From contig BCHH01000005.1 in assembly GCA_001599595.1 (NCBI GenBank), forward strand, positions 1,247,552 to 1,311,551: 64,000 bases of DNA, written 5' to 3'. The notes beneath the pieces were generated by a model. The model did no database searches. It was given only the letters and a program-made list of their open reading frames with translations, and was not told the DNA's origin. The stretch comes from Beverwykella pulmonaria. Its lineage: Eukaryota; Ascomycota; Dothideomycetes; Pleosporales; Melanommataceae. Both the position numbers and the translations under genes were made by a program. Every line of letters starts with the position of its first letter. The first letter of the stretch is position 1. Of the stretch, positions 1-64,000 are shown one piece after another.

Positions 1-357
1 AACTAAGTGTCTGGCGCTGAACATACCTATTCGCGAATTCCTTCCCTTCTTGTATCTATATTACTAATACCCTCCTGCTATCTATACTGCTATTGCCTTA
101 GCATCTATTATGTGACTTTTGATTGCTCGAAGTTGCCAAGAAATGGCCGATAATAACTTTATAACCCCGCTTTGCAGGTCTGCTTGTCTCTAACTTCAAC
201 ACGATTGTCCTTATCTTCAATTCATCTGAGCTTTTGTGATCACACTGGAATCAATCAACATTCGCGGTTCATTTATAATTTAACATCTGGTTCCAGTAGT
301 CCGCCAGACCAACAAAACACGCAAGGCTGCAGCTCGCCGCACTGGCGACTTTGCATC
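1..357. other. Upstream flank, no gene seen
   Basis: No coding sequence is supported. The first 170 bases are rich in TpA steps and short pyrimidine runs, as expected of RIP-affected or decayed DNA. The remainder is presumably promoter and leader of the RBR gene starting at 358. Confidence 0.5.
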
Positions 358-2687
358 ATGGATCGGTTTGTAGAGGAATATGAGCCAGGGTGGATTAGAG
401 ATCTTTGGCAGAGCAATGCAGCCGTGGAAAGGTCATCAGCATTCTTTGAGAAGCTCTCATGCGATATTGGTGAGTCGTTATCAAATAATTATAAACCCTA
501 TGTCTAACCAATCTGTGTTTAAAGAGCAGCTTCAGGAGCGACTACAAACATTGCCCCTGGATGGTCATGACGCTGGAACTCCTCGCCGAGACTCTGTTCT
601 TGCCGAAGACCTCGAAGGTCGACCAGTGATCGACTCTTACGGAAGTTTGCGTCAGTGGTTAGGCTCAGCTATGCCAGAACATAACCCAGCGATCGACAGC
701 CTCTGTCAGTCACAGCAACACTTTCGATCTTGGGCAGCGCCTTTCATGGCTAAGCCAAACTATTTCACCGTCGATCAAACCGATTTTAGATACCTTTGCA
801 AAATGTTCTTAGACTCTGATCGTTCCCTCGAGCAAGACTGCCATAGACTTTTCCTGCAGGTCGAATCTATGCGTAAAGACTACATTCGCTTATGCACAAC
901 AAAATCACAGCCAAATACTCTTCGAAGTATCATAGCCTTACGGATTATGAAGATATCTGAGGAAAGCAACAGCCCAGGAGAACCGAAAAATATACTGCGT
1001 GCAGATGTTGAAACCCTTGACCCTATCCCAGTTAGCATCCTGGATATTGCCTTGTCATCCAATCAAGTCGGTGTTATCGGAAAGGTGCTCCCTCAAATAT
1101 CGGATGCGAAGACTCGAGAGCTCTACCGTGGAATTTGCATCAGGGCTTGCGCTTTTTGTCGGAAGCCTAAATTTTATGTACTCGATAACGATGCTTATCC
1201 TCTACTCCGCAACCTGACTGAGTTTCCGCGAGATGCTCCTGGAGACAACTGCGCATATCATAGGAACGTCTGCTCGTCATGCCGCTTTACATGGTTGATT
1301 AGAGATATTTGTCAAGAATGGTGGCACGACTTGGCATATCTTACTTGGTTGAAGCCTCGTTGCAATCGACGCTGCTCCATGAATAAGTCATTGAAAGGGA
1401 TCCGTGACGTAAATGCATATATTCTACAGTTTAACGGCGTGGATTCTGGGGATCTACGTAGATGCATGAATATGTATGGCGTCGTTGACCCTAGCTATGG
1501 CTGTCAAGCTTACTTTCCAAAGGTACCGGCAAGTACTTCAATACCGACATGCTCTCCAAGAGCTAAAGCCTCGACCTGAACCCCGGGACCTCGCTGTGGC
1601 ACAGCGTCTTTTGGGCCGCTTCCTTGACATCGGTCTTATGCACAACTTCATACAGCTGGACACCACCACAGAAACGTTGAAGATAGCTCAGTATATGACG
1701 GTAATCCTCGAATATGAATGGTCAAGGGCATCCCCAGATCTAATATATCAAGTTCCGATCTTCTTAAACCTTTTCAGGCGCCATCACATTCCAAAAGAGT
1801 GTATTGTGTGCGCTGAGGATAAATTCGAGATTGATTACGGCTCATGGCTATTGTGGAATCAGGCCTGCGAAAAATTCAGAGGTCCTTGGATGTGGACAGT
1901 ATTAGAATATCCTGTTAGCGAACACCAGCGATGTACTCATTCTCCCGATGTCTGCCGGCTATGCATAGCCAAACACATCGCCATCAGCCTGGAAAATGGC
2001 AATTTTGAACGGATTACATGCCCACAATGTGACCGGGGGCTGGCTTACGATGAAATCAAGAATTTGTGTCCAGAAGAAACCTTTAAAATGTAGGTTTGTT
2101 TGAGTACAACTCATGACAGTGTTCAGACTGATTCTTTACTTGTAGGTACGACAAACGTGTCCTTCTTCACACACTCGGCAAGTTGCCAAATTTCCGTTGG
2201 TGCCTTGCTCCACATTGTGAAAGCGGCCAAGTATACGATGAAGTTGATCCCACGTTTCCAATTGTGCAGTGCCAGGAGTGTGATTTCAAAATGTGCTTTT
2301 ATCATGAGCGCCCTTGGCACAATGGTTTAACATGCGATGAGTTCGATTCATCACTCACACATGGAGACCCAAAGTATCAGGAAACCCAGGCAGTTATAGA
2401 AAAGAACACGAAAGGGTGCCCAAATTGCGATGTTCGAATTGAGAAGGGCCCCGGTTGCTTTCATATGACATGTAAGTACTTCTCTTAAGCCGGTATGAAT
2501 GAATGGCTCACTCTCACAAGGCGCGTCTTGCAAGCACGAGTTTTGCTGGGAATGTCTGGTCTCCTGGCAGCTGGTGAGGGCGAACCGTCTGAACCACTAT
2601 TATGGCTGCTATTTCCGCAGCAGTGACTTGGCGCCAACTGCTATCACTGGCATTGATCTACGTACAGCATTACAGCCGAGAGGGTGA
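358..2687 (+). CDS. RBR-type (RING1-IBR-RING2) E3 ubiquitin ligase-like protein, apparent frameshift
   Basis: Predicted exons are 358-469, 525-2089, 2146-2471 and 2521-2687, separated by 49-56 nt GT-AG introns. About 722 aa if one extra base near 1530 is ignored. The N-terminal ~450 residues have paired cysteines (ACAFC, CSSC) but no family I recognise. From about residue 460 there is a RING1 (CIVCAEDKF, later CRLC and CPQC), then an IBR (FRWCLAPHCESGQ, CQECDFKMCFYHERPWH) and a RING2 (GCPNCDVRIEKGPGCFHMTC, then CKHEFCWECL). RBR ligases pass ubiquitin through a RING2 cysteine thioester; the C in HMTC is a candidate. The frame changes between about 1515 and 1560 with no good intron there: either a 1-nt error or an inactivating mutation. 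The start at 358 is the first ATG leading into the spliced frame. No partner gene is evident. Confidence 0.75.
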
Positions 2688-4763
2688 TTTTGAGGCTATT
2701 TCAGGTGGAGTAAGGCTTGTTAGTCTACTGCATTCGTTTTAGAATGGACCATGTTGGATGAGCGTGTAACCAGTCGTGTCAGAGCTCGCCGTGGACATGT
2801 CCTCATGGGATCTGACTTTAGCGAGTTAATTTTGAGGATTCAAAAAGAGAAGAAAGGTTCCAGTCTCCCAGGAGGCAATCTCGGAGTGGCGTGTGAAGGA
2901 ATCATGATCGAGAAAGAGATTCCATAACTTAACACAACCTCTACAACTGTAGAAGAAACATTTCGCTTCCGGCTCAAACATGGGAAGCGAAACGGAGGGT
3001 TCATTTTAAAGAAGCGTAACACCTTGGTAGAATTATTGAGACCCTAAATTACTACCCTAATGGCAGCGTCAATGGAAGCACCATGGTTGTTTATCGTATG
3101 CTACATCATAATAGTTTTGGGATCGTAGTGGTAAAATGTTGTTCTCAGGTCACAACCGGATAGTAGAGCGATCATGTGCAGAGCGCATGACTACTCCCTT
3201 TTCACTCTGGAGTTGTGGATTTGTTTTCTACATATGACCCTTGCTGTCATCAGCGCGGGGCTAATATTTGGTTTGGCCCACACAACCAAGCATGCTTGAA
3301 AAAGTTGCTTATCTGCACTACCACAACGAATTTGATCAACCAGCTCTACCGGTGCACTCTAAGCACATAAATAACTCGTTATACCCATGACGGCTATGTC
3401 TAGTCATAGTGCAGGGCTTTGCGGTGACGTTGAGGCAGCTCTTTGGTCACGTTGGCCGCCCAAAGCAGCTTCAAGTTCAAGAGGGAAGTGATTTTTACCG
3501 CTTTCCGTACCCGCACCTTATACCGGTATAACGTAAGCAACATTACTAGACTTGCGGAAACAGGTTGCGGACCACTCAACTGCAGCACAATTGGCGACTG
3601 TTCTGTCTGACTAATTAAGCCCAAATTCGCCTTGTGTTGCCTTTGCTAGTGCTCGTCATCACACGGTGGAACACGTTATGCAAAACGACACTGTATGCAT
3701 GTATCAAAGACACTACTCCAGAGGCCTCTGTCCCATATCATTGCGTAAGGAGCTTAACCAGAGGTCCTACGGGTTCAATAAATACTTGGGCATGGTTCGT
3801 GCGTAGACCGAATCCGATTAGGGCTCGGTTGCGCATTTGAAGGTTGTTTGCCCAGCTCGTCGTTCGGAGGGTATCGTGGAATACAGTACCCTCAACAGTG
3901 TCACTCCGTGACACGCCTAAGTGAACATATCGCCCAATCGGCGATCGTCAAAACGGAAGTTAACTGTACTACACATAGCTTGGCAACATTCAAAACATTA
4001 TGGATTGCTACTGAATTCGAATAACTAAACGTAGATATTGATGGGGTGATCGAGGTTCCGATCTTACCCAACCGTAATGCGGTCTCAGCTTCATCCTTGA
4101 AGTGCCAACTACGTCGGAATTACTGAGTCCGTGCTCGGAGAAACTGTTTTATGGGAAAGCAATCTAGAATTTCCCACAGCTGTAATTCAAATACTTAGAG
4201 GAGTATATTGAGAGGGTCGATGGGGAAACGAATAAGAAGGGTTTATATAGACTTAGCTCACTCGTAGTTAATTATGAGGAAGATAATGCCCCATAGGAGG
4301 CTAGAACGGAGGGAAAGCCAACAGAAACAAAGCGATAGTGATGACGAAGTGAGATCTCGGGTTATTAAGAACGAATAAAAATAAAGAAAGTGAGAGCGGC
4401 AGATGAGAAAGAAAACGGCATTAACGATGTAAGATACATGTACGACGCGGCATGTACATGGATCCGACTGTAAATTGCGAGACAGTGCATTTAAGTAGGT
4501 CTGTATTGATGAATATTGAGACAGTGATAATCTAAAACACTACGCCCTTCTTTTACATTACCTAGGATATTGATCCTCAACGAGGCTCCTTCATATTCTC
4601 AATCTTAGTTTACTTACAAAATGTTATTGCCGCTCAGTAGCGATCTTCTAGGCGCTCTTGATAGAATTTTGGCAATATGCCTTTTTGTAATACTGAATTG
4701 TTTGTTTTCTTTTCCTTTCTTTGAAAACTTGATCATGATATTATGCTATATATCAAACTTCTC
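2688..4763. other. Intergenic, no gene supported
   Basis: Only short, uncharacteristic open frames occur on both strands. A 90-codon plus-strand frame at 4621-4893 lies opposite the tail of the decayed ankyrin gene and is regarded as its shadow. No repeat structure or RNA gene was recognised. Confidence 0.5.
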
Positions 4764-5897
4764 CTATCGCTCACTAATAAGCGGAATGGCTCCTAACTTA
4801 TCAACATTCACTCCAATCTCGTGCAAAAGATCCAACATCGACTCTTGTCTCTTCTCTTTGGCTCGTTCGACGCACTCTGCACTTGTTTCCTAATTCAACG
4901 TTGCGCCTCAATCAATCATAAGTCGAAATAACGGCACTTGTTCTGACTGGACAACAAAAGGAAGAGAAGTCTGCAGGCCATCATTGGGATCAGCGCCGTA
5001 GTTGAGCAGTAATTCAGCAACGTTCCTATAGCTTCCTGATACTGTTCTTTTGAGAGCCCCTCTGGTATCAGCTCCATGTTCAAGGAGAATTGAGACTATG
5101 GCGAGATGACCGTGTTGAGGCGCTGTTTCCACGGCTCCTGAGGTATTCGCGCCGTGTGGAAGAAGAACTTTAGCTACGTTAAGATATTCTTTCTCACATG
5201 CGCTTATGAGGGGTTGCTCAACATTATAAGGTGGCATTCCATCAACCCCTGCCCCCAGTTTTATGAGGTGCGCGACCATACCCGCCCAGCCTACGCTAGT
5301 ACAATGGTTCAAGAAAGCAGTGATATCTTTCAATCCAAATTCGATTATACTCAAGTGAATCTTTTGCAGTTCCATAAGAAATTCCCAAACTTCTTTACTA
5401 GTTGTCTTTATGGTTGTCAAAGAAGCTGGGCGCGATACGCTTCGGAGAACCTCCTGTGAGTAGAAAAGGCCCATGGATGCTCCTGGATGCCGTAGTTTCT
5501 GCACGTCCTACCCTGGCCGCCTTCCTCAAGAGACTACACCGTCGACTGTGAATGACACCCTTAACTGGAGGAGACAGTAACGGCCCGAGGAGCTCGTCGA
5601 TCCCATTTTTTACCACATAATCGCTTGCATTGCCAAAAATCCAGCGACACACGTACGCATCTTTGCCGTCAGCAATCCACCTACTTACAATCGACATAAA
5701 CATGTTCTTCGTAGTTGATAATGCCGGGTCTTCCGGCTGTGAAAATGTTCGCAAAGCGATGCGGGCCATTGTCGGGGAAAGCTGTTTGGCGTACATTTGT
5801 AAATTTCTTCCTCTAGTACTTTCAGCTTCTTCCTAGGACAGACGCTCGGCGACTCTGCGAATATAAAGCAAAGCTGGGGACCCGTCGTCGGATTCAT
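4764..5897 (-). pseudogene. Decayed ankyrin-repeat protein gene
   Basis: The main open piece (5504-4908) encodes ankyrin-like units, for example EYLNVAKVLLPHGAN, GHLAIVSILLEHGADTRG and SYRNVAELLLNYGADPN. The same frame continues past a TGA and a TAG into a plausible tail (ETSAECVERAKEKRQ, LLDLLHEIGVNV-like) ending at a TAG at 4764-4766. Upstream, related coding-like sequence continues in two other frames (5796-5500 and 5897-5760), so at least two frameshifts or unrecognised introns are needed. Both internal stops fit C-to-T change of CGA and CAG codons. Ankyrin repeats mediate protein binding; no specific function can be given. I read it as a non-functional relic, possibly RIP-affected. Confidence 0.65.
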
Positions 5898-6943
5898 TCA
5901 AGATTCGGTGCTCCAGGTACGAGGCAGCAAAGGAGGGCAGCGGGAAATCTTGAAATCTTTCAAAGGAACTGAAGTAATTATCGAGTAGTTGGAAGGTGGA
6001 AAATATTTGTATGACTTGTTTTGCGAAGGTAGCTTGAGCGAAGCAAGATGATATAATGAACTCTATAATGGTGCAAAAGGAACTGTACTGCTGACGAGCC
6101 TTAGCCTAAGCCCGCGCTTTATTCCTCGTGCCTCGATAACGCGTAACATGAAAAGTTGAAATAACCCAAGGGCCAAATCGAGAAGGTGCATGTTGCGATG
6201 TTCGGTCGTTGATGATTCCTACAAGGAAGAACGTTGAGGTAGGCAGACAAAAGATACGATGTTAATTTTGTTAGAGTGACTTCATCCGGTAAGGTAGACT
6301 GAAAAGTTAAAGACAACAGAGTACTAGATCTACATCAGCGCCCTCCTAGGAGTGAAATTCGGTCTGTAGTGACTTGAAGACGTAATCGTCGTTTGGAAAA
6401 GCCGCACCTCCACGAACATTGAATCCAGTCTGACCTCAGGAGAGATGTGTCCAGGCTTTGATAAACGAATTCGCTCATTACCCGCCTTGAAATGTGTCCA
6501 GTGGCTCCTGGCGCCTAACTCGATCCTTGCCAGCCTTTGACGTTGCTTATTTGGGGCACAGCCGTTGAGTAGGGCGTTCGGCCCATGGAGTGTGTTTCGG
6601 CACTAGCGAAATGTGAAACGTTCAACACAGCCCATCTAAATATAAACTGATATAACAGAGAAGGCTAGTTCAGGGAATTTAGGTCACTTCTATTCATTAA
6701 AAAGAGAGAGAAAGTAAATGTGAAGATGCTAGTATGCAAAACCGCGCTATATGCATGCATCATAAAAATTACTCTCAAACGCTAGAGAAAATCCCAAATA
6801 CTCATTCATTGTGCCAAACTCGCTCGCTCTCGCTGGCAACAATAGATGCAAAACGTAAACCCTTCATTTTCCATGAACTTAGACGAGGGCGAACAAGGAT
6901 ATGGCTTTAAACCAAAAGAAAATCTTCCCCTTCTCACCGACGA
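5898..6943. other. Intergenic, no gene supported
   Basis: Contains the presumed upstream side of the ankyrin relic and the 3' flank of the peroxidase gene. No open frame has recognisable homology and no repeat was seen. Confidence 0.5.
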
Positions 6944-9337
6944 TCAGTTCTTTGCCCAAACTCCAATCCGATTACCTGCCCCACAAAAGCTCCCCTGGTC
7001 CCCAGGACACTCCATAGAGCATTGCCTCTCCTCCACAACTTGACTCGCTCCCAACACATCCCCGCAATAGCACTCTTCTCCATACTCAACACCAAAGAAC
7101 TTCTTCTCCCCACAAAACGATGCACACATGGGCACCGACATATTATGTGCGTAGACGAAACTATCACCTAGCACGCGCGCAGAAACAGAATCAGTATAAC
7201 ATCCAGAATATGTATACCCCGGGATGGCGGGGTTGGAGGGGGGCGGGTAGAGTGTGAGAGACTTGAAGATTGTGAGGCGATAGCCGGCACCACATATTTG
7301 CGATGAGTTACCGGCGCAGGGCATGTTGCATTCGGAGTCGGGATGGACCATGTTGTATGAAGGAAGCGCATTCCCGCAGTAGCATTCAGAACCATACTCG
7401 ACACCGAAGTACATGTAACCTGAGCAGAAGGTGGCGCACGACTCGTAGGTATTGGAGTTGGAGACTTGGCCTTTGGCGGTGAAGGTACGGTCGGAGATGG
7501 AGTCGGTGAGGCAGCCGGTGTAGTTGTAACCTGCGAAGGTGGGGAGGGTAGAGTTGGATGTCGGTGTGGGCATGGAGGATGAGGTGGAGGTCTGGGTGCT
7601 TGGTTGGCTGGTGGTTGAAGAGCTGATCGAGCTTGTCGATGCTGGAACCGAAATATCGCTCGTAAGCATAGTGGTAGAAGTCGAATCCGAAGCAACAACA
7701 CTTGGTGAGCTAGCAGGTATTGAGCTCGAAGTCGGCGTCGGTGTCGGTGTTGCTGAACCCAATGGAGCGCAAACAGATGACAAAGAGTTGGTGTTTTTGT
7801 TGTTGTCCGACGCACCATCAGCGCTCACGCCAAAAACAGCAGACTGGGCTTGAGAGCCTGTAAACGTGTAGCTTGCAGAGTACAGCTGGTACGCTCCAAC
7901 AGCAGACTGGGTAGCCATGGCTGCCGTAGCAGTTGAAAGCGCAGGCACGACAACGGGGCTCGCGCGGGGGTTCTTAACGATGACGTTGAGGCTAGGGGAT
8001 GAAGCACCGTTGCGGACGGCAGCGACGACGGTGAGTTTGCCAGAGGCATCAAGGCAGCTGTTGGGAGCTTGGTAGATAATAGTGTCGTCAACTTTAAAGC
8101 CAGCACCGTTGTTGTCCCATGTCTCGGTGCTACCGCTCAAGAGCATGATGAGTACGGTGAAGGAGGAGATGGATGTGTCAGCTGACAGCTGCGTGGAGAA
8201 GCCGTAGAACGAGAAGGTGTCATCAAAGCCGGAGGCGGATCCTTTGGAGGTAGTGGAGATAGGAGTAGGGACGGTTGCTCCTGTTTTATCCTTGTAGACG
8301 AGTTGGACTTGAGAGATTGAGGATGCAGACCGTGTGGTTGTTCGGACGCGAATGTCTCCCGTAAAGTTGAACCTTGAGCCTCCATCAAGAAGAGTGAGTT
8401 GAAGATCGTACGGCTTGATCTCGTACGGGGTGATAATATCGGACAGCGTAACACCGGAGGGGACAACCTCGATCATCTTCTGAAACATTTTCTGGCAGAC
8501 ATCTGAAAATGCCTGGGGGTCTTGCAACGTCTTCATGGTGGCATTACCGTCGGCGTTGTAGACCTTGAAGTCAGAGTTTTGCGACTTAGCTTGGGAGATT
8601 CCGACCACGAGAGGATTATTGGTATTCCCGTTAAGATACTCGGTGACAACTCTGTTATCGAAGACGGTCGGGGTTGAGTCTATGAAGCCGTAGTCGTTGG
8701 GTACTGACCCCGCGGCGACGATTAGTGGAAAGTTGACCGCGTGGACTCCACCAAGTGTGTGTCCGCAGGCAGTGAACTGGATCATCTCTGCGTCAGTGCT
8801 GAATCCGAATCGTAGAAACTGATTCCTGAAGATGCTAATCGCATTCTGGGGTTGAGGGACACCAGTGAGACCAGCAGCAGTAGCATCGACATGCCCGCCT
8901 CGCACAGGAATAATGGGTCCGCCACAGGACCGGGTTGCTGCGTATACACCAAGGGAAATGAGGTCTGCCATGGAGGTCCGACTCGAGAGGAACGGCGCGT
9001 AGTTTGTAAGCGTGGTATTAAAAGCCGCGCCTATATTTTCGCCGCTTTTAGTCTCGAAAACAATCGAAGCGTCCAATCCTCCAGTGCCTTGGTATACGTT
9101 GCCTGTTGACATGTCATGGAAGGCAGTTCGAAGCCATTCAGCGGCAGTAATGCGGCCTGGTCCCGGAGCAGCAGAGCAAGGTATCACGGGCGCTGCAAAA
9201 CCACGTGCTCGATAACCCGAGTTCAGTAACATGATGTCTTCCAGGTCATCAGTAGCAGCGGGCCAAGTTGGTGCGGCTGTTGCATATTGCTGACTCGCGA
9301 GCAGAAGCCCAGCGAGTATTGGGTTTCTCCAAATCAT
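6944..9337 (-). CDS. Secreted heme peroxidase with two C-terminal WSC domains
   Basis: Single exon, 797 aa. A hydrophobic signal peptide occupies about residues 1-22. The catalytic part follows the plant/fungal peroxidase superfamily pattern: distal Arg70-x2-Phe73-His74 in LRTAFHDM and proximal His193 in ACGHTLGGVH. After a beta-rich region a Ser/Thr/Pro-rich linker (about 525-600) leads to two WSC domains (about 603-695 and 705-795), each with the FGVEYG.ECYCG signature and 8 or so cysteines. WSC modules bind glycans or sit in cell-wall sensors, so the enzyme may be tethered to wall polysaccharide (inference). Substrate is unknown: it could oxidise phenolics or lignin-like material, or act in peroxide defence. 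The gene stands alone between the ankyrin relic and the transposon. Confidence 0.9.
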   Translation of the reverse strand: MIWRNPILAGLLLASQQYATAAPTWPAATDDLEDIMLLNSGYRARGFAAPVIPCSAAPGPGRITAAEWLRTAFHDMSTGNVYQGTGGLDASIVFETKSGENIGAAFNTTLTNYAPFLSSRTSMADLISLGVYAATRSCGGPIIPVRGGHVDATAAGLTGVPQPQNAISIFRNQFLRFGFSTDAEMIQFTACGHTLGGVHAVNFPLIVAAGSVPNDYGFIDSTPTVFDNRVVTEYLNGNTNNPLVVGISQAKSQNSDFKVYNADGNATMKTLQDPQAFSDVCQKMFQKMIEVVPSGVTLSDIITPYEIKPYDLQLTLLDGGSRFNFTGDIRVRTTTRSASSISQVQLVYKDKTGATVPTPISTTSKGSASGFDDTFSFYGFSTQLSADTSISSFTVLIMLLSGSTETWDNNGAGFKVDDTIIYQAPNSCLDASGKLTVVAAVRNGASSPSLNVIVKNPRASPVVVPALSTATAAMATQSAVGAYQLYSASYTFTGSQAQSAVFGVSADGASDNNKNTNSLSSVCAPLGSATPTPTPTSSSIPASSPSVVASDSTSTTMLTSDISVPASTSSISSSTTSQPSTQTSTSSSMPTPTSNSTLPTFAGYNYTGCLTDSISDRTFTAKGQVSNSNTYESCATFCSGYMYFGVEYGSECYCGNALPSYNMVHPDSECNMPCAGNSSQICGAGYRLTIFKSLTLYPPPSNPAIPGYTYSGCYTDSVSARVLGDSFVYAHNMSVPMCASFCGEKKFFGVEYGEECYCGDVLGASQVVEERQCSMECPGDQGSFCGAGNRIGVWAKN

Positions 9338-9926
9338 AATGAAAAACTAGGTTGGATAAAAATAACAGCAAAATACAAGAACTGACAAAACCCCCAATTC
9401 CAAAGATTGGACAACACAGCAGGAAAAGAAGAGTGAAGAACAAAAAAGGAAAGTGAGTGTATGTAAAGATATGCTAGATGAAATTGATACAGCCGGCTAT
9501 GGACAGTAGACGTTGGCTCTTTGACATGAACATTTTATAGAGATCTGAAAGTGTAACCAAACGTCACCGATTCGACGTTAGATGGCGAGACATCGCCCAT
9601 AAGCTTGAGAACCGCAGCTGGAATGGGTGCGTTTGGATATTGAACCACCATGGATTGGTGGAGTCGAGAAAGAGCCCGTAGAAACGAGAAGAAAGATTGA
9701 AAGAGATCCACGGCACGGATTCAATAAATCGTGTATCAGCTGTGGAAAGCTGAAAGCGGGTTGATGCATCTAAACGGGGAGGAGCAAGGGTCTGTCGATA
9801 TCTCGTGCATAAAGTGTGCAGCTCAACCGACAGGGGGGGAGGGTTGGGCTCGGCATCGCTCGGAGAGTAAGTTCTGAGGTTAATTTCGTAGGCACCATCA
9901 GGAGATGCGGTTTGAAGGCCCCATAA
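9338..9926. promoter_or_regulatory. Peroxidase upstream region up to the transposon insertion
   Basis: About 590 bp between the peroxidase start and the target site duplication. It presumably holds the peroxidase promoter (minus strand). No gene, and no element that I can assign with confidence. The transposon sits about 600 bp upstream of the peroxidase ATG, near enough to influence its expression. Confidence 0.4.
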
Positions 9927-9936
9927 CGATCAGACG
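9927..9936 (+). repeat. Target site duplication, left copy
   Basis: CGATCAGACG, identical to 14850-14859, directly outside the terminal inverted repeat. Ten bases fits the 8-11 bp duplications made by Mutator-like transposases. Confidence 0.85.
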
Positions 9937-9976
9937 AGGTTACAGCTCAGCTGACCCACACTAGAGCCTCGCTAAA
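9937..9976 (+). repeat. Left terminal inverted repeat of the MULE
   Basis: The core 9941-9973 matches the reverse complement of 14812-14844 at 32 of 33 positions, including ACCCACACTAGAGCCTCGCT. The outermost 4-5 bases are less well conserved. Confidence 0.9.
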
Positions 9977-10096
9977 TTCTCTTGGCGCTGCAGACCCCTG
10001 TACAAAAATTTCTCGATTTAAGGGGGTGACTGCCCAACTTTCAACGGAGTCCTTTCTGCCAACTGACTTCCTATTTCAGATAGCTCACAACTAGCC

Positions 10097-13000
10097 ATGG
10101 GTAAATTGCTTCCCAACGTATTCACAACGTATTCTCATGAAACTAGACTCTTCCCAGATATCGCCCTGCAACACCTCGTTCAACAATGTTACTCCACACA
10201 GCAGCGACTACGAAGATTATTTCATAGAGCTTAATGATACGCCAGAGCCTACTGTTGAAGATGCAATGCAGGATGAGCTACAGGAGAGTGAAACGATAGA
10301 TGAGGTAGAAAAAGACCAACACGTTGAGAACATGTTAGTAACCTGTTTACAAGACAATACCTGAACCTTATCAAATTACGACTGGCCCTGCAGAACCATT
10401 ACTCAGCCAACATCTTACTCATATTGCGTTGCTGCCTGAATACCCAGAAACAGCTGCACATGGTTACACCTACTGCGTAAAAATAGACCAGCACAGTGCA
10501 GAACACGAGCATGTTCTTGAAGAGGCTCTCCAAGTAAGCGGATTATGTTATGAACGTGTTACAGAGCCAATCTGAACATCTTTAGATCCAATATTGTCGA
10601 AGACGGAGAGCCCCACCAAAGGCTACTAGCTCCCCGTTTCTTGGTGTGCCTGCTACAAGGTATAAATACCGATGCACTGGAGTACGACGTTGTAAATATC
10701 TTCATAACACGTTGCGAACACATTCACATACTAGTGTCACCCCAGAGACTTGGGAGCTGCTAAAGCAAGCCCGGCAGGGAATTGAGAGAACTCACATAGA
10801 TAAGCAGAGTCAGAATTCTACCAGGTAGTTATTGTGAACATAATGTGAACGTGTTGCTAACATGTTTAGTTTATATTTATCAATTATGAGTCGATTTCAG
10901 AGTGGAATTGCTTGCGGTAGCCGAAAGCCTCAATGTGCGCCTATCCTGCGGCAAATGGCTAACAAGGTAATTCTTCTAAATAACTTGTGAAGTAATTCTG
11001 AACATAATATAGTCTGTTTCTGGTATTCAGCACTGGTATATTGGCTGTGCAACATGGAGCTACGCGCTTCCTAATACTGAGAGGCATTTCTTTAAGATAC
11101 TAGCTGAGAGGTATAGTATTCCTCGTCTTCAAGTACTATTTAGAGATGGCCTAGGGGACGTTGAGCTGCAGCCAGAATCCTGCGGTACTATTGAGTCAAC
11201 CTTGACAAGGATGAAGAACTGCAGTAAGTGTTCTAAACATGTTCTCAACAGGTTCATAACTGTATTACAGATATTGACCATCCACAAGGGCCTGGGCAGC
11301 TTATAGCCCAGAGCTGCGAAGTAAAATTTGATATAATTATTCCCCATAACTTAGTACAGACTCCATACTACACATTTACGTCACGTGGGGTTCATGAGCA
11401 TCCCCCTCCACCTCCACATAAAACGCCTGAGGCTTTAACAAACGAAATTATCCAACTTATCCAACGTATTAATGATCCTGGGTTAACAACAGGTTTGTAA
11501 TGTGTTCTTAATAGGTTGTGATTAAGTTGTTAACATGTTGATAGCAAAGTTTCTCTGCAGTCCTTTCCTAGACGAGCTTTGCAAGGCTCATAGCGTAACA
11601 CACTATACTCAATTACACCCAACATTAGTTAATCTTAGCTGGACAGAGCGCCAGGTATATCGAACAAATCTTATTACATTTCCAAGAGGTCAAGAGCTTG
11701 CTGGGGTTGAGTTCGAGTGGCGCAGGCAAGCGTTAAACCCTGAAACAGTATGTGAATGTGTTCTGAAGGTATTTACATCATGTTGATAACAGGAGCAGGC
11801 ATACATCCAGCACGTACAGAGTTCAGAACTGGGCACGCTTATTTTTTGCTTCTACAAAGAACAGGCAGATCTCTTTGTCTTGCAAAGAAGCTTTCAAATA
11901 GATCTTTCTTTTAAGCGTATCAAGGATCAGAACTTCAAAGAGCTGATTTTTGCGATGTTTCATGAAGATCATGGGAAGGGTATGTGAACACGTCCTGAAC
12001 ATGTTGACATTCTAATATGTTTAGTTATAACTCTTGCACGTGTTCTTGTCAACAGTGAACGAAAAGACGTATATACAATATGCTTTCAGACATTCTTTCA
12101 ATTACTTTCACAATGTGTTCAGAAGGAAATACAATGGAAACATCTGCATGGCGAGGGTTTTGCCGGAATTACAATTGATATGGACTCTAAACAGATGTCA
12201 GGTAAAGAGATTAATCCTGTTTAGAACTCGTTGCTAACATGTTGACAAGGATTTGGTCATTACCTCGCTAGTATTGACGTACAGCAGCGCCCGTGGCAGT
12301 GGCACCTTCAAAACTGTGTTATATTCTGCCAAATTCACTTCCTACGAAGTGTAACAGCAACTGCTGGGACTGCAGAGGGGCACTACTCTCCCCATTCTCG
12401 TATGAGATCCCTTCTCACATGCCAAAGTCAGGCAGAGTACAATGATCTTTGCGACCTTCTTATGAGTTAGTTGCGAATTCCTTCTGAACATGTTAGCAAC
12501 TAATTAGACAGTAGGGCATGAATCTCCTTCTGTACGCCGTTGGGCTTTGCATAAGAAGAATCCAGTAATTGCAGCAGGGCTTAACCATAGCTGTTCTTTA
12601 ATGGAAAAAGCTGATTGGGATGAGTTCTCAAAGACTTCTAATGCTGTTGAGCAGAGTGGCAACAAGTCCTATTCGTATGGGATGAGAATGAAACTACTAA
12701 GAGCAATTCAATCGTAAGTCAGTTATAAACACGTCTGGAACACGTTCGTAACATGTTATAGTGCGCAAAAGCTTGACATGCGGGATGTTAGTCAGTATAG
12801 GGCTCGTGAGGACTACGGAATGAGACATATTGCTCGTTCAACAGCCATGTCTGCCCGTTATATCAACCATCTGGCCAGAGATAGTATGTGTTCCAATGTT
12901 ATAGGAACAGGTTTCTAACATGTTCAGAACGACGTCAAGATAGATACTCTGACCCTATTCCCGACGAACTCCTATGTGATGAGACTGATGACAGTATCTT

Positions 13001-13405
13001 ATTCCAATCCTCATCCTCAGGCGTTGTACGAGCTCCATCTTCAGAAAGAAGGGGTCGTGCAAGGAGCAGGAGAGGTAGTAGAAGTGCAAGCCAAAGCAGA
13101 CGTCGCTCATCTACACAAGAAATGCAGAGTGCCTCGTAAGCATGTTACTAACGTTTTGACAACGTGTTGCTAACATATTGACAAGGCCTATGCCAGGAAA
13201 CGAGAGATTAAAGCGTCAAGCACTAAATAATAATGCAGAATTACAAGCAAGACGCCTACGTCTTGAGCAACAAGAGGAGGAAGAGTTACTCCGGCAGCGA
13301 GAAGTAAAGCTTAGATCAACAAGACTAGAAACTCAAAGGCTAGAGCTAGATCTCGCAATACAGGAGAAGGAGATGGCAGAAAGAATGAGGTTAAATGGTT
13401 TGTAA
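10097..13405 (+). CDS. MULE DDE transposase, 877 aa, 14 introns
   Basis: Predicted exons: 10097-10100, 10147-10304, 10354-10533, 10586-10824, 10870-10966, 11013-11223, 11271-11492, 11545-11747, 11793-11979, 12025-12201, 12250-12465, 12512-12713, 12762-12883, 12940-13135 and 13186-13405. Splicing gives 2634 nt, in frame throughout. Residues 1-55 are acidic; about 139-155 has a Cys-containing motif (YRCTGVRRCKYLH); about 336-346 has HEHPPPPPHK. The MULE-type triad is probably Asp475 (FQIDLSFKRI), Asp552 or Asp554 (GITIDMDSKQ) and Glu678 (SNAVEQSGNKSY). An Arg/Ser-rich stretch (~770-800) precedes a charged coiled coil (~810-877). It would cut and rejoin the element ends in the nucleus. The start uses a 4-nt first exon (CCATGG|GTAAAT); an unspliced ATG at 10137 in the same frame is the alternative. 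Confidence 0.85.
10101..13185 (+). repeat. Family of similar introns with AACATGTT core in the transposase gene
   Basis: Introns: 10101-10146, 10305-10353, 10534-10585, 10825-10869, 10967-11012, 11224-11270, 11493-11544, 11748-11792, 11980-12024, 12202-12249, 12466-12511, 12714-12761, 12884-12939 and 13136-13185, all 45-56 nt. Nine hold an exact AACATGTT; most others hold close variants such as AACATATT or TCATGTTG. A recurring 3' half is CTAACATGTTGACAAG, which merges branch site, palindrome and acceptor. The recurring 5' half is GTATGTGAA or GTAAG followed by TGTTCTGAA-like sequence. I found no exact copy in the exons. Confidence 0.8.
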
Positions 13406-13635
13406 CCTTGTCAATATGTTGTCAACATGTTGAGAAGGTGTTGATTGATATATGTTGGATGTTTATTAGATACATTGTGAACATGTTCCGAAGTCGTTGA
13501 GAACCTGTTGGTAATGGTTGAGTATATCTACTCAAAGTCTCCCCGCCAACTTCATCTACTTACCATGTTCTGAACGTGTTCAGAACATTACCATAACGTC
13601 TTAAGATTTCCCTTCTCCACTAATTCGTCCAACCT
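13406..13635. repeat. 3'-3' spacer of the MULE with more AACATGTT-type palindromes
   Basis: The spacer between the two convergent stop codons repeats the same vocabulary: TCAACATGTTGAG, GTGAACATGTTCCG, GAGAACCTGTTGG and TTCTGAACGTGTTCAGAAC. The motif is therefore not limited to spliced introns, which argues that it may also act as a DNA site. Both transcription terminators presumably lie here. Confidence 0.7.
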
Positions 13636-14701
13636 CTAAATGTCGGCATAATCACCATCATCATCGTCATCCTCCTGCTCATCTTCCTCGCTATCATCTC
13701 CGTCAAACAAGCCTTTGAAGAATTTGATGTTCTCACAGCACAAGGTGAACAGACAGTCTGAACATGTTAGTAACGTGTTTGCAACACCTTCATATGACTT
13801 TCTTACGCGTTGGAATTTCTTGGCTCATGGCTGCTGCATCACGAACACACCCGGCACAAGGCACATCTCCACCCTTCGCCTTAGCAATCTTTGAGCAAGC
13901 CTTAAGATTGAGCTAAACACATTGTCAACACGTTCCTAACAGTATGTTAACAGAATTCACTCACTTGTCCTTTAATTTGATTCCTCTTCTTGTTGGCAGA
14001 CTTGTAGACGGGTGCATCGACACGTTGAGAACGAATTGGAGACGGCTTCGGCGGGCGCGAGGCTTTTTTCGACGTTCGCGGCGGCGGAGGGATCATGTTC
14101 TCAACTTGTTCAGAACCCTTTTCGGCGACATTGGTATTGTGTTTAGCCATAATTTGCGCGTAGAAAGCTGCGGNATTGTTATGAATATATTCAGAAGCAA
14201 TTATCGAATTTCTTACGACGAGCTTCCTCGACTCTCTTGGTTGAAGGATTTCCAGTATGACCAGATGGTTGCACACGGACAAGATCTTGATGATGCTTTT
14301 TGATATGAGTGCAGAGTGCGCCACGGCTATCAAAGACCTTCTGAATATGTTGAGAATGTGTTAACAACAATCTAGTTCATCTCAAGAANAGCTTGGGAAC
14401 CGCTTCAGAAGGGGTTCAACTTACGCCGCAAAGCTCTCCATTCAGNCCTGGGAGCTCAACTCGGCAATAGAGCTCTCCAAATTCCACATGAATCTCTGGA
14501 ATACCAGCCTTGTGAACATGTTCAGAACAGTATGACAAGACATTGTTTCTCGCTTACAATGTCACCCAGAACCGCAAATTTGTCTGCGCCTAGCGGAAGC
14601 TCGCCGAGCGCCTTATACGCTCTGTATGAGGTCTACAGAACGATCAGAACGTTTCTATATGTGATAATTGTACTTACTGAGGACTCGAGCGCTTTGGACA
14701 T
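13636..14701 (-). CDS. MULE accessory protein, 244 aa, possible zinc finger
   Basis: Exons on the minus strand: 14701-14678, 14632-14558, 14508-14425, 14337-14217, 14167-13965, 13912-13807 and 13757-13636; 735 nt spliced, in frame. I recognise no named family. Visible parts: an N-terminal segment with ELYCRVELPG, a His-rich piece (GALCTHIKKHH) that could form a C2H2-like zinc site, a basic Pro-rich middle (MIPPPPRTSKKASRPPKP), a Cys motif (VPCAGCVRDAAA) and a strongly acidic C-terminus ending DDDDDGDYADI. A second DNA-binding protein beside a transposase resembles two-gene plant elements such as MuDR (mudrA/mudrB) or Spm, so a role in binding element DNA or helping transposition is an inference. 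The introns carry the same AACATGTT-type sequences as the transposase gene. Three N bases fall here; two are in exon or intron and do not break the frame. Confidence 0.7.
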
Positions 14702-14807
14702 GTTGTGATATAATTGGAGGTGAGTTGAAGAGTTGATAGAGAAGGTGAGAAGGCGAGAAGGTGGAGGAGTCATCTCAGTTATTGTGGGTAGGTCCGTGCG
14801 ACGCTAA

Positions 14808-14849
14808 ATTAAGCGAGGCTCTAGTGTGGGTCAGATGAGCTGTAGTCTC
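14808..14849 (-). repeat. Right terminal inverted repeat of the MULE
   Basis: Inverted partner of 9937-9976, with the core at 14812-14844 (AGCGAGGCTCTAGTGTGGGT and onward) and a single mismatch in 33. Confidence 0.9.
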
Positions 14850-14859
14850 CGATCAGACG
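14850..14859 (+). repeat. Target site duplication, right copy
   Basis: CGATCAGACG, identical to 9927-9936. Removing the element plus one copy restores an uninterrupted flank. Confidence 0.85.
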
Positions 14860-15860
14860 TGGTGTCTGTGGTGGTCATAGCTGTGAGAGATGCCAAACGG
14901 GGTGCCAAACCAAGCAGAACTCATGTTGTGAAGGCTGTGCCGTAAGATAAGCAAGCCACAGTTCTCGTGTGTGCCTAGCTATGTATGGCCTGATCAGATA
15001 TTCAATCTGAAGGTTGGTGTTTGATATCGACACGTGCTCAGGCACTGCTCTGCGGGTTTAAAGCACTAACGTTTGCTCCGGAACAATTAGCGTGAGCTCG
15101 CTTGTCCATTAATATCGAGATGGACATCATCACCACTTTCCTATTCCACCTCTCTCGACAATCCGATTCGCAACACATCTACTGCTAAGCTAGTATCCAA
15201 CTAAATGGGCCCTAACACCGTTTGTGACCACGAAACAGATTCGAATCAATTGCTCTTCATGAAAGCAAGCAGCATTTTCAAGACAGTATTGGCTGCCTAT
15301 GCCTCCCCCATGATCTTCAACTCATGCGAATTCGTGTCAGTACCGCCCATCCTCGAAGCGCCACTTCTTCCCCTAGTGGCTGCCATCGCTGTTCTCGGGT
15401 GCTGATTCTTCTCATGTGCATTGGTTCCCTCCCGTCTTTGTATCTTCCGATGCTCTCGGGAGCCTCATTTCCTCGTGGCCGCTACATTTACCGGTTAGCT
15501 GCCTTGTGATACCAATATGTTTGTGACATAGATTCAACGCTGATGTCGCTCATTCGATTATGTAGCATCCCGTCGTCAACGTCGGATTGGGTTGTGTTCC
15601 GACTTCTTTCTGACCACTGAGTGCCTTTTGATGGCCTAGCATTGAGAGTATCGAAACGACAAGAAGAGCTGTAGAGATACAATCGTCCTGCGCGTCATTG
15701 CGGCTGATCTTTGACAAAAAATGCTGTTGCCTCGCACTGGCATCTATGTTAGTAGAAGCCCAAGAATCTTGTGTGCTTCGAAGATGATGGATTTGTACAG
15801 GGCACCTCTTTTTCGATGTACTAGGTATAATACAAATGAAGTCACTCGTGCAGTCTTCAT
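14860..15860. other. Intergenic, no gene supported
   Basis: A 66-codon ATG frame at 15205-15405 and overlapping short frames have no recognisable features. The region is the 3' flank of the uS15m gene and the former flank of the insertion site. Confidence 0.45.
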
Positions 15861-16907
15861 CTACAGGGAGATCTCATTCTTCCACGTGCCCTCGGTCAGC
15901 CCCAACATCTCAATGCAATGCTGCCATCTCGGTCCTCCACGTTCTTTCCTCCGCAGATACTTCAACAGCTTCTGCCGTCTATGCACCAGCAACCTCAAAT
16001 TCCGCTTGTTGTGCTTATCACCCTTGCCCCGCGTCACCAGGAAATCGGCCAATGTCTTGATCTTCGCCGTCAGGATTGCGATCTGCACCTCGGAGGACCC
16101 CGTGTCGGGCCCTATGCGTTTCCTCGTAGCCTCAATGTTCATATCTGGACGAATAGCGTGAGGGATTGGAGACTTGGGATAGGCGAGTGGAGGAGCGCGT
16201 GGAGGAAATATCATGTCTGTGTTGTGGCGGCCAAAGGTGGACACGCAGCGTGTGATGTTGACGCGCATCCTATCCTTGGAGCTCCCATTCTCCAGCGCTG
16301 TAATCCGCGCAATGGCCTCGGTGGCCCGCTGGTGATCCTTCAACTTTTCCTGCTCAAACTTCTCTGTCGCAGCTAAGTCTTCCTTATACTGAATTGCCGG
16401 TCGGTTGTAATTGGCACCCACAACTGGAGACTTCTTCTCGAAGCGCGAGACGGCGAGCGTTTTGGATATGGCGAGCGAGGATTCCACATCCTTCGGCTTC
16501 AGGGCGTAGTTCAGGTGAAACTCTTCTTTCGGGGTCTTCTTGTCGGGCGGGTGCTCGAGGGGGATGCCCGTCTCGAAGGACTCGACGAAGGGCGTGACCG
16601 TACCTCTGACGGGGTCGCCCAGGCTGTCGATGCGCTGCTGTTCGAGTTCTCCCCGGCGGGAGAGGTTGGCAGCCTTCTTACGGTTCCGCTGGGCGACGAG
16701 ATACGGATCTTGGGATATGCGCTTCTTGGGGCGGCCGGTGGTCTTGCCCTGGGCGAGGGGTGTTGAGGAGAAGGGTCGGAAGGGGAGGGTGAATTGGGGA
16801 GGGGTGGACGCTGCTGTTCATTCATTAGCTGGCAGCTCAATTGAAGTAGGAGTGTTCATACATTTCGACGCCCGAAGGCAGGCCAATACGGGTATTCGCG
16901 GCGGCAT
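15861..16907 (-). CDS. MRPS28: Mitochondrial small-subunit ribosomal protein uS15m
   Basis: Exon 1 is 16907-16862 and exon 2 is 16813-15861, joined across a 48-nt intron; 332 aa. No ATG exists in the exon 2 frame before a stop, so the 16-codon first exon (MPPRIPVLACLRAS...) is needed. It supplies a basic, hydroxylated N-terminus suited to mitochondrial import, followed by FRPFSSTPLAQGKT. The C-terminal ~90 residues are a clear S15 domain: DTGSSEVQIAILTAKI, then HNKRNLRLLVHRRQKLLKYL. The protein binds small-subunit rRNA and takes part in mitochondrial translation. The long N-terminal extension is usual for fungal uS15m. It is transcribed divergently from the cytosolic uS2 gene. Confidence 0.93.
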
Positions 16908-17127
16908 TGGGGCAGAATGGCAGATACGGCACTGCTCGCACCTTGCTTCAACATCGCGGCCAAAACTTGAGATCTGCCAAGGCCCGCGTTATCCCCATCC
17001 CGGTTAGTGCGAACTTTTGCCCACACACGCGCGAAATATCGACCCCTCCACCAAAACTTGGACATCGCCAACCTCAGCAAACCCTCAATACACGCATTTC
17101 CGCCGTCTTCTCCGCCAACCCGTCAAG
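16908..17127. promoter_or_regulatory. Shared divergent promoter of uS15m and uS2
   Basis: Only 220 bp separate the two start codons. It must hold promoters and leaders of both a mitochondrial and a cytosolic ribosomal protein gene. A pyrimidine-rich stretch precedes the uS2 ATG (CCGCCAACCCGTCAAGATGG), typical of fungal ribosomal protein leaders. Confidence 0.7.
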
Positions 17128-18172
17128 ATGGCTCCCTCCAATCTCCCCGCGATCTTCAACCCAACGCAGCAGGACATCGAGATGCTGCTCGCTGCCCAGG
17201 CCCATCTCGGTAGCAAGAACCTCCAGGTGCACATGGAGCCGTACCTGTGGAAGACGAGGCCCGACGGCATCAACGTAATCAACATTGGCAAGACGTGGGA
17301 GAAGATTGTGCTTGCTGCGCGCATCATCGTTGCCATTGACAACCCGGCTGATAGTACGTCTAAACCACCTTGAAGCACTCATAGAAAACACTCAACACCA
17401 GTGGGAAGCGGGCGCGTGAATACACAGCTAACAGCTCCCAGTTTGCGTCATTTCCGCTCGTCCCTATGGCCAGCGTGCCGTGCTCAAGTTCGCCGCCCAC
17501 ACTGGTGCCGTTGCCATCGCCGGTCGCTTCACGCCCGGTAACTTCACCAACTACATCACCCGCTCGTTCAAGGAGCCACGCTTGATCATTGTCACCGACC
17601 CGCGCACCGATGCCCAGGCCATCAAGGAGGCCTCCTACGTCAACATCCCGGTCATTGTGCGTGCTTCACACTGTTCTGGTGAAGCGACATGCTAACGTGT
17701 GCATCAGGCCCTTGTCGACACCGACTCCCCCACCGAATACGTCGACGTTGCCATCCCCACCAACAACAAGGGTCGCCACGCCATCGGACTGATCTGGTGG
17801 ATGCTCGCACGCGAGGTCCTCCGCCTTCGCGGCACCATCGCCAACCGCGAGACCGAGTGGGACGTCATGACGGATCTGTACTTCTACCGCGATCCCGAGG
17901 CGGAGGAGAACAAGGATGCCGCGGTCGAGGAGGCCAAGGTGCCCGGCGCCGACGAGGCCGCTGTGCCTGCTGAGTCTGGCTTCCAGACCGAGTGGGAGGT
18001 CACCGGTGCGAGCGTAGGTGCCTTCACGTCGGGCAACACTGCTGCACCCCCGGCTGCTGGAACGAGCTGGGATGCTGATACTGGAGACTGGGCTGCTACC
18101 AGCGCGGTGCCGGCCGAGCCTGCGGCGGAGGGATGGGCTGCGGCTCCTGCTGCATCCAACACCGAGTGGTAG
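17128..18172 (+). CDS. rps0: 40S ribosomal protein S0 (uS2)
   Basis: Exons 17128-17353, 17442-17656 and 17708-18172; 301 aa. The sequence matches the eukaryotic uS2/laminin-receptor-like family: [20 protein letters not shown] near the start, [57 protein letters not shown] and [20 protein letters not shown]. The Ala/Glu/Trp-rich C-terminal tail (from about residue 215, with FQTEWEV and [11 protein letters not shown] repeats) is also normal for uS2. It acts in the small ribosomal subunit and in 20S pre-rRNA processing. Two introns (88 and 51 nt), as is common in highly expressed fungal ribosomal genes. Confidence 0.97.
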
Positions 18173-18580
18173 ATGTGCTGATCCAGCTCGTTTTCGCTCT
18201 CACATCCCCAACCCTCCTGTACCCGTATACCATATCTCTTCACACCAATCATGTCTGGGGATAGGCGTCGGATCGGAAAAGGTGTCGTCGGATACCAAGC
18301 CAGCTAGATACAGAAAATTAGTTCAACCTTTTTGCATGGAGATCGTGGATTGCAGGGACATATCGACGGCACTCATGAGGGAAAGATACTCGGACTCGGC
18401 TACGTATAGCTGGGGAATGAGGGAAAGCCCTGTGCCGGCGATTGGGATGTTCTTAATTGGCGCCCTCACCTTTAATCTAATAGTCTTCCATTTGTATTGT
18501 TGATTCGTCTATGGTGCTTGTGTGGACCATACACAGATACTCGACAACATCATCCCAAGCCGATGCGGTATTTCCATACT
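18173..18580. other. 3'-3' intergenic region between uS2 and the EAF gene
   Basis: About 400 bp between two convergent stop codons. It should contain both 3' UTRs and polyadenylation signals. No gene seen. Confidence 0.5.
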
Positions 18581-20236
18581 CTACTCCTCTTCACTCTCCT
18601 CACTGCTATCACCCCCCGCCAACCCTTCCATCATCTCTTTATACAACGGATCCTCCTCATCCTCTTCCATGATCCCACCAACACTCATTGTCCTCGCCGA
18701 CGTACTCATCTGCGCCGGCGGGCCAATATCCATAGGCTCTACATCACCATCCCTCTCGCGCCTCGGCTGCTCTTCGGCCTCTTCGTCGTCCTCGGCGTAC
18801 CCATCCTCGTCGTCCTCTTCACTTCCACCTCCTATATCCCCAAAATCCAACTCGTCGGCCTCTACACCGCCGCCAAAAGCACGCGGATTCGGACTCCCCT
18901 CGACGCTATTCGCCGCGCTGGCAAGACTAATTGGGCCGCGCGCCGGATCAGGGCTTTTGAGGTACCCCAGCCCTCCTAGTCCTAGGGTCTGGCCCAGGCC
19001 AAGGGATGCGAGAGCGGTGCGCGGTTTCGGAGGACGGGCGTCAGGCACTTCGATTTCGAGACCGCCGCCGGCGTCTGAGTCTTCTTCATCATCATCATTA
19101 TCATTATCATCGTGGGGTGGGGAATTTTGGATAGGAGACGGCGAGCGTTGGATGGGACGTGCGGGGGATGACGTCGCGGAGCCTTCGGCGTCGAGGTCCG
19201 AGTCGTCGGATGAATGGACGATTTCTGCGGATTTGATCTTTGCGGATGCCGAAGTAGGCGCGGGTTTTGCTGCCTTCTTTGGCCCTTTGGCGGCGGAGTT
19301 TGTGTTGGGTTTGGGATGCGTGGATGCGCGGCGGTCGAGACGTACTGTTGGTGTTGACTGCTGTTTCTTCGTTGTGCTGCTCGGTTCCTTGGACTGCATA
19401 GGGTCGGCTTCGGCCTCCTTTCTCTTCCGTTTTGGTGGCTGGGCCGCTGCTTTGGGCTTCGGTTTGGGTTTAAGAGATGAGGTGGTGCTGCTAGCAACAG
19501 GTTTCTTTGCCGCAGCAGTCATAAGGGGTGTGTTCATCGCGCTGCTCGTCCCCGTCCTATAATCCGGGCTACTAGCCATATACTCGCTCTCATTCCCCTT
19601 TCCTCCACCCACTCCTCCTAGGAAATGCCGGAAGTCATACGGATTATCCGGATCCGGATCATCGTTCTCATTATCACCATTGGCGCCTGTGTCGAAAAGG
19701 TCTTCGTCTGCTGTGTCTTGGCTTGCATCGTTCTTTTGTTTGCGTGGATAGATGTGCGGGTACTTGTCGCTCGGTACCTCGACGCCGTTTTTCGAGGCGA
19801 GGTTGAAAGTGTATGTCGCGGAGAGGGGTTCGAGGGTGGCTTTTTGGGACGAGGGGTCGAAGATGAGGACGTATGAGGACTTTGCGGGTGCAGTTTTGGT
19901 GCCGGTGAAGCGGAATACGTCACCCTTATCCTCGGTTCCTGTATTCTTGTCCGAGAGTTTGAGGTTGTATTGGTTCGCAGATGTTGAGGTGATGGTTGTG
20001 TTGCGTGTAGAGGTTGTTTGGGCGGGTTTGTGATTGTCTAGTTCGGTATCATTGTTAGTCAGCTCTTCAGAGAAGAAAGCGCAGATGGGGAGCTCAAAAG
20101 GAGATGTACATTTCACACCACTATACCCCCCTCCATCACCGTCACCTTCTTTCTTTGCTATCCGATCGCTAATGTGTAAGCTGAAGTGTGCTTTCTTATG
20201 GGGGTCGACGCGGCCTTCCACCATTGGGGAGGCCAT
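18581..20236 (-). CDS. EAF-type RNA polymerase II transcription elongation factor
   Basis: Exon 1 is 20236-20110 and exon 2 is 20037-18581, with a 72-nt intron; 527 aa. The N-terminal ~150 residues resemble the EAF (ELL-associated factor) N-terminal domain: a basic start, SGVKYNHKPAQTTSTRN across the splice junction, then SSYVLIFDPSSQKATLEPLS. The rest is low-complexity, with alternating acidic, Ser-rich and Lys/Pro-rich stretches and a very acidic C-terminus. EAF proteins support Pol II elongation together with ELL. The intron is a multiple of three and has no stop, so the unspliced message would encode 24 extra residues; splicing is preferred because it restores YNHKP. Lies convergent to uS2. 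Confidence 0.75.
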   Translation of the reverse strand: MASPMVEGRVDPHKKAHFSLHISDRIAKKEGDGDGGGYSGVKCTSPFELPICAFFSEELTNNDTELDNHKPAQTTSTRNTTITSTSANQYNLKLSDKNTGTEDKGDVFRFTGTKTAPAKSSYVLIFDPSSQKATLEPLSATYTFNLASKNGVEVPSDKYPHIYPRKQKNDASQDTADEDLFDTGANGDNENDDPDPDNPYDFRHFLGGVGGGKGNESEYMASSPDYRTGTSSAMNTPLMTAAAKKPVASSTTSSLKPKPKPKAAAQPPKRKRKEAEADPMQSKEPSSTTKKQQSTPTVRLDRRASTHPKPNTNSAAKGPKKAAKPAPTSASAKIKSAEIVHSSDDSDLDAEGSATSSPARPIQRSPSPIQNSPPHDDNDNDDDEEDSDAGGGLEIEVPDARPPKPRTALASLGLGQTLGLGGLGYLKSPDPARGPISLASAANSVEGSPNPRAFGGGVEADELDFGDIGGGSEEDDEDGYAEDDEEAEEQPRRERDGDVEPMDIGPPAQMSTSARTMSVGGIMEEDEEDPLYKEMMEGLAGGDSSEESEEE

Positions 20237-22564
20237 GGCTTCTTGGGCTTAGTGCTGTCGGTGTGGCAGAACGGTTGTGAATAAGGGTGAGAAAGAGGAT
20301 ATATCGGCTGGTGAAAGGTACGGTTGAAAAGCGGAGGGTAGTCTGTTGGAGCTTTGGAGACGTTTGAACCGGAGACGGCTGGATGATCCGAAGCCTAACC
20401 AGGCTTAGCCTAATGTAAGGATCTACCCGTTTCAATCCCGCCCAAATGGGCTATATTTAGCGTCCACTCACCCACGCCAACAGAAACTACCGGTACTCCT
20501 CTTCATGACGGATATGGTAGTTAAGTCGCAATGTTCGCTAAGGATGCCGCTTCGTGGCTGGACACCGTTCCATGGTAGCTGGGTCATGATTCCTACCTAC
20601 CGCTTCGCTGCTGCACTTTTACCACAAACATTGCACTGTTACCATCCCAAAACCGCCATTTTGTACACAGAAAAAGCGCAACCCAGACCTCCTCCAAGCC
20701 CATACTTATCACCAATTCTTCTCCTCCCGTTGAATTCATTGCCGAGTAGCGTCATAGAAAGGAAAGAATCTTACGGTTCGTGGGAGAGTCGAGCCATATT
20801 TATGAAGACTTTGTCTGGCAAAATAGAAAGTTCGGTTCGATTTCCAACGGACCGAAGAAGTGACTGCCTTTCTATTGGTGATTCTCTTCACAAAACTGGA
20901 TGGAAGCTACACTAGTCGAACCCGTCTACTGCTAGTCCAATCCGTACCAAATCATATTGACGAAACCATAGGAATCGACGACCCAGTTGTCACTGATAGA
21001 ACTGCAGTATTTCCTCAATCATATATCCCTAGTTCACCAAGTCATGAGTATACACAATGCGAACGATGTTTGTCTAATACACATTCCAGTGAGACGGAAC
21101 CCCTGTATCATAGCCTGCCTGGCTCAGGATGATCTTGTCTGATCTCCATTGAGCCTGGAGCACCTTCTGCTCTAATCATCTATAAAATAAGATGTTTCGA
21201 AGATGGCAGGCCGCTACGAATGTCTACCCTATTGCTGGGAGGGGAAACTCCAGTATCAGGCCGCCTTATCTGATTTCAGCTATCGGGTCTGCAGTTCCTA
21301 TTCAACCATATTTCTGCCATGCGCTGCGAAGAATAAGCGATGGTGGAGTTGCTAAAACATTATAGGCCGATGCGCTATGGCATGTATGCAGTCTTATCCC
21401 ATGCGGTCCCTTATGCGCTAACACGTAATCAGTATCAATCAGTCCAATCTTGATGAGAGGAGCATACGAATTGCCATGATGCCGTTGATTTATAGCCGAT
21501 CAGTAAGGACAATCATTTGGCTTGGCGAAAACCGAGAGGATAGATATTCACGCTGCCCTAGATCTAATTTGCGACATTGTCAGTCAATAGGACGAAAGCG
21601 CTAACTCAACATACATATCAAGTGACTGGAGACAACTTTTATACAAAACGCAATTCCGTTCCAACATTGTCCGAAATCTTCCGAAATCAATTTCAAATCT
21701 AGAAATTCTTCGACTCCAGCTGGTTCTGCGGATGGTGGAATGATACAAGAAGTCGTCCAATCGCCAGCTGCCATTTTCTTTGCAGTGACCACCATTGCGT
21801 GGTGCTGAGTTGGTCTCGATGCTACGATCATTCGAATTACCTTCAAATTTACTCATTATGGGGTTACAGAAAAGTCGCCGAGGAGTTATTTGCACCTTTC
21901 ACAAACGAGTATATACTCGTTTACTAACCTACAACATACATGAAGTCCCTCCTCCCACGTTAGATTACCTCGCGAATAATCAAACTGTACGTCGGCCTTG
22001 CCCGAAATAAACCCCTCGCACGTGCAACATTGAAACCTAAACCCACCATCCATCCATCCATTTCATCTCTCGTTCCCGTATCTTTTCCCCGCTTTATCTC
22101 CCTTGACATTATTTGCAGATCTTCGAAAATCTCCCATCCAACCAACCATTTATCACGCACCGAAACGAGGCTAGTCATATTCGGCATTCAACCCTGCGAT
22201 TTAAAAGTCCGTCTCACGATACGATACGGCGGAAGCACTACGGTGTTATTCAGCATCAGCATCATCCAGTTCCGTTGTGTGTACTACACAATGTCTGAAA
22301 CTTGCTGTAGTGGGAAGTGGGTGCGTAGGAGAGATGTGGAGATTTGGTGGCATTCAGGTTTAGGTATATGTCTACTATTTCCCATCGTCGGAGGATTCAA
22401 CCTGCTCACAATACGTGGCTATCCTTTCGTTCTTTTCGTCTTTTCTGATTATTTTCAAATCTTTAGAGCCTTGACGGCGTCCATTCATTTTGTCACATTC
22501 GTTACGTCTTTCCCAATTCGATAGAAAGCCACGACGTTTCTACTCCCTTCAAAATACACCTATC
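20237..22564. other. Intergenic, no gene supported
   Basis: 2.3 kb with only short scattered frames. It contains the upstream regions of the EAF gene and of the AA14 gene. No repeat or RNA gene recognised. Confidence 0.45.
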
Positions 22565-23793
22565 ATGATCCGCACCACCTCCCTTGCCCTCGCGCTCGCG
22601 CTCGCGACGTCCATCTCCGCACACACCGCTGCCTTCGCTCCTGGCATGTATTGTCGCGGCGGCAATGTTTCCACTATAGACGACCAAAACACAAATTTGG
22701 TTGTCAACCCGCTCTATGATTTGGCCAAAGAAGACTGGTGGTTCCAGCACGACCGGGGCTGCGACGCCGTGGCCCCGGCAGCTGGGGACGTGTTATCGAT
22801 CCCGGCTAACGGCGAATTCACCGTTGAGCTCGCGCATAATCGCGCTTTTACGACGCTGAGTTATGGTGGGAGCCAAGTGTCCGACTGGCCGGATGGCGGC
22901 GACCATCCCGAGGACTGGGACGCTGGCGTGAATGCGGATGGGAGTGTGAAATGTTTAGAGGACGGCGCGATGCATACCACGAACCAGAGTACGCAGGGAG
23001 CGACGGCTTGGGCGATTGCTTATGAGAACGAGATTGGGAGGGTGACGATGGAGAACTTGGTTGTGTTTTCGACGCTGGATCATTCGCCCTGGAAACGGCT
23101 GGCGACGTATAAAGTGCCGGATTTGAGGCAGTGTCCTGAGGGTGGGTGTACGTGTGCGTGGCTGTGGATTCCGAACGGCTGTGGACAGCCGAATATGTAG
23201 GTTTTCCCTTTATCCATTCTCTCCTGGCTCTATCAGTACGCTCAAAGCTAATTCAAAACTCACACAGGTACATGCAAGGCTTCAAATGCAACGTAACAAA
23301 CGCCTCGCCCTCGGCGGCTCCCCTCGCAAAAGCACAAGTGCCCGTGTACTGCGCCGACGACGGTTCGAAATGCGTCAAAGGCGCAAAGCAGATGCTGGCC
23401 TGGAATCAGAAGACGGGAAATAACATCCAGACGCCGGGCGGTGCTACCCCAAATTACAACAGGAAGTGTGGGTGGGAGGAGGGCGCGCAGACGGACATCT
23501 TCGAGGGCGTGGCGGCCCCTACTCAGCGTGTTAATTCGACGGTTTTGCCGATGGCGACTGCAACGGCACACGCAACGACGGCAATCCCTACTTCTGAGGC
23601 GTTGGTTGAGGCGTCTGCCACGCTGGCGACGAGCGCCTCTTCGTTGGTGGCGGTTATCGTGAACGAAATCTCAACAACGCCTGCTGCACTTTCCACGGCT
23701 GCACCTGTGCAGACCAGAATCGCGAGGCCATGGAGACCGCATCGACACCACTGGCGCATCCGGCCGAGCGCGAGTGCTGCTGCCATGCCGTAG
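22565..23793 (+). CDS. AA14-type lytic polysaccharide monooxygenase
   Basis: Exons 22565-23196 and 23268-23793; 385 aa. The signal peptide should be cut after SISA so that His20 becomes the N-terminal copper-binding (histidine-brace) residue, in HTAAFAPGMYC. Family features in order: KEDWWFQHDRGCD, a second His in MHTTNQST, AWAIAYENEIG, CTCAWLWIPNGCGQ, YMQGFKCNVTN, GAKQMLAWNQKTGNN and GAQTDIFEG. AA14 enzymes are copper-dependent and have been reported to act on xylan bound to cellulose, though their activity is debated. After the domain comes an Ala/Ser/Thr-rich tail and an unusual Arg/His/Pro-rich end (RPWRPHRHHWRIRPS). No GPI signal is evident. Confidence 0.8.
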
Positions 23794-25211
23794 TTGCCCG
23801 CTTGTTGAGAGATCTAGCTGCCATATTTACGTCTTTGCGCTTTCTTTCCCAACTCTTACTTTCTTCATACTGCACATACTTTTACTTTCACATACATATA
23901 AAAATAAATATCCTTCCTTTTGATCTGGAATGTCTCTTTTGGTTATATACCGACACGAGCCCGTACTTAAGCGGCGGCAAATGAGGCCTCTCTGCAATTT
24001 ATATGCATGGGGATGGTTGCAGTAGTTATCATGCTCGATTTTGATCATCATTGAGGTTAGCGTTTCCGCATGCGGCGGCTAGGCTAGATGCGGCCTAAAT
24101 ATCGCTCCGCGCGGGATATCAAACATGATTTTGGAGTGGGAATGTTTTGGGTGTTGCGATGTATGAGCGATGGCCGTTGTGTTTCCTAGACGGGAATATG
24201 GGCAAGTGGAATTTTCATCATGGAAGCAGGCATGAGATACCAGGACGCAGGAAGGGGCTTGTGGTTCGAATTGTATTGTCTTGTACGTTATTCCTGCGTC
24301 CCCATTTATTGAACGTCTATCAAGCGTCATCGATGGTAATTTGCGAGTAGCCTCTTATCAACATACATATTACTTGTGTTTCAGAAGATGGCAAGAGGTA
24401 GTGGTCCTTCCCGCTGTGCTTATGCGACGGTAAATGAGGCTCACGGTGATACGCCCGAGGTCAGCCGTTGTGTGTGATGTCGGTGTTCGATTGACGTGTT
24501 TCATGGCATAAGATCGGACTCCTGACCTGACTGCGTTCCATCGCTAAATAACATTGCTAGTGGTCCTGCCATATCAATGTTGTTTTTGGTGTTTTGAGAG
24601 CAGGAAGCCGCGGAATAAGGAGAGCCAATGGAGAAGACACACACACCCATCGTGGCTTCGAGCTTGCATGATGCTGTGGCGGAGAGCGAGGCGAGCCAGT
24701 CGCCCACAGACCATGTTTCACGCCAGGCGTTGGAACCGATGCGGCACGATATGTGCGATCTGCCAATCACACGCCCGCAATCCCAGCCACGGGATTCGTA
24801 GCTTATCTGCAAATCTGCGAAATCCTGTTGTTTTCCTCCCAGCAAACGAAACCATGATGCGCTTGCAAGGTCGACGTGCATCCCCAGTGGAGCCCCTCTC
24901 GGCTCCACCACCTCCTTTCCTTGCTTGTCCCCGACTTGATCTTCCTGCTCCCTTTCCTCCCCCTCCTCATTAGGCCTCCGGTGCAGAGCACCGACATTCA
25001 CTCGTTGTTCCTTCCCGATTCAATGCCCGCGAGCCGGACAGCACATCCAACAGCACCCTATCCAGGCGGGCCCCCCCTTGGCTCTCTCCTACCAAGCTAC
25101 GCCCTCGATTAAAAGCCAATTGTTCGGATCTGGACTCGCACGCTCGCTACCTCACCGCTATCCATTCACAACTCGCTCCCGTCAGTGTCTTTCCCCCACC
25201 GTCTCTTCCCA
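23794..25211. other. Intergenic, no gene supported
   Basis: A 166-codon minus-strand frame (24500-25001) has no domain and biased composition and is not accepted. The last 200 bp before the GH72 ATG are CT-rich, as in many fungal leaders. Confidence 0.45.
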
Positions 25212-26618
25212 ATGCGCACCGCCCTCTTCACCAGCGCCCTTGCTGGGCTCGCCACCGTCGGCAGCGCAATCCCCACCATCTCCATCAAGGGCTCCAAGTT
25301 CTTCACCAGCGATGGCGACCAATTCTTCGTCAAAGGTATACCATTCCCCTCGTCCTTCTCCCTGCCGCCACTGATCATGGAAAAGGAATTGCCTACCAGC
25401 TCGTCCCTGAAGACCCCCTCATCGACGGCGTGCAATGCGCCCTCGACGCCGCCCTCATGAAGACCATCGGCACAAACTCCATCCGCGTCTACCACGTCGA
25501 TTCGTCCGCCGACCACAAAGCGTGCATGAAGACGTTTGAAGATGCAGGCATCTACCTGTGGCTAGATCTAGACACTTTCACCACCCAAATCGAGCAGAAT
25601 AGCGCCCACTGGAATGCCTCGCAGCGGGATGCGTTCGGGGCCGTCTTGGACGAGTTCCAGCAGTACGATAATCTGGCGGGGTTCTTTGTGGGCAATGAGG
25701 TGCTCACCACTGGTATGTCTTCCTTTGGCTCCGATTTTGGCCACCCATGGAACCGAGACTAATATATGAATGCCAGCCAACGGTTCCGTCGCAGCACCCT
25801 ACGTCAAAGCCGCCGCCCGCGACATGAAGGCCTACCGTGACAGCAAAAACTACCGCAAGATCCCCATCGGGTACTCGGCCGCCGACATTTCGGACCTCCG
25901 GCCCACGCTCCAAAACTACCTCTCGTGCGGATCCAACACCTCCGAGTCCATCGACTTCTACGCGCTCAACGCCTACGAATGGTGCGGCGATGTCAACTTC
26001 CAGACCTCGGGCTACGAAATCCTCACCAATCAGATTCTCACCTACAACGTGCCCATTTTCTTCTCCGAAACCGGTTGTCAGACAATCCGCCCGCGCAAGT
26101 TCGAGGATCAGACTGCCATTTTCGGAAGCCAGATGACGCCGTACTGGTCTGGCAGCATTATCTACGAGTGGATCCAGGAGGCGAATAACTACGGCATTAT
26201 CAAGTACGGCGACAAGGTCGATCCATCGAGTGCAGGTGCCCCGCCGGACGGGTATCCCAGGAGCGGAAAGCCCATCCCAATGCAACCCGAGTTCGGCTAT
26301 TTGAGTGAAGTCTGGAAAGCGGTGGCCCCGTCGGGCGTCAAGGAGAGCGCGTATAAACCTACTCTTACGCCGCCGCCGTGCCCCGCGGCTACCGCAAATG
26401 TGTGGGATGTTAATGGGAGTGCAGCTTTGCCGACGCTGGGTCAGACATATGAGGCGCAGGTGAGTAATGCACCGACTGGCGCCAGCGGGTCGGCATCGAC
26501 GGCGACGGGCGCCAGCGCGAGTCCCACTGGCGCCGCGCCGGGGAGTCCGGGGCGGGAGCTGAGAGGTATGGGTGTTGGGCTTGTGGGCGTGCTGGTGGGG
26601 TTCTTTTGGTGGATGTAA
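25212..26618 (+). CDS. GH72 beta-1,3-glucanosyltransferase, GPI-anchored
   Basis: Exons 25212-25335, 25386-25712 and 25777-26618; 430 aa. Signal peptide (MRTALFTSALAGLATVGSAI), then the GH72 domain with GIAYQLVPEDPLIDG, TNSIRVYHVD, the acid/base Glu in FVGNEVLTTG, and the nucleophile Glu in IFFSETGCQ. A Ser/Ala/Gly-rich linker ends in a hydrophobic tail (GVGLVGVLVGFFWWM) that fits a GPI-attachment signal. These Gas/Gel enzymes lengthen and branch wall beta-1,3-glucan at the outer plasma membrane. No CBM43 (X8) module is present, as in the shorter subfamily. Introns are 50 and 64 nt. Confidence 0.93.
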
Positions 26619-26768
26619 ATGATGTAATGTTATGAGCAGTATGAGGGGCAATGTGGTGTGACGGAGTTTGAAAGGGAGTGATGAGGGGTCGTGTTATTGG
26701 TGGGTTGGTTGGTACATATACCCTTTTTTTTTTCTTTTTTTCTACTCATCGAGGGCGTGTAGCTTGGA

Positions 26769-26792
26769 TGCATAGCATAGCATAGCATAGCG
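26769..26792 (+). repeat. (ATAGC)n microsatellite
   Basis: Four to five tandem copies of a 5-base unit (CATAG), downstream of the GH72 gene. Confidence 0.8.
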
Positions 26793-27302
26793 ATACATGA
26801 GGGTATTTGAGCACGGTGGGATAATCGAGCACGCAAATACGACACTGGTTTGTACAAAATATAGTAGTTACAGGTGTGATATTTCTTCTATCGATAGAAA
26901 TGTACATTTATATTTGTATACAAATATGAAATAGGGATAGAAATATGAATGTGTGCTGCCGAGATCGACGTGCCAAGTTACGAGGTGGAAGAGAACATGC
27001 AGACGCCGTGGTTCAGGGGAAGGAAATAAAAGTGCCATAGAGGGAATTTCCAATGTGTCCGCTAAGCCGAGGTTGAGGTTAGAGACCAGTATCCGGTAAA
27101 GATTAGGAGAGAGAAAACGCGGCGTTGAGATGCGGCGAAATACAGCCTCGAGAGGATGGAAGGATGGAGTGGGTTAGTCGCATGTCCAAGGTCGGATGGG
27201 ATTCATGTTGGTGCGATGGTGAGTTATCCGGGGCTGGGGTTTTTTGGGGGTTGGGAGGGACCAAGGGAGGGAATGCAGAAAAGGACAGGAGAGAGGAAGA
27301 AT

Positions 27303-27366
27303 GGTTTTAGGGTATGAATGGATTTATGGTATGAATAGTTTTAGGGTATGAATGGTCTCAGGGTAT
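27303..27366 (+). repeat. Short imperfect tandem repeat, ~19-bp unit
   Basis: Three diverged copies of a unit containing TTAGGGTATGAATGG. It contains TTAGGG but not in a head-to-tail telomeric array. Confidence 0.6.
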
Positions 27367-29279
27367 TCAGATTGGGAGTAATGGAGAAAGGCAGCAAAAG
27401 AAAAGAAAAGAGAGTAGGGACAATGGAGGAGAGGTAGAACGCGTGGGAGAACGGAAAAGGGAGGGGAGAAAGGGAGAGCGGGAGAGAATGTAAGTGAGGG
27501 AGTGGGGGATGTCGATGAGGTCAGACCTGTGGTCATACATATAACGAGAACATGCGAGTTATAAATACGCGATGGAGAACAGGGGTGCGGTGGGGTCACG
27601 TGGTGGTGCCATGACGCCACGATCCAACGGCCTCTTTGCCTCAGCGGGTTTTTTGATACAATAGGCCTATGGGATGTAGAAGGTGAAGCCTAGATTTACC
27701 TAGACCCGAGTCTGGATCTGACGTGAATGCGGAAGTGGCGTGGTTATACGGTAGTATATGTACAGTATTGGGTTGGCTGCGTTGTTCAGAAAATATTTTC
27801 ACCTCGGTCGTGGAGAGACCGGAGACAGTTCGGACCGGAGATAGAAGTGTCAAGGCGATGATTCGGATTGGGTAGCATGCTTTACAATATTGCTATAGTC
27901 GTGGACGCGGAAGCAATGTTTTGCACTGCTTAGAGTGTTTCGACGACATGCCGAGTTAGGTGAATCACGGATTACACACTCTTCTGCTGGGCAGAATTGC
28001 GAGTGACACATGAGCCTTCTTGTTGCCCACTGATGTAGATATAGCACGAGAGCACTAAGTTCAATATTGCTTTACGCTATTCTTCGATATTCGTCCTTAG
28101 CATATATGCGTAGGCAAAAGTCATGGCTACTCCATAGTTAGAAGTAGCGGGCGTGGCATTCAGGACTTGGATCTTAGCGACGGTATGAAAACGTGGCATA
28201 CGTCGTAGTGACTACCATCACTAATGAAGAGGTAGGTGAGGATGTCTGTGTTGCGGTTTGTCAAGGAGCCGGACAAGAGTAGTGAAGGCGTACACTGCTC
28301 GCATCTTACTCCTCTCCTATTCCCAATGTTGATTTAGCTCAAACCAGTAGTCGTGCATTTGGAATTGAAATCGGACGAGCGGAAGTGTGACTTGTCCTGC
28401 TTGAGAAGATTTGTTGAAAATATGTGTATTCAGAGAAAGTGTAGGGCCAGTAGGGAACATGAGCCTCGTAATGCAATGCCGAGATGCTATTCCGCACATG
28501 TATGCATGAACATCCAGGTATTTGGCGTAAGGAGAACGTATGGATGGTACATACCGTCCTTGCCAAGGCGCCTTGTCCGGAGGGCTTATATTAGCCTAAT
28601 ATATTACCTTCGTTCCGGATCCATGGCTCGTTTTTCTTGGGCACTTTGTGAGTCTCATAACTTGCATTGGGTGTTCTATACTTAGATTCGGCAAGGTAGG
28701 AAACTAGTGATTGCAATAAGAGAGAACGTGGAAACTTAATATATATTGAACAGACACCCCTCGTTAATAAAGTCGTCATATCCACAACATGGAGATACGA
28801 GAATCTGGCTCCCAGTTACCGGAACGGGAACAGGGTAGGCGCAAACGGGGATTGGGGTGAGTTGCCGATCTTTGCAGCCGCAGTGTTGTGCGTTGTTCTA
28901 AGCAGTCGTGGACTGCTGAATTCATATGGGACAATATCGGGGAGAGCGAGTGCGAGGAGAGTTTCCAAATCCAGGGAACCGGAAGCTGAATACGGAGTGG
29001 TGAAGCTGAAACGAGGCTGTAGAGTCGGGCTGCCGGTAGGTTGAGATGAGGATATATAGGAGCGCGATTCTGGTCGTTGCTTCTAGGTCATAGGAAACGT
29101 CTGCGAAGCTCAAACCCCAACTTACGCGATACGTAGCATTGTAACACTGTATTGTGTCAGCGTTATTTCTTGCCAAATTGTATCTTACCGGTTGAAAGTC
29201 TTCCGTCCATCCGTTCATCTATCTGCGTATCCTCAACACCTCACCACCAACATCCAACATCCAACATCCAACACCCAGG

Positions 29280-29810
29280 ATGCGCCTCTCAACTCTCACT
29301 CTCACCGCTATCACCTTCCTTACAACATACGCCTCCACAACCGCGTTATCACCGGCCCACGCTCTTCAACCACGCTCCGACCCAGGTGGCCCCTGCGACG
29401 ATGACTCCGGATGTTATGGAGGCGCAAATTGTTGCTTTGTAAGTCAACGAGTTTCCTACAAATACGTCAGAAACTTGATCAAGACAGGAATGATGAAAAC
29501 AAAACTCTCCTGCACTCCGAAGAACTGCACTGACTTCATATCCCCCAACTCTTAGAACATCTGCACATTAGGCAGTTGTACTGGACCACCCGGACAGGAG
29601 GGCGGACCCTGCGCCAAGGACAAGGACTGTAAAGGGGGAGCCATATGCTGCAATCTGGTATGCAAATTGGGAAGTTGTCGGATGGATGGGTCCTGCGATG
29701 CGGATAACGATTGTTATGGGTGGTGCCATAATAACAGCAGCGGCAAGTGTTGTATTAAGAAGGGAAAGAAAGAAGGCCTGTGCAACTGTGTTGGGCCTTG
29801 CACATGGTAG
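29280..29810 (+). CDS. Small cysteine-rich secreted protein with three internal repeats
   Basis: Exons 29280-29438 and 29556-29810 with a 117-nt intron; 137 aa. A signal peptide occupies about residues 1-23. The mature part has three related units: GPCDDDSGCYGGANCC..CTLGSC, GPCAKDKDCKGGAICC..CKLGSC and GSCDADNDCYG..GKCC..CNCVGPC. The spacing C-x5-C-x5-CC-x3-C-x4-C suggests a repeated disulfide knot. I know no named domain for certain. Secreted, short, Cys-rich and in a gene-poor stretch, it is a reasonable effector or antimicrobial candidate, but that is inference. The intron lies between unit one's CCF and NICTLGSC, so splicing completes the first unit. CATCCAA tandem copies (29249-29272) lie in its leader. 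Confidence 0.75.
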
Positions 29811-31781
29811 CGGTTAGGCGAAGGTCTAGGGTGTGTGTGTTGGAGAATATACCGAGGGCCTGTGAGGTCCGAGTTAGGGTGTTGTTCTGAGTTGGATATC
29901 TTGAAATTGCGGCAACTGAAGGCAGATAATTGGGGCAAGGCTCTTCGATACCCGATATGTGAGGATCGAATTTGTTGTACTGTTCGCAAATGCCATTTTG
30001 ATTCGCTGTGAAATACATTCATCCCGATTCTCACGAGTATGATGGAGTCTAAAACTGTGGCAAGTCTAAAAATCCGTGCATTATGTTGTTAGCTATGAGG
30101 AATTGCCACAGGGATCACGATACTGAAGATACTGCCTCTTAGCGATGCACGGGGACGGTGTAGGCCGAGAATTGTCTTCGTGTCCAGTGGCCAGATTTGG
30201 GCTGCAAATAGCATCCCCCCACAGTTGAAAACATGTTGTATTCGATGTCTCCAGTTGATAATGGCAACGGAGAATCATCGAATTTGAATATGTAGGAGAT
30301 ATACTTGAACGGTGCACAACGGAGTTTACTCCAAACGTGTTTCTAGTCTTCAGCGTCCAACCCATGTGCAGAAGCACGGTGGTATTTTCTCAAATGGACC
30401 ATATGACCGGATGAAAGAAGAAGAAGGTGTGAGCTGAAAGGAGATGACGGGTGTATTGTCTAAATCTTTGGGAAGAAACGTGGGAAGTGAATGGAAGAAT
30501 GGTTTTTTTGGCGTGCGAGAGAGGTTTAATTACGTCATAATGTGCCTATCGATAACGGACCTTAGCGCTGTAGCGGCTATCTGATCCGCTGCTTACGCTA
30601 AAGCCCATATGAGTCTACAACTCCAACGAGGCTACGCGTTTTGATTGCAGCATTTCTCGGTGCCACCTTTTTAATAGGGTCAAGAGCCTCACGATACTTT
30701 AAATAGAGCTTCACAGTCCCAGAAAGGATGTCTTTGTTGAGGAGTACCGGACGAGAAGGTTCCGCGCTCCTGTGTGATGGAATATGGTGTGATGCAAACA
30801 CCATATCGAGCACACCACATCACCCTATACACGATATCATCAACCGTATACGAAGCCGTAGCATGTACATATTACAGTCAGCAAAACTCTACGTTGCTGA
30901 CCTATCACGACATCACGCGATGTCCCGTTGTGGACGCGGAACTTTCCCGAAAAACGGCTACGAAGATCATACCCGTCAAACACGAGGTCAAGTGCCGAAA
31001 TCTCCTAAATATGGAGAAGAATACGAGAAGATTTGCATACAAAATGAGGGAACTAATACTAGCAAATACTCGGGTACTAAAGCTGAGAGCCCCGGAACCG
31101 AGTATGTCTAGTTCGTACCTTTCGCCACGTGCGTACAAACAGCCAGGTAGTTGTATTGTGATTCCAACTATTGGATCGAGACCCACCGGAATACATTCAG
31201 CCCCAAGCGGATTGGATTCCAACCTATCAAATGGTGGTCTTGATTACTCCATCCAATCCCTCTGAAGCAATGGCTTTCGATATTGTCCAAGTATCGACAA
31301 TATCAAAATCCATACCTTACCTAAGACATCGAAGTCAGCACTTGTGTGTAACCTAGATTTCCCCGCACACAGCCACTTTTAAACGGTCCGATGCAATCTA
31401 TCATCTATCGAAAATGTCCCGAAAAGGAATTAGATTTAGTGGCAATTGGCCGATGTAGGATTCTCTTACGTCTGGATGGCGTGTTAGGATATAGAGGAAC
31501 ACAGTTCGGGATGGCATCAATGATACCTAGTATGGAGAAGGCCTCATGTGAGCGATGAGGTGCTTATATGTCTTCTATTATGGGATCTTGGGCTAGTGAC
31601 GATGCAACCCGGTGCGTTGCGGAGTGGAAGAGGCAAGCTATCGTGAGTATAAAAGCTTGTCCTTTCTTTTTTTTTTGTAGATATTCAGCACATCGGCAAA
31701 ACACTATTCGTTCACAAGACTTATTACAATCAACAAACCACTTTATTCACTCTTAGATCCCATCCAAGCTACATCAAGACT
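29811..31781. other. Intergenic, no gene supported
   Basis: 2 kb with several overlapping short frames around 30.7-31.3 kb on both strands; none has a domain or consistent coding character. The end holds the BYS1 promoter. Confidence 0.45.
31648..31655 (+). promoter_or_regulatory. TATA box of the BYS1 gene
   Basis: TATAAAAG, 127 bp before the ATG, a spacing that fits a TATA box plus a leader of about 90-100 nt. Confidence 0.55.
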
Positions 31782-32297
31782 ATGCGTTTCTCCATTTTAT
31801 CCGTCGCTTTGCTTGCGTCTGCTGCAGCAGCGGCGTCTGTTCAGGCGGTTGGCAATGCAATCGTGCAGAATAAGTCCAAGAACACCTTCTACGTATGGTC
31901 GGTTGGAGGCGCCATTGGACCAAGGGCAACCGTCGACCCGGGTAAGATTCCCCTTCTCCTGCCTTCTGCATCACCACTGACACCGATCGTAGGCCAAAGC
32001 TACACCGAAGTCCTGCACCGCGACCCCACAACCGGTGGAATCGCTATCAAGATCACTACCACCGCTGACGGCTTGTACACAGGCGCGGCGGAACAAATCT
32101 TCTCGTACTCGTTGGACGGCGCCCAGGTCTGGTATGACCTGTCCACAGTGTTTGGGGACCCATTCAAGGGACATCACCTTACCGTCACGGCTCCTGGGGG
32201 CGGAACTATTGATTGGCCAGCGGGCTCGAATCCGGGAGGCAGTCAGGTTAAGGTTGCACCAAGCACAGGGAATGTAGTGTTCACAGTGAATGCTTGA
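31782..32297 (+). CDS. BYS1-domain secreted protein
   Basis: Exons 31782-31941 and 31993-32297; 154 aa. The signal peptide is MRFSILSVALLASAAAAAS. The mature protein matches the BYS1 family (Blastomyces yeast-phase-specific protein 1): GNAIVQNKSKNTFYVWSVGG, GQSYTEVLHRDPTTGGIAIK, and QVWYDLSTVFGDPF. The family is common in ascomycetes, secreted and induced in some pathogens or morphologies; its molecular role is unknown. The 51-nt intron (GTAAGA...GTAG) has no stop and is a multiple of three, so retention would insert 17 residues. The spliced form joins DPG-QSYTE, which fits the family. Confidence 0.88.
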   Translation: MRFSILSVALLASAAAAASVQAVGNAIVQNKSKNTFYVWSVGGAIGPRATVDPGKIPLLLPSASPLTPIVGQSYTEVLHRDPTTGGIAIKITTTADGLYTGAAEQIFSYSLDGAQVWYDLSTVFGDPFKGHHLTVTAPGGGTIDWPAGSNPGGSQVKVAPSTGNVVFTVNA

Positions 32298-34271
32298 GGT
32301 GGCGAATCGTGGATGGGGGATTGTAATCGTAATGGCAATGGCAATAGCAACGGGCAGGGATGAAGGGGGAGGGATAGCACATTCCTTGTAACGAATTATG
32401 AAGAATTATAGTAATCATAGGAAAGGATAAGGAAGCGAAGAATACCACACTCATTTTTACGAAATATGAAGTAAGAAGAGGAATAGTGAAAGTAGTCGAA
32501 TACAATGATGCACGGAAAGAAAGGGAAAAGCACACTTCCCTGCGTCGAAGATTCTAGTTCCCTTCCAAACTTCCTTCTAGAAACGGACATTGCACAATCG
32601 CTGGATGCTCCACTGCAGTCTAGTCCTATCAGGTATGAATGATCAGGGTGGAAAGAGTGAAGATGCATGCCAGCGTGGGGGGTCTGGCGTCTTTAAGGCT
32701 GCTGCTTGACATGGAGAGGAACTGGACTTTCCTGTCTCCTGCCTCATCGAGCAAGCATCCAGAAGACCCCAGGCCCGGGGAGGTGGTCGCGTGCGCGTGG
32801 TGAATGTGCGGGAGGATTATCTAAGCCGAAAAGCGTAGAGACCAGCACTTGCCAACGAGTTGGGCATCCCACCTTCCTAACTCCAACGCAAGCTACCCTC
32901 AGACTCGCAGCCTTGTGTTGATATCTGAACCACACGCCACGACCCGTCCTCTTGAACAGGACGCAGAGCAAGGCAGACGCAAGCCGCTGCAGCACGGCGT
33001 GCATTTGCGCGACATTGACAGCTGTCAGCTGTGGGCCATGCCTCATGCCTCATGCCTGGGGCTCACCAAACCCTATCCATCCGTCGTCCCGATGTTGCCC
33101 AAGCCTCCACCAACGCGCAAGGCATCAACAGCCAAACCTCGCGGTCGGCAGGCTGCTCCACCAGGTCCACGCATGATGTCGCAGGCATCGGCTCCAACGC
33201 AGCTCTTTTACCAGCCACTGTGCCGCAATTTGTGTTCGTATCTGGCGGTGGAGACACGTCGACTAGCCGGTGTGCTGCCCGGGCAGAAAGCTGGAGGGCG
33301 TCCTGTGTGCAATCGGATGCTGTATCGTTTGGGACTATCGCTGTGTTTCCTTGTCGTGGCTCTCGTATCGCCAATTTTGCGTGCACAGCAAGCACAAGCG
33401 AATGTGGGATGGCGGCGTGCGATAGAGATCGCCTGATCACTCTGGAGCCGCACCCCGAGCGCACTTGCACCATGCCGGGCATGGTCAGCTACCCCAATCG
33501 TGCAACCGTGCGGGACCGCATAAAGAGGCGAAGTGTGCGGAACGTCGGCGGGTGTGCGACGCAAGAGCGGGCTGGCCTCGACTTTGAGGGCGGTTCTGAT
33601 ATCACGTTTTTAGCCGCCGTTTGTCGGGCGCAAGGACTGCAGCTCCGGCACCTGTGAACCGCCCGGCAGCCTTGGCCCCTCGTCGCTGTACTGGCGTGGT
33701 GCTGTGCGAGGAGCGGGGAACGGCTGTCTGGAGCCTTCATTGGCGAGGGCGCTGGGCGTCCGCCGCCTGCGCCGTGAGGCCTTATCGTCCCTCAACCTGG
33801 TCCGTCCCATCTCCTTTTCACATGGAGGGGAGCGCTCGGGGCCACTGCAACGGTTTGGGCAAAGGCCCATTACTTGCTGCCAGCTAGGGACCGCCATTTC
33901 GTTGGAGCTTACAAGCTCTATCAGGACGCCCGGCATGATTGGGTCCAATGGCCTGGGCCTGCAGTCTAGCCGAAGCCATGTCTTTCGTCGTCATGCCGCT
34001 TGCCACCATGGGCTGTAGGCCTCCCGAATGGCGGATACTGTAGACCCTTGTGTAACCAGCTATATGGGCCGACAAAATCTGGCCGCGCTGACATGGGACT
34101 GTCTTACATCCTTCAGTCTTTTGCCAGAATTCAGACTCGCTGTGTTTTTCCTGTCTCCTGTCCGCCTCGACGTCAACAGCCATCCTGCCCCCGCCATGAA
34201 GATCACCGCCTCGGGCCTTTGATCCCCACGACACCGAGCGCGCATGTCCAACCTCACGTATACTCGACAAC
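32298..34271. other. Intergenic, GC-rich, no gene supported
   Basis: From about 32.7 kb the sequence is GC-rich, so open frames of 100-208 codons appear on both strands and in several frames. None has a domain, start context or splice structure that I can defend. It probably contains a long promoter and 5' UTR of the pseudokinase gene. Confidence 0.4.
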
Positions 34272-36362
34272 ATGAGCGGCAGAACGTTGACCAACGTCGT
34301 GAACGAGCAAACGGTGGCCTTGAACGCCCTGATCTACGGCTATGCAGGGCATTCTCTTGTCACGCCGCATGCGGCTCTGCAGCAGATTTGGTGGACCGAG
34401 GAAAGGATTAACGAGAAGGTGACCAAGGAGTTCATCACCTCGCGGCTGCGTCCAAACGAACGAGAACGGCTGCACATGCCTGTGTGTTTCGGGGACCTCA
34501 CCGACGACACCTATATCGAATGGATATTGGAAAGGGCGAGGCGGCTGTTTCTGGTGCTGGCCGAAATTGGGGAGGCTGAGAAGATCTTCACGGCGGTGGG
34601 GAACTCATGGGACGACGATGATTTACCTCTCCAGATGGAGGACATCGAACAGCTCTCGCTTTCGAACCGGCGGGACGCCCAAGCCGACTCCCGATTCTAC
34701 CACACCCAATTCACATTCCTGCTCCGGGAACTGCGCGAAGGCGTCCACATCGACTATGCGCCGAACGAGGAACTGCCTTTGGAATACGTTATGGGTCTTC
34801 CGCCCGCGGTCGCGCTTCAGAACTGGCCTCGAGTCCACTTACCCAAGAAGCCAAATGAGGTGTACGTCCGGAGAAAGTTCCCTCTGGGCAACAGCGAATC
34901 ACCTAATGCGTATGAGTCTGACTATATAATGGACGTGGAAAGCTCCAGGATGGTTGAGCACGAGCACATTGCCCCGGTGTGGGCTTCCTACACGGCCAAA
35001 GGAACGGGGTACATCTTGACCAACTTTGTAGGGCAGCACACACTAAAGACTTTCATCGACCACCGAAATCCAACACAATACCAAAGGCTACCTAAACCGG
35101 ATAGAAGGTACTTGCTGCTCAATTGGCTTCATTGTCTCACGGATGCGGTGGCTGTACTCCACCTGAGTGGTTTCTGCCATTCATCCATACGACCCTCGAA
35201 TATCATCATAGACGAACACAATAACGTAGCTTTTAGCGATATTGGCAGTCTGGAGACGTTCCAGAAGGACAAGAGATCCGATCCGATGGACGTCTACATA
35301 TACAGCGCCCCGGAAACGCATGCCCCCAACCAGCCTTTTGATTCCGATTTGGACCTTGCAGCGCCTGCACCCAACATCGGCACCCGAAAACCCTCCGTCG
35401 CCAGCAAGAACTCTACCGGTTCCGCAGGCAGCAACGGCTCACAGCGCCAGAAACTCACCAAGATCCCGACCAATGAATTCTCAGGATTCAACTTTGGCTT
35501 CCGGAAAACCAAGCCAGCGCCGAAGCCCAGGTCGCGCACCCACGATACAGAAAAGGCGGATGTATTTTCTTTAGGCTGCGTCTTCCTGGAGATCATGACA
35601 TTCATGCTGAAGAAGAAGCCACATGAGTTCGTCAAGTACCGGTCGTCGAAACAGAATGTGCAAGTCGGTGGCAAGAACCATCGCACCGATTCCTCATTTC
35701 ATGCCAATCTGGAGAAAGTAGATAGCTGGATGAAAGTCATCGAAGACGCTTCTTTCGAGCAGGACCACGATTCCTTTCGAGCGGTCCCTCACATCATGAA
35801 CTTGATCCGAGGGATGCTCAGCAGAGCACCTGACATCCGACCAAACGCAAGAGATATCCGCGATCGGCTTTTGGATATCCTCCTTCACTACACCGCAATA
35901 CCCGATATCCATTGCGGTGCACACAAGCACGATATTGAGCTCGCCGTGTCTTCTACCGACGGCTCCGACCGCGCTTCGACCATATCGACCATATCGACCA
36001 TATCCTCCTCCTCTCGCTCCTCGTCCATGTCAATATCGACCATGAGCTCGGACGCGGACACGATCCGGCACTCTTCCTCGTCCACCATGCGGGTATCCTC
36101 CATCCTCAACGCCTATACGGATCGCACGACCATGGGGGACGACGATGAGTCCGACGACGGCGAATCCATTCGTACGGTAGGGAGATCGTTCACCGTTCCA
36201 GCCAACAATTTTTACAACAGACCTGTCTCGCAGAGATCACAGGGACCGCCCCCAACACCTCCCATATCGCCGACATCTTCCAAGGCGCCTCGTTCGAGCC
36301 CAGAGAGTGCTACGGCGAACAAAGCCAAACCTTGGAACAGGCCGCTTTTCAAGTTGCCTTAG
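34272..36362 (+). CDS. Protein kinase-like protein, probable pseudokinase
   Basis: Single exon, 696 aa. A ~200-residue N-terminal region of unknown fold precedes a kinase-like domain. The catalytic loop reads CHSSIRPSNIII: His303 and Asn310 are kept but the catalytic Asp is Ser305. The metal-binding DFG is DIG (Asp323). A phosphorylated-loop end is seen in YIYSAPETHAP, followed by a long Ser/Thr-rich insert before EKADVFSLGCVFLEIMTF. The C-terminus is Ser-rich with TISTIS repeats and Pro-rich motifs (GPPPTPPISPTSS). Lack of the HRD Asp suggests weak or no phosphotransfer and a scaffold or allosteric role (inference). Similar degenerate kinases are widespread in Pezizomycotina. Confidence 0.8.
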   Translation: MSGRTLTNVVNEQTVALNALIYGYAGHSLVTPHAALQQIWWTEERINEKVTKEFITSRLRPNERERLHMPVCFGDLTDDTYIEWILERARRLFLVLAEIGEAEKIFTAVGNSWDDDDLPLQMEDIEQLSLSNRRDAQADSRFYHTQFTFLLRELREGVHIDYAPNEELPLEYVMGLPPAVALQNWPRVHLPKKPNEVYVRRKFPLGNSESPNAYESDYIMDVESSRMVEHEHIAPVWASYTAKGTGYILTNFVGQHTLKTFIDHRNPTQYQRLPKPDRRYLLLNWLHCLTDAVAVLHLSGFCHSSIRPSNIIIDEHNNVAFSDIGSLETFQKDKRSDPMDVYIYSAPETHAPNQPFDSDLDLAAPAPNIGTRKPSVASKNSTGSAGSNGSQRQKLTKIPTNEFSGFNFGFRKTKPAPKPRSRTHDTEKADVFSLGCVFLEIMTFMLKKKPHEFVKYRSSKQNVQVGGKNHRTDSSFHANLEKVDSWMKVIEDASFEQDHDSFRAVPHIMNLIRGMLSRAPDIRPNARDIRDRLLDILLHYTAIPDIHCGAHKHDIELAVSSTDGSDRASTISTISTISSSSRSSSMSISTMSSDADTIRHSSSSTMRVSSILNAYTDRTTMGDDDESDDGESIRTVGRSFTVPANNFYNRPVSQRSQGPPPTPPISPTSSKAPRSSPESATANKAKPWNRPLFKLP

Positions 36363-37968
36363 TTGCCGTAGGAAGCTTATAGGTTTTGGTATTGTCATGG
36401 TGGATCGGAAGCCCTGTGCCTCAAGAGGGGAACCCATCCGGGACATCTGAGCCCGAACGTAGATTCCGATTCCGACTTCTCAAAGAAGCTAGATATCCTT
36501 CAGGTGGAGTAGCCTCTCACCTGCGTTATTGTGATTCGCATCAAGCCCTAGGCATGCGGTTGACGTCGTCTGGATCAGGAAGGTCGCTTCGAGCTGTAGA
36601 TCTGGGGTAGCTCCATCTCGTTTGTCGTTCAAGCGTTTTGTTCCGACCTCGGGAGGGCGCTGGGCGTGCGGGAAGCCATAGGGCTGCGTCATGGGAAGAA
36701 GAGAGAAACAGTCAGAAGGTTCGTGGACCGACACATGAGAACGCGAACAACGTGGGTTATAAAAACCCAACCCGAGGACCAATTGCAGATGCATGTCGCG
36801 AAATTACCGACGCAGAAGCAAGTAGGGGCGTGGTTGACGGATGACCTGGATCAATTCTGTCCCAAGTTTGTGGATCAACGGTGTCTCGAGCTTGTTTCCC
36901 GATCGAGAAGGTGTTTGGTGTTTTGCCAGGGCATGTGTGATCACGAACTGCCCGTCACGTGTATTGCTCGGCTGTTACTAAGAATTTTAGATTGCTGTAG
37001 TGCGGGGCTTGCATCCTGCCGTTCACTTACCCACGTCGAAGCTTCATCATTCCTCGGGCGGTAGCTGTCAGCCTCTTTGCTTCGTTCCAGCACCGCTCTT
37101 GCTCTTGCCAGTGCATCATATGCCACATATGAAAGGCCTCTTAACACAGTGTCTCATGGCAAAGTCCCATATATCCCAAAAATTGCAAACAACCTCTCAG
37201 CAAGCAGACACAAGCTTCTGAACCCCTGCTACGATCATTTTCGTCATTCATGGCACGTTCCCTGTTCCGCCCACGTATTTCGCGCATGTTCAACGGTCAA
37301 CTGATAGGTACTTGCATGGAGAGGCACTGACCCATGTTCCTGGAAGTACTTTTCCCCATGCCAACAATAGTTTGTTGAACTTGATGCTCATTGTCGGCCG
37401 TTAGTATGGAGGAGAGGAGCTGTACCCCCTCTTAATCACGCCACGGCATACAAATTCCGGCCGATCATGGCTAAGGAGAGAGCGGGGAGGATAAGCCAAG
37501 CCCCCATGGATGACATCTAGGACGTTTACTTACATCCAAAATCCGGTATGCCCGCATTTTCCCCCTTGCAACCCACCATGCATCTATGTTGGGTTTGCGC
37601 TACGGCACATAACACCTTCCAAGCTCGCGCTGCATTTTGCCTTCTGACAATCCTCCAACTCAAGGGACTTGGTTACTCGTTTCTTCCAATCATCACCAAC
37701 AAAGCGGGTCACTCGAGCCTCGTCGGCTGACCACAAGAAACGGCGAAATTGCGGAGGTGAATGCAACAGCCTCACGTCTGCAATGATCGACGAAGGCGCC
37801 AGCCACCAGGCGAGATCCCGCCGCTAGCCTCGTGCCAAGACAGTGCGGGGCCCTGGGTTCCTCCTTGCTTTTATATATATTTTCAACTCCTCACATGGTT
37901 GCCGGTTTTCCTCTCTCTTTTCACCTTTATCCTGTGACTATACAAGCCTTTGCGTGCAGCTCTTCGAC
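36363..37968. other. Intergenic, no gene supported
   Basis: Short frames only. A TATATATA run at 37872-37879, about 95 bp before the GH2 ATG, is a good TATA candidate for that gene. Confidence 0.5.
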
Positions 37969-40277
37969 ATGCATTTAGTAATAGCCCTGGCCGTATGGAT
38001 CTTTTCATGTGCAACTCTTGCTGCTCCTAATAGTAGAATACTTCCTCGTGCCGATGAAACCAACTACGTGCTTAAAAAGGGCCCCCTCGACACACCGTGG
38101 ACAGAAAAAGTCGGCACAAACCCATGGCCAGAATATCCCCGACCACAGCTAGCACGTTCGGAATGGAAGAACCTTAACGGCGTTTGGCGATACAGAAACG
38201 CAACTGCGAACGAGCTCCAGTCGCCGCCGTTTGGCCAACCCCTTTCTGAGCCGGTGCTGGTTCCGTTCTGTTTGGAGAGTGCTCTGTCAGGTTCTAGTTC
38301 CCACGACCCTGTGCTTTTTGAACTTGGCTTACCGGTTTACAGGTGTAATGGGTACAAATCATATTTGGAGTTGGTACCAGACGACTTTCGATGTCCCGTC
38401 TTCTTGGACTGCCGGCAATCGTATTATTCTCAACTTTGGCGCTGTCGACTACGAGGCTACCGTCTTCGTCAATGGCAAGAAAGCTACCTTTAACCGCGGT
38501 GGATATTGGTCTTTCAATGTGGACATCACGGATTACCTGTCCACTAATGGAACCAATGAGCTGTAAGGCCTTCGAAATTTTATCTTCTTTGTTACCGCTA
38601 AAATTTAGCACACAGGCTGGTCCATGTCTACGACCCGACAGACATGGGCACAATCCAGATCCCCCTTGGAAAGCAGGTCCTACAGCCATCACATATCTTT
38701 TACACGCCATGCAGCGGAATCTGGCAGACAGTATGGTTGGAGTCAGCACCGGCGGAGCATGTTACACAACTCGATCTCAGTGCTGACATGCACGGTGGAG
38801 GTAGTGAAAACACCCCCAACCCGAAATTCGTTGGCACTGATTCTCCCTAGTCAACGTCACAGTGCACAGCTCTAGTAACGTGAGCACCCCCGTTGAAATC
38901 ACCATCTACGAGCCGCATTCCACAGACGTCAAAGCCACCGCAAAGGGAACCACGAACGTAGCATTCCAGTTCACGGTGGATTCGCCGGATCTCTGGTCGC
39001 CGAACTCGCCTACTCTGTACAACATTACCGTGAAGGTGGGAAGTGACACGGTCCAGAGTTACACTGGATTTAGAACGATTTCAAGAGCCTCGATTAATGG
39101 TATAGAGCGACCCACCCTCAACGGCGAGTTTGTGTTTCTCTTCGGCACCTTGGACCAGGGCTTCTGGCCTGACGGCATTTATACTCCGCCAAGCAGAGAG
39201 GCGATGATCTACGATATACAGGCCTTGAAGAGTGTGGGATATAATATGCTCCGGAAACACGTGAGCCCCACGAGCTTTGAATTCGAGTGACTTGCTAACT
39301 AATGGATCTAGATCAAAGTCGAGACGGCACTGTTCTACCAAGCCTGCGACGAGCTAGGCTTCATGCTCATCCAAGACATGCCTTCGTTGCGTCCGGGTGT
39401 ACCTGTGACTCCTGCTAGCTCTACTTGCGCCAATCCAAATAGTGTCCCCGTTGTAAGCGTAGAATCCCAACAGGAGTTTGATCGGCAACTCGCGATCCAC
39501 ATCGAGCAACACAGGAATTATCCGAGTATCATAACCTGGGTAAGCCCATCCTCATTACCACACGCTATCTCCCGTTGTTGGATTTACTGCTTTTATGATG
39601 TCTTGCTGATCGATGGATACAAATACAGATTATATACAATGAGGGCTGGGGTCAACAAACGAAAGGGGATTTGCCTGAGTTTCGACTGACGGATATGGTG
39701 CGCTCGCTCGATCCTACTCGACTCATCAACTCGGTAACGGGGTGGTTCGATCATGGCGCTGGAGACTTCCACGTAGTTCACCCCACCTCCATGTACCTTC
39801 TTCTTTACTAACCTGACAATGTAGGACAACCACCACTACCCGGACTCCCAATGCGGGACCCCATGGTACTCTCTCCAATCCACCCCCTACGACCCACGCC
39901 GCATTGCTATCCAAGGCGAATTCGGCGGCATCGGACACAACGTCTCCATCGAGCACTTATGGAACGTGCAGCAAGCCATCGATGGCATCAACGGGACGTA
40001 CGAAATTGACGCGGACCTGACCATCTGGAACCGGCGAGCGCATTTCTTGTTGAGTGAACTACGGGATCAAGTAGAGAACTTTGCTTGTTCGGGGGCCGTC
40101 TGGACTCAGACGACCGATGTCGAAGGTGAGGTCAATGGCATGTTGACTTATGATCGACGCATAAATCGCATGGATCAAGACCAGTGGAAGAAAGACATAC
40201 AGGCTTTATACGACGCCGCGGCTGCGCGGGCAGGCAACTCGACCACGGTTATGCCGAGGGCGGAGGGGCTGGTATAG
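37969..40277 (+). CDS. Secreted glycoside hydrolase family 2 (beta-glucuronidase/beta-galactosidase-like)
   Basis: Exons 37969-38290, 38343-38562, 38616-38794, 38851-39260, 39312-39539, 39629-39772 and 39825-40277; 651 aa, in frame. A signal peptide covers about residues 1-20 (MHLVIALAVWIFSCATLAAP). The N-terminal sugar-binding domain shows WKNLNGVWRY and DYEATVFVNGKKA, followed by the immunoglobulin-like domain and the TIM barrel. Likely catalytic Glu residues are in IIYNEGWGQQ (acid/base) and AIQGEFGGIGH (nucleophile). The exact sugar specificity (glucuronide, galactoside or mannoside) cannot be read from sequence alone. It probably acts outside the cell on plant polysaccharide side chains. 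Confidence 0.9.
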
Positions 40278-41830
40278 GGATTGCTGGATGTGCTATAGGA
40301 GGGGCAGAGGGCTTTAGCTTGCGTGTTTGGGGCTTACAGAGTGCGGTTTTGTAGAGCGGTTAGTTCCTGATCTAGATCAGTGAATTACATTGCGTACTCA
40401 GCCTTCCTCTTTATCATCCAACCTCTATAACTCTCACTCCCTCTACCGGTTACTCTCTCCATCTGCATTACCCACCACTCCTGATCCAATATGCCTATCT
40501 CAATTCTATCCCATCGCCTCCCCTCATGTCACGGCGTTTACTTCCCCCGCCCCTCATGCTTGAACCACACAGCGCCTCTCATTCCGCCCAACACTCGCAC
40601 ACTAACCCTATGCAGGCCCGCGCGCCGAAACGCATAGTTTAGCACCCACGTGATTGCCTCGCTACCTTACCCCTATCGATAACGATCTTGGTGTTGCGGT
40701 AGTGCGCCATACTTTGAGGTGTGGCTGAGAGCTGGATCATTCCAAGTGGTGTGCCGGCTTCTACTTGCTTACATTCTTCGGGAGATGTGGACGTGGATGA
40801 GAAGCATATCACGTCACCCAGGAGAGTTTCCTCAGCGGCGTACTTTTGGTACTTTTTTGCGCCTGCGGCGCCCGTCAGGTTGATTTTAGTATTAGTGTAC
40901 CCGGAACGGTCTGTGGGTGTGGGCGCAGTGCACGGTTCACGGATTTTGAGGGTTTGGCGTCGGGGCTGTGGCGATGTGAAAGTCTCCGTAGCACGTTTGT
41001 CTTGGGAGATATGGTGTACATCTAGCGGATCAAAAGAATTTTGGACTTTTGTGTGGCCTGGAGGCCTGATGCAGGCCTGGCGTGGTGTTGCGTGTGTGTA
41101 GGTGCCGTCGCTGACTCAGGTCAAAACTCCGTGTCGATCGTCCCGCATCTGCCACAACCCCGACGTCCACCTCCTAAAAACAACCCCCGAAGATGTTACA
41201 ACAAGCCTTCGGACCGTCTCACATCCCCGACGCCAACTCGCGAACCTTGTTCCAGATCTTAGGAACTATGCCGCAACAGGCAAAGAATAAGATGTAAACT
41301 CCGAAACGAGCAGCTGGGACGCGCGTGTAAGCTGTGCGGACCCCGATCCTAAGGGCTGCGCGGCTAGCGTTCGGACGACGTGCAGAATTCAAGACGTGTA
41401 GTTTGTTTCTGATCTCAAATGTGTACAGATTTTGACGGCGACTGCGAGGATTAGACGCGGACAGGCATGGCACTAACAGCGATCGACAGCGGCTGTGGAC
41501 GTGCACCGTTGCACAGGTGGGAGATAGTGGGTGTCAAGTGTCGGTGTTGAGAGTGTTGGTAAGGGGGAGGCGAATTGGAGGGGTTAAATAGATATGTAGC
41601 TTGGTAGTTCGATTGGTTGAAGAGGGAGCATTTGTGATGTTGTCCGTATTGAATGATCGACATAACCGTCCTTTCTGATATATCTCCAGCAGGCGCACAG
41701 GATTTGCCTCGGACTTATTTTCACTTCTCTGTCTATATTGCTTCTTTTCCTACTTCTGTTCTCTATTCCTCGTTTTCTCTTCCTAGTAAGAATACATTCG
41801 CTACTACGTTCAATCAACATATCCATAGAA
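40278..41830. other. Intergenic, no gene supported
   Basis: Contains the GH2 3' flank and the leader of the Ser-rich gene. A 126-codon frame at 40721-41101 is not supported by any feature. Confidence 0.45.
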
Positions 41831-43444
41831 ATGGCTGCCTGCCTCCCCTTCATGCTCCTCGGCTCTTCCAACCCCCTCACTCTCCAATCCGAGATCTCCG
41901 ACTCTGCCTTCACATCCTTGACCGCCGACCAGCGCCCCTGCAGCCGCCTCTCCAAGCGAGCCAGCGTGGAATCGCAACCTTCGCCTTCGCATGCACCCCC
42001 TATGAACTACCGCCGGTTCAGCGGCTTCGAGCGTCGCCGAGCAAACCTGAGTCTAGACAGTGCTCCCAGTCTCGATGCCGCTGTGGAGTTCGACCGAAAG
42101 TTCAGACGGACGAGATCCGCGCCTCCTAATTCGTTTTCGCTGCCACCCGTTCATGAGGGCTGGGTGGGGAGGGGGAAAAGAAGTGCGTCCGAGCCTACGA
42201 GACCATCTCATTCCATTATCGATCTCGACGGAATCGACGAGATGAGGGATAAGAGGAGTTCGACGCCTGCACAACTCCTCAAAGGGCACTTATACAGTCT
42301 CTTCCCGTCGCCTCGTAGCTCAGTCACGTCAGTTGATTCGTCAAGATTTTCCACATCTTCGACTCTGACGCCATCTCACCCGTCTCCGGCCTTGAGACCG
42401 GATAGCAGAGCATCTCTCGCATCGTCCAAATCGTCCACATTGTCCACATCATCTCTTCAGACGCTCGCTGAAGACGCGGAATTCACAGTACCTCAGCGTG
42501 TTCATAGTCAAACGCCATTTCAACCACGCTCGCGCTCCCACACACGCTCCGCATCGATACATTATTCACACTCTCGCACCACCTCTCTGCCCTCCCTCTC
42601 AGACTCAATCACTATCTCGCGTCCACAATCTGTGTCCTCCCAGCGCTCGTCGAAGAAAGTATCTTTCTCCGCCGCTGCCCACGAAGTCATAAAAATCGAC
42701 GATGACATTATCGAAGAAGGGACTTCATCTAGATCACTACGCCGCCAATCCTCATGGAACGGCTTTCTGCTCATCAGCACGCCGCCTGTTGCTGCGCGCC
42801 CAGAACCTACACAGAGGATCTCTATACCTTCAGTGAGGGGACAAGCGGCTGGACGCTCGATTTTAAGAAGGACCAGCTCATTTGAGATTGAGGGTCCCGT
42901 GGAACAGGACACTGTGACGACGATTAAGCGAAAGCCTGTGCCGGAGAGACGTGGAACCGGAAAGGGCGCGAGGAACAAGAGTCCACCGCCGCCAAAACCG
43001 CTGCCGAGTCTGTCCGAAGACGTCGATGATGTGGATGCTTTTCTGGATATGTATATTGATGAGGAACACACTGTTTCGTCTTCGTCGTCGTCGTCGTCGA
43101 CTACTGGCTCTTTTTCTTCTGATGAGCTTCACGATGAAGAAGACGTCCCACCGACTCCCTTCATCATCCCCACGACCCCAAAAGCTATGACCTTCTTGCG
43201 GCCAAAACGACATGATGTACAGACGATTGTCGTGCCTTCCGCACCTTCTTCAGGATCTGTTTATATACCATGTGCTGAGAAAGAGCAGCTTCCCGCGAGG
43301 CATTGGAGCTCGCAAGGTGTTGAGCGATGGGTGCGACGGAGTGGTATGGGAATTTCGGGGTTGGGAGCGGGGTCAGTGAGCGAGATGGCAGATGGGGTTG
43401 TGCCAAAAGTTCCTGCGGGGGGTAGACAGATTGTTGTTGTATGA
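41831..43444 (+). CDS. Ser-rich, largely disordered hypothetical protein
   Basis: Single exon, 537 aa from the ATG at 41831 (AGAAATGG context; the open frame extends upstream only through a non-ATG codon). I do not recognise a domain. The protein is rich in Ser, Thr, Pro and Arg, with poly-Ser at about residue 415-425 encoded by a TCG repeat, short ordered-looking islands (KKVSFSAAAHEVIKIDDDI, DVDAFLDMYID, FIIPTTPKAMTFLRPK) and a conserved-looking end (RWVRRSGMGISGLGAGS). Such proteins are often phosphorylated cytoplasmic or cortical factors in fungi, but no function can be assigned. Confidence 0.65.
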   Translation: MAACLPFMLLGSSNPLTLQSEISDSAFTSLTADQRPCSRLSKRASVESQPSPSHAPPMNYRRFSGFERRRANLSLDSAPSLDAAVEFDRKFRRTRSAPPNSFSLPPVHEGWVGRGKRSASEPTRPSHSIIDLDGIDEMRDKRSSTPAQLLKGHLYSLFPSPRSSVTSVDSSRFSTSSTLTPSHPSPALRPDSRASLASSKSSTLSTSSLQTLAEDAEFTVPQRVHSQTPFQPRSRSHTRSASIHYSHSRTTSLPSLSDSITISRPQSVSSQRSSKKVSFSAAAHEVIKIDDDIIEEGTSSRSLRRQSSWNGFLLISTPPVAARPEPTQRISIPSVRGQAAGRSILRRTSSFEIEGPVEQDTVTTIKRKPVPERRGTGKGARNKSPPPPKPLPSLSEDVDDVDAFLDMYIDEEHTVSSSSSSSSTTGSFSSDELHDEEDVPPTPFIIPTTPKAMTFLRPKRHDVQTIVVPSAPSSGSVYIPCAEKEQLPARHWSSQGVERWVRRSGMGISGLGAGSVSEMADGVVPKVPAGGRQIVVV

Positions 43445-44699
43445 TGTATCATTATAGTGAGGGGCCTGTTTATATTGTATCAGATTTAGGAGATTGTATG
43501 TGTTTAGTGTAAAGTATACCAACTAGAAAGGACATGGGAACGGAGTTTAGGATGATACCAATAGATTGCAACTTTCTCGGCGTTCGAAATATTCCAGGTG
43601 CTCTTCATACCGTATACACTGCTGAGAGACGTTTGCCGCTAAGCTGTTTTGGACAGCATTTACTTACTGGGAATTCTTGCTTCAGTTATTAGGACAACCA
43701 TCTAAGCCAACCGTACAGGCTCTGCACAATTTTACCGCGCGTCAGTAGTCAACATCTTCAGCAGTATACACGGTATTCCACTACAAAAACAATTCAAACT
43801 ACAACACAGGATCCTTCTACCAAAATTCAAACCGAAAATGCACAACCCTTCCCATCTCCACACCCGTTCACGTTAGTGCTCGACTGATAACTGTCCCTGC
43901 CTTCGAAGCAACAGGAAATTCAAGCCCCACCGCCCTCACACTGATTATTACTGGATAGAGTTATTAAAGGACATGGAAGAAGGCTAACGATATGGACAGC
44001 AGCGCGGGTAATTCGAGAAGAAGCTCCTTGGTGAAGTACTGCGAGCCTATTTATTGCTGCGTAGCATCTCCAAGACAGCTCGTCGAAAGATTCCGGGCTT
44101 TGAAGGCGAGGCCAAAAAGCCGGTCAAACACGTGATGATTGATTCCCGATGGGACGTGCAGCGCAAATGTTCTAATTGCCATTGGGGTTGAAGGCAGCAG
44201 CGGAGGTAATGATAGTTTAAGCGCGCGCCCTGGATGGTTACACATTATTAGTTGGGGTTTAAAACGATAGGATAAACAGCGTTGTCCATGCAGAAGTGAT
44301 GCGCCCCTCATTTTCCCGAGCAACAGCCTTACCTTCTCACACTACTTGCTCTTACGCCTTAAGGCTTCGCTTTTTCGATTGCTTCCTCTTCCTTCACCGG
44401 TCATTGTCCTTCCTTTCACCGGTTTTCTGCTTTGTGGCCGAACACTGTTTACTATTGCCGAATATAGACTTAGGGGAATGGTGAAGTAGCCCTCGAACTT
44501 GATTAGCAGGCGATGAAAAGCTGGCTTGCTCAAACATAGCGAAACTTTACTAGAGTAGAAAAATATTTGTGGTCTTGATTGTACATTTGGAGATTCTCGT
44601 AATTTCTTACATCCTAATAGCCGTGACAGCCCAACGCTCCCAGCTCTTGTCCTCAATCTTCAGTCCTCCGTACACCTACCTCCTTTGGTCGATAGCGAT
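43445..44699. other. Intergenic, no gene supported
   Basis: Only short frames. It holds 3' flanks of the Ser-rich gene and of the CE16 gene. Confidence 0.5.
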
Positions 44700-45819
44700 T
44701 TAAGATACTTGATTAAGTCTGGGACCATGATTTTGTGCGTGTGCGATGTCCTGGAATCTTTAGGCTCCTCTCCTTCAGCTTTGATCTTGCAGAGAACTTA
44801 CAGATGACCACTATTATACCAGAAATACTGATCCAGCGGCTGACATCCATACTTCTCTGGAGTCGTCAAAACATCGAGCTGATTGTACGCTGGACAGAAA
44901 CTTGTCGTGTTCGTGATCGCGTATTTATCCGGGTGGTCCATGACGCCATTCAGGAACGTGTTAGCATCGTATAGCATCGTCGTAGCCCTCTTGTTTTCAT
45001 CCGCGAATGCCCTGCTGTGAGATTCAAGAGCGCTGTTCCACCAACCAACCTCTTCCTTGTTCGGCCGCGGGTTCGCGAGTATCTGGTTTGCGGCAGTACG
45101 ATCTAACGGCGGAAGATTGATGAACAAAAAGTTGTGGTATCCAGCGTCGTACATTGGCTTTACCGTCTCTACAAACACGGTCTCTACGAGTGTGTTCCAG
45201 AAGTCCTTGAACGAGACGCCTGAGAGTTGTTTGACGCTATCATTCACGTCGTTAATGCCGATCCACACCGCGACTAACGCACGACTCTTGTCCATCGTCT
45301 TTCCTAGCACTGGCTCCGCATACTTGAGGTATTGCTGAGTCTGATTGACCAGCGGCACCGTGTAGTTATGATGCAAGGGAAGGAACCCTTCACTCACATC
45401 TGCGCCCGCAAATGCGAAATCCCATAGTTGGATATCGCAGGTCGACGGGAGTGCGTCATTCTGGAGCCCGCAACCTGTAAGATACTCAACCCAATTCGGC
45501 CCGCCTTCTGCGGTTGCTGTGAAGTTCTGCACGATTCTGTCGGTGAGCAGCGTGTGCGGCGTGAATGCAAATTGCCCGTCTAGATAAGAGCCCACGAAGC
45601 TGTAGTTTGTATATCCAGCTGTACCTTGCACGAATGTGTAGGAGTCGCCGAAGGCAATTCTGTGAGATATGTGAGTGAGGAGCTGAATATGTGAAGCTTA
45701 ACCCACAAGTATTTCGTGTCGTCCCAATTGAAATGTGGCTTTGATACAGGAATGCAGCTACTGTGGGTGATACTGGCAAGAGCTGTGAGGCCCAGGATAC
45801 GGAGTAGAGCTTGCATCAT
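44700..45819 (-). CDS. GDSL/SGNH acetylesterase, carbohydrate esterase family 16
   Basis: Exons on the minus strand: 45819-45707, 45659-44802 and 44757-44700; 342 aa. Signal peptide about residues 1-20. The nucleophile Ser is in IAFGDSYTF, which is completed by splicing the first 47-nt intron. The Gly/Asn oxyanion block is WIGINDVNDS, and the catalytic His is in FWYNSGHL. The last 44-nt intron is inferred: without it the protein would stop right after SGHL, while splicing adds FQDIAHAQNHG and a short tail. CE16 enzymes remove acetyl groups from hemicellulose oligomers. Secreted, in line with the nearby pectinesterase. Confidence 0.87.
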
Positions 45820-47671
45820 CTTGTGCAGCTAAAATAGATTTGTCTACGGCTGCAAATGGCCCAGTTTCTGGTGAAATGTCGACTACCTGAGATGGCGGCT
45901 CTGCTTCTTTATATCCCTAGACAGCTCCATCGCGTACCCCATGAATTTTCCTGTAGCTTCAATATCGACAAACACTAGCGCACCTCATTGGTGGAATTTG
46001 ATCTCTGGTACCTGTTAGCTGCGAGCTTAACATGAGAAACCTTGACGATGCACAGCTACCCTAGCTTTAGCCCCGCATTCCCTAGATCCCATTTGTCCGT
46101 GACGTCCACGATGTCTATTTTCAATGCAGGTGCAGCATGTTGTAGTTCTCGAGAGCGTGAGAAATCGGACGGTTAGGTTACAGGTGCAGCGACGCTAATT
46201 AGTCTAATTGAAAGTGTTCATGTCGATGCTCTTCCCAGTTACCTTTGAGATTATCATACAAGTTAAATTGATAAATGCCAATTGTCGCTAAGGAGGAACG
46301 TGCTTTGAGGTTGGACACGTGATTGTTACGTTTTGATTGCACTCAGCCCAAGGAATCGAAAGACCATGCTTCCATAAACTTTGTATACTAAAAGAAGCTA
46401 TAAATCATCCTGGAAACAAATAGTTTCCAATATACTAGCAACTTGGATCTTACCAGGTTGTGACAACACGAAGAAGAGCCAGCGGGATGATACGCGAACT
46501 CAAATGTTCTTTTTTTCGATCACGTTCCATGTTTGACATACTTCCTATAAACCTACTAACTTCCTCTCTACCACTGTACAACATGATATCCTCGTTCAAA
46601 TGACTAAGATAGCAGATCAACGCCCCGATAAAGGTGATAAAGGCAACACCAAAATTACAACTCGCCAAAGGCTCACAAAATTCAGGGGTTAAGCGTGTTG
46701 GGCGTGGTGGTATCTACCGTTCTGTCCAACAGCCTGGAAACTCGGGAAGTGGGCCCCTATCTTGCTATGGTAGGCCCCTGTCTGGCTGTGGTGAACCATC
46801 TACACGTGGAGGGCTACCTACATGCGGCGTTTCATCTGCACGAGACGGCATCCACCGTTCCATACAAGGTCCAACGCACGTCCCTCTGGAATAACAGTAC
46901 CCCAACACGGCATCAAGATCAAGGTGCCCTATCCCTCGAAGAATCAACAATAGAATAATCATTTAATATCAAGCCACAAACCTAAACACGGTGAGATAAT
47001 CTCCCAACCAATACTAGAATGAGCAACCTTACCAAACTCCTCCCCCTACTTAGAAACAGCCCTAAGATGCACCCTCCACTTTACTGCTTCGCACATTGCG
47101 GCCAGGCCAGCGACTTCACTGAATAAGCTACGATGTATGATATAGCTGTCAAAATTTTCGAAGATTATTACTGCAAGCATCACGACGCTAATGAAAAAAA
47201 TTAGGAGACTGCAGAGAAGACTTCGGGAGCAAGAGGAGGGATTATGTGAGGTTAGGAAGCGGGCCCGGCATTTAGAGTCAGCTAAGAAGGCAGATTGAAG
47301 AGGATGTTGAGGACACACAGGAAGGCAAACAGAACGGTGCCAAATCTTCATAGGAGCAGGCATTGCACGGAGAGGGAAAAGGGTCTAAGGAAGAGAAGCT
47401 CTTGGGGCCTGGTATGGACCTGATCGACGACGGTAATGAGAGTGCTACAAATGCCGGCACTGCTATTACTTAACCCACCAAACTCTTTAGTAGAATGACA
47501 GTCGGTGAAAAAGGCGAAAGGGAAGAAGTGAAGGAAGGAGAAGAGAATCTCTGGTAGCTGACCTAGAAAATACAATATTGCACGGTACAAGGCAACTAAA
47601 ATCTAAAAGAACGCGTCCCGGTTTTCCTCCTCTGTCTTCACATTTACCCATGCCCCTACAAACCACCAAAC
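45820..47671. other. Intergenic with unexplained, possibly relic sequence
   Basis: A 72-codon minus frame at 46450-46668 and a charged plus-strand stretch at 47190-47460 (coding-like KKIRRLQRRLREQEEG interrupted by stops) look like remains of a gene, but I cannot name a family. No terminal repeats were found. Confidence 0.35.
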
Positions 47672-48776
47672 TCAAAAGTACTTTCTATCCACCCACGTTT
47701 CATTCCCCCACCCTTTCCCAAATACCTCCTCTCTTCCTACCGGCCCACTCAAGCTCGTACTAAACTTCGCCCTCTTCACCCCTGTCCCATTCCCTGTAGC
47801 CCCAGGCCCCGTATTCCCCCACTCGCCAAACACTACATGTTCAATATTCTCATCACCCGTATTCCAGACATGCCAACCAGCCAGATTCACAACATTAGAG
47901 AGCTGCGATGCCTGGAAAACGACGCGCGCGTACTCGCGCCACGGACGTCCGAGATAGAAGGAGCCGGCGGGCGCAGTTGGACTGGCGGAGGGAAGCGCGG
48001 CGACGGAACAGTTATTGAAGACGAAGTACGAAGGGTTGGTGGCGGCATCACGCCCACTCGCTGTGATGTACCTACGTGCGTCTTGTCAGGTTTCTCCCTT
48101 TCTCAACCCCAAAATCCTTATCCTAAAATCTCAACAAGAGAAAATTAAAATGATTGGCTCACCCAAGGCTCGCACCCAAGACACGAACATCCACCCTTTC
48201 CCACCAACTCCTGCCTCTCTGCCCAAATACAAAATCCGTCACGCCCACCACCAACCCGCCTACCACCAGACTCCTTCCCTCATTGACAAGCACCGTATCC
48301 TGATAGCCCCGAAACTGGCAGCTATAATATGCCTGACCGTCCTTCTGGGCGCTTAGCGCAACCGCCTGACTCCCCTTCCCATACCCATTCACGATATTTA
48401 AATTATACACGCGCAGGTTCGAGGTCCATGCCCGCAATGTGGCGGTCTTGTCGTTTCCGCCAGCGGTGTTGGCTTGAGAAAGCGATGAGGTGAGAGTCAC
48501 GGTATTGGAGGTGTAGGCTAGGGTGTTGTTTGTGTAGCCATAGATTGTTAGGGGAGAGGACAAGGAGGGTATGTAAACTTGTTCAGCGTACGTGCCGGCG
48601 TGGATGAATATGGATTGTGGGGTACGGGATGTGGTGTTGAGGGCAGCAACGGCAGATTTGATGGTACTGTATTTTGCGCCGGACTTTGCAACTACGAGGG
48701 CGCCTGGGGGTGGGATTGTGCGGTTCGCAGCATATGCGGATGAGAGGAGGGCGAGAAAGGGAAGGAGGGAGTGCAT
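47672..48776 (-). CDS. Pectinesterase (pectin methylesterase, CE8)
   Basis: Exon 1 is 48776-48163 and exon 2 is 48071-47672, with a 91-nt intron; 337 aa. Signal peptide MHSLLPFLALLSSAYA. Family motifs in order: AKYSTIKSAVAAL, FIHAGTYAEQVYI, YYSCQFRGYQDTVLVN (transition-state Gln and catalytic Asp), TDFVFGQ (second catalytic Asp), LGYITASGRD across the splice site, and FYLGRPWREYARVVF (substrate Arg). It demethylates homogalacturonan in plant cell walls, producing pectate and methanol. An in-frame ATG lies further upstream, but 48776 gives a clean signal peptide. Confidence 0.93.
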
Positions 48777-49260
48777 TGTTGCGCAATTAGGGTCAGAAGA
48801 GGGAGGGTAAAGGATGGGGAGGGGGACAAGGCGTATATGCAGTGTAATCATAGACGGCCTCCATTGTGTCGGGGCACACGGGAGAGATGGAAGTGTGCGG
48901 AAAGTATATTGGGGGAGATCAGAACGTGGCTAATGTGGGGTGTAGATTGGACCCAATATAAGCCACCCGGTAAATAGAGGGGCAAGAAAAAGAGAAAGAT
49001 GAGAATAATACAAAAGAATAGAAGAAGTGAGTAGTATGAAATATAATAATAAAATTGTGCTGTCGTTATCAGAGAGAAGCATGCAAGACCGTGAGACATC
49101 TGCTTCTATCACTTTCCGCGCTTTCTCCGCGGAGGATGTAAGAAAAATAGTATCTCCTCTCCCATCTTCTGTAAAGAAGTATTGAATTGTGCCCTTAACG
49201 CCTTGTACCTTATAACCTCAACTCCTCGCCATGATATTCCTCCTCCCGTATGACCCTCTT
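48777..49260. other. Intergenic, no gene seen
   Basis: Promoter side of the pectinesterase gene (minus) and 3' flank of the thioredoxin gene. A/T-rich near 48.98-49.07 kb. Confidence 0.5.
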
Positions 49261-49919
49261 TTACCGTCCACCTCTAACATTAAACGGACTCTCCTCCGCC
49301 GCCTTATACGCATCGAATGCAAACAGTGACACTACATAAAGCGCCACAAACCTGACGATAATATCACCTAGCGAACCATTCCCGCTCAACATGCTCGTAA
49401 ACCCTTGATTCACCGGTCGACTTGGCGTTGACGCAGAACCCAATGTGTAACCCTTGGACTGGAAGACGGCGGGGTTCTTTCCAGGTAGGCGAGAGGAGTC
49501 GGACACGGCTTTGTTGACGGCGGCTTTGAGGGCGGAGGGGTTCGCACCTCGGATTGTGTCGACTACGGAGGTAGATTTTAGGACGAGGAAAGTCGGCATC
49601 CTAGGTATACAGATTAGCGCATACTCACACCCCTTATCACACACCGCAATCTCTATTTCTATTCCAGAAATTGTAGGTGGAGGTGTACTCACGCCGAAAC
49701 CCCATACTTCTGCGCGATTTCCTGCTGACTATCCACATCCACTTTACAGAACTGAATCTTCCCGGGCTTGGACTCTTTCTCCGCGAGCTGCGCAAAGACT
49801 GGCGCGATCTGCTTGCAGGGTCCACACCAGTCGGCGTAGAAGTCGACGATCGTGTATGTGGATGAGGATAGTAACTTGCTGAAGTGTGAGGCGGAGGTTA
49901 CTGGTGTGATTTTGGACAT
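49261..49919 (-). CDS. Thioredoxin-domain protein with C-terminal membrane segment
   Basis: Exon 1 is 49919-49693 and exon 2 is 49600-49261, with a 92-nt intron; 188 aa. The N-terminal ~105 residues form a thioredoxin fold with the redox site VDFYADWCGPCKQIAP and the cis-Pro at MPTFLVLK. The remainder is a Ser/Gly/Pro-rich linker and a hydrophobic segment (IIVRFVALYVVSLFAFDAY, about residues 158-176), so the protein is probably tail-anchored to a membrane with the thioredoxin domain cytosolic. There is no signal peptide. It probably reduces disulfides of membrane-associated clients. Confidence 0.9.
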
Positions 49920-50790
49920 CGTGAAGATCGGGACGAGTTGAGATTATCGATGAAGCTTTGGGGCCCTGCTGAAATAGGCGAGGAGGCTTATATAGGGCGG
50001 TCAATGGCGAGAAGTAAGGTGGATGGTAGGTTGGAATGCGGCGGGGTTGGTTGTAGAGAGGTGAAGTTGTGAACAGCTTGCGATGAGGCTCTCTGGAGGT
50101 AGCCGAATAAGCGCCGATTGGCTAGGAGCAGTTCACGCCTCACGACTACAACGCCCCGAGAGCACAAAGATACGACATACTAGGTATATATTGACACACC
50201 AGTTTAAAGGATTTCTCCAAGTATGTGTCTTTGGTTTCTTTTAGTTTGTGCTCATATGATTTAAATGCAATGTCCATTGCTACCTTTACTTATTCTTGCC
50301 TTTCAATCTTTACGGGCACAATTCTGGCTCTTGCCACCATTCTAGAAGTTCTTTGTTAGTTCTTGTTAGCCCTGAGCACTATGAAGTCACGTGGATATGC
50401 CACTGAATAATTAGTCCGGCACATACATATCCGTCTTGATACCCTCTCTCATCCACACCCTGCTTACAGTGCTACACGGACGTGACGGCATCGGCTGTTT
50501 AGGGAAAGAGCGTGGTACAGTAAGCCAACCAAAAATTATGGGATCACACGTGTTTCTCTCTATTGCAAAGACGCTCCAACTACAAGGATAGTGTTGCAGA
50601 GACATGTTTCGTTCGCGGTTAGCGTATATGGTCCGTGCACATAGCCGATTTTCATCGACGCTTCAACAGTGTTGCTTGATATCCTTTCCTACACAACCTT
50701 CACACTCGTCTCTTCAGTCTTAGGAAGCCCGATTTTCATCCTATGTGACACGTATCGTCCAAGCAACCTCCAACATTGCAATTCATAGCG
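49920..50790. other. Intergenic, no gene seen
   Basis: Divergent promoter region between the thioredoxin gene (minus) and the SRPBCC gene (plus). No element assigned. Confidence 0.5.
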
Positions 50791-51291
50791 ATGGCGCCAG
50801 TGACATGTATCCGTACTGAAGTCTATATTAAAGCCTCAGCAGAAGCAACCTGGCAATGCCTCATTGATTCATCCACTTGGCCGAAATGGAACTCCTTCAT
50901 TCCAGAAGCTAGCACTGCCGATGAATCCGATGGCACATCGACCCTCAGACTTGGTTCCAGCTACAACTTTATCGCCAATATGAAGGGAGGAAAATGGGAG
51001 TCAGTGCAGAAAGTGACCGTTTTTGAGAATCCTGACGAGGATCTCGCTACTGGAAGGATATGGAAGATATGTTGGGCTGTTCAGGGCTATCCAGAGTTTT
51101 TGTTCAAAACTGAGAGGTTCAACGAGATCGAGGAAGTGGTTAAAGAGAATGGTGAGAAAGGATGTATCTACAGGACTGGAGAAGATCAATACGGACCGCT
51201 GGCGTACTTTGTGAAGATGATGTTTGGGAAACACCTTGAAAGAGGCATCAAGGACTGGGCAAATGATTTAAAGACAGTCATGGAGACCTAA
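50791..51291 (+). CDS. SRPBCC (START-like) domain protein
   Basis: Single exon, 166 aa from ATG 50791 (GCGATGG context). The sequence fits the polyketide cyclase/dehydrase-like SRPBCC fold: VYIKASAEATWQCLIDSSTW, PKWNSFIPEA, and a C-terminal long helix (FGKHLERGIKDWANDLKTV). These proteins bind hydrophobic ligands in a deep cavity; many fungal members have no known ligand. No signal peptide. There is no biosynthetic gene beside it to suggest a pathway. Confidence 0.75.
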   Translation: MAPVTCIRTEVYIKASAEATWQCLIDSSTWPKWNSFIPEASTADESDGTSTLRLGSSYNFIANMKGGKWESVQKVTVFENPDEDLATGRIWKICWAVQGYPEFLFKTERFNEIEEVVKENGEKGCIYRTGEDQYGPLAYFVKMMFGKHLERGIKDWANDLKTVMET

Positions 51292-51918
51292 ATGTTATTT
51301 GACAGCCGACAAGCCGCGCGAGTGACAAACTAGTCTTTGAATGGCACGGTCACGCTCAATTCTCATCGTTGTCAAAGTTGGTATGACGGCCCAAATGTCA
51401 GCCACTTCTCCAGTTTCACGCGATATATTCAACATCTCGTGTAGGGCTCGCTCAAGCAGACTTACTTAGGTTTTGTGAAAGTAAGTCGTGACTTTTTACC
51501 GCCTGGTCGAAGTCACCTAAATTCAGATAAAGCAAATGCTAATCGCTTAGCAAGACCATTTTAATTCTGCGCCGCTTTCATTATATGCATGCTTCTACTA
51601 TGTTCGTCCATCCAAACCCCTCTTGACTCTGTTGCCCAACTAGGCCGTCGAAAAAAAATTAAAGTTAGACATTGCTGCAGTTTTCCATAGGCCGTGGGCG
51701 CAATCTCTTCCACTAAAGAAGACCACACGCTGTTTGTGGTCATTTCTCGCTAGCGAGCAGGTAAATACTTTATCTTTTACGAGCCTTCGCCTTGATAGAG
51801 TGACACTGAATCCCCGACCCACCGACATAACAGTACCAATTGTTCACTCTGTAGAAAATAACAACAAAGCAACTACTCAAATATTGGCCCAACCCAAAAA
51901 GCCCCGGATTTTCATGGA
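51292..51918. other. Intergenic, no gene seen
   Basis: Contains the SRPBCC 3' flank. Short frames only. Confidence 0.5.
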
Positions 51919-53690
51919 ATGACTCCAGTCATTACTATTCCACAGTTAGCCGCGATGTTAAACCTCAGCGACACCTGCATTGCCTCGAGCGATCAGACAG
52001 TCATGTCCTGCCTTCCCTTATCAAAGCACGCGATTCCCATTTACAGGCCAACTGATGCAGTCCCACTCTTTTTCATGGCGTACAGCCACTTAATTGATCT
52101 GATATACTGAAATAACAACCTCGCAAACGTTCGAGACCCAGATAGTCCGCGAACGCCCCAGCGATTCGGTCTCTTAGAATGGCATAGAATACTCCCGGGG
52201 CTTTTGGGAAAAAGTGTCAATGCTTGGTTTTGGGACCCAGAGTCGCTCCAAGCGGTGCAAGCTATGCACTGGATTTATCTCGCGATGGCTAAAGAGGGAA
52301 TCGAAGAGAACATTAGCGTGATGGGTGGACCACCACTGGAGATGTTGAACGGCTGAGAAGACTACATAGCGGTCTGGAGAGCTCTAGCATGACTTACGAG
52401 GTGCGTGACCCATCACGCGCTCAATCTCTCTGAACAGACACGGAAATGCCTGTAAGCATGCATGCCTCCGCAGCCACAATCCGACTCAACGCTGGCTCAG
52501 GGTAAAATGCAAGCTCCAGAAATGTTTGGCCCAAACGGTTATTTGAAAACTATCTTTGCCATGTTCCAGGACTCTATCGACGAAGAGGCCGTCCTCTGGA
52601 TCCTAAATGTCACAATCCGCCTCGCGATGGATATCGCCGATATATGGGATTATATTCACCGCGTCATGCGACAGGACATTACGCCGATTTACAGTTAGTA
52701 TTCTGTTAGGAATTTGACGGCCTTCAGCGGATACCAATTTACGACATTGGACACATTTTCTAATATGCCATAACCAGTCCGAGACCGACTGAAGAACGTC
52801 TCCTTCGTTGATCTTTGGGATCGTCTATGGAAGGAGCCTTACTTTCTTGCTGGGCGTAAAGATATTGATCGGGGTAATTCCTGTTCATGCCGTACAAATG
52901 AATTCTTAAGTCCTATATGAAACGTGTAACAGACTGCTTTTGTATCACTTTATGCGTAATCGAGTGGAGCCTCATGATCTAGTGGATGGCCCGCAATGGG
53001 AGCTACACCGTCCCGTTTTGATTACGTCCTTAGGATTTTCCTACAAAGATCGATCTTGGACGAATCGGAAACGGGAATGGAGCAGGAATAACTTCGTTAC
53101 GGCTGCGGACAGTACTCCTATGATGGCCTGCTGGCTTATCCTCCGCCTACATTGGCATAACAACCACTGCCAGACTCCGACCAAGAGGTCGGCGACACAA
53201 ATGAAGGCGAAGATCAAGACGACGAATCGGAGCCACGGCCGGATGAGCAGTTATTTTTGCCTACCCGTCTCGTAGCTGTGGACAAACTCGTACCTGTCCA
53301 TGAGTTCTTCACGGCGTATGTGTGCTCCCACCGACTGACGCTAAGTGTATCATATGTCTCCACGTCTGGTCCGAAATCGAGCGAGCCTCAGAACGCAAAT
53401 GCTGCAAGCTGAAGAACAAGATTGCTGCTAGCAGCAATGGCTGTCCGGAGTGTCGCACGGAAATTTTCAACGAGAGGATAAGGAGGTAAGTTCGGCTGGA
53501 GGGCGGAATAGGGTTAGGGCAAATTGATCGATTGGAGGCGGACGGATAGTGAACTATGGTAGTATATGTGTGACTATTTTGGCTGCTGTGGATATTCTTC
53601 TGTTTGTGCCGCCCATGAGCGCACAGACTGGTTGCTTGAAAGTGCGGCCACGGACTCTTGTCTAAACGGCGGACCGCCTTGCTGCACTAC
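51919..53690 (+). pseudogene. Decayed gene for a RING-like zinc-binding protein
   Basis: Coding-like sequence runs through 51919-52370 but is cut by TGA codons at 52108-52110 and 52354-52356 (text such as LLEWHRILPGLLGKSVNAWF continues between them). Further pieces lie at 52462-52698 (MFGPNGYLKTIFAMFQDSID), about 52780-53010 and 53170-53320 in other frames (DEQLFLPTRLVAVDKLVPVH). A Cys-rich end at 53347-53490 (KCIICLHVWSEI, then GCPECRTEI) resembles a RING finger. At least three stops or frameshifts separate the parts. The two TGA stops fit TGG or CGA ancestors by transition. I cannot name the family, and it is unlikely to make a full protein. Confidence 0.6.
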
Positions 53691-56557
53691 ATAATGAAAG
53701 AGAAGATCAAAACGATCCAAACAAGGGAGTGTTTATGTAGGAAATTGCTTCGATACAGGTTGTTGTTCAACGCGATGCACGGGACAATAAAGCAACCTCC
53801 TAAAGGACACAAATTGCTGAGAAAACCGGGCTTGCAGCAGAAGTAAGACCGTGTCAGATCCTAAGTATTAATTTTACAGTCCTCAAATAATCCAGCAAGC
53901 AGATTGTAGTTTACCTCCTAGGCGAACTTAATTCAGGGTTCAACATCTAAAATAATGCATAAATCGTGGGTATATTGATATTTTAAATGGCTAGAAAATA
54001 CGTGAGCAAATGCTCGTAACAGGAATCCAAAATAGCAAAGACATGGATTTAATATAACTTGTTGTGTATCAAGCCAAGTATTTAGTTATATGTGGTAACT
54101 AAAGCGTTGGAATAGCACACGTCCACAGCGCTGTTTGCACTTGCCACAATATAGGCGATGTGCTAGCTGGAAGGACTGCTGACGCGCTCCGGCAATATCC
54201 TTGCAGGCTCCGACTTAAACAGAAGTATTCTTTTATACAACGACGAACATAATTATGGTTTCGTCCTGGTTAGACGCGCTAGGAACGGGTCAAGCTTACA
54301 CGTATTTTGTTTCCAGGTTGTATGGGGACTGCTACCCATAAAATTCTTCAATTTCTCCTCAAATTCAGCGATACGGTATCTCACTATACGAGTTTTGTCC
54401 TTTCGTTAGTTTAGTGTTTGTTCGAGTGAGGCCCACAACTGCCTTACGTTTTTCATATCTCCATCTCTGGCTACTGGGTTTTGAGGTTATATCTTTGTTG
54501 GCTGAAGTTTAAGAGCTGTAATATCAAAGGTTTGGTCACTAGTAGTACAATGCTGAGCCTCGAGGTTGAACTGTTTAGGAATCCAGCTGTTGATAATTGT
54601 CTTGAAGTTGCACCGAAGCCCAATTCTCGCTGCAAGCATGTACCTGGTCCCAGTTCCATCCTCCACCAAGAAATTCCGCTATGCTGTCTGCTCCAAGCGG
54701 CTCGAGCAGCGCGTCTCTCGTTCCTTGGCATTCCGTTTTCTTGTTCGAGTAAATATTGTGATGGGATAGATCCCATGCATGTGCCCACGTGTGGGCTTGA
54801 GTGTGGCGCAATGGCGCAAGTGTTTGTTACATGCGTAAATACCGACTACGCAAGCTGAATCGTGCTGATTCAACTTGTGCATGCCTTTTGGCTAAGTGGT
54901 TTAGCGCATGTAGTCGTGCCGATTATCCGGTGGATCTAAACCGTTACAAATACCCTCTCTTCTCAGTTACGCTGCATTTTGGATCACCGATACGTTGCCA
55001 TAGATCTGGATCCCGGTTCTGTGACAACTAGGCGTTCTCGTTCTAAATTCTGGTGGCCGCTTCTCCTAGATTTCGGATATATACTCTTCTGTAGTCAAAG
55101 TAGACTTCAGTGCACTAATCCTCTCTGCCTGGTTCTGGAACAGCTTAAAGTCTGAGTTATTGAGATCTGCCTAGGACTAGTGCCTATGGTTATTGTATTA
55201 TTCTCTCGCTCTAAGTGTCTCTAGGATATCATTATACTCTAACTTCTAAGTTATAGCTTAGTTAAACTACTTGCAGTAGTAGTACCATCTTACTCCCTAG
55301 TCCTGTAGACTGGCCTAGTCCTATTACGTAAAATGTTATAAATGCAACTACGAAAGATGGAAAATTGTTATGTCCTCATCTTGGCCGGAGGGTTAGCGAC
55401 GTTGATATGGATGTAAAATGGGGCGTGTGGGTAAACACATTGGTATATCGCATGATACACAAAAGATGATTTTGACCTGAAGGATATACTACAACGTTCT
55501 AGGAAAATCTTGGTTTCGTTCCATTTGATTTGTTTAGCACAGGCAAGCTTTGCTCTTAGCGTAGGATTATAACCAATAACTACCTAAGTATATGAAATTC
55601 ATCGTTCTTACTTCGCCTCTCAGGATTCCTCAAAATTTGCCTTCCGATTGGTTCGTTCCTGAAGTGCAGTGGTATGTATGGTAACACCAAGCTCCGCCAC
55701 AATGACCGCCGCTTCCTTCATTCCTGATGAACCTGATTAGTTACAAGTGTCTGAGATTAATGCCAAGAACTTTCGAGGCAGACGTCGATTGTGCCACATC
55801 CAGGCAGCGAGACCTGGTGCATAGAGATAAGATAGAATGTCTGTCGCTATATCTTTCCCTCTGCGATTTAATTTCTTCTCTTTTAATTCAATACTTCGAT
55901 AATAGAATTTTTTTTTGGTATATCCGGCCATTTCCACAGCAGGGGGTGGTAGTTTTGGCGAGCCAGCCGGCCCAGCGGCGATCAGCGATACCACGGACAC
56001 CAACTGTACATTGTATATATCATGCGCGTCAGAAAACCACAATACACGTCATTATACCCCCTGATCACCATCGACCTTACATGTAATCTCGATTCTACGG
56101 CACAGCAATATCCAAGGCTGAGTAGTTTGTTGGCACCTTGGCAGTTGGCGGCACATCAGCGCGTACAACATACGCGAGAAGCTATCATTGGCTGGTGTTC
56201 AACTTCTTTCCCTGAAGAGGATTATCACTGGAGGAAATATGGGGCCAAAATTGAACAGGCTTAGTGTTATGTTCAAAGGAGACCCTAGTACCACGCCCTA
56301 CTGTTAGACGTCTGTGTGTTAGACGCAAGATTAGCACAGCATCACGGCACAGCTGTATCATTGCCTTCTAAAAGGTACTAATGGGCAGTGCAATCTCTTG
56401 AGAAGCCAATAAATGCACCTTCATGGTAAAGTATATATAGTACTTTGTAACTCCGCATCATTCCGATCTAAGCTTCAAACCTAGCTACTCTTTCTTCACT
56501 ATCTAACTAGTGTCCATTCTTCCGGCGTGTTCATTAGCCATATAGTAACAATCCACC
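53691..56557. other. Gene-poor, AT-rich, probably RIP-affected region
   Basis: No supported gene. 53.9-54.5 kb and 55.05-55.35 kb are AT-rich with many TpA steps and CTAG, as in RIP-degraded repeats. Several frames around 54.5-54.9 kb overlap on both strands without coding character. Confidence 0.45.
56432..56439 (+). promoter_or_regulatory. TATA box of the But2-like gene
   Basis: TATATATA, 119 bp before the ATG at 56558. Confidence 0.5.
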
Positions 56558-57139
56558 ATGTATTTCTTCATCTCTATAGCGATAACGACTCTCGGCTTCG
56601 CATCAACGCTTTTCGCTTTCCCTGCACACCTGACGTTTCCAAAAGACTACATCTACCCCGCCAGTAACTCCATCTATCACAGTCTCAGCACTTCTGTCGA
56701 ATATGATCGAGGCTATGGCACCATTTTCCGCAAAATCGGCTACAACGATGACCTCTCAACCCTGGTAATGTTCCAATACAACGGCGCACAAATTGGCAAA
56801 ACCTGCACTTTCATGTTCCAGCTCGATGGCATGTTCACGGGTCACGGGCAACGCTTCGATGTATACAAATCAACCGATATACACGAACGTCACGATCCAG
56901 GGCCGGCTTCGAACTTCCGGGGAGAGTACTTAGGCAGGATGCAGGGAGTAGGTGGGCAAAATGCTAATGGTCAGGCTACGGTCGTACCGGATTTTGGGAC
57001 AACGCTCACGTTTCCTTGCCCTCAGAATGAGTCGAATCCGACTGCGGTTATGAAGATTGGGTATGAGGTAGTGCCTGTTGGGGATAGCACACATTTGCAG
57101 TGGAATAAGGAGGCGGGACCGTGGATTTTGTATTCGTAG
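56558..57139 (+). CDS. Secreted But2-domain-like protein
   Basis: Single exon, 193 aa. Signal peptide about residues 1-20 (MYFFISIAITTLGFASTLFA). The rest resembles the Ubiquitin-3-binding But2 C-terminal domain found in many fungal secreted proteins: LVMFQYNGAQIGKTCTFMFQ, a hydrophobic core, TLTFPCPQN, and a C-terminal YEVVPVGDSTHLQWNKEAGP. Only a few cysteines. Function of secreted But2-like proteins is unknown; a wall or surface role is guesswork. It is a lone intact gene between decayed ones. Confidence 0.7.
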   Translation: MYFFISIAITTLGFASTLFAFPAHLTFPKDYIYPASNSIYHSLSTSVEYDRGYGTIFRKIGYNDDLSTLVMFQYNGAQIGKTCTFMFQLDGMFTGHGQRFDVYKSTDIHERHDPGPASNFRGEYLGRMQGVGGQNANGQATVVPDFGTTLTFPCPQNESNPTAVMKIGYEVVPVGDSTHLQWNKEAGPWILYS

Positions 57140-57486
57140 AAGCACTACTTGGCCCGTTCTCGGCATTGCTATATGATGTTTTATTAGCTAGGGCTGGTCA
57201 ATCGTAATTAATTAGAGTGAAAAGGTAGAACCTCATGCGTTCCCTTTTCCAAATTTTGAACTTATACATACGTAGGAAGGAGCAAGATTCAATAGTGTAC
57301 TGTTCACATATTTGACCCTATATTACAGTCAGGTCCAGCATCAGCGTCCCAAACCCTTATATTCTTTCACCTTTACATAAAAGTCTGGTTGGACAAAACT
57401 ACCTCTTTCTTCCAGCCCCTAATTCTCTGACCGAACGAACTACCCCAGCCTCAACATTCTGTGCAATATCGAGAGAGCGGTAAAAC

Positions 57487-57690
57487 TTGCGGAAAGTTGT
57501 CTATAACGAATGTGCCGTACACAACCTCTAATAAGCCCGACCTAGAGGCACAGTATTCCCGCCAAGATGTGGACGGATTCCAATAGCCTCAGAGTTACCA
57601 ACCTTGCTTTAATGTGCGTTACGCCCTGTAACGGGAAGTACCCTTCATATAGCTAGAGAGCATTTCCTTGGCTGGACACAAATGGCTGAG
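57487..57690 (+). repeat. Diverged duplicated segment, copy A
   Basis: Aligns along about 200 bp to 62572-62770 in the same orientation, sharing blocks such as TGTGCCGTACA, GTATTCCCGCCA and AACGGGA. Roughly 70% identity by eye, with many C/T and G/A differences. It lies immediately downstream of the DUF1996 relic, so it may be part of that gene's 3' end. Confidence 0.65.
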
Positions 57691-57703
57691 GGCTATTAGC
57701 TGG

Positions 57704-58750
57704 CTAATCTACCTTTTTATTGAACGTAAAATTATCCCAGATGACCTCATACATCAATTGAGGTAGCTTAGAGGGTGGGTGGAAGGACGCGCGCCACTGT
57801 TCTCGGGGGTTCCACTGCACCAAGTTATCAACATAATGTATTCCCGCAATCAAAGATGCTGGGCGAACGTACGAAGTAGGATATGCAATATGCGAGGAAT
57901 GACCTGAACTGTCGAGCGTTTTCCCATCCCGGCATCTGCAAGAACTACTAGCATATTCATGGGACGCGAGAAAAAAAGTCTTGCCGTACGTTGGGAGTCT
58001 AATAGTAATTCTGATACTGCCAAGCAAGCTTTGGGTAGCAGGCCGATTGAATTGACCTTACTTCTCAGTAGGGAGCTCTATTTTCCTCTCCAAAGTTCTT
58101 CGTACTGTAGCAGTGGAAGCAAACACCGTTCCATTTAGTGATACTTCCTTTCAACCTCAGCGTTATGTCTGCAACGAGCATGCGAAATCTCTGTTGAACA
58201 CTGTCAGGATCGTACGCGAATTAAAAGCGATGATTTTAGAATGGAAAAGTACCGGCTTGAAAACAGCGACTTTCGCGCCAATAAACGTGGAAGTGTGGTA
58301 CGCTTTCATTCCACCAACTTCGCCAGTGTTTTCTCGGTTGGGAATCTGAGGGATGCGCATGTTAGTACCGTTGCGTTCTTTGAAGTACATATTCGCGGTC
58401 CAATAGTTGCTAAAGCCTTCCCCGAAACTGCATGTCATGCAATTGGCGATTGCGGAGACGTCAGCGGAGGGAATTGCTGCAATGAAGATGTTTTGTAAGT
58501 GATTTGTCAGAGGAGTTGTGGGCTAGACATTGGTGCCGAAAATAAACCGCCGACGACCTTAACATACATTACAGCGCTGTTGATGAAAGGACATAGTGTG
58601 TTTGGTTAGGTACCCTGGTGGACATCAGGGGACGGATTCGCTCCTAGATTGGGAATGCTATAATCCCAAACATTAACAATAGTTTTATCGTGCACTCCGA
58701 GAGTTTCTCACGGGTTAAGTCGCTCAACGGTGATCTGTGAGCACCCAAAC
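57704..58750 (-). pseudogene. Decayed DUF1996 family gene
   Basis: Pieces on the minus strand match DUF1996 in the right order: LRFGCSQITVERLNP near 58735 followed by a TGA, NPSPDVHQ near 58650, CMTCSFGEGFSNYWTANMYF (about 58450) with KERNGTNMRIPQ and GGMKAYHT, then after a 60-nt intron FRMLVADITLRL and VCFHCYS, then SIRITIRLP, CRDGKTLDSSGHSSHIAYPT and KLPQLMYEVIWD at the end. The usual GG-N motif after HQ is missing, frames change and stops interrupt the 5' third. DUF1996 proteins are secreted, often with WSC domains, and lack a known activity. I see a relic with partly preserved introns. Confidence 0.65.
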
Positions 58751-60043
58751 CGCAGCATGGAGGTAGCTTAAATGCTATCCGCGAATAGTGCGAGCGCAGC
58801 GAGGGGGTTGAACAACATCAGTCCGATGCTACTATGCATATCTCCTTTGGGTTGCCTAAGAAAGACCGCGTGGGGCTCTCTTTACTGTCCGAATCCAATT
58901 GTTATATTCCAATTGCGATTGTTGATGAGGACTTGTGTAACGGTTTAGACTTGTCCAGATGTAGTTAGTTGATCTTGGTCGGACAGCTTATACGGTAAGC
59001 TGCTCTGACTTGATCTATCCCAAAACAACGCAGTCGTTATATGATCGTTATCCCCATCAGAAAACCCTTACAACTTGTAAATAATTTGTATTTCGCAAGA
59101 GATTGGTAGTGTGTAATTTAAATACATCTATTTGGTCAAACTTGATAATCAAAGCAAGTCTTGTGTATGTGCCAAAACATAGAAGAATGATCGTGGTTCC
59201 CCCCCTTCGGGATCCTCTTCCTGGTGGTGCTAGTTCGTTGTGGTTGCCGGATTGTGTGCGCCCTCGACGATGTGTCCTAGCTGAGTATATATTATATTGG
59301 ATGACGACGACGCAAGCAGCTGAAAGAGAGCCACGACCACTTTCCTGCACCATGCATCCAAGTTTTTAACCATCGCCTGAGGTGGATTCGGGCAAAGTAA
59401 TTCTTAGTTACGGCGATCTTGGTATCTCATGTTAGCATTTACTCAACTTACAGCGAATATACCCTTAGAGCGCTGAAGTAAGGAATTAGGTAGAAGCAGA
59501 AGTGATTCATACTGTGTTATGAAATAGAGCCAACGTATCCCGTTAAGCTGCATCTCATTCCTATGATGCTGAAGGCCGAGCTCTTCATTACACTGAGCAT
59601 TAATGCCTTAGCTGCTTGAGTTCCTATGTACTGGATACAATGAAATTTGAAAGAATAGCTACTAAGTGGTAATGCTGCTGTGTCGCTGGCCAAGATCTTA
59701 TATACTTGCGTTATCTAGAGCGGCTGAAACTCATCCGATATGTAGCGAAGGCCGTTATTATGTATGTGTGTTGCTAATTGAGGACTACTTGTTGTGGAAG
59801 GTGTCCTACAGCTTGTTCTGTCACGATGAGAAGAGGCAGTCAATCTTCTGATGGGTAAAAGTGTGTATAAGGAGCTTGGAAGCCGTGAAGAGCTGACTGC
59901 TCGCACCACGACTATATATACCCGTGGAGGGGAGCTAGCTAGAATATGACATATGGTAGAAAACATGCGACACGTGACATGTGCTATTCTCTGCACCTTG
60001 TTTTAGGTTGTAGTTTAACATTAACTCCGGTTCCAAGCATTTC
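58751..60043. other. Intergenic, no gene seen
   Basis: Short frames only; 3' flank of the P450 gene at its end. No repeats recognised. Confidence 0.5.
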
Positions 60044-61834
60044 TTAATATTTAAATGTCTTATAATCTTCCTTCTCGAACAGTTCTGTCCAGGAATCATC
60101 CCTCAAGTGAAACTTTAGGCATGGACCAGAATGCCGCGAGCCGAATTGGTCTTCAGTTTGGAAGACTGTGTCTTCCCTTCCACTAGCATCGCTCCTTGCA
60201 TCAACTTGTTCAAAATCAAAGAACCACAAAGCCTTGGCAATCACCATACTCGACTCCAAATAGGCCATAGGCTTCCCAGCACAGCCTCGATATCCGACAG
60301 AGAATGGTATGAACGCATCGTGCATCATCTTCCTCGATTCTTCACTCATTTTGTCGTCTGTCCATCTCTCAGGCCTGAAAACGAATGGAGCGGGGAAGTA
60401 AGCTTCGTTGTGGTGGATAGTGTAGAGGTTAACGCCGATTTGCGATCCTGGGGGGATAATATGACCATCGACTATCACAGGGGTCGGGTTGCCGTCTGCG
60501 GGCACATCTCGCCACAGAGTAGTGCTTGTGGGTGGTGTTATGCGAAGTGTTTCGTCGATACAAGCACGCAAGTACATGCATCCGGAAAGCTCGGTGCCAC
60601 TCCGTATGTCAGCGCCACTTGAGAAAGTAGTACGGATTTCGTTTGCTAAGCGTTTGTAGCAGCCTGGGTTCCGCGAAAGATAGAAGAAGAGAGCAGAAAT
60701 CAGGGTCGAAGTGGTATCCCCCGCTGTACTCCATCAGCCATTACTCATGCACACTAATAGCAAGTTCTGGGTGTGAGCTAGACATACCTGCAGGAATGAG
60801 AAAGGTGGATTCTGACCACAGCTCTCGCGGACTCAAACTCTCCCCAGTTTCCGAATCCTTGTGTCCAGACAAAAACGAAAACAGGTCAGGTTTTGCGTTC
60901 TCCGCTTCGGCCTTACGAGACTTGATCATGTCCCTGACTAGTCTGTGATACTGAAGAACCCGGGGCAGCAGAAACGGTAGCAATAGTTTCTCAAGGTTCA
61001 AGCTCTTCAAAGACGGCCACTGCATGTAAATGTTGATCCTCCAATTAGACATCGAAATTGCATTGACAACCCACCGGTTCTTCTCGTCCGTCTGCAAAGC
61101 GAGGTCGTACCCAAAGCCAAGTTCGACACTAATGTCGAGACCGAGATAGTTTGACAAATCCGTCATCTCCACCACTGCGTTATCCTTGCTTGCTTGAACT
61201 AGTCTCCTCAGAAAAACGTTGACTTGTTGCGTCATAACAGGCTCAAATTTCCGCATTGCTCGTTCGTTGAGGCCCTGGCCGACGATACGCCGCTTCGTGC
61301 GATGCAATCGTTTATCAATAACGTTGAATAGATTGAAGATTTTGGGTGATATTTGTGTTACAAGGTAAGCCTGAGCTTTGAGCAGGCGCTCGTTTTGATA
61401 TATGTCTAGTATTGTCAGTCGAGATGCCGAGGCACATTAAGAGGTTTTGAGTACCGTGTATTGCAGTTACCGAGTTGAACACAAGTTTATTTGGACCTTG
61501 ACGGATGACGGAGCCTGTGCCATGATCGTTATCAGCTAACTTCTTCGGTGTGGCTGAAGGTGTGCAAGCATACCATACTTCTCGTGATCACGGTGCGTAG
61601 TCTTATGTATGTCTCGCTGAAAGGCATGGTAGGCACCATAAAGATCTGTAAATTTTGCAACGAATGGTCCTGGATATGAATGGAGTGGATGGGCCAAAAT
61701 ACGATATGACCACACGATAACGCACTGTATTAGTGAGTATGACACCAGAAACGGACACAGCTGAAACTTACCCGTAGTATGAGTAAACCTAATAGAGTTC
61801 TAGCAATAGAGAGAACCACATTAGTAAAGAACAT
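60044..61834 (-). CDS. Cytochrome P450 monooxygenase
   Basis: Exons on the minus strand: 61834-61772, 61724-61574, 61514-61455, 61405-60788 and 60723-60044; 523 aa, in frame. An N-terminal hydrophobic anchor (VVLSIARTLLGLLIL) is followed by HPLHSYPGPFVAKFTDLYGA. P450 motifs: I-helix AGDTTST formed across a splice site, ExxR in CIDETLRITPP, the PERW block in PFVFRPERWTDD, and heme-binding FSVGYRGCAGKPMAY with the axial Cys. The heme motif has Ser-Val where Gly-x is usual. It is ER-bound and needs a P450 reductase. The substrate is unknown; fungal secondary metabolism or detoxification is likely from the class. It diverges from a second P450 gene 1.2 kb away. Confidence 0.92.
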
Positions 61835-62997
61835 CTTGTTTTGCTATCGTGGCCTGGGTCCAGGAGTTATTTGACCAAGGTACGTGGTATCCGCAACGTG
61901 AGCCTTGTCGCAGACTTGAATGCAGCTTGCATCTGCTTATCTGAAAGCTTGTGCAAAGAAAGAGTCTAGGATCAATGGAAAATGGGGCGTGGGAGAAATG
62001 CGTGAAAATGAGCTCACAGTACTCCACAGTCACACAGGCTGTGCCGCATTCACATGATATACTATTGATATATGTATGATAGACTGATTAGTCAGTGGGT
62101 TATCCACGTGGCAGTATAGTGTCCCGGGCTTACATCTAGCGAATGGCAAAACGTGCTCGCAGTCTGATACTATTGACAGGACGGTTTTTGGGGTCCACGG
62201 CGAGGGTTTCCACATGAAAAGCGTTGCGTCGAGCGACAAGCGCTCGGGCAGAGGTCATATTTTCGTCGAAGAGGGGACATCGACGAAAAAGATCGTTTAG
62301 CTCGATCTGGTCTATCGAGGCAATTTTAAGTCATCAGAAGTACAGCAAATGAGTGAGGAAAATGCGTTAGAATGCGGCACGTAGAACGGCACAGCATTGC
62401 GTTATGGCGTATTTTAGAGCACACACAAACCTTTGTTCATTCGTTCTCGCATCCGCTCACTCACGTATGACATACCGAATAGGCAAACTAGATTTTGCCG
62501 CAGAGTGGTATCAGTGAGCAGAGTGTAAAACAAAACAGCCTTCGTGTAGAAAACGTTAACTTGGAGGGCGTTAAAATTTGGGAGAAAGTGGGCAAAACGA
62601 CTGTGCCGTACATTGCACCTCGTAAGCCAGGCTCAGCGGTACCGTATTCCCGCCAGGATGTAGATGAACCACCAATAGCCCCAGGGTTACCCCCTGCTTC
62701 AACGGGCGTCGCTCCCTGCAACGGGACAGTTTCCTTTATATAGCCAAAGAGTGGGGCTGTTTTCTGCGTTCGTGTCCCAGAAGACAAACGCTCGATGTTA
62801 CAACCACCCTGCAACATCCTGGCCCCCAAAACATACCATCGCTCATTAACTGCTCGAAGAGGGTAAAAACTACTAACTGGTGCCTGGTGGATGCAATTAT
62901 ATGGGCGCCTTGTCTACTCCAGTGTACCTCTGAAAGCTTGATAGCTACACTTCCCATCGTTCCGCCAGTTCATATCAACATTCGTTACAAGAATAAC
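61835..62997. promoter_or_regulatory. Divergent promoter region of the two P450 genes
   Basis: 1163 bp between two P450 start codons, probably holding promoters in both directions. It includes copy B of the duplicated segment and a 113-codon minus-strand frame (62829-62488) that runs through it. Confidence 0.5.
62572..62770 (+). repeat. Diverged duplicated segment, copy B
   Basis: Direct repeat of 57487-57690 (see that entry). This copy is less AT-shifted and keeps an open minus-strand frame, with text such as ETVPLQGATPVEAGGNPGAI, so it may be closer to the ancestral sequence. Confidence 0.65.
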
Positions 62998-64000
62998 ATG
63001 ATGGTGATATATTACGGGGCTGTTGTGGGTGCAGTCATAGCCATCTATGCGTCTTTTCAACTGCTTCTACACTTAACACAAGATAAGCGGGAGCCACCAT
63101 GTCTTGCTACCACAATCCCTTTCCTAAGTCCTATCATCGGCATGTTTCGAAAGAGGACCAAGTACTATATTGAGCTTAGGTGCGTTAGATTTGGCGGGAC
63201 GAAAATCGTCTTGATTCATGAACTTCTGCTCAAATACCTTACTGACAGCGCACATCAGGAATAAGTACCGTCTACCGATATATACACTCCGCTTGCCCGG
63301 ATCAAGGCTCTATGTGGTCAATTCACCTTCGCTCATTTCTTCGGTACAGAAGCAGCGCAAGACTCTCGCTTTCATGCCCATAGCAGCCAAAGGCTCTATC
63401 AAAGTTTCTCGATTCAGCAAAGCAGCCGCCGACATCATAAATACAAACACAAATGGAGAGGACGGCGACTGGGGTTACGTCCATACATTTCATGACGCCA
63501 TACAACCTTCTTTGTCACCTGGAGCAAAGCTGGATGCGATGAGTCGGGTGATGCTTGGACTAGTTGCAGCATCAATAGATCATATAGCCAAGGAGCCAAC
63601 CATGTGTGTGAAACTACATGATTGGGTGAAGCACCAGATTACCCTCGCTTCCACAGATTCTGTGTATGGCCCTGCGAACCCATTCAGGGATTCAGCCATT
63701 GAGAAAGCCTTCTGGTAAGCGTGTTCCAAGCCACTCAAAGATGCAATCTAAACCCGCGCAGGACCTTTAAAGACGGAATGACTCTGCTAATTCTAGGTGT
63801 TTTCCCGACCTGGACGGCGAAGGAAGCCATCCGGTCTTTAGACATAGGATCCTCCGCTTTTGAAGCCTACTTCAAAGGTGACAATCATCGTAAAGGCTCA
63901 GCACTTGTTCGAGCTCGATACGATCACAGCACAGACCATCAGGTACCCCTCAACGACATCGCAAGATCTGAGTTCACGAGCGGGGTTGCTCTCTTAGCCA
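62998..64000 (+). CDS. Cytochrome P450, partial (runs off the window)
   Basis: Exons 62998-63179, 63259-63714 and 63762 to beyond 64000; two adjacent ATGs at 62998 and 63001. An N-terminal membrane anchor (YYGAVVGAVIAIYASFQLLL) is followed by PFLSPIIGMFRKRTKYYIEL, YTLRLPGSRLYVVNSPSLI, HDAIQPSLSPGAKLDAMSRV and GMTLLILGVFPTWTAKEAI. This layout matches the amino-terminal half of fungal microsomal P450s of the CYP7/8-like type. The I-helix, ExxR and heme site lie beyond the end, so activity cannot be judged. Introns are 79 and 47 nt. Confidence 0.85.

What the first reader, a model, noticed from the sequence alone, without database searches (positions are those of the whole stretch)
10101..14677. 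All introns of the transposon share an AACATGTT palindrome fused to splice signals
Twenty introns in two unrelated, oppositely oriented genes of one MULE have related sequences. I count exact AACATGTT in 9 of 14 transposase introns, 2 of 6 accessory-gene introns and twice in the 3'-3' spacer; other introns have one- or two-base variants. I found none in exons, and only one elsewhere in this window in a quick scan (about 30.23 kb). By chance an 8-mer is expected about once in 64 kb. The common 3' part CTAACATGTTGACAAG joins branch site, palindrome and 3' splice site. Possible explanations: introns spread by copying within the element (introner-like), convergent selection for DNA sites read by the element's own proteins, or selection for a splicing property.
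Basis: partly seen in the sequence, partly recalled or inferred. Interest (0 to 1): 0.88.

Follow-up and report, generated by a model that had tools for sequence, protein, structure and literature searches.

The report
Transposon introns packed with palindrome arrays
In one fungal genome, five related families of jumping gene carry in their introns short palindromes repeated every 11 bases, and the palindrome's sequence differs between groups of families; this suggests that a transposon protein reads these DNA arrays, perhaps to keep the element from being silenced, as some plant transposons do.

Summary
The unit is AACNNGTT repeated at exactly 11 bp; it fills most introns and the spacer of the 4.9-kb element. 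A scan for any half-site found eight 11-bp palindrome pairs in the window, all AAC and all inside the element. Genome-wide: 105 versus 6 control places.

Five diverged transposase families (29-48% aa identity among the four aligned) share the 11-bp register. A, B and C use AAC/GTT; D uses AAT/ATT; E a YGCR-centred palindrome. Eleven of A's 13 intron positions are shared, in phase, by A-D, so the introns are old and their motif changed together. Similarity is largely strand-symmetric; gene-less MITEs keep the arrays; some arrays lie in exons. This speaks against introner copying and splicing as causes, and for DNA sites read by an element-encoded protein.

The best candidate reader is the convergent accessory gene (C2H2-like finger, acidic tail). 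The best functional analogue is the anti-silencing of Arabidopsis VANC/VANDAL MULEs. Membership fails: no VANC domain was found. Binding and anti-silencing are inferred, not shown. Nine searches of an open-access library listed no fungal report.

The parts
9927..9935 (.). left target-site duplication CGATCAGAC (9 bp)
   Evidence: read from sequence; flanks printed
9936..14849 (.). whole MULE-like element, family A; 5 near-identical full copies in the genome
   Evidence: (copies align over about 9936-14849 at 99-100%)
9941..9978 (+). left terminal inverted repeat (38 bp aligned; element starts 5 bp further out)
14807..14844 (-). right terminal inverted repeat
14850..14858 (.). right target-site duplication CGATCAGAC
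10137..13405 (+). transposase gene, 14 exons, 877 aa after removal of 13 introns
   Evidence: P0001/P0002 align without intron-sized insertions at the intron positions
10305..10353 (+). transposase intron 1: three AACNNGTT sites at 11 bp (10318, 10329, 10340)
10534..10585 (+). transposase intron 2 (site at 10553)
10825..10869 (+). transposase intron 3: sites 10848, 10859
10967..11030 (+). transposase intron 4 (no exact site)
11224..11270 (+). transposase intron 5: sites 11236, 11247
11493..11544 (+). transposase intron 6: site 11532 (11488 straddles the exon end)
11748..11792 (+). transposase intron 7 (no exact site)
11980..12024 (+). transposase intron 8: site 11998
12202..12249 (+). transposase intron 9: sites 12225, 12236; the only intron of this element with the exact CTAACATGTTGACAAG
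12466..12511 (+). transposase intron 10: site 12487
12714..12761 (+). transposase intron 11: sites 12739, 12750
12884..12927 (+). transposase intron 12: sites 12906, 12917
13136..13185 (+). transposase intron 13: four-unit array (one exact site, 13161)
13406..13635 (.). 3'-3' spacer with arrays (exact sites 13424, 13480, 13502, 13573); an optional 14th intron spans 13398-13437
10706..10724 (+). array inside coding exon 3 (AACACGTT NNN AACACATT)
13636..14701 (-). accessory gene, 7 exons, 245 aa: C2H2-like finger and acidic tail
13758..13806 (-). accessory intron 6: sites 13761, 13772
13913..13964 (-). accessory intron 5: site 13927
14168..14216 (-). accessory intron 4 (no exact site)
14341..14424 (-). 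accessory intron 3 (no exact site)
14509..14557 (-). accessory intron 2: site 14515
14633..14677 (-). accessory intron 1 (no exact site)
14092..14121 (-). three-unit array inside coding accessory exon 5; only the middle unit (14103-14110) is exact

Best explanation
The arrays are double-stranded DNA binding sites: palindromic half-site pairs stacked about one per helical turn (11 bp). They are spread through the non-coding DNA of the element and squeezed into a few exons. A DNA-binding protein encoded by the element itself reads them. Most likely this is the convergent accessory C2H2-like protein, oligomerising along the array. I infer that binding keeps the element's chromatin open (anti-silencing or activation in trans on all family copies, MITEs included), as VANC proteins do for Arabidopsis VANDAL MULEs. 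The introns are old; they serve as freely evolving landing pads, and the motif turned over throughout each element as reader and sites co-evolved. Shown: the arrays, the 11-bp register, the different motifs, conserved intron positions, largely strand-symmetric similarity, retention in MITEs. Inferred: protein binding, which protein binds, and anti-silencing.
For: Own-motif sites in transposase introns versus dinucleotide shuffles: A 18 (exp 0.6), B 23 (0.5), C 13 (0.4) AACNNGTT; D 32 AATNNATT (1.7) with only 1 AACNNGTT. Own-motif pairs at 11 bp: A 15, B 14, C 9, D 27, E 6, with at most 2 at any other single spacing from 8 to 14 bp; shuffle means 0.01-0.49. De novo models: A AACATGTT, B/C gAACatGTTc, D AATatATT, E AaTGCAtT. 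Any-half-site scan: 8 pairs at 11 bp in the window, all AAC and inside the element; 0-1 at six other spacings. Introns match each other's reverse complement nearly as well (A 11.0 vs 11.7, shuffled 6.6). Two MITEs: 11 sites in 1046 bp, longest stop-to-stop stretch 53 codons; three short B-like elements keep arrays. Accessory proteins of A, B (two), E and L057 are related (pairwise blastp A-B2 2e-21, A-E 1e-11, A-L057 3e-9, single-subject E-values); D has a remnant. In a 91%-identical A' copy, intron site cores differ at 3 of 69 positions versus 36 of 259 other intron positions (p = 0.035). Precedent: VANC21 binds motif arrays in introns, intergenic and terminal regions, and motifs differ between families (PMC5735166).
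Against: No binding, methylation or expression data. The accessory finger is below Pfam's cut-off in A and L057 and gave no match in E, and its cysteine spacing is atypical. Family C shows no accessory gene in the stretch read (its 3' end looks truncated) and D only a remnant, so the finger cannot be matched to each motif; A, B and C share one code although their proteins differ. Two of 13 A introns, two of 13 C introns and 3 of 6 A accessory introns lack an exact site. Cross-scans are not perfectly clean: A introns have 3 AAT-type 11-bp pairs with one mismatch allowed, E introns 4, and D introns 7 E-type sites; B introns have 2 AATNNATT (exp 0.4). The A/A' conservation test is small and its cores were defined on the focal copy. 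The E motif was defined after seeing the E introns.
Confidence: 0.5

Rival explanations
1. The arrays are binding sites of the transposase itself, used for transposition (loading or synapsis) or autoregulation, as with subterminal repeats of other DNA transposons.
For: MITEs keep the arrays with the ends. The transposase ends in a conserved coiled coil (by eye in the alignment), which would suit palindromic sites. PMC10398659 states that Spm TnpA activation correlates with demethylation and that MuDR MURA induces hypomethylation of TIRs (passage read).
Against: The arrays are not concentrated at the ends: the A TIRs carry no exact site, and sites run through the whole element, the accessory gene and its introns.
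Confidence: 0.22
2. A host DNA-binding factor or a nucleosome/DNA-shape effect uses the arrays.
For: The 11-bp period is close to a helical turn and puts AA and TT in phase.
Against: Related families in one nucleus use different half-sites (AAC, AAT, YGCR) with little cross-occurrence: D introns have 3 AAC-type sites with one mismatch allowed (shuffle mean 2.7) and no AAC 11-bp pair (the exceptions are listed under the best explanation). A host reader or a shape effect would not need the base code to follow the family. The C/G of AAC..GTT is the most informative position in the eight-base models of A and B, though not of C.
Confidence: 0.12
3. Selection for a splicing or RNA property: a composite of branch site and 3' splice site.
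For: The last AAY of many arrays doubles as the branch-site CTAAY, and arrays end at the 3' splice site.
Against: Largely strand-symmetric similarity; arrays in MITEs with no stop-to-stop stretch over 53 codons, in spacers and in coding exons (e.g. three exact units coding EERVTNPLATGS in L057); 0 of 38 intron-like host segments in the window hold AACNNGTT (a crude and insensitive regex set).
Confidence: 0.06
4. Introner-like copying: the introns are copies of one mobile intron within the element.
For: Introns of one element resemble each other (A mean local score 11.7 versus 6.6 for mononucleotide shuffles).
Against: 11 of 13 A intron positions are shared in phase with B, C and D at 29-48% aa identity; similarity is nearly as high on the reverse strand, and orthologous introns are no more alike than others in 4 of 6 comparisons.
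Confidence: 0.02
5. Neutral tandem-repeat expansion or gene conversion homogenised the introns without a reader.
For: Tandem repeat turnover is how VANC targets are reported to evolve (PMC5735166).
Against: Units share the half-sites but not the rest: 13 different 3-base spacers in 15 A pairs, and central dinucleotides vary, so the register is kept while the unit sequence is not copied. GCT recurs (3 of 15 in A, 9 of 27 in D), as expected from the branch site.
Confidence: 0.08

Closest known systems
VANC/VANDAL anti-silencing system of Arabidopsis MULEs (VANC21 YAGTATTAY; VANC6 AGTTGTCC/AC)
   Same: A MULE with a separate gene besides the transposase; dense arrays of a short motif in introns, intergenic and terminal non-coding DNA; motif differing between related families (PMC5735166).
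   Different: Fungal; accessory protein C2H2-like rather than with DUF1985/DUF287; motif palindromic and locked to an 11-bp register, whereas YAGTATTAY motifs are reported as arrayed in one orientation; arrays in most short introns and in some exons; anti-silencing not shown.
Spm TnpA and MuDR MURA
   Same: Transposon proteins reported to lessen methylation of their own copies (stated in PMC10398659, passage read).
   Different: As I recall, their sites lie near the element ends; here they are spread through introns and the TIRs carry no exact site.
Fungal DNA transposons carrying TET/JBP dioxygenase
   Same: A proposed escape of fungal DNA transposons from silencing through an accessory gene (PMC12730594, passages read).
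   Different: An enzyme that removes methylcytosine; no motif arrays mentioned in the passages read, and no such domain found in the two A proteins.
Introners
   Same: Introns of one genome resembling each other (PMC9860276, passages read).
   Different: Introners create new introns by copying, with similarity reaching the splice boundaries; here the positions are old and the likeness lies in the palindromes.

Membership tests
VANC/VANDAL anti-silencing system | accessory protein with VANC domains (DUF1985, DUF287) | tested here: not met
   Pfam scan of the A accessory protein at E up to 10: only zf-C2H2_4 (8e-5, below cut-off) and zf-C2H2 (0.0026, below cut-off); E accessory no match, L057 accessory only weak C2H2 matches, at E up to 1; B accessory proteins not scanned
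VANC/VANDAL anti-silencing system | dense arrays of a short motif in non-coding regions of the element | tested here: met
VANC/VANDAL anti-silencing system | motif specific to a TE family and different in related families | tested here: met
   A/B/C AACNNGTT, D AATNNATT, E YGCR-centred; met in part only, since A, B and C share one code
VANC/VANDAL anti-silencing system | multiple motifs arrayed in the same orientation | tested here: not met
   half-sites AAC/GTT and AAT/ATT are palindromic and have no orientation; reverse-complement similarity nearly as high. The models were forced to be palindromic and do not test this.
VANC/VANDAL anti-silencing system | accessory protein binds the motif and removes silent marks | not testable with these tools
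   needs EMSA/ChIP and methylation or H3K9me data
MULE (Mutator-like element) | 9-bp target-site duplication | tested here: met
   read by eye from flanks: A CGATCAGAC, B AACGCCACC, E CTATCACAG; none found for D, C not testable
MULE (Mutator-like element) | terminal inverted repeats | tested here: met
   A 38 bp, B 42 bp; weaker in D and E; no right end found for C in the 400 bp searched
MULE (Mutator-like element) | MULE transposase domain PF10551 | tested here: inconclusive
   A: E 0.01, 16.7 bits versus cut-off 27.6; not listed for P0001, P0002 or the parts of C and D scanned; invariant acidic residues D471, D550, E674 could be a DDE triad; structure model too poor to use
C2H2 zinc finger protein | C2H2 finger above Pfam cut-off | tested here: inconclusive
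   A zf-C2H2_4 E 8e-5, 23.5 bits versus 27; L057 below cut-off and no match for E; first cysteine atypically spaced
Introner | similar introns at new, lineage-specific positions | tested here: not met
   11 of 13 A positions shared in phase by A-D, 7 of them in exactly the same alignment column

The most novel reading that the evidence does not exclude
Fungal MULEs evolved, independently of plants and with an unrelated accessory protein, a sequence-specific anti-silencing system. Most of their introns are landing pads of helically phased palindromes, and the half-site code (AAC, AAT, YGCR) switched across the introns of an element while the 11-bp register stayed fixed.
Probability: 0.4. Interest if true: 0.9.

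Novelty: new variant of a known kind. Interest (0 to 1): 0.83.

Why it matters
If true, sequence-specific self-recognition by transposons has arisen in fungi as well as plants, from unrelated proteins. Discussing VANC, Hosaka et al. [quoted passage not shown] this would give a second system in which to ask. It would show introns kept and reshaped as protein landing pads inside a selfish element, and it offers natural motif sets with a fixed register but different base code, a system for studying how a DNA-binding protein changes specificity while dozens of its sites change with it.

Tried and rejected
Introner copying: tested by mapping intron positions and phases on a protein alignment and by all-against-all intron alignment with orthologous, non-orthologous, shuffled and reverse-complement controls; rejected. 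Splicing as the cause: weighed against MITEs, exonic arrays and strand symmetry; rejected as the main cause. RIP as the origin of AAT from AAC: D's spliced reading frame is open for 897 aa and its exon RIP-type indices are not raised (TpA/ApT 0.83); not supported. Homologues of the accessory protein in the protein database: 272 candidates, none at E up to 1. The genome search with the A accessory protein listed B1 (2e-7), a degenerate copy at C17 (5e-7) and B2 only at 0.06, and did not list E, L057 or D; I recognised those by eye, and pairwise blastp then supported E, L057, B1 and B2; D was not compared (filters and composition correction off). Homologues of the transposase: only P0001 and P0002, also with the five-row alignment. 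Structure of P0001 from two sequences: mean pLDDT 35.6, not used; no fold search was run. Solved structures: no meaningful hit. Host introns: only a crude regex set of 38 segments, because no host annotation was at hand; the same regex gives 3 matches in the element, so it is insensitive. A solo accessory copy at C17:88529 is degenerate, with no exact 11-bp pair (L055). Family E intron positions were not mapped formally; 12 E introns recognised by eye were used and others were left out. Papers: nine searches; none of the listed titles or abstract starts described this for a fungal MULE; the library lacks most subscription papers and all bioRxiv preprints. The letters AACATGTT were in none of the 10 papers listed, which asked for only two of its three terms.
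Full report
WHAT WAS CHECKED. Exact AACATGTT occurs 15 times in the window against 1.1 expected; 0 of 100 shuffles reached 15. Two, not one, are elsewhere (5699, 30230). In a scan that asked for any half-site, eight palindrome pairs at 11 bp were found in the window, all AAC and all inside the element; spacings of 9, 10, 12, 13, 14 and 15 bp gave 0, 1, 1, 0, 0 and 0, none inside the element.

THE ELEMENT. It spans 9936-14849, flanked by the 9-bp duplication CGATCAGAC, with inverted repeats of which 38 bp align. Five nearly identical full copies, this one included, exist in the 45.6-Mb genome. The plus-strand transposase gene has 13 introns and gives 877 aa when they are removed; a 14th intron at the 3' end is optional. 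Two database proteins, P0001 (Pleomassaria siparia, 52% identity over 97%) and P0002 (Plenodomus lindquistii, 42% over 95%), align without intron-sized insertions at those positions, which suggests that other annotators removed the same introns; their gene structures were not seen. That both species are Pleosporales is recalled. The minus-strand accessory gene has 6 introns and gives 245 aa with a C2H2-like finger (zf-C2H2_4, E 8e-5, below cut-off) and an acidic tail. The MULE assignment rests on the duplications, the inverted repeats and a weak PF10551 match (E 0.01, below cut-off).

FIVE FAMILIES, THREE CODES, ONE REGISTER. A search with the transposase found diverged relatives (the D protein listed no further family; both searches score only the best candidates, and one short match at C2:4458720 was not followed): B (C13 and C9; L051), C (C7; L052), D (C1; L053), E (C25; L054). 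Aligned identities among A-D are 29-48%. C and D have open reading frames once introns are removed (862 and 897 aa); B has masked letters; E carries in-frame stops. Own-motif sites in introns: A 18 AACNNGTT in 635 bp, expected 0.6, in 11 of 13 introns; B 23, expected 0.5, 12 of 12 (and 2 AATNNATT, expected 0.4); C 13, expected 0.4, 11 of 13; D 32 AATNNATT in 786 bp, expected 1.7, 14 of 14, with one AACNNGTT. De novo models, forced to be palindromic, agree. E uses a palindrome centred on GC (AaTGCAtT in the eight-base model); its degenerate pattern was defined after inspection, and 12 introns recognised by eye were used. Own-motif pairs at exactly 11 bp: A 15, B 14, C 9, D 27, E 6; shuffle means 0.01 to 0.49; own-motif pairs at any other single spacing from 8 to 14 bp number at most 2. 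Cross-scan: D introns have no AAC pair; but A introns have 3 AAT-type pairs when one mismatch is allowed, E introns 4, and D introns 7 E-type sites without a pair (shuffle mean 1.7), so the codes overlap somewhat, as one-mismatch neighbours would. A, B and C share one code, so the code does not change at every split.

GENOME-WIDE. AACNNGTTNNNAACNNGTT: 105 places against 6 for the reversed control. The 25-base three-unit pattern with up to one mismatch: 130 forward and 141 reverse against 1 and 2. Only the first places are listed by the tool, so not every place could be assigned to an element. The AAT version: 17 matches against 0; 14 in D, 1 in E, 2 at C2:2064044, which was not looked into.

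INTRONS ARE OLD. Eleven of A's 13 intron positions are shared, in the same phase, by A, B, C and D: seven in exactly the same alignment column, the others within seven columns in gapped stretches. One more is shared by A, C and D, and one by A and B (D has one nearby in the same phase). So the motif changed in introns that were already there.

DNA, NOT RNA. Introns of one family resemble each other above mononucleotide-shuffled introns, and nearly as much in reverse complement: A 11.7 versus 11.0 (shuffled 6.6), B 12.6 versus 10.8 (6.7), C 9.4 versus 8.8 (6.5), D 15.1 versus 12.9 (8.4). Orthologous introns of two families are on average no more alike than non-orthologous ones in 4 of 6 comparisons and slightly more in 2 (B-C, B-D). 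Two 1046-bp MITEs of family A hold 11 AACNNGTT sites each with no stop-to-stop stretch above 53 codons. Three short B-like elements (C4, C7, C14) keep arrays (their frames were not examined). Arrays occur in coding sequence: A exon 3, and three exact units in the accessory exon of L057. In C, transposase exons hold 4 AACNNGTT against 0.7 expected; in A 1 and in B 2 against 0.5. Host intron-like segments picked by a crude regex: 0 of 38 hold the motif. In A', a copy of the accessory half that is 91% identical (C2:4870667), differences fall at 3 of 69 site-core intron positions, 36 of 259 other intron positions, 12 of 118 spacer positions and 42 of 621 exon positions; core versus other intron p = 0.035. 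That test is small, and the cores were defined on the focal copy with one mismatch allowed.

MECHANISM. The constant register with a changing base code points to a protein that stacks along the DNA about once per turn and whose base contacts evolve. The accessory protein is the likelier reader: it has a finger and an acidic tail (also Asp-rich in B2), and related proteins occur in A, B (twice), E and L057 (pairwise blastp 2e-21 for A-B2, 7e-8 and 7e-13 for A with the two parts of B1, 1e-11 for A-E, 3e-9 for A-L057; single-subject E-values), with a remnant in D. C has no right inverted repeat that I could find in 400 bp, so its accessory half may be lost. The transposase remains a serious alternative. 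The function is inferred from the Arabidopsis VANC system, where a MULE-encoded protein binds motif arrays in introns, intergenic and terminal regions, motifs differ between families and tandem repeats turn over fast (PMC5735166: abstract, Results and Discussion sections read; PMC10398659: abstract and passages).

WHAT IS NOT SHOWN. No binding, splicing, methylation or expression data. No DNA of the two named relatives was obtained. The structure model of P0001 was too poor to use.

VERDICT. A real and strongly non-random feature that works, by its anatomy, like a VANC target system, but is not a member of that family: no VANC domain found, palindromic instead of oriented motif. New variant of a known kind, with a fair chance of being an independent fungal invention.

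Noticed in passing
L057 (C1:908300-912300), about 1790-2450: A solo accessory gene with an intact 191-aa frame, beside what looks like the 3' remnant of a B-like transposase; three exact AACNNGTT units lie in its coding exon.
   Followed up: partly
L055 (C17:86000-91500), about 2560-3110 of the reverse complement: A degenerate solo accessory copy close to what looks like a polyketide synthase gene (recognised by eye).
   Followed up: no
L051 about 6000-6300: Family B's second accessory gene has a long Asp-rich low-complexity tail, next to a stretch that reads N in the held genome.
   Followed up: no
window 12928-13405: The transposase C-terminus has an Arg/Ser-rich stretch followed by a coiled-coil-like stretch (by eye); it might mediate dimerisation.
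   Followed up: no
L054, first about 480 bases of the reverse complement: Family E appears inserted in a retroelement polymerase frame (recognised by eye), with 9-bp duplication CTATCACAG.
   Followed up: no
G000:C2:2064044-2064073: An isolated AATNNATT array outside the elements studied.
   Followed up: no
G000:C2:4458720-4459040: A single short match to the A transposase (36% identity over residues 111-219), perhaps the remains of a further family.
   Followed up: no
window 6944-9346, minus strand: An 800-aa open frame that looks like a secreted peroxidase with C-terminal WSC-like Cys repeats (recalled, not searched).
   Followed up: no
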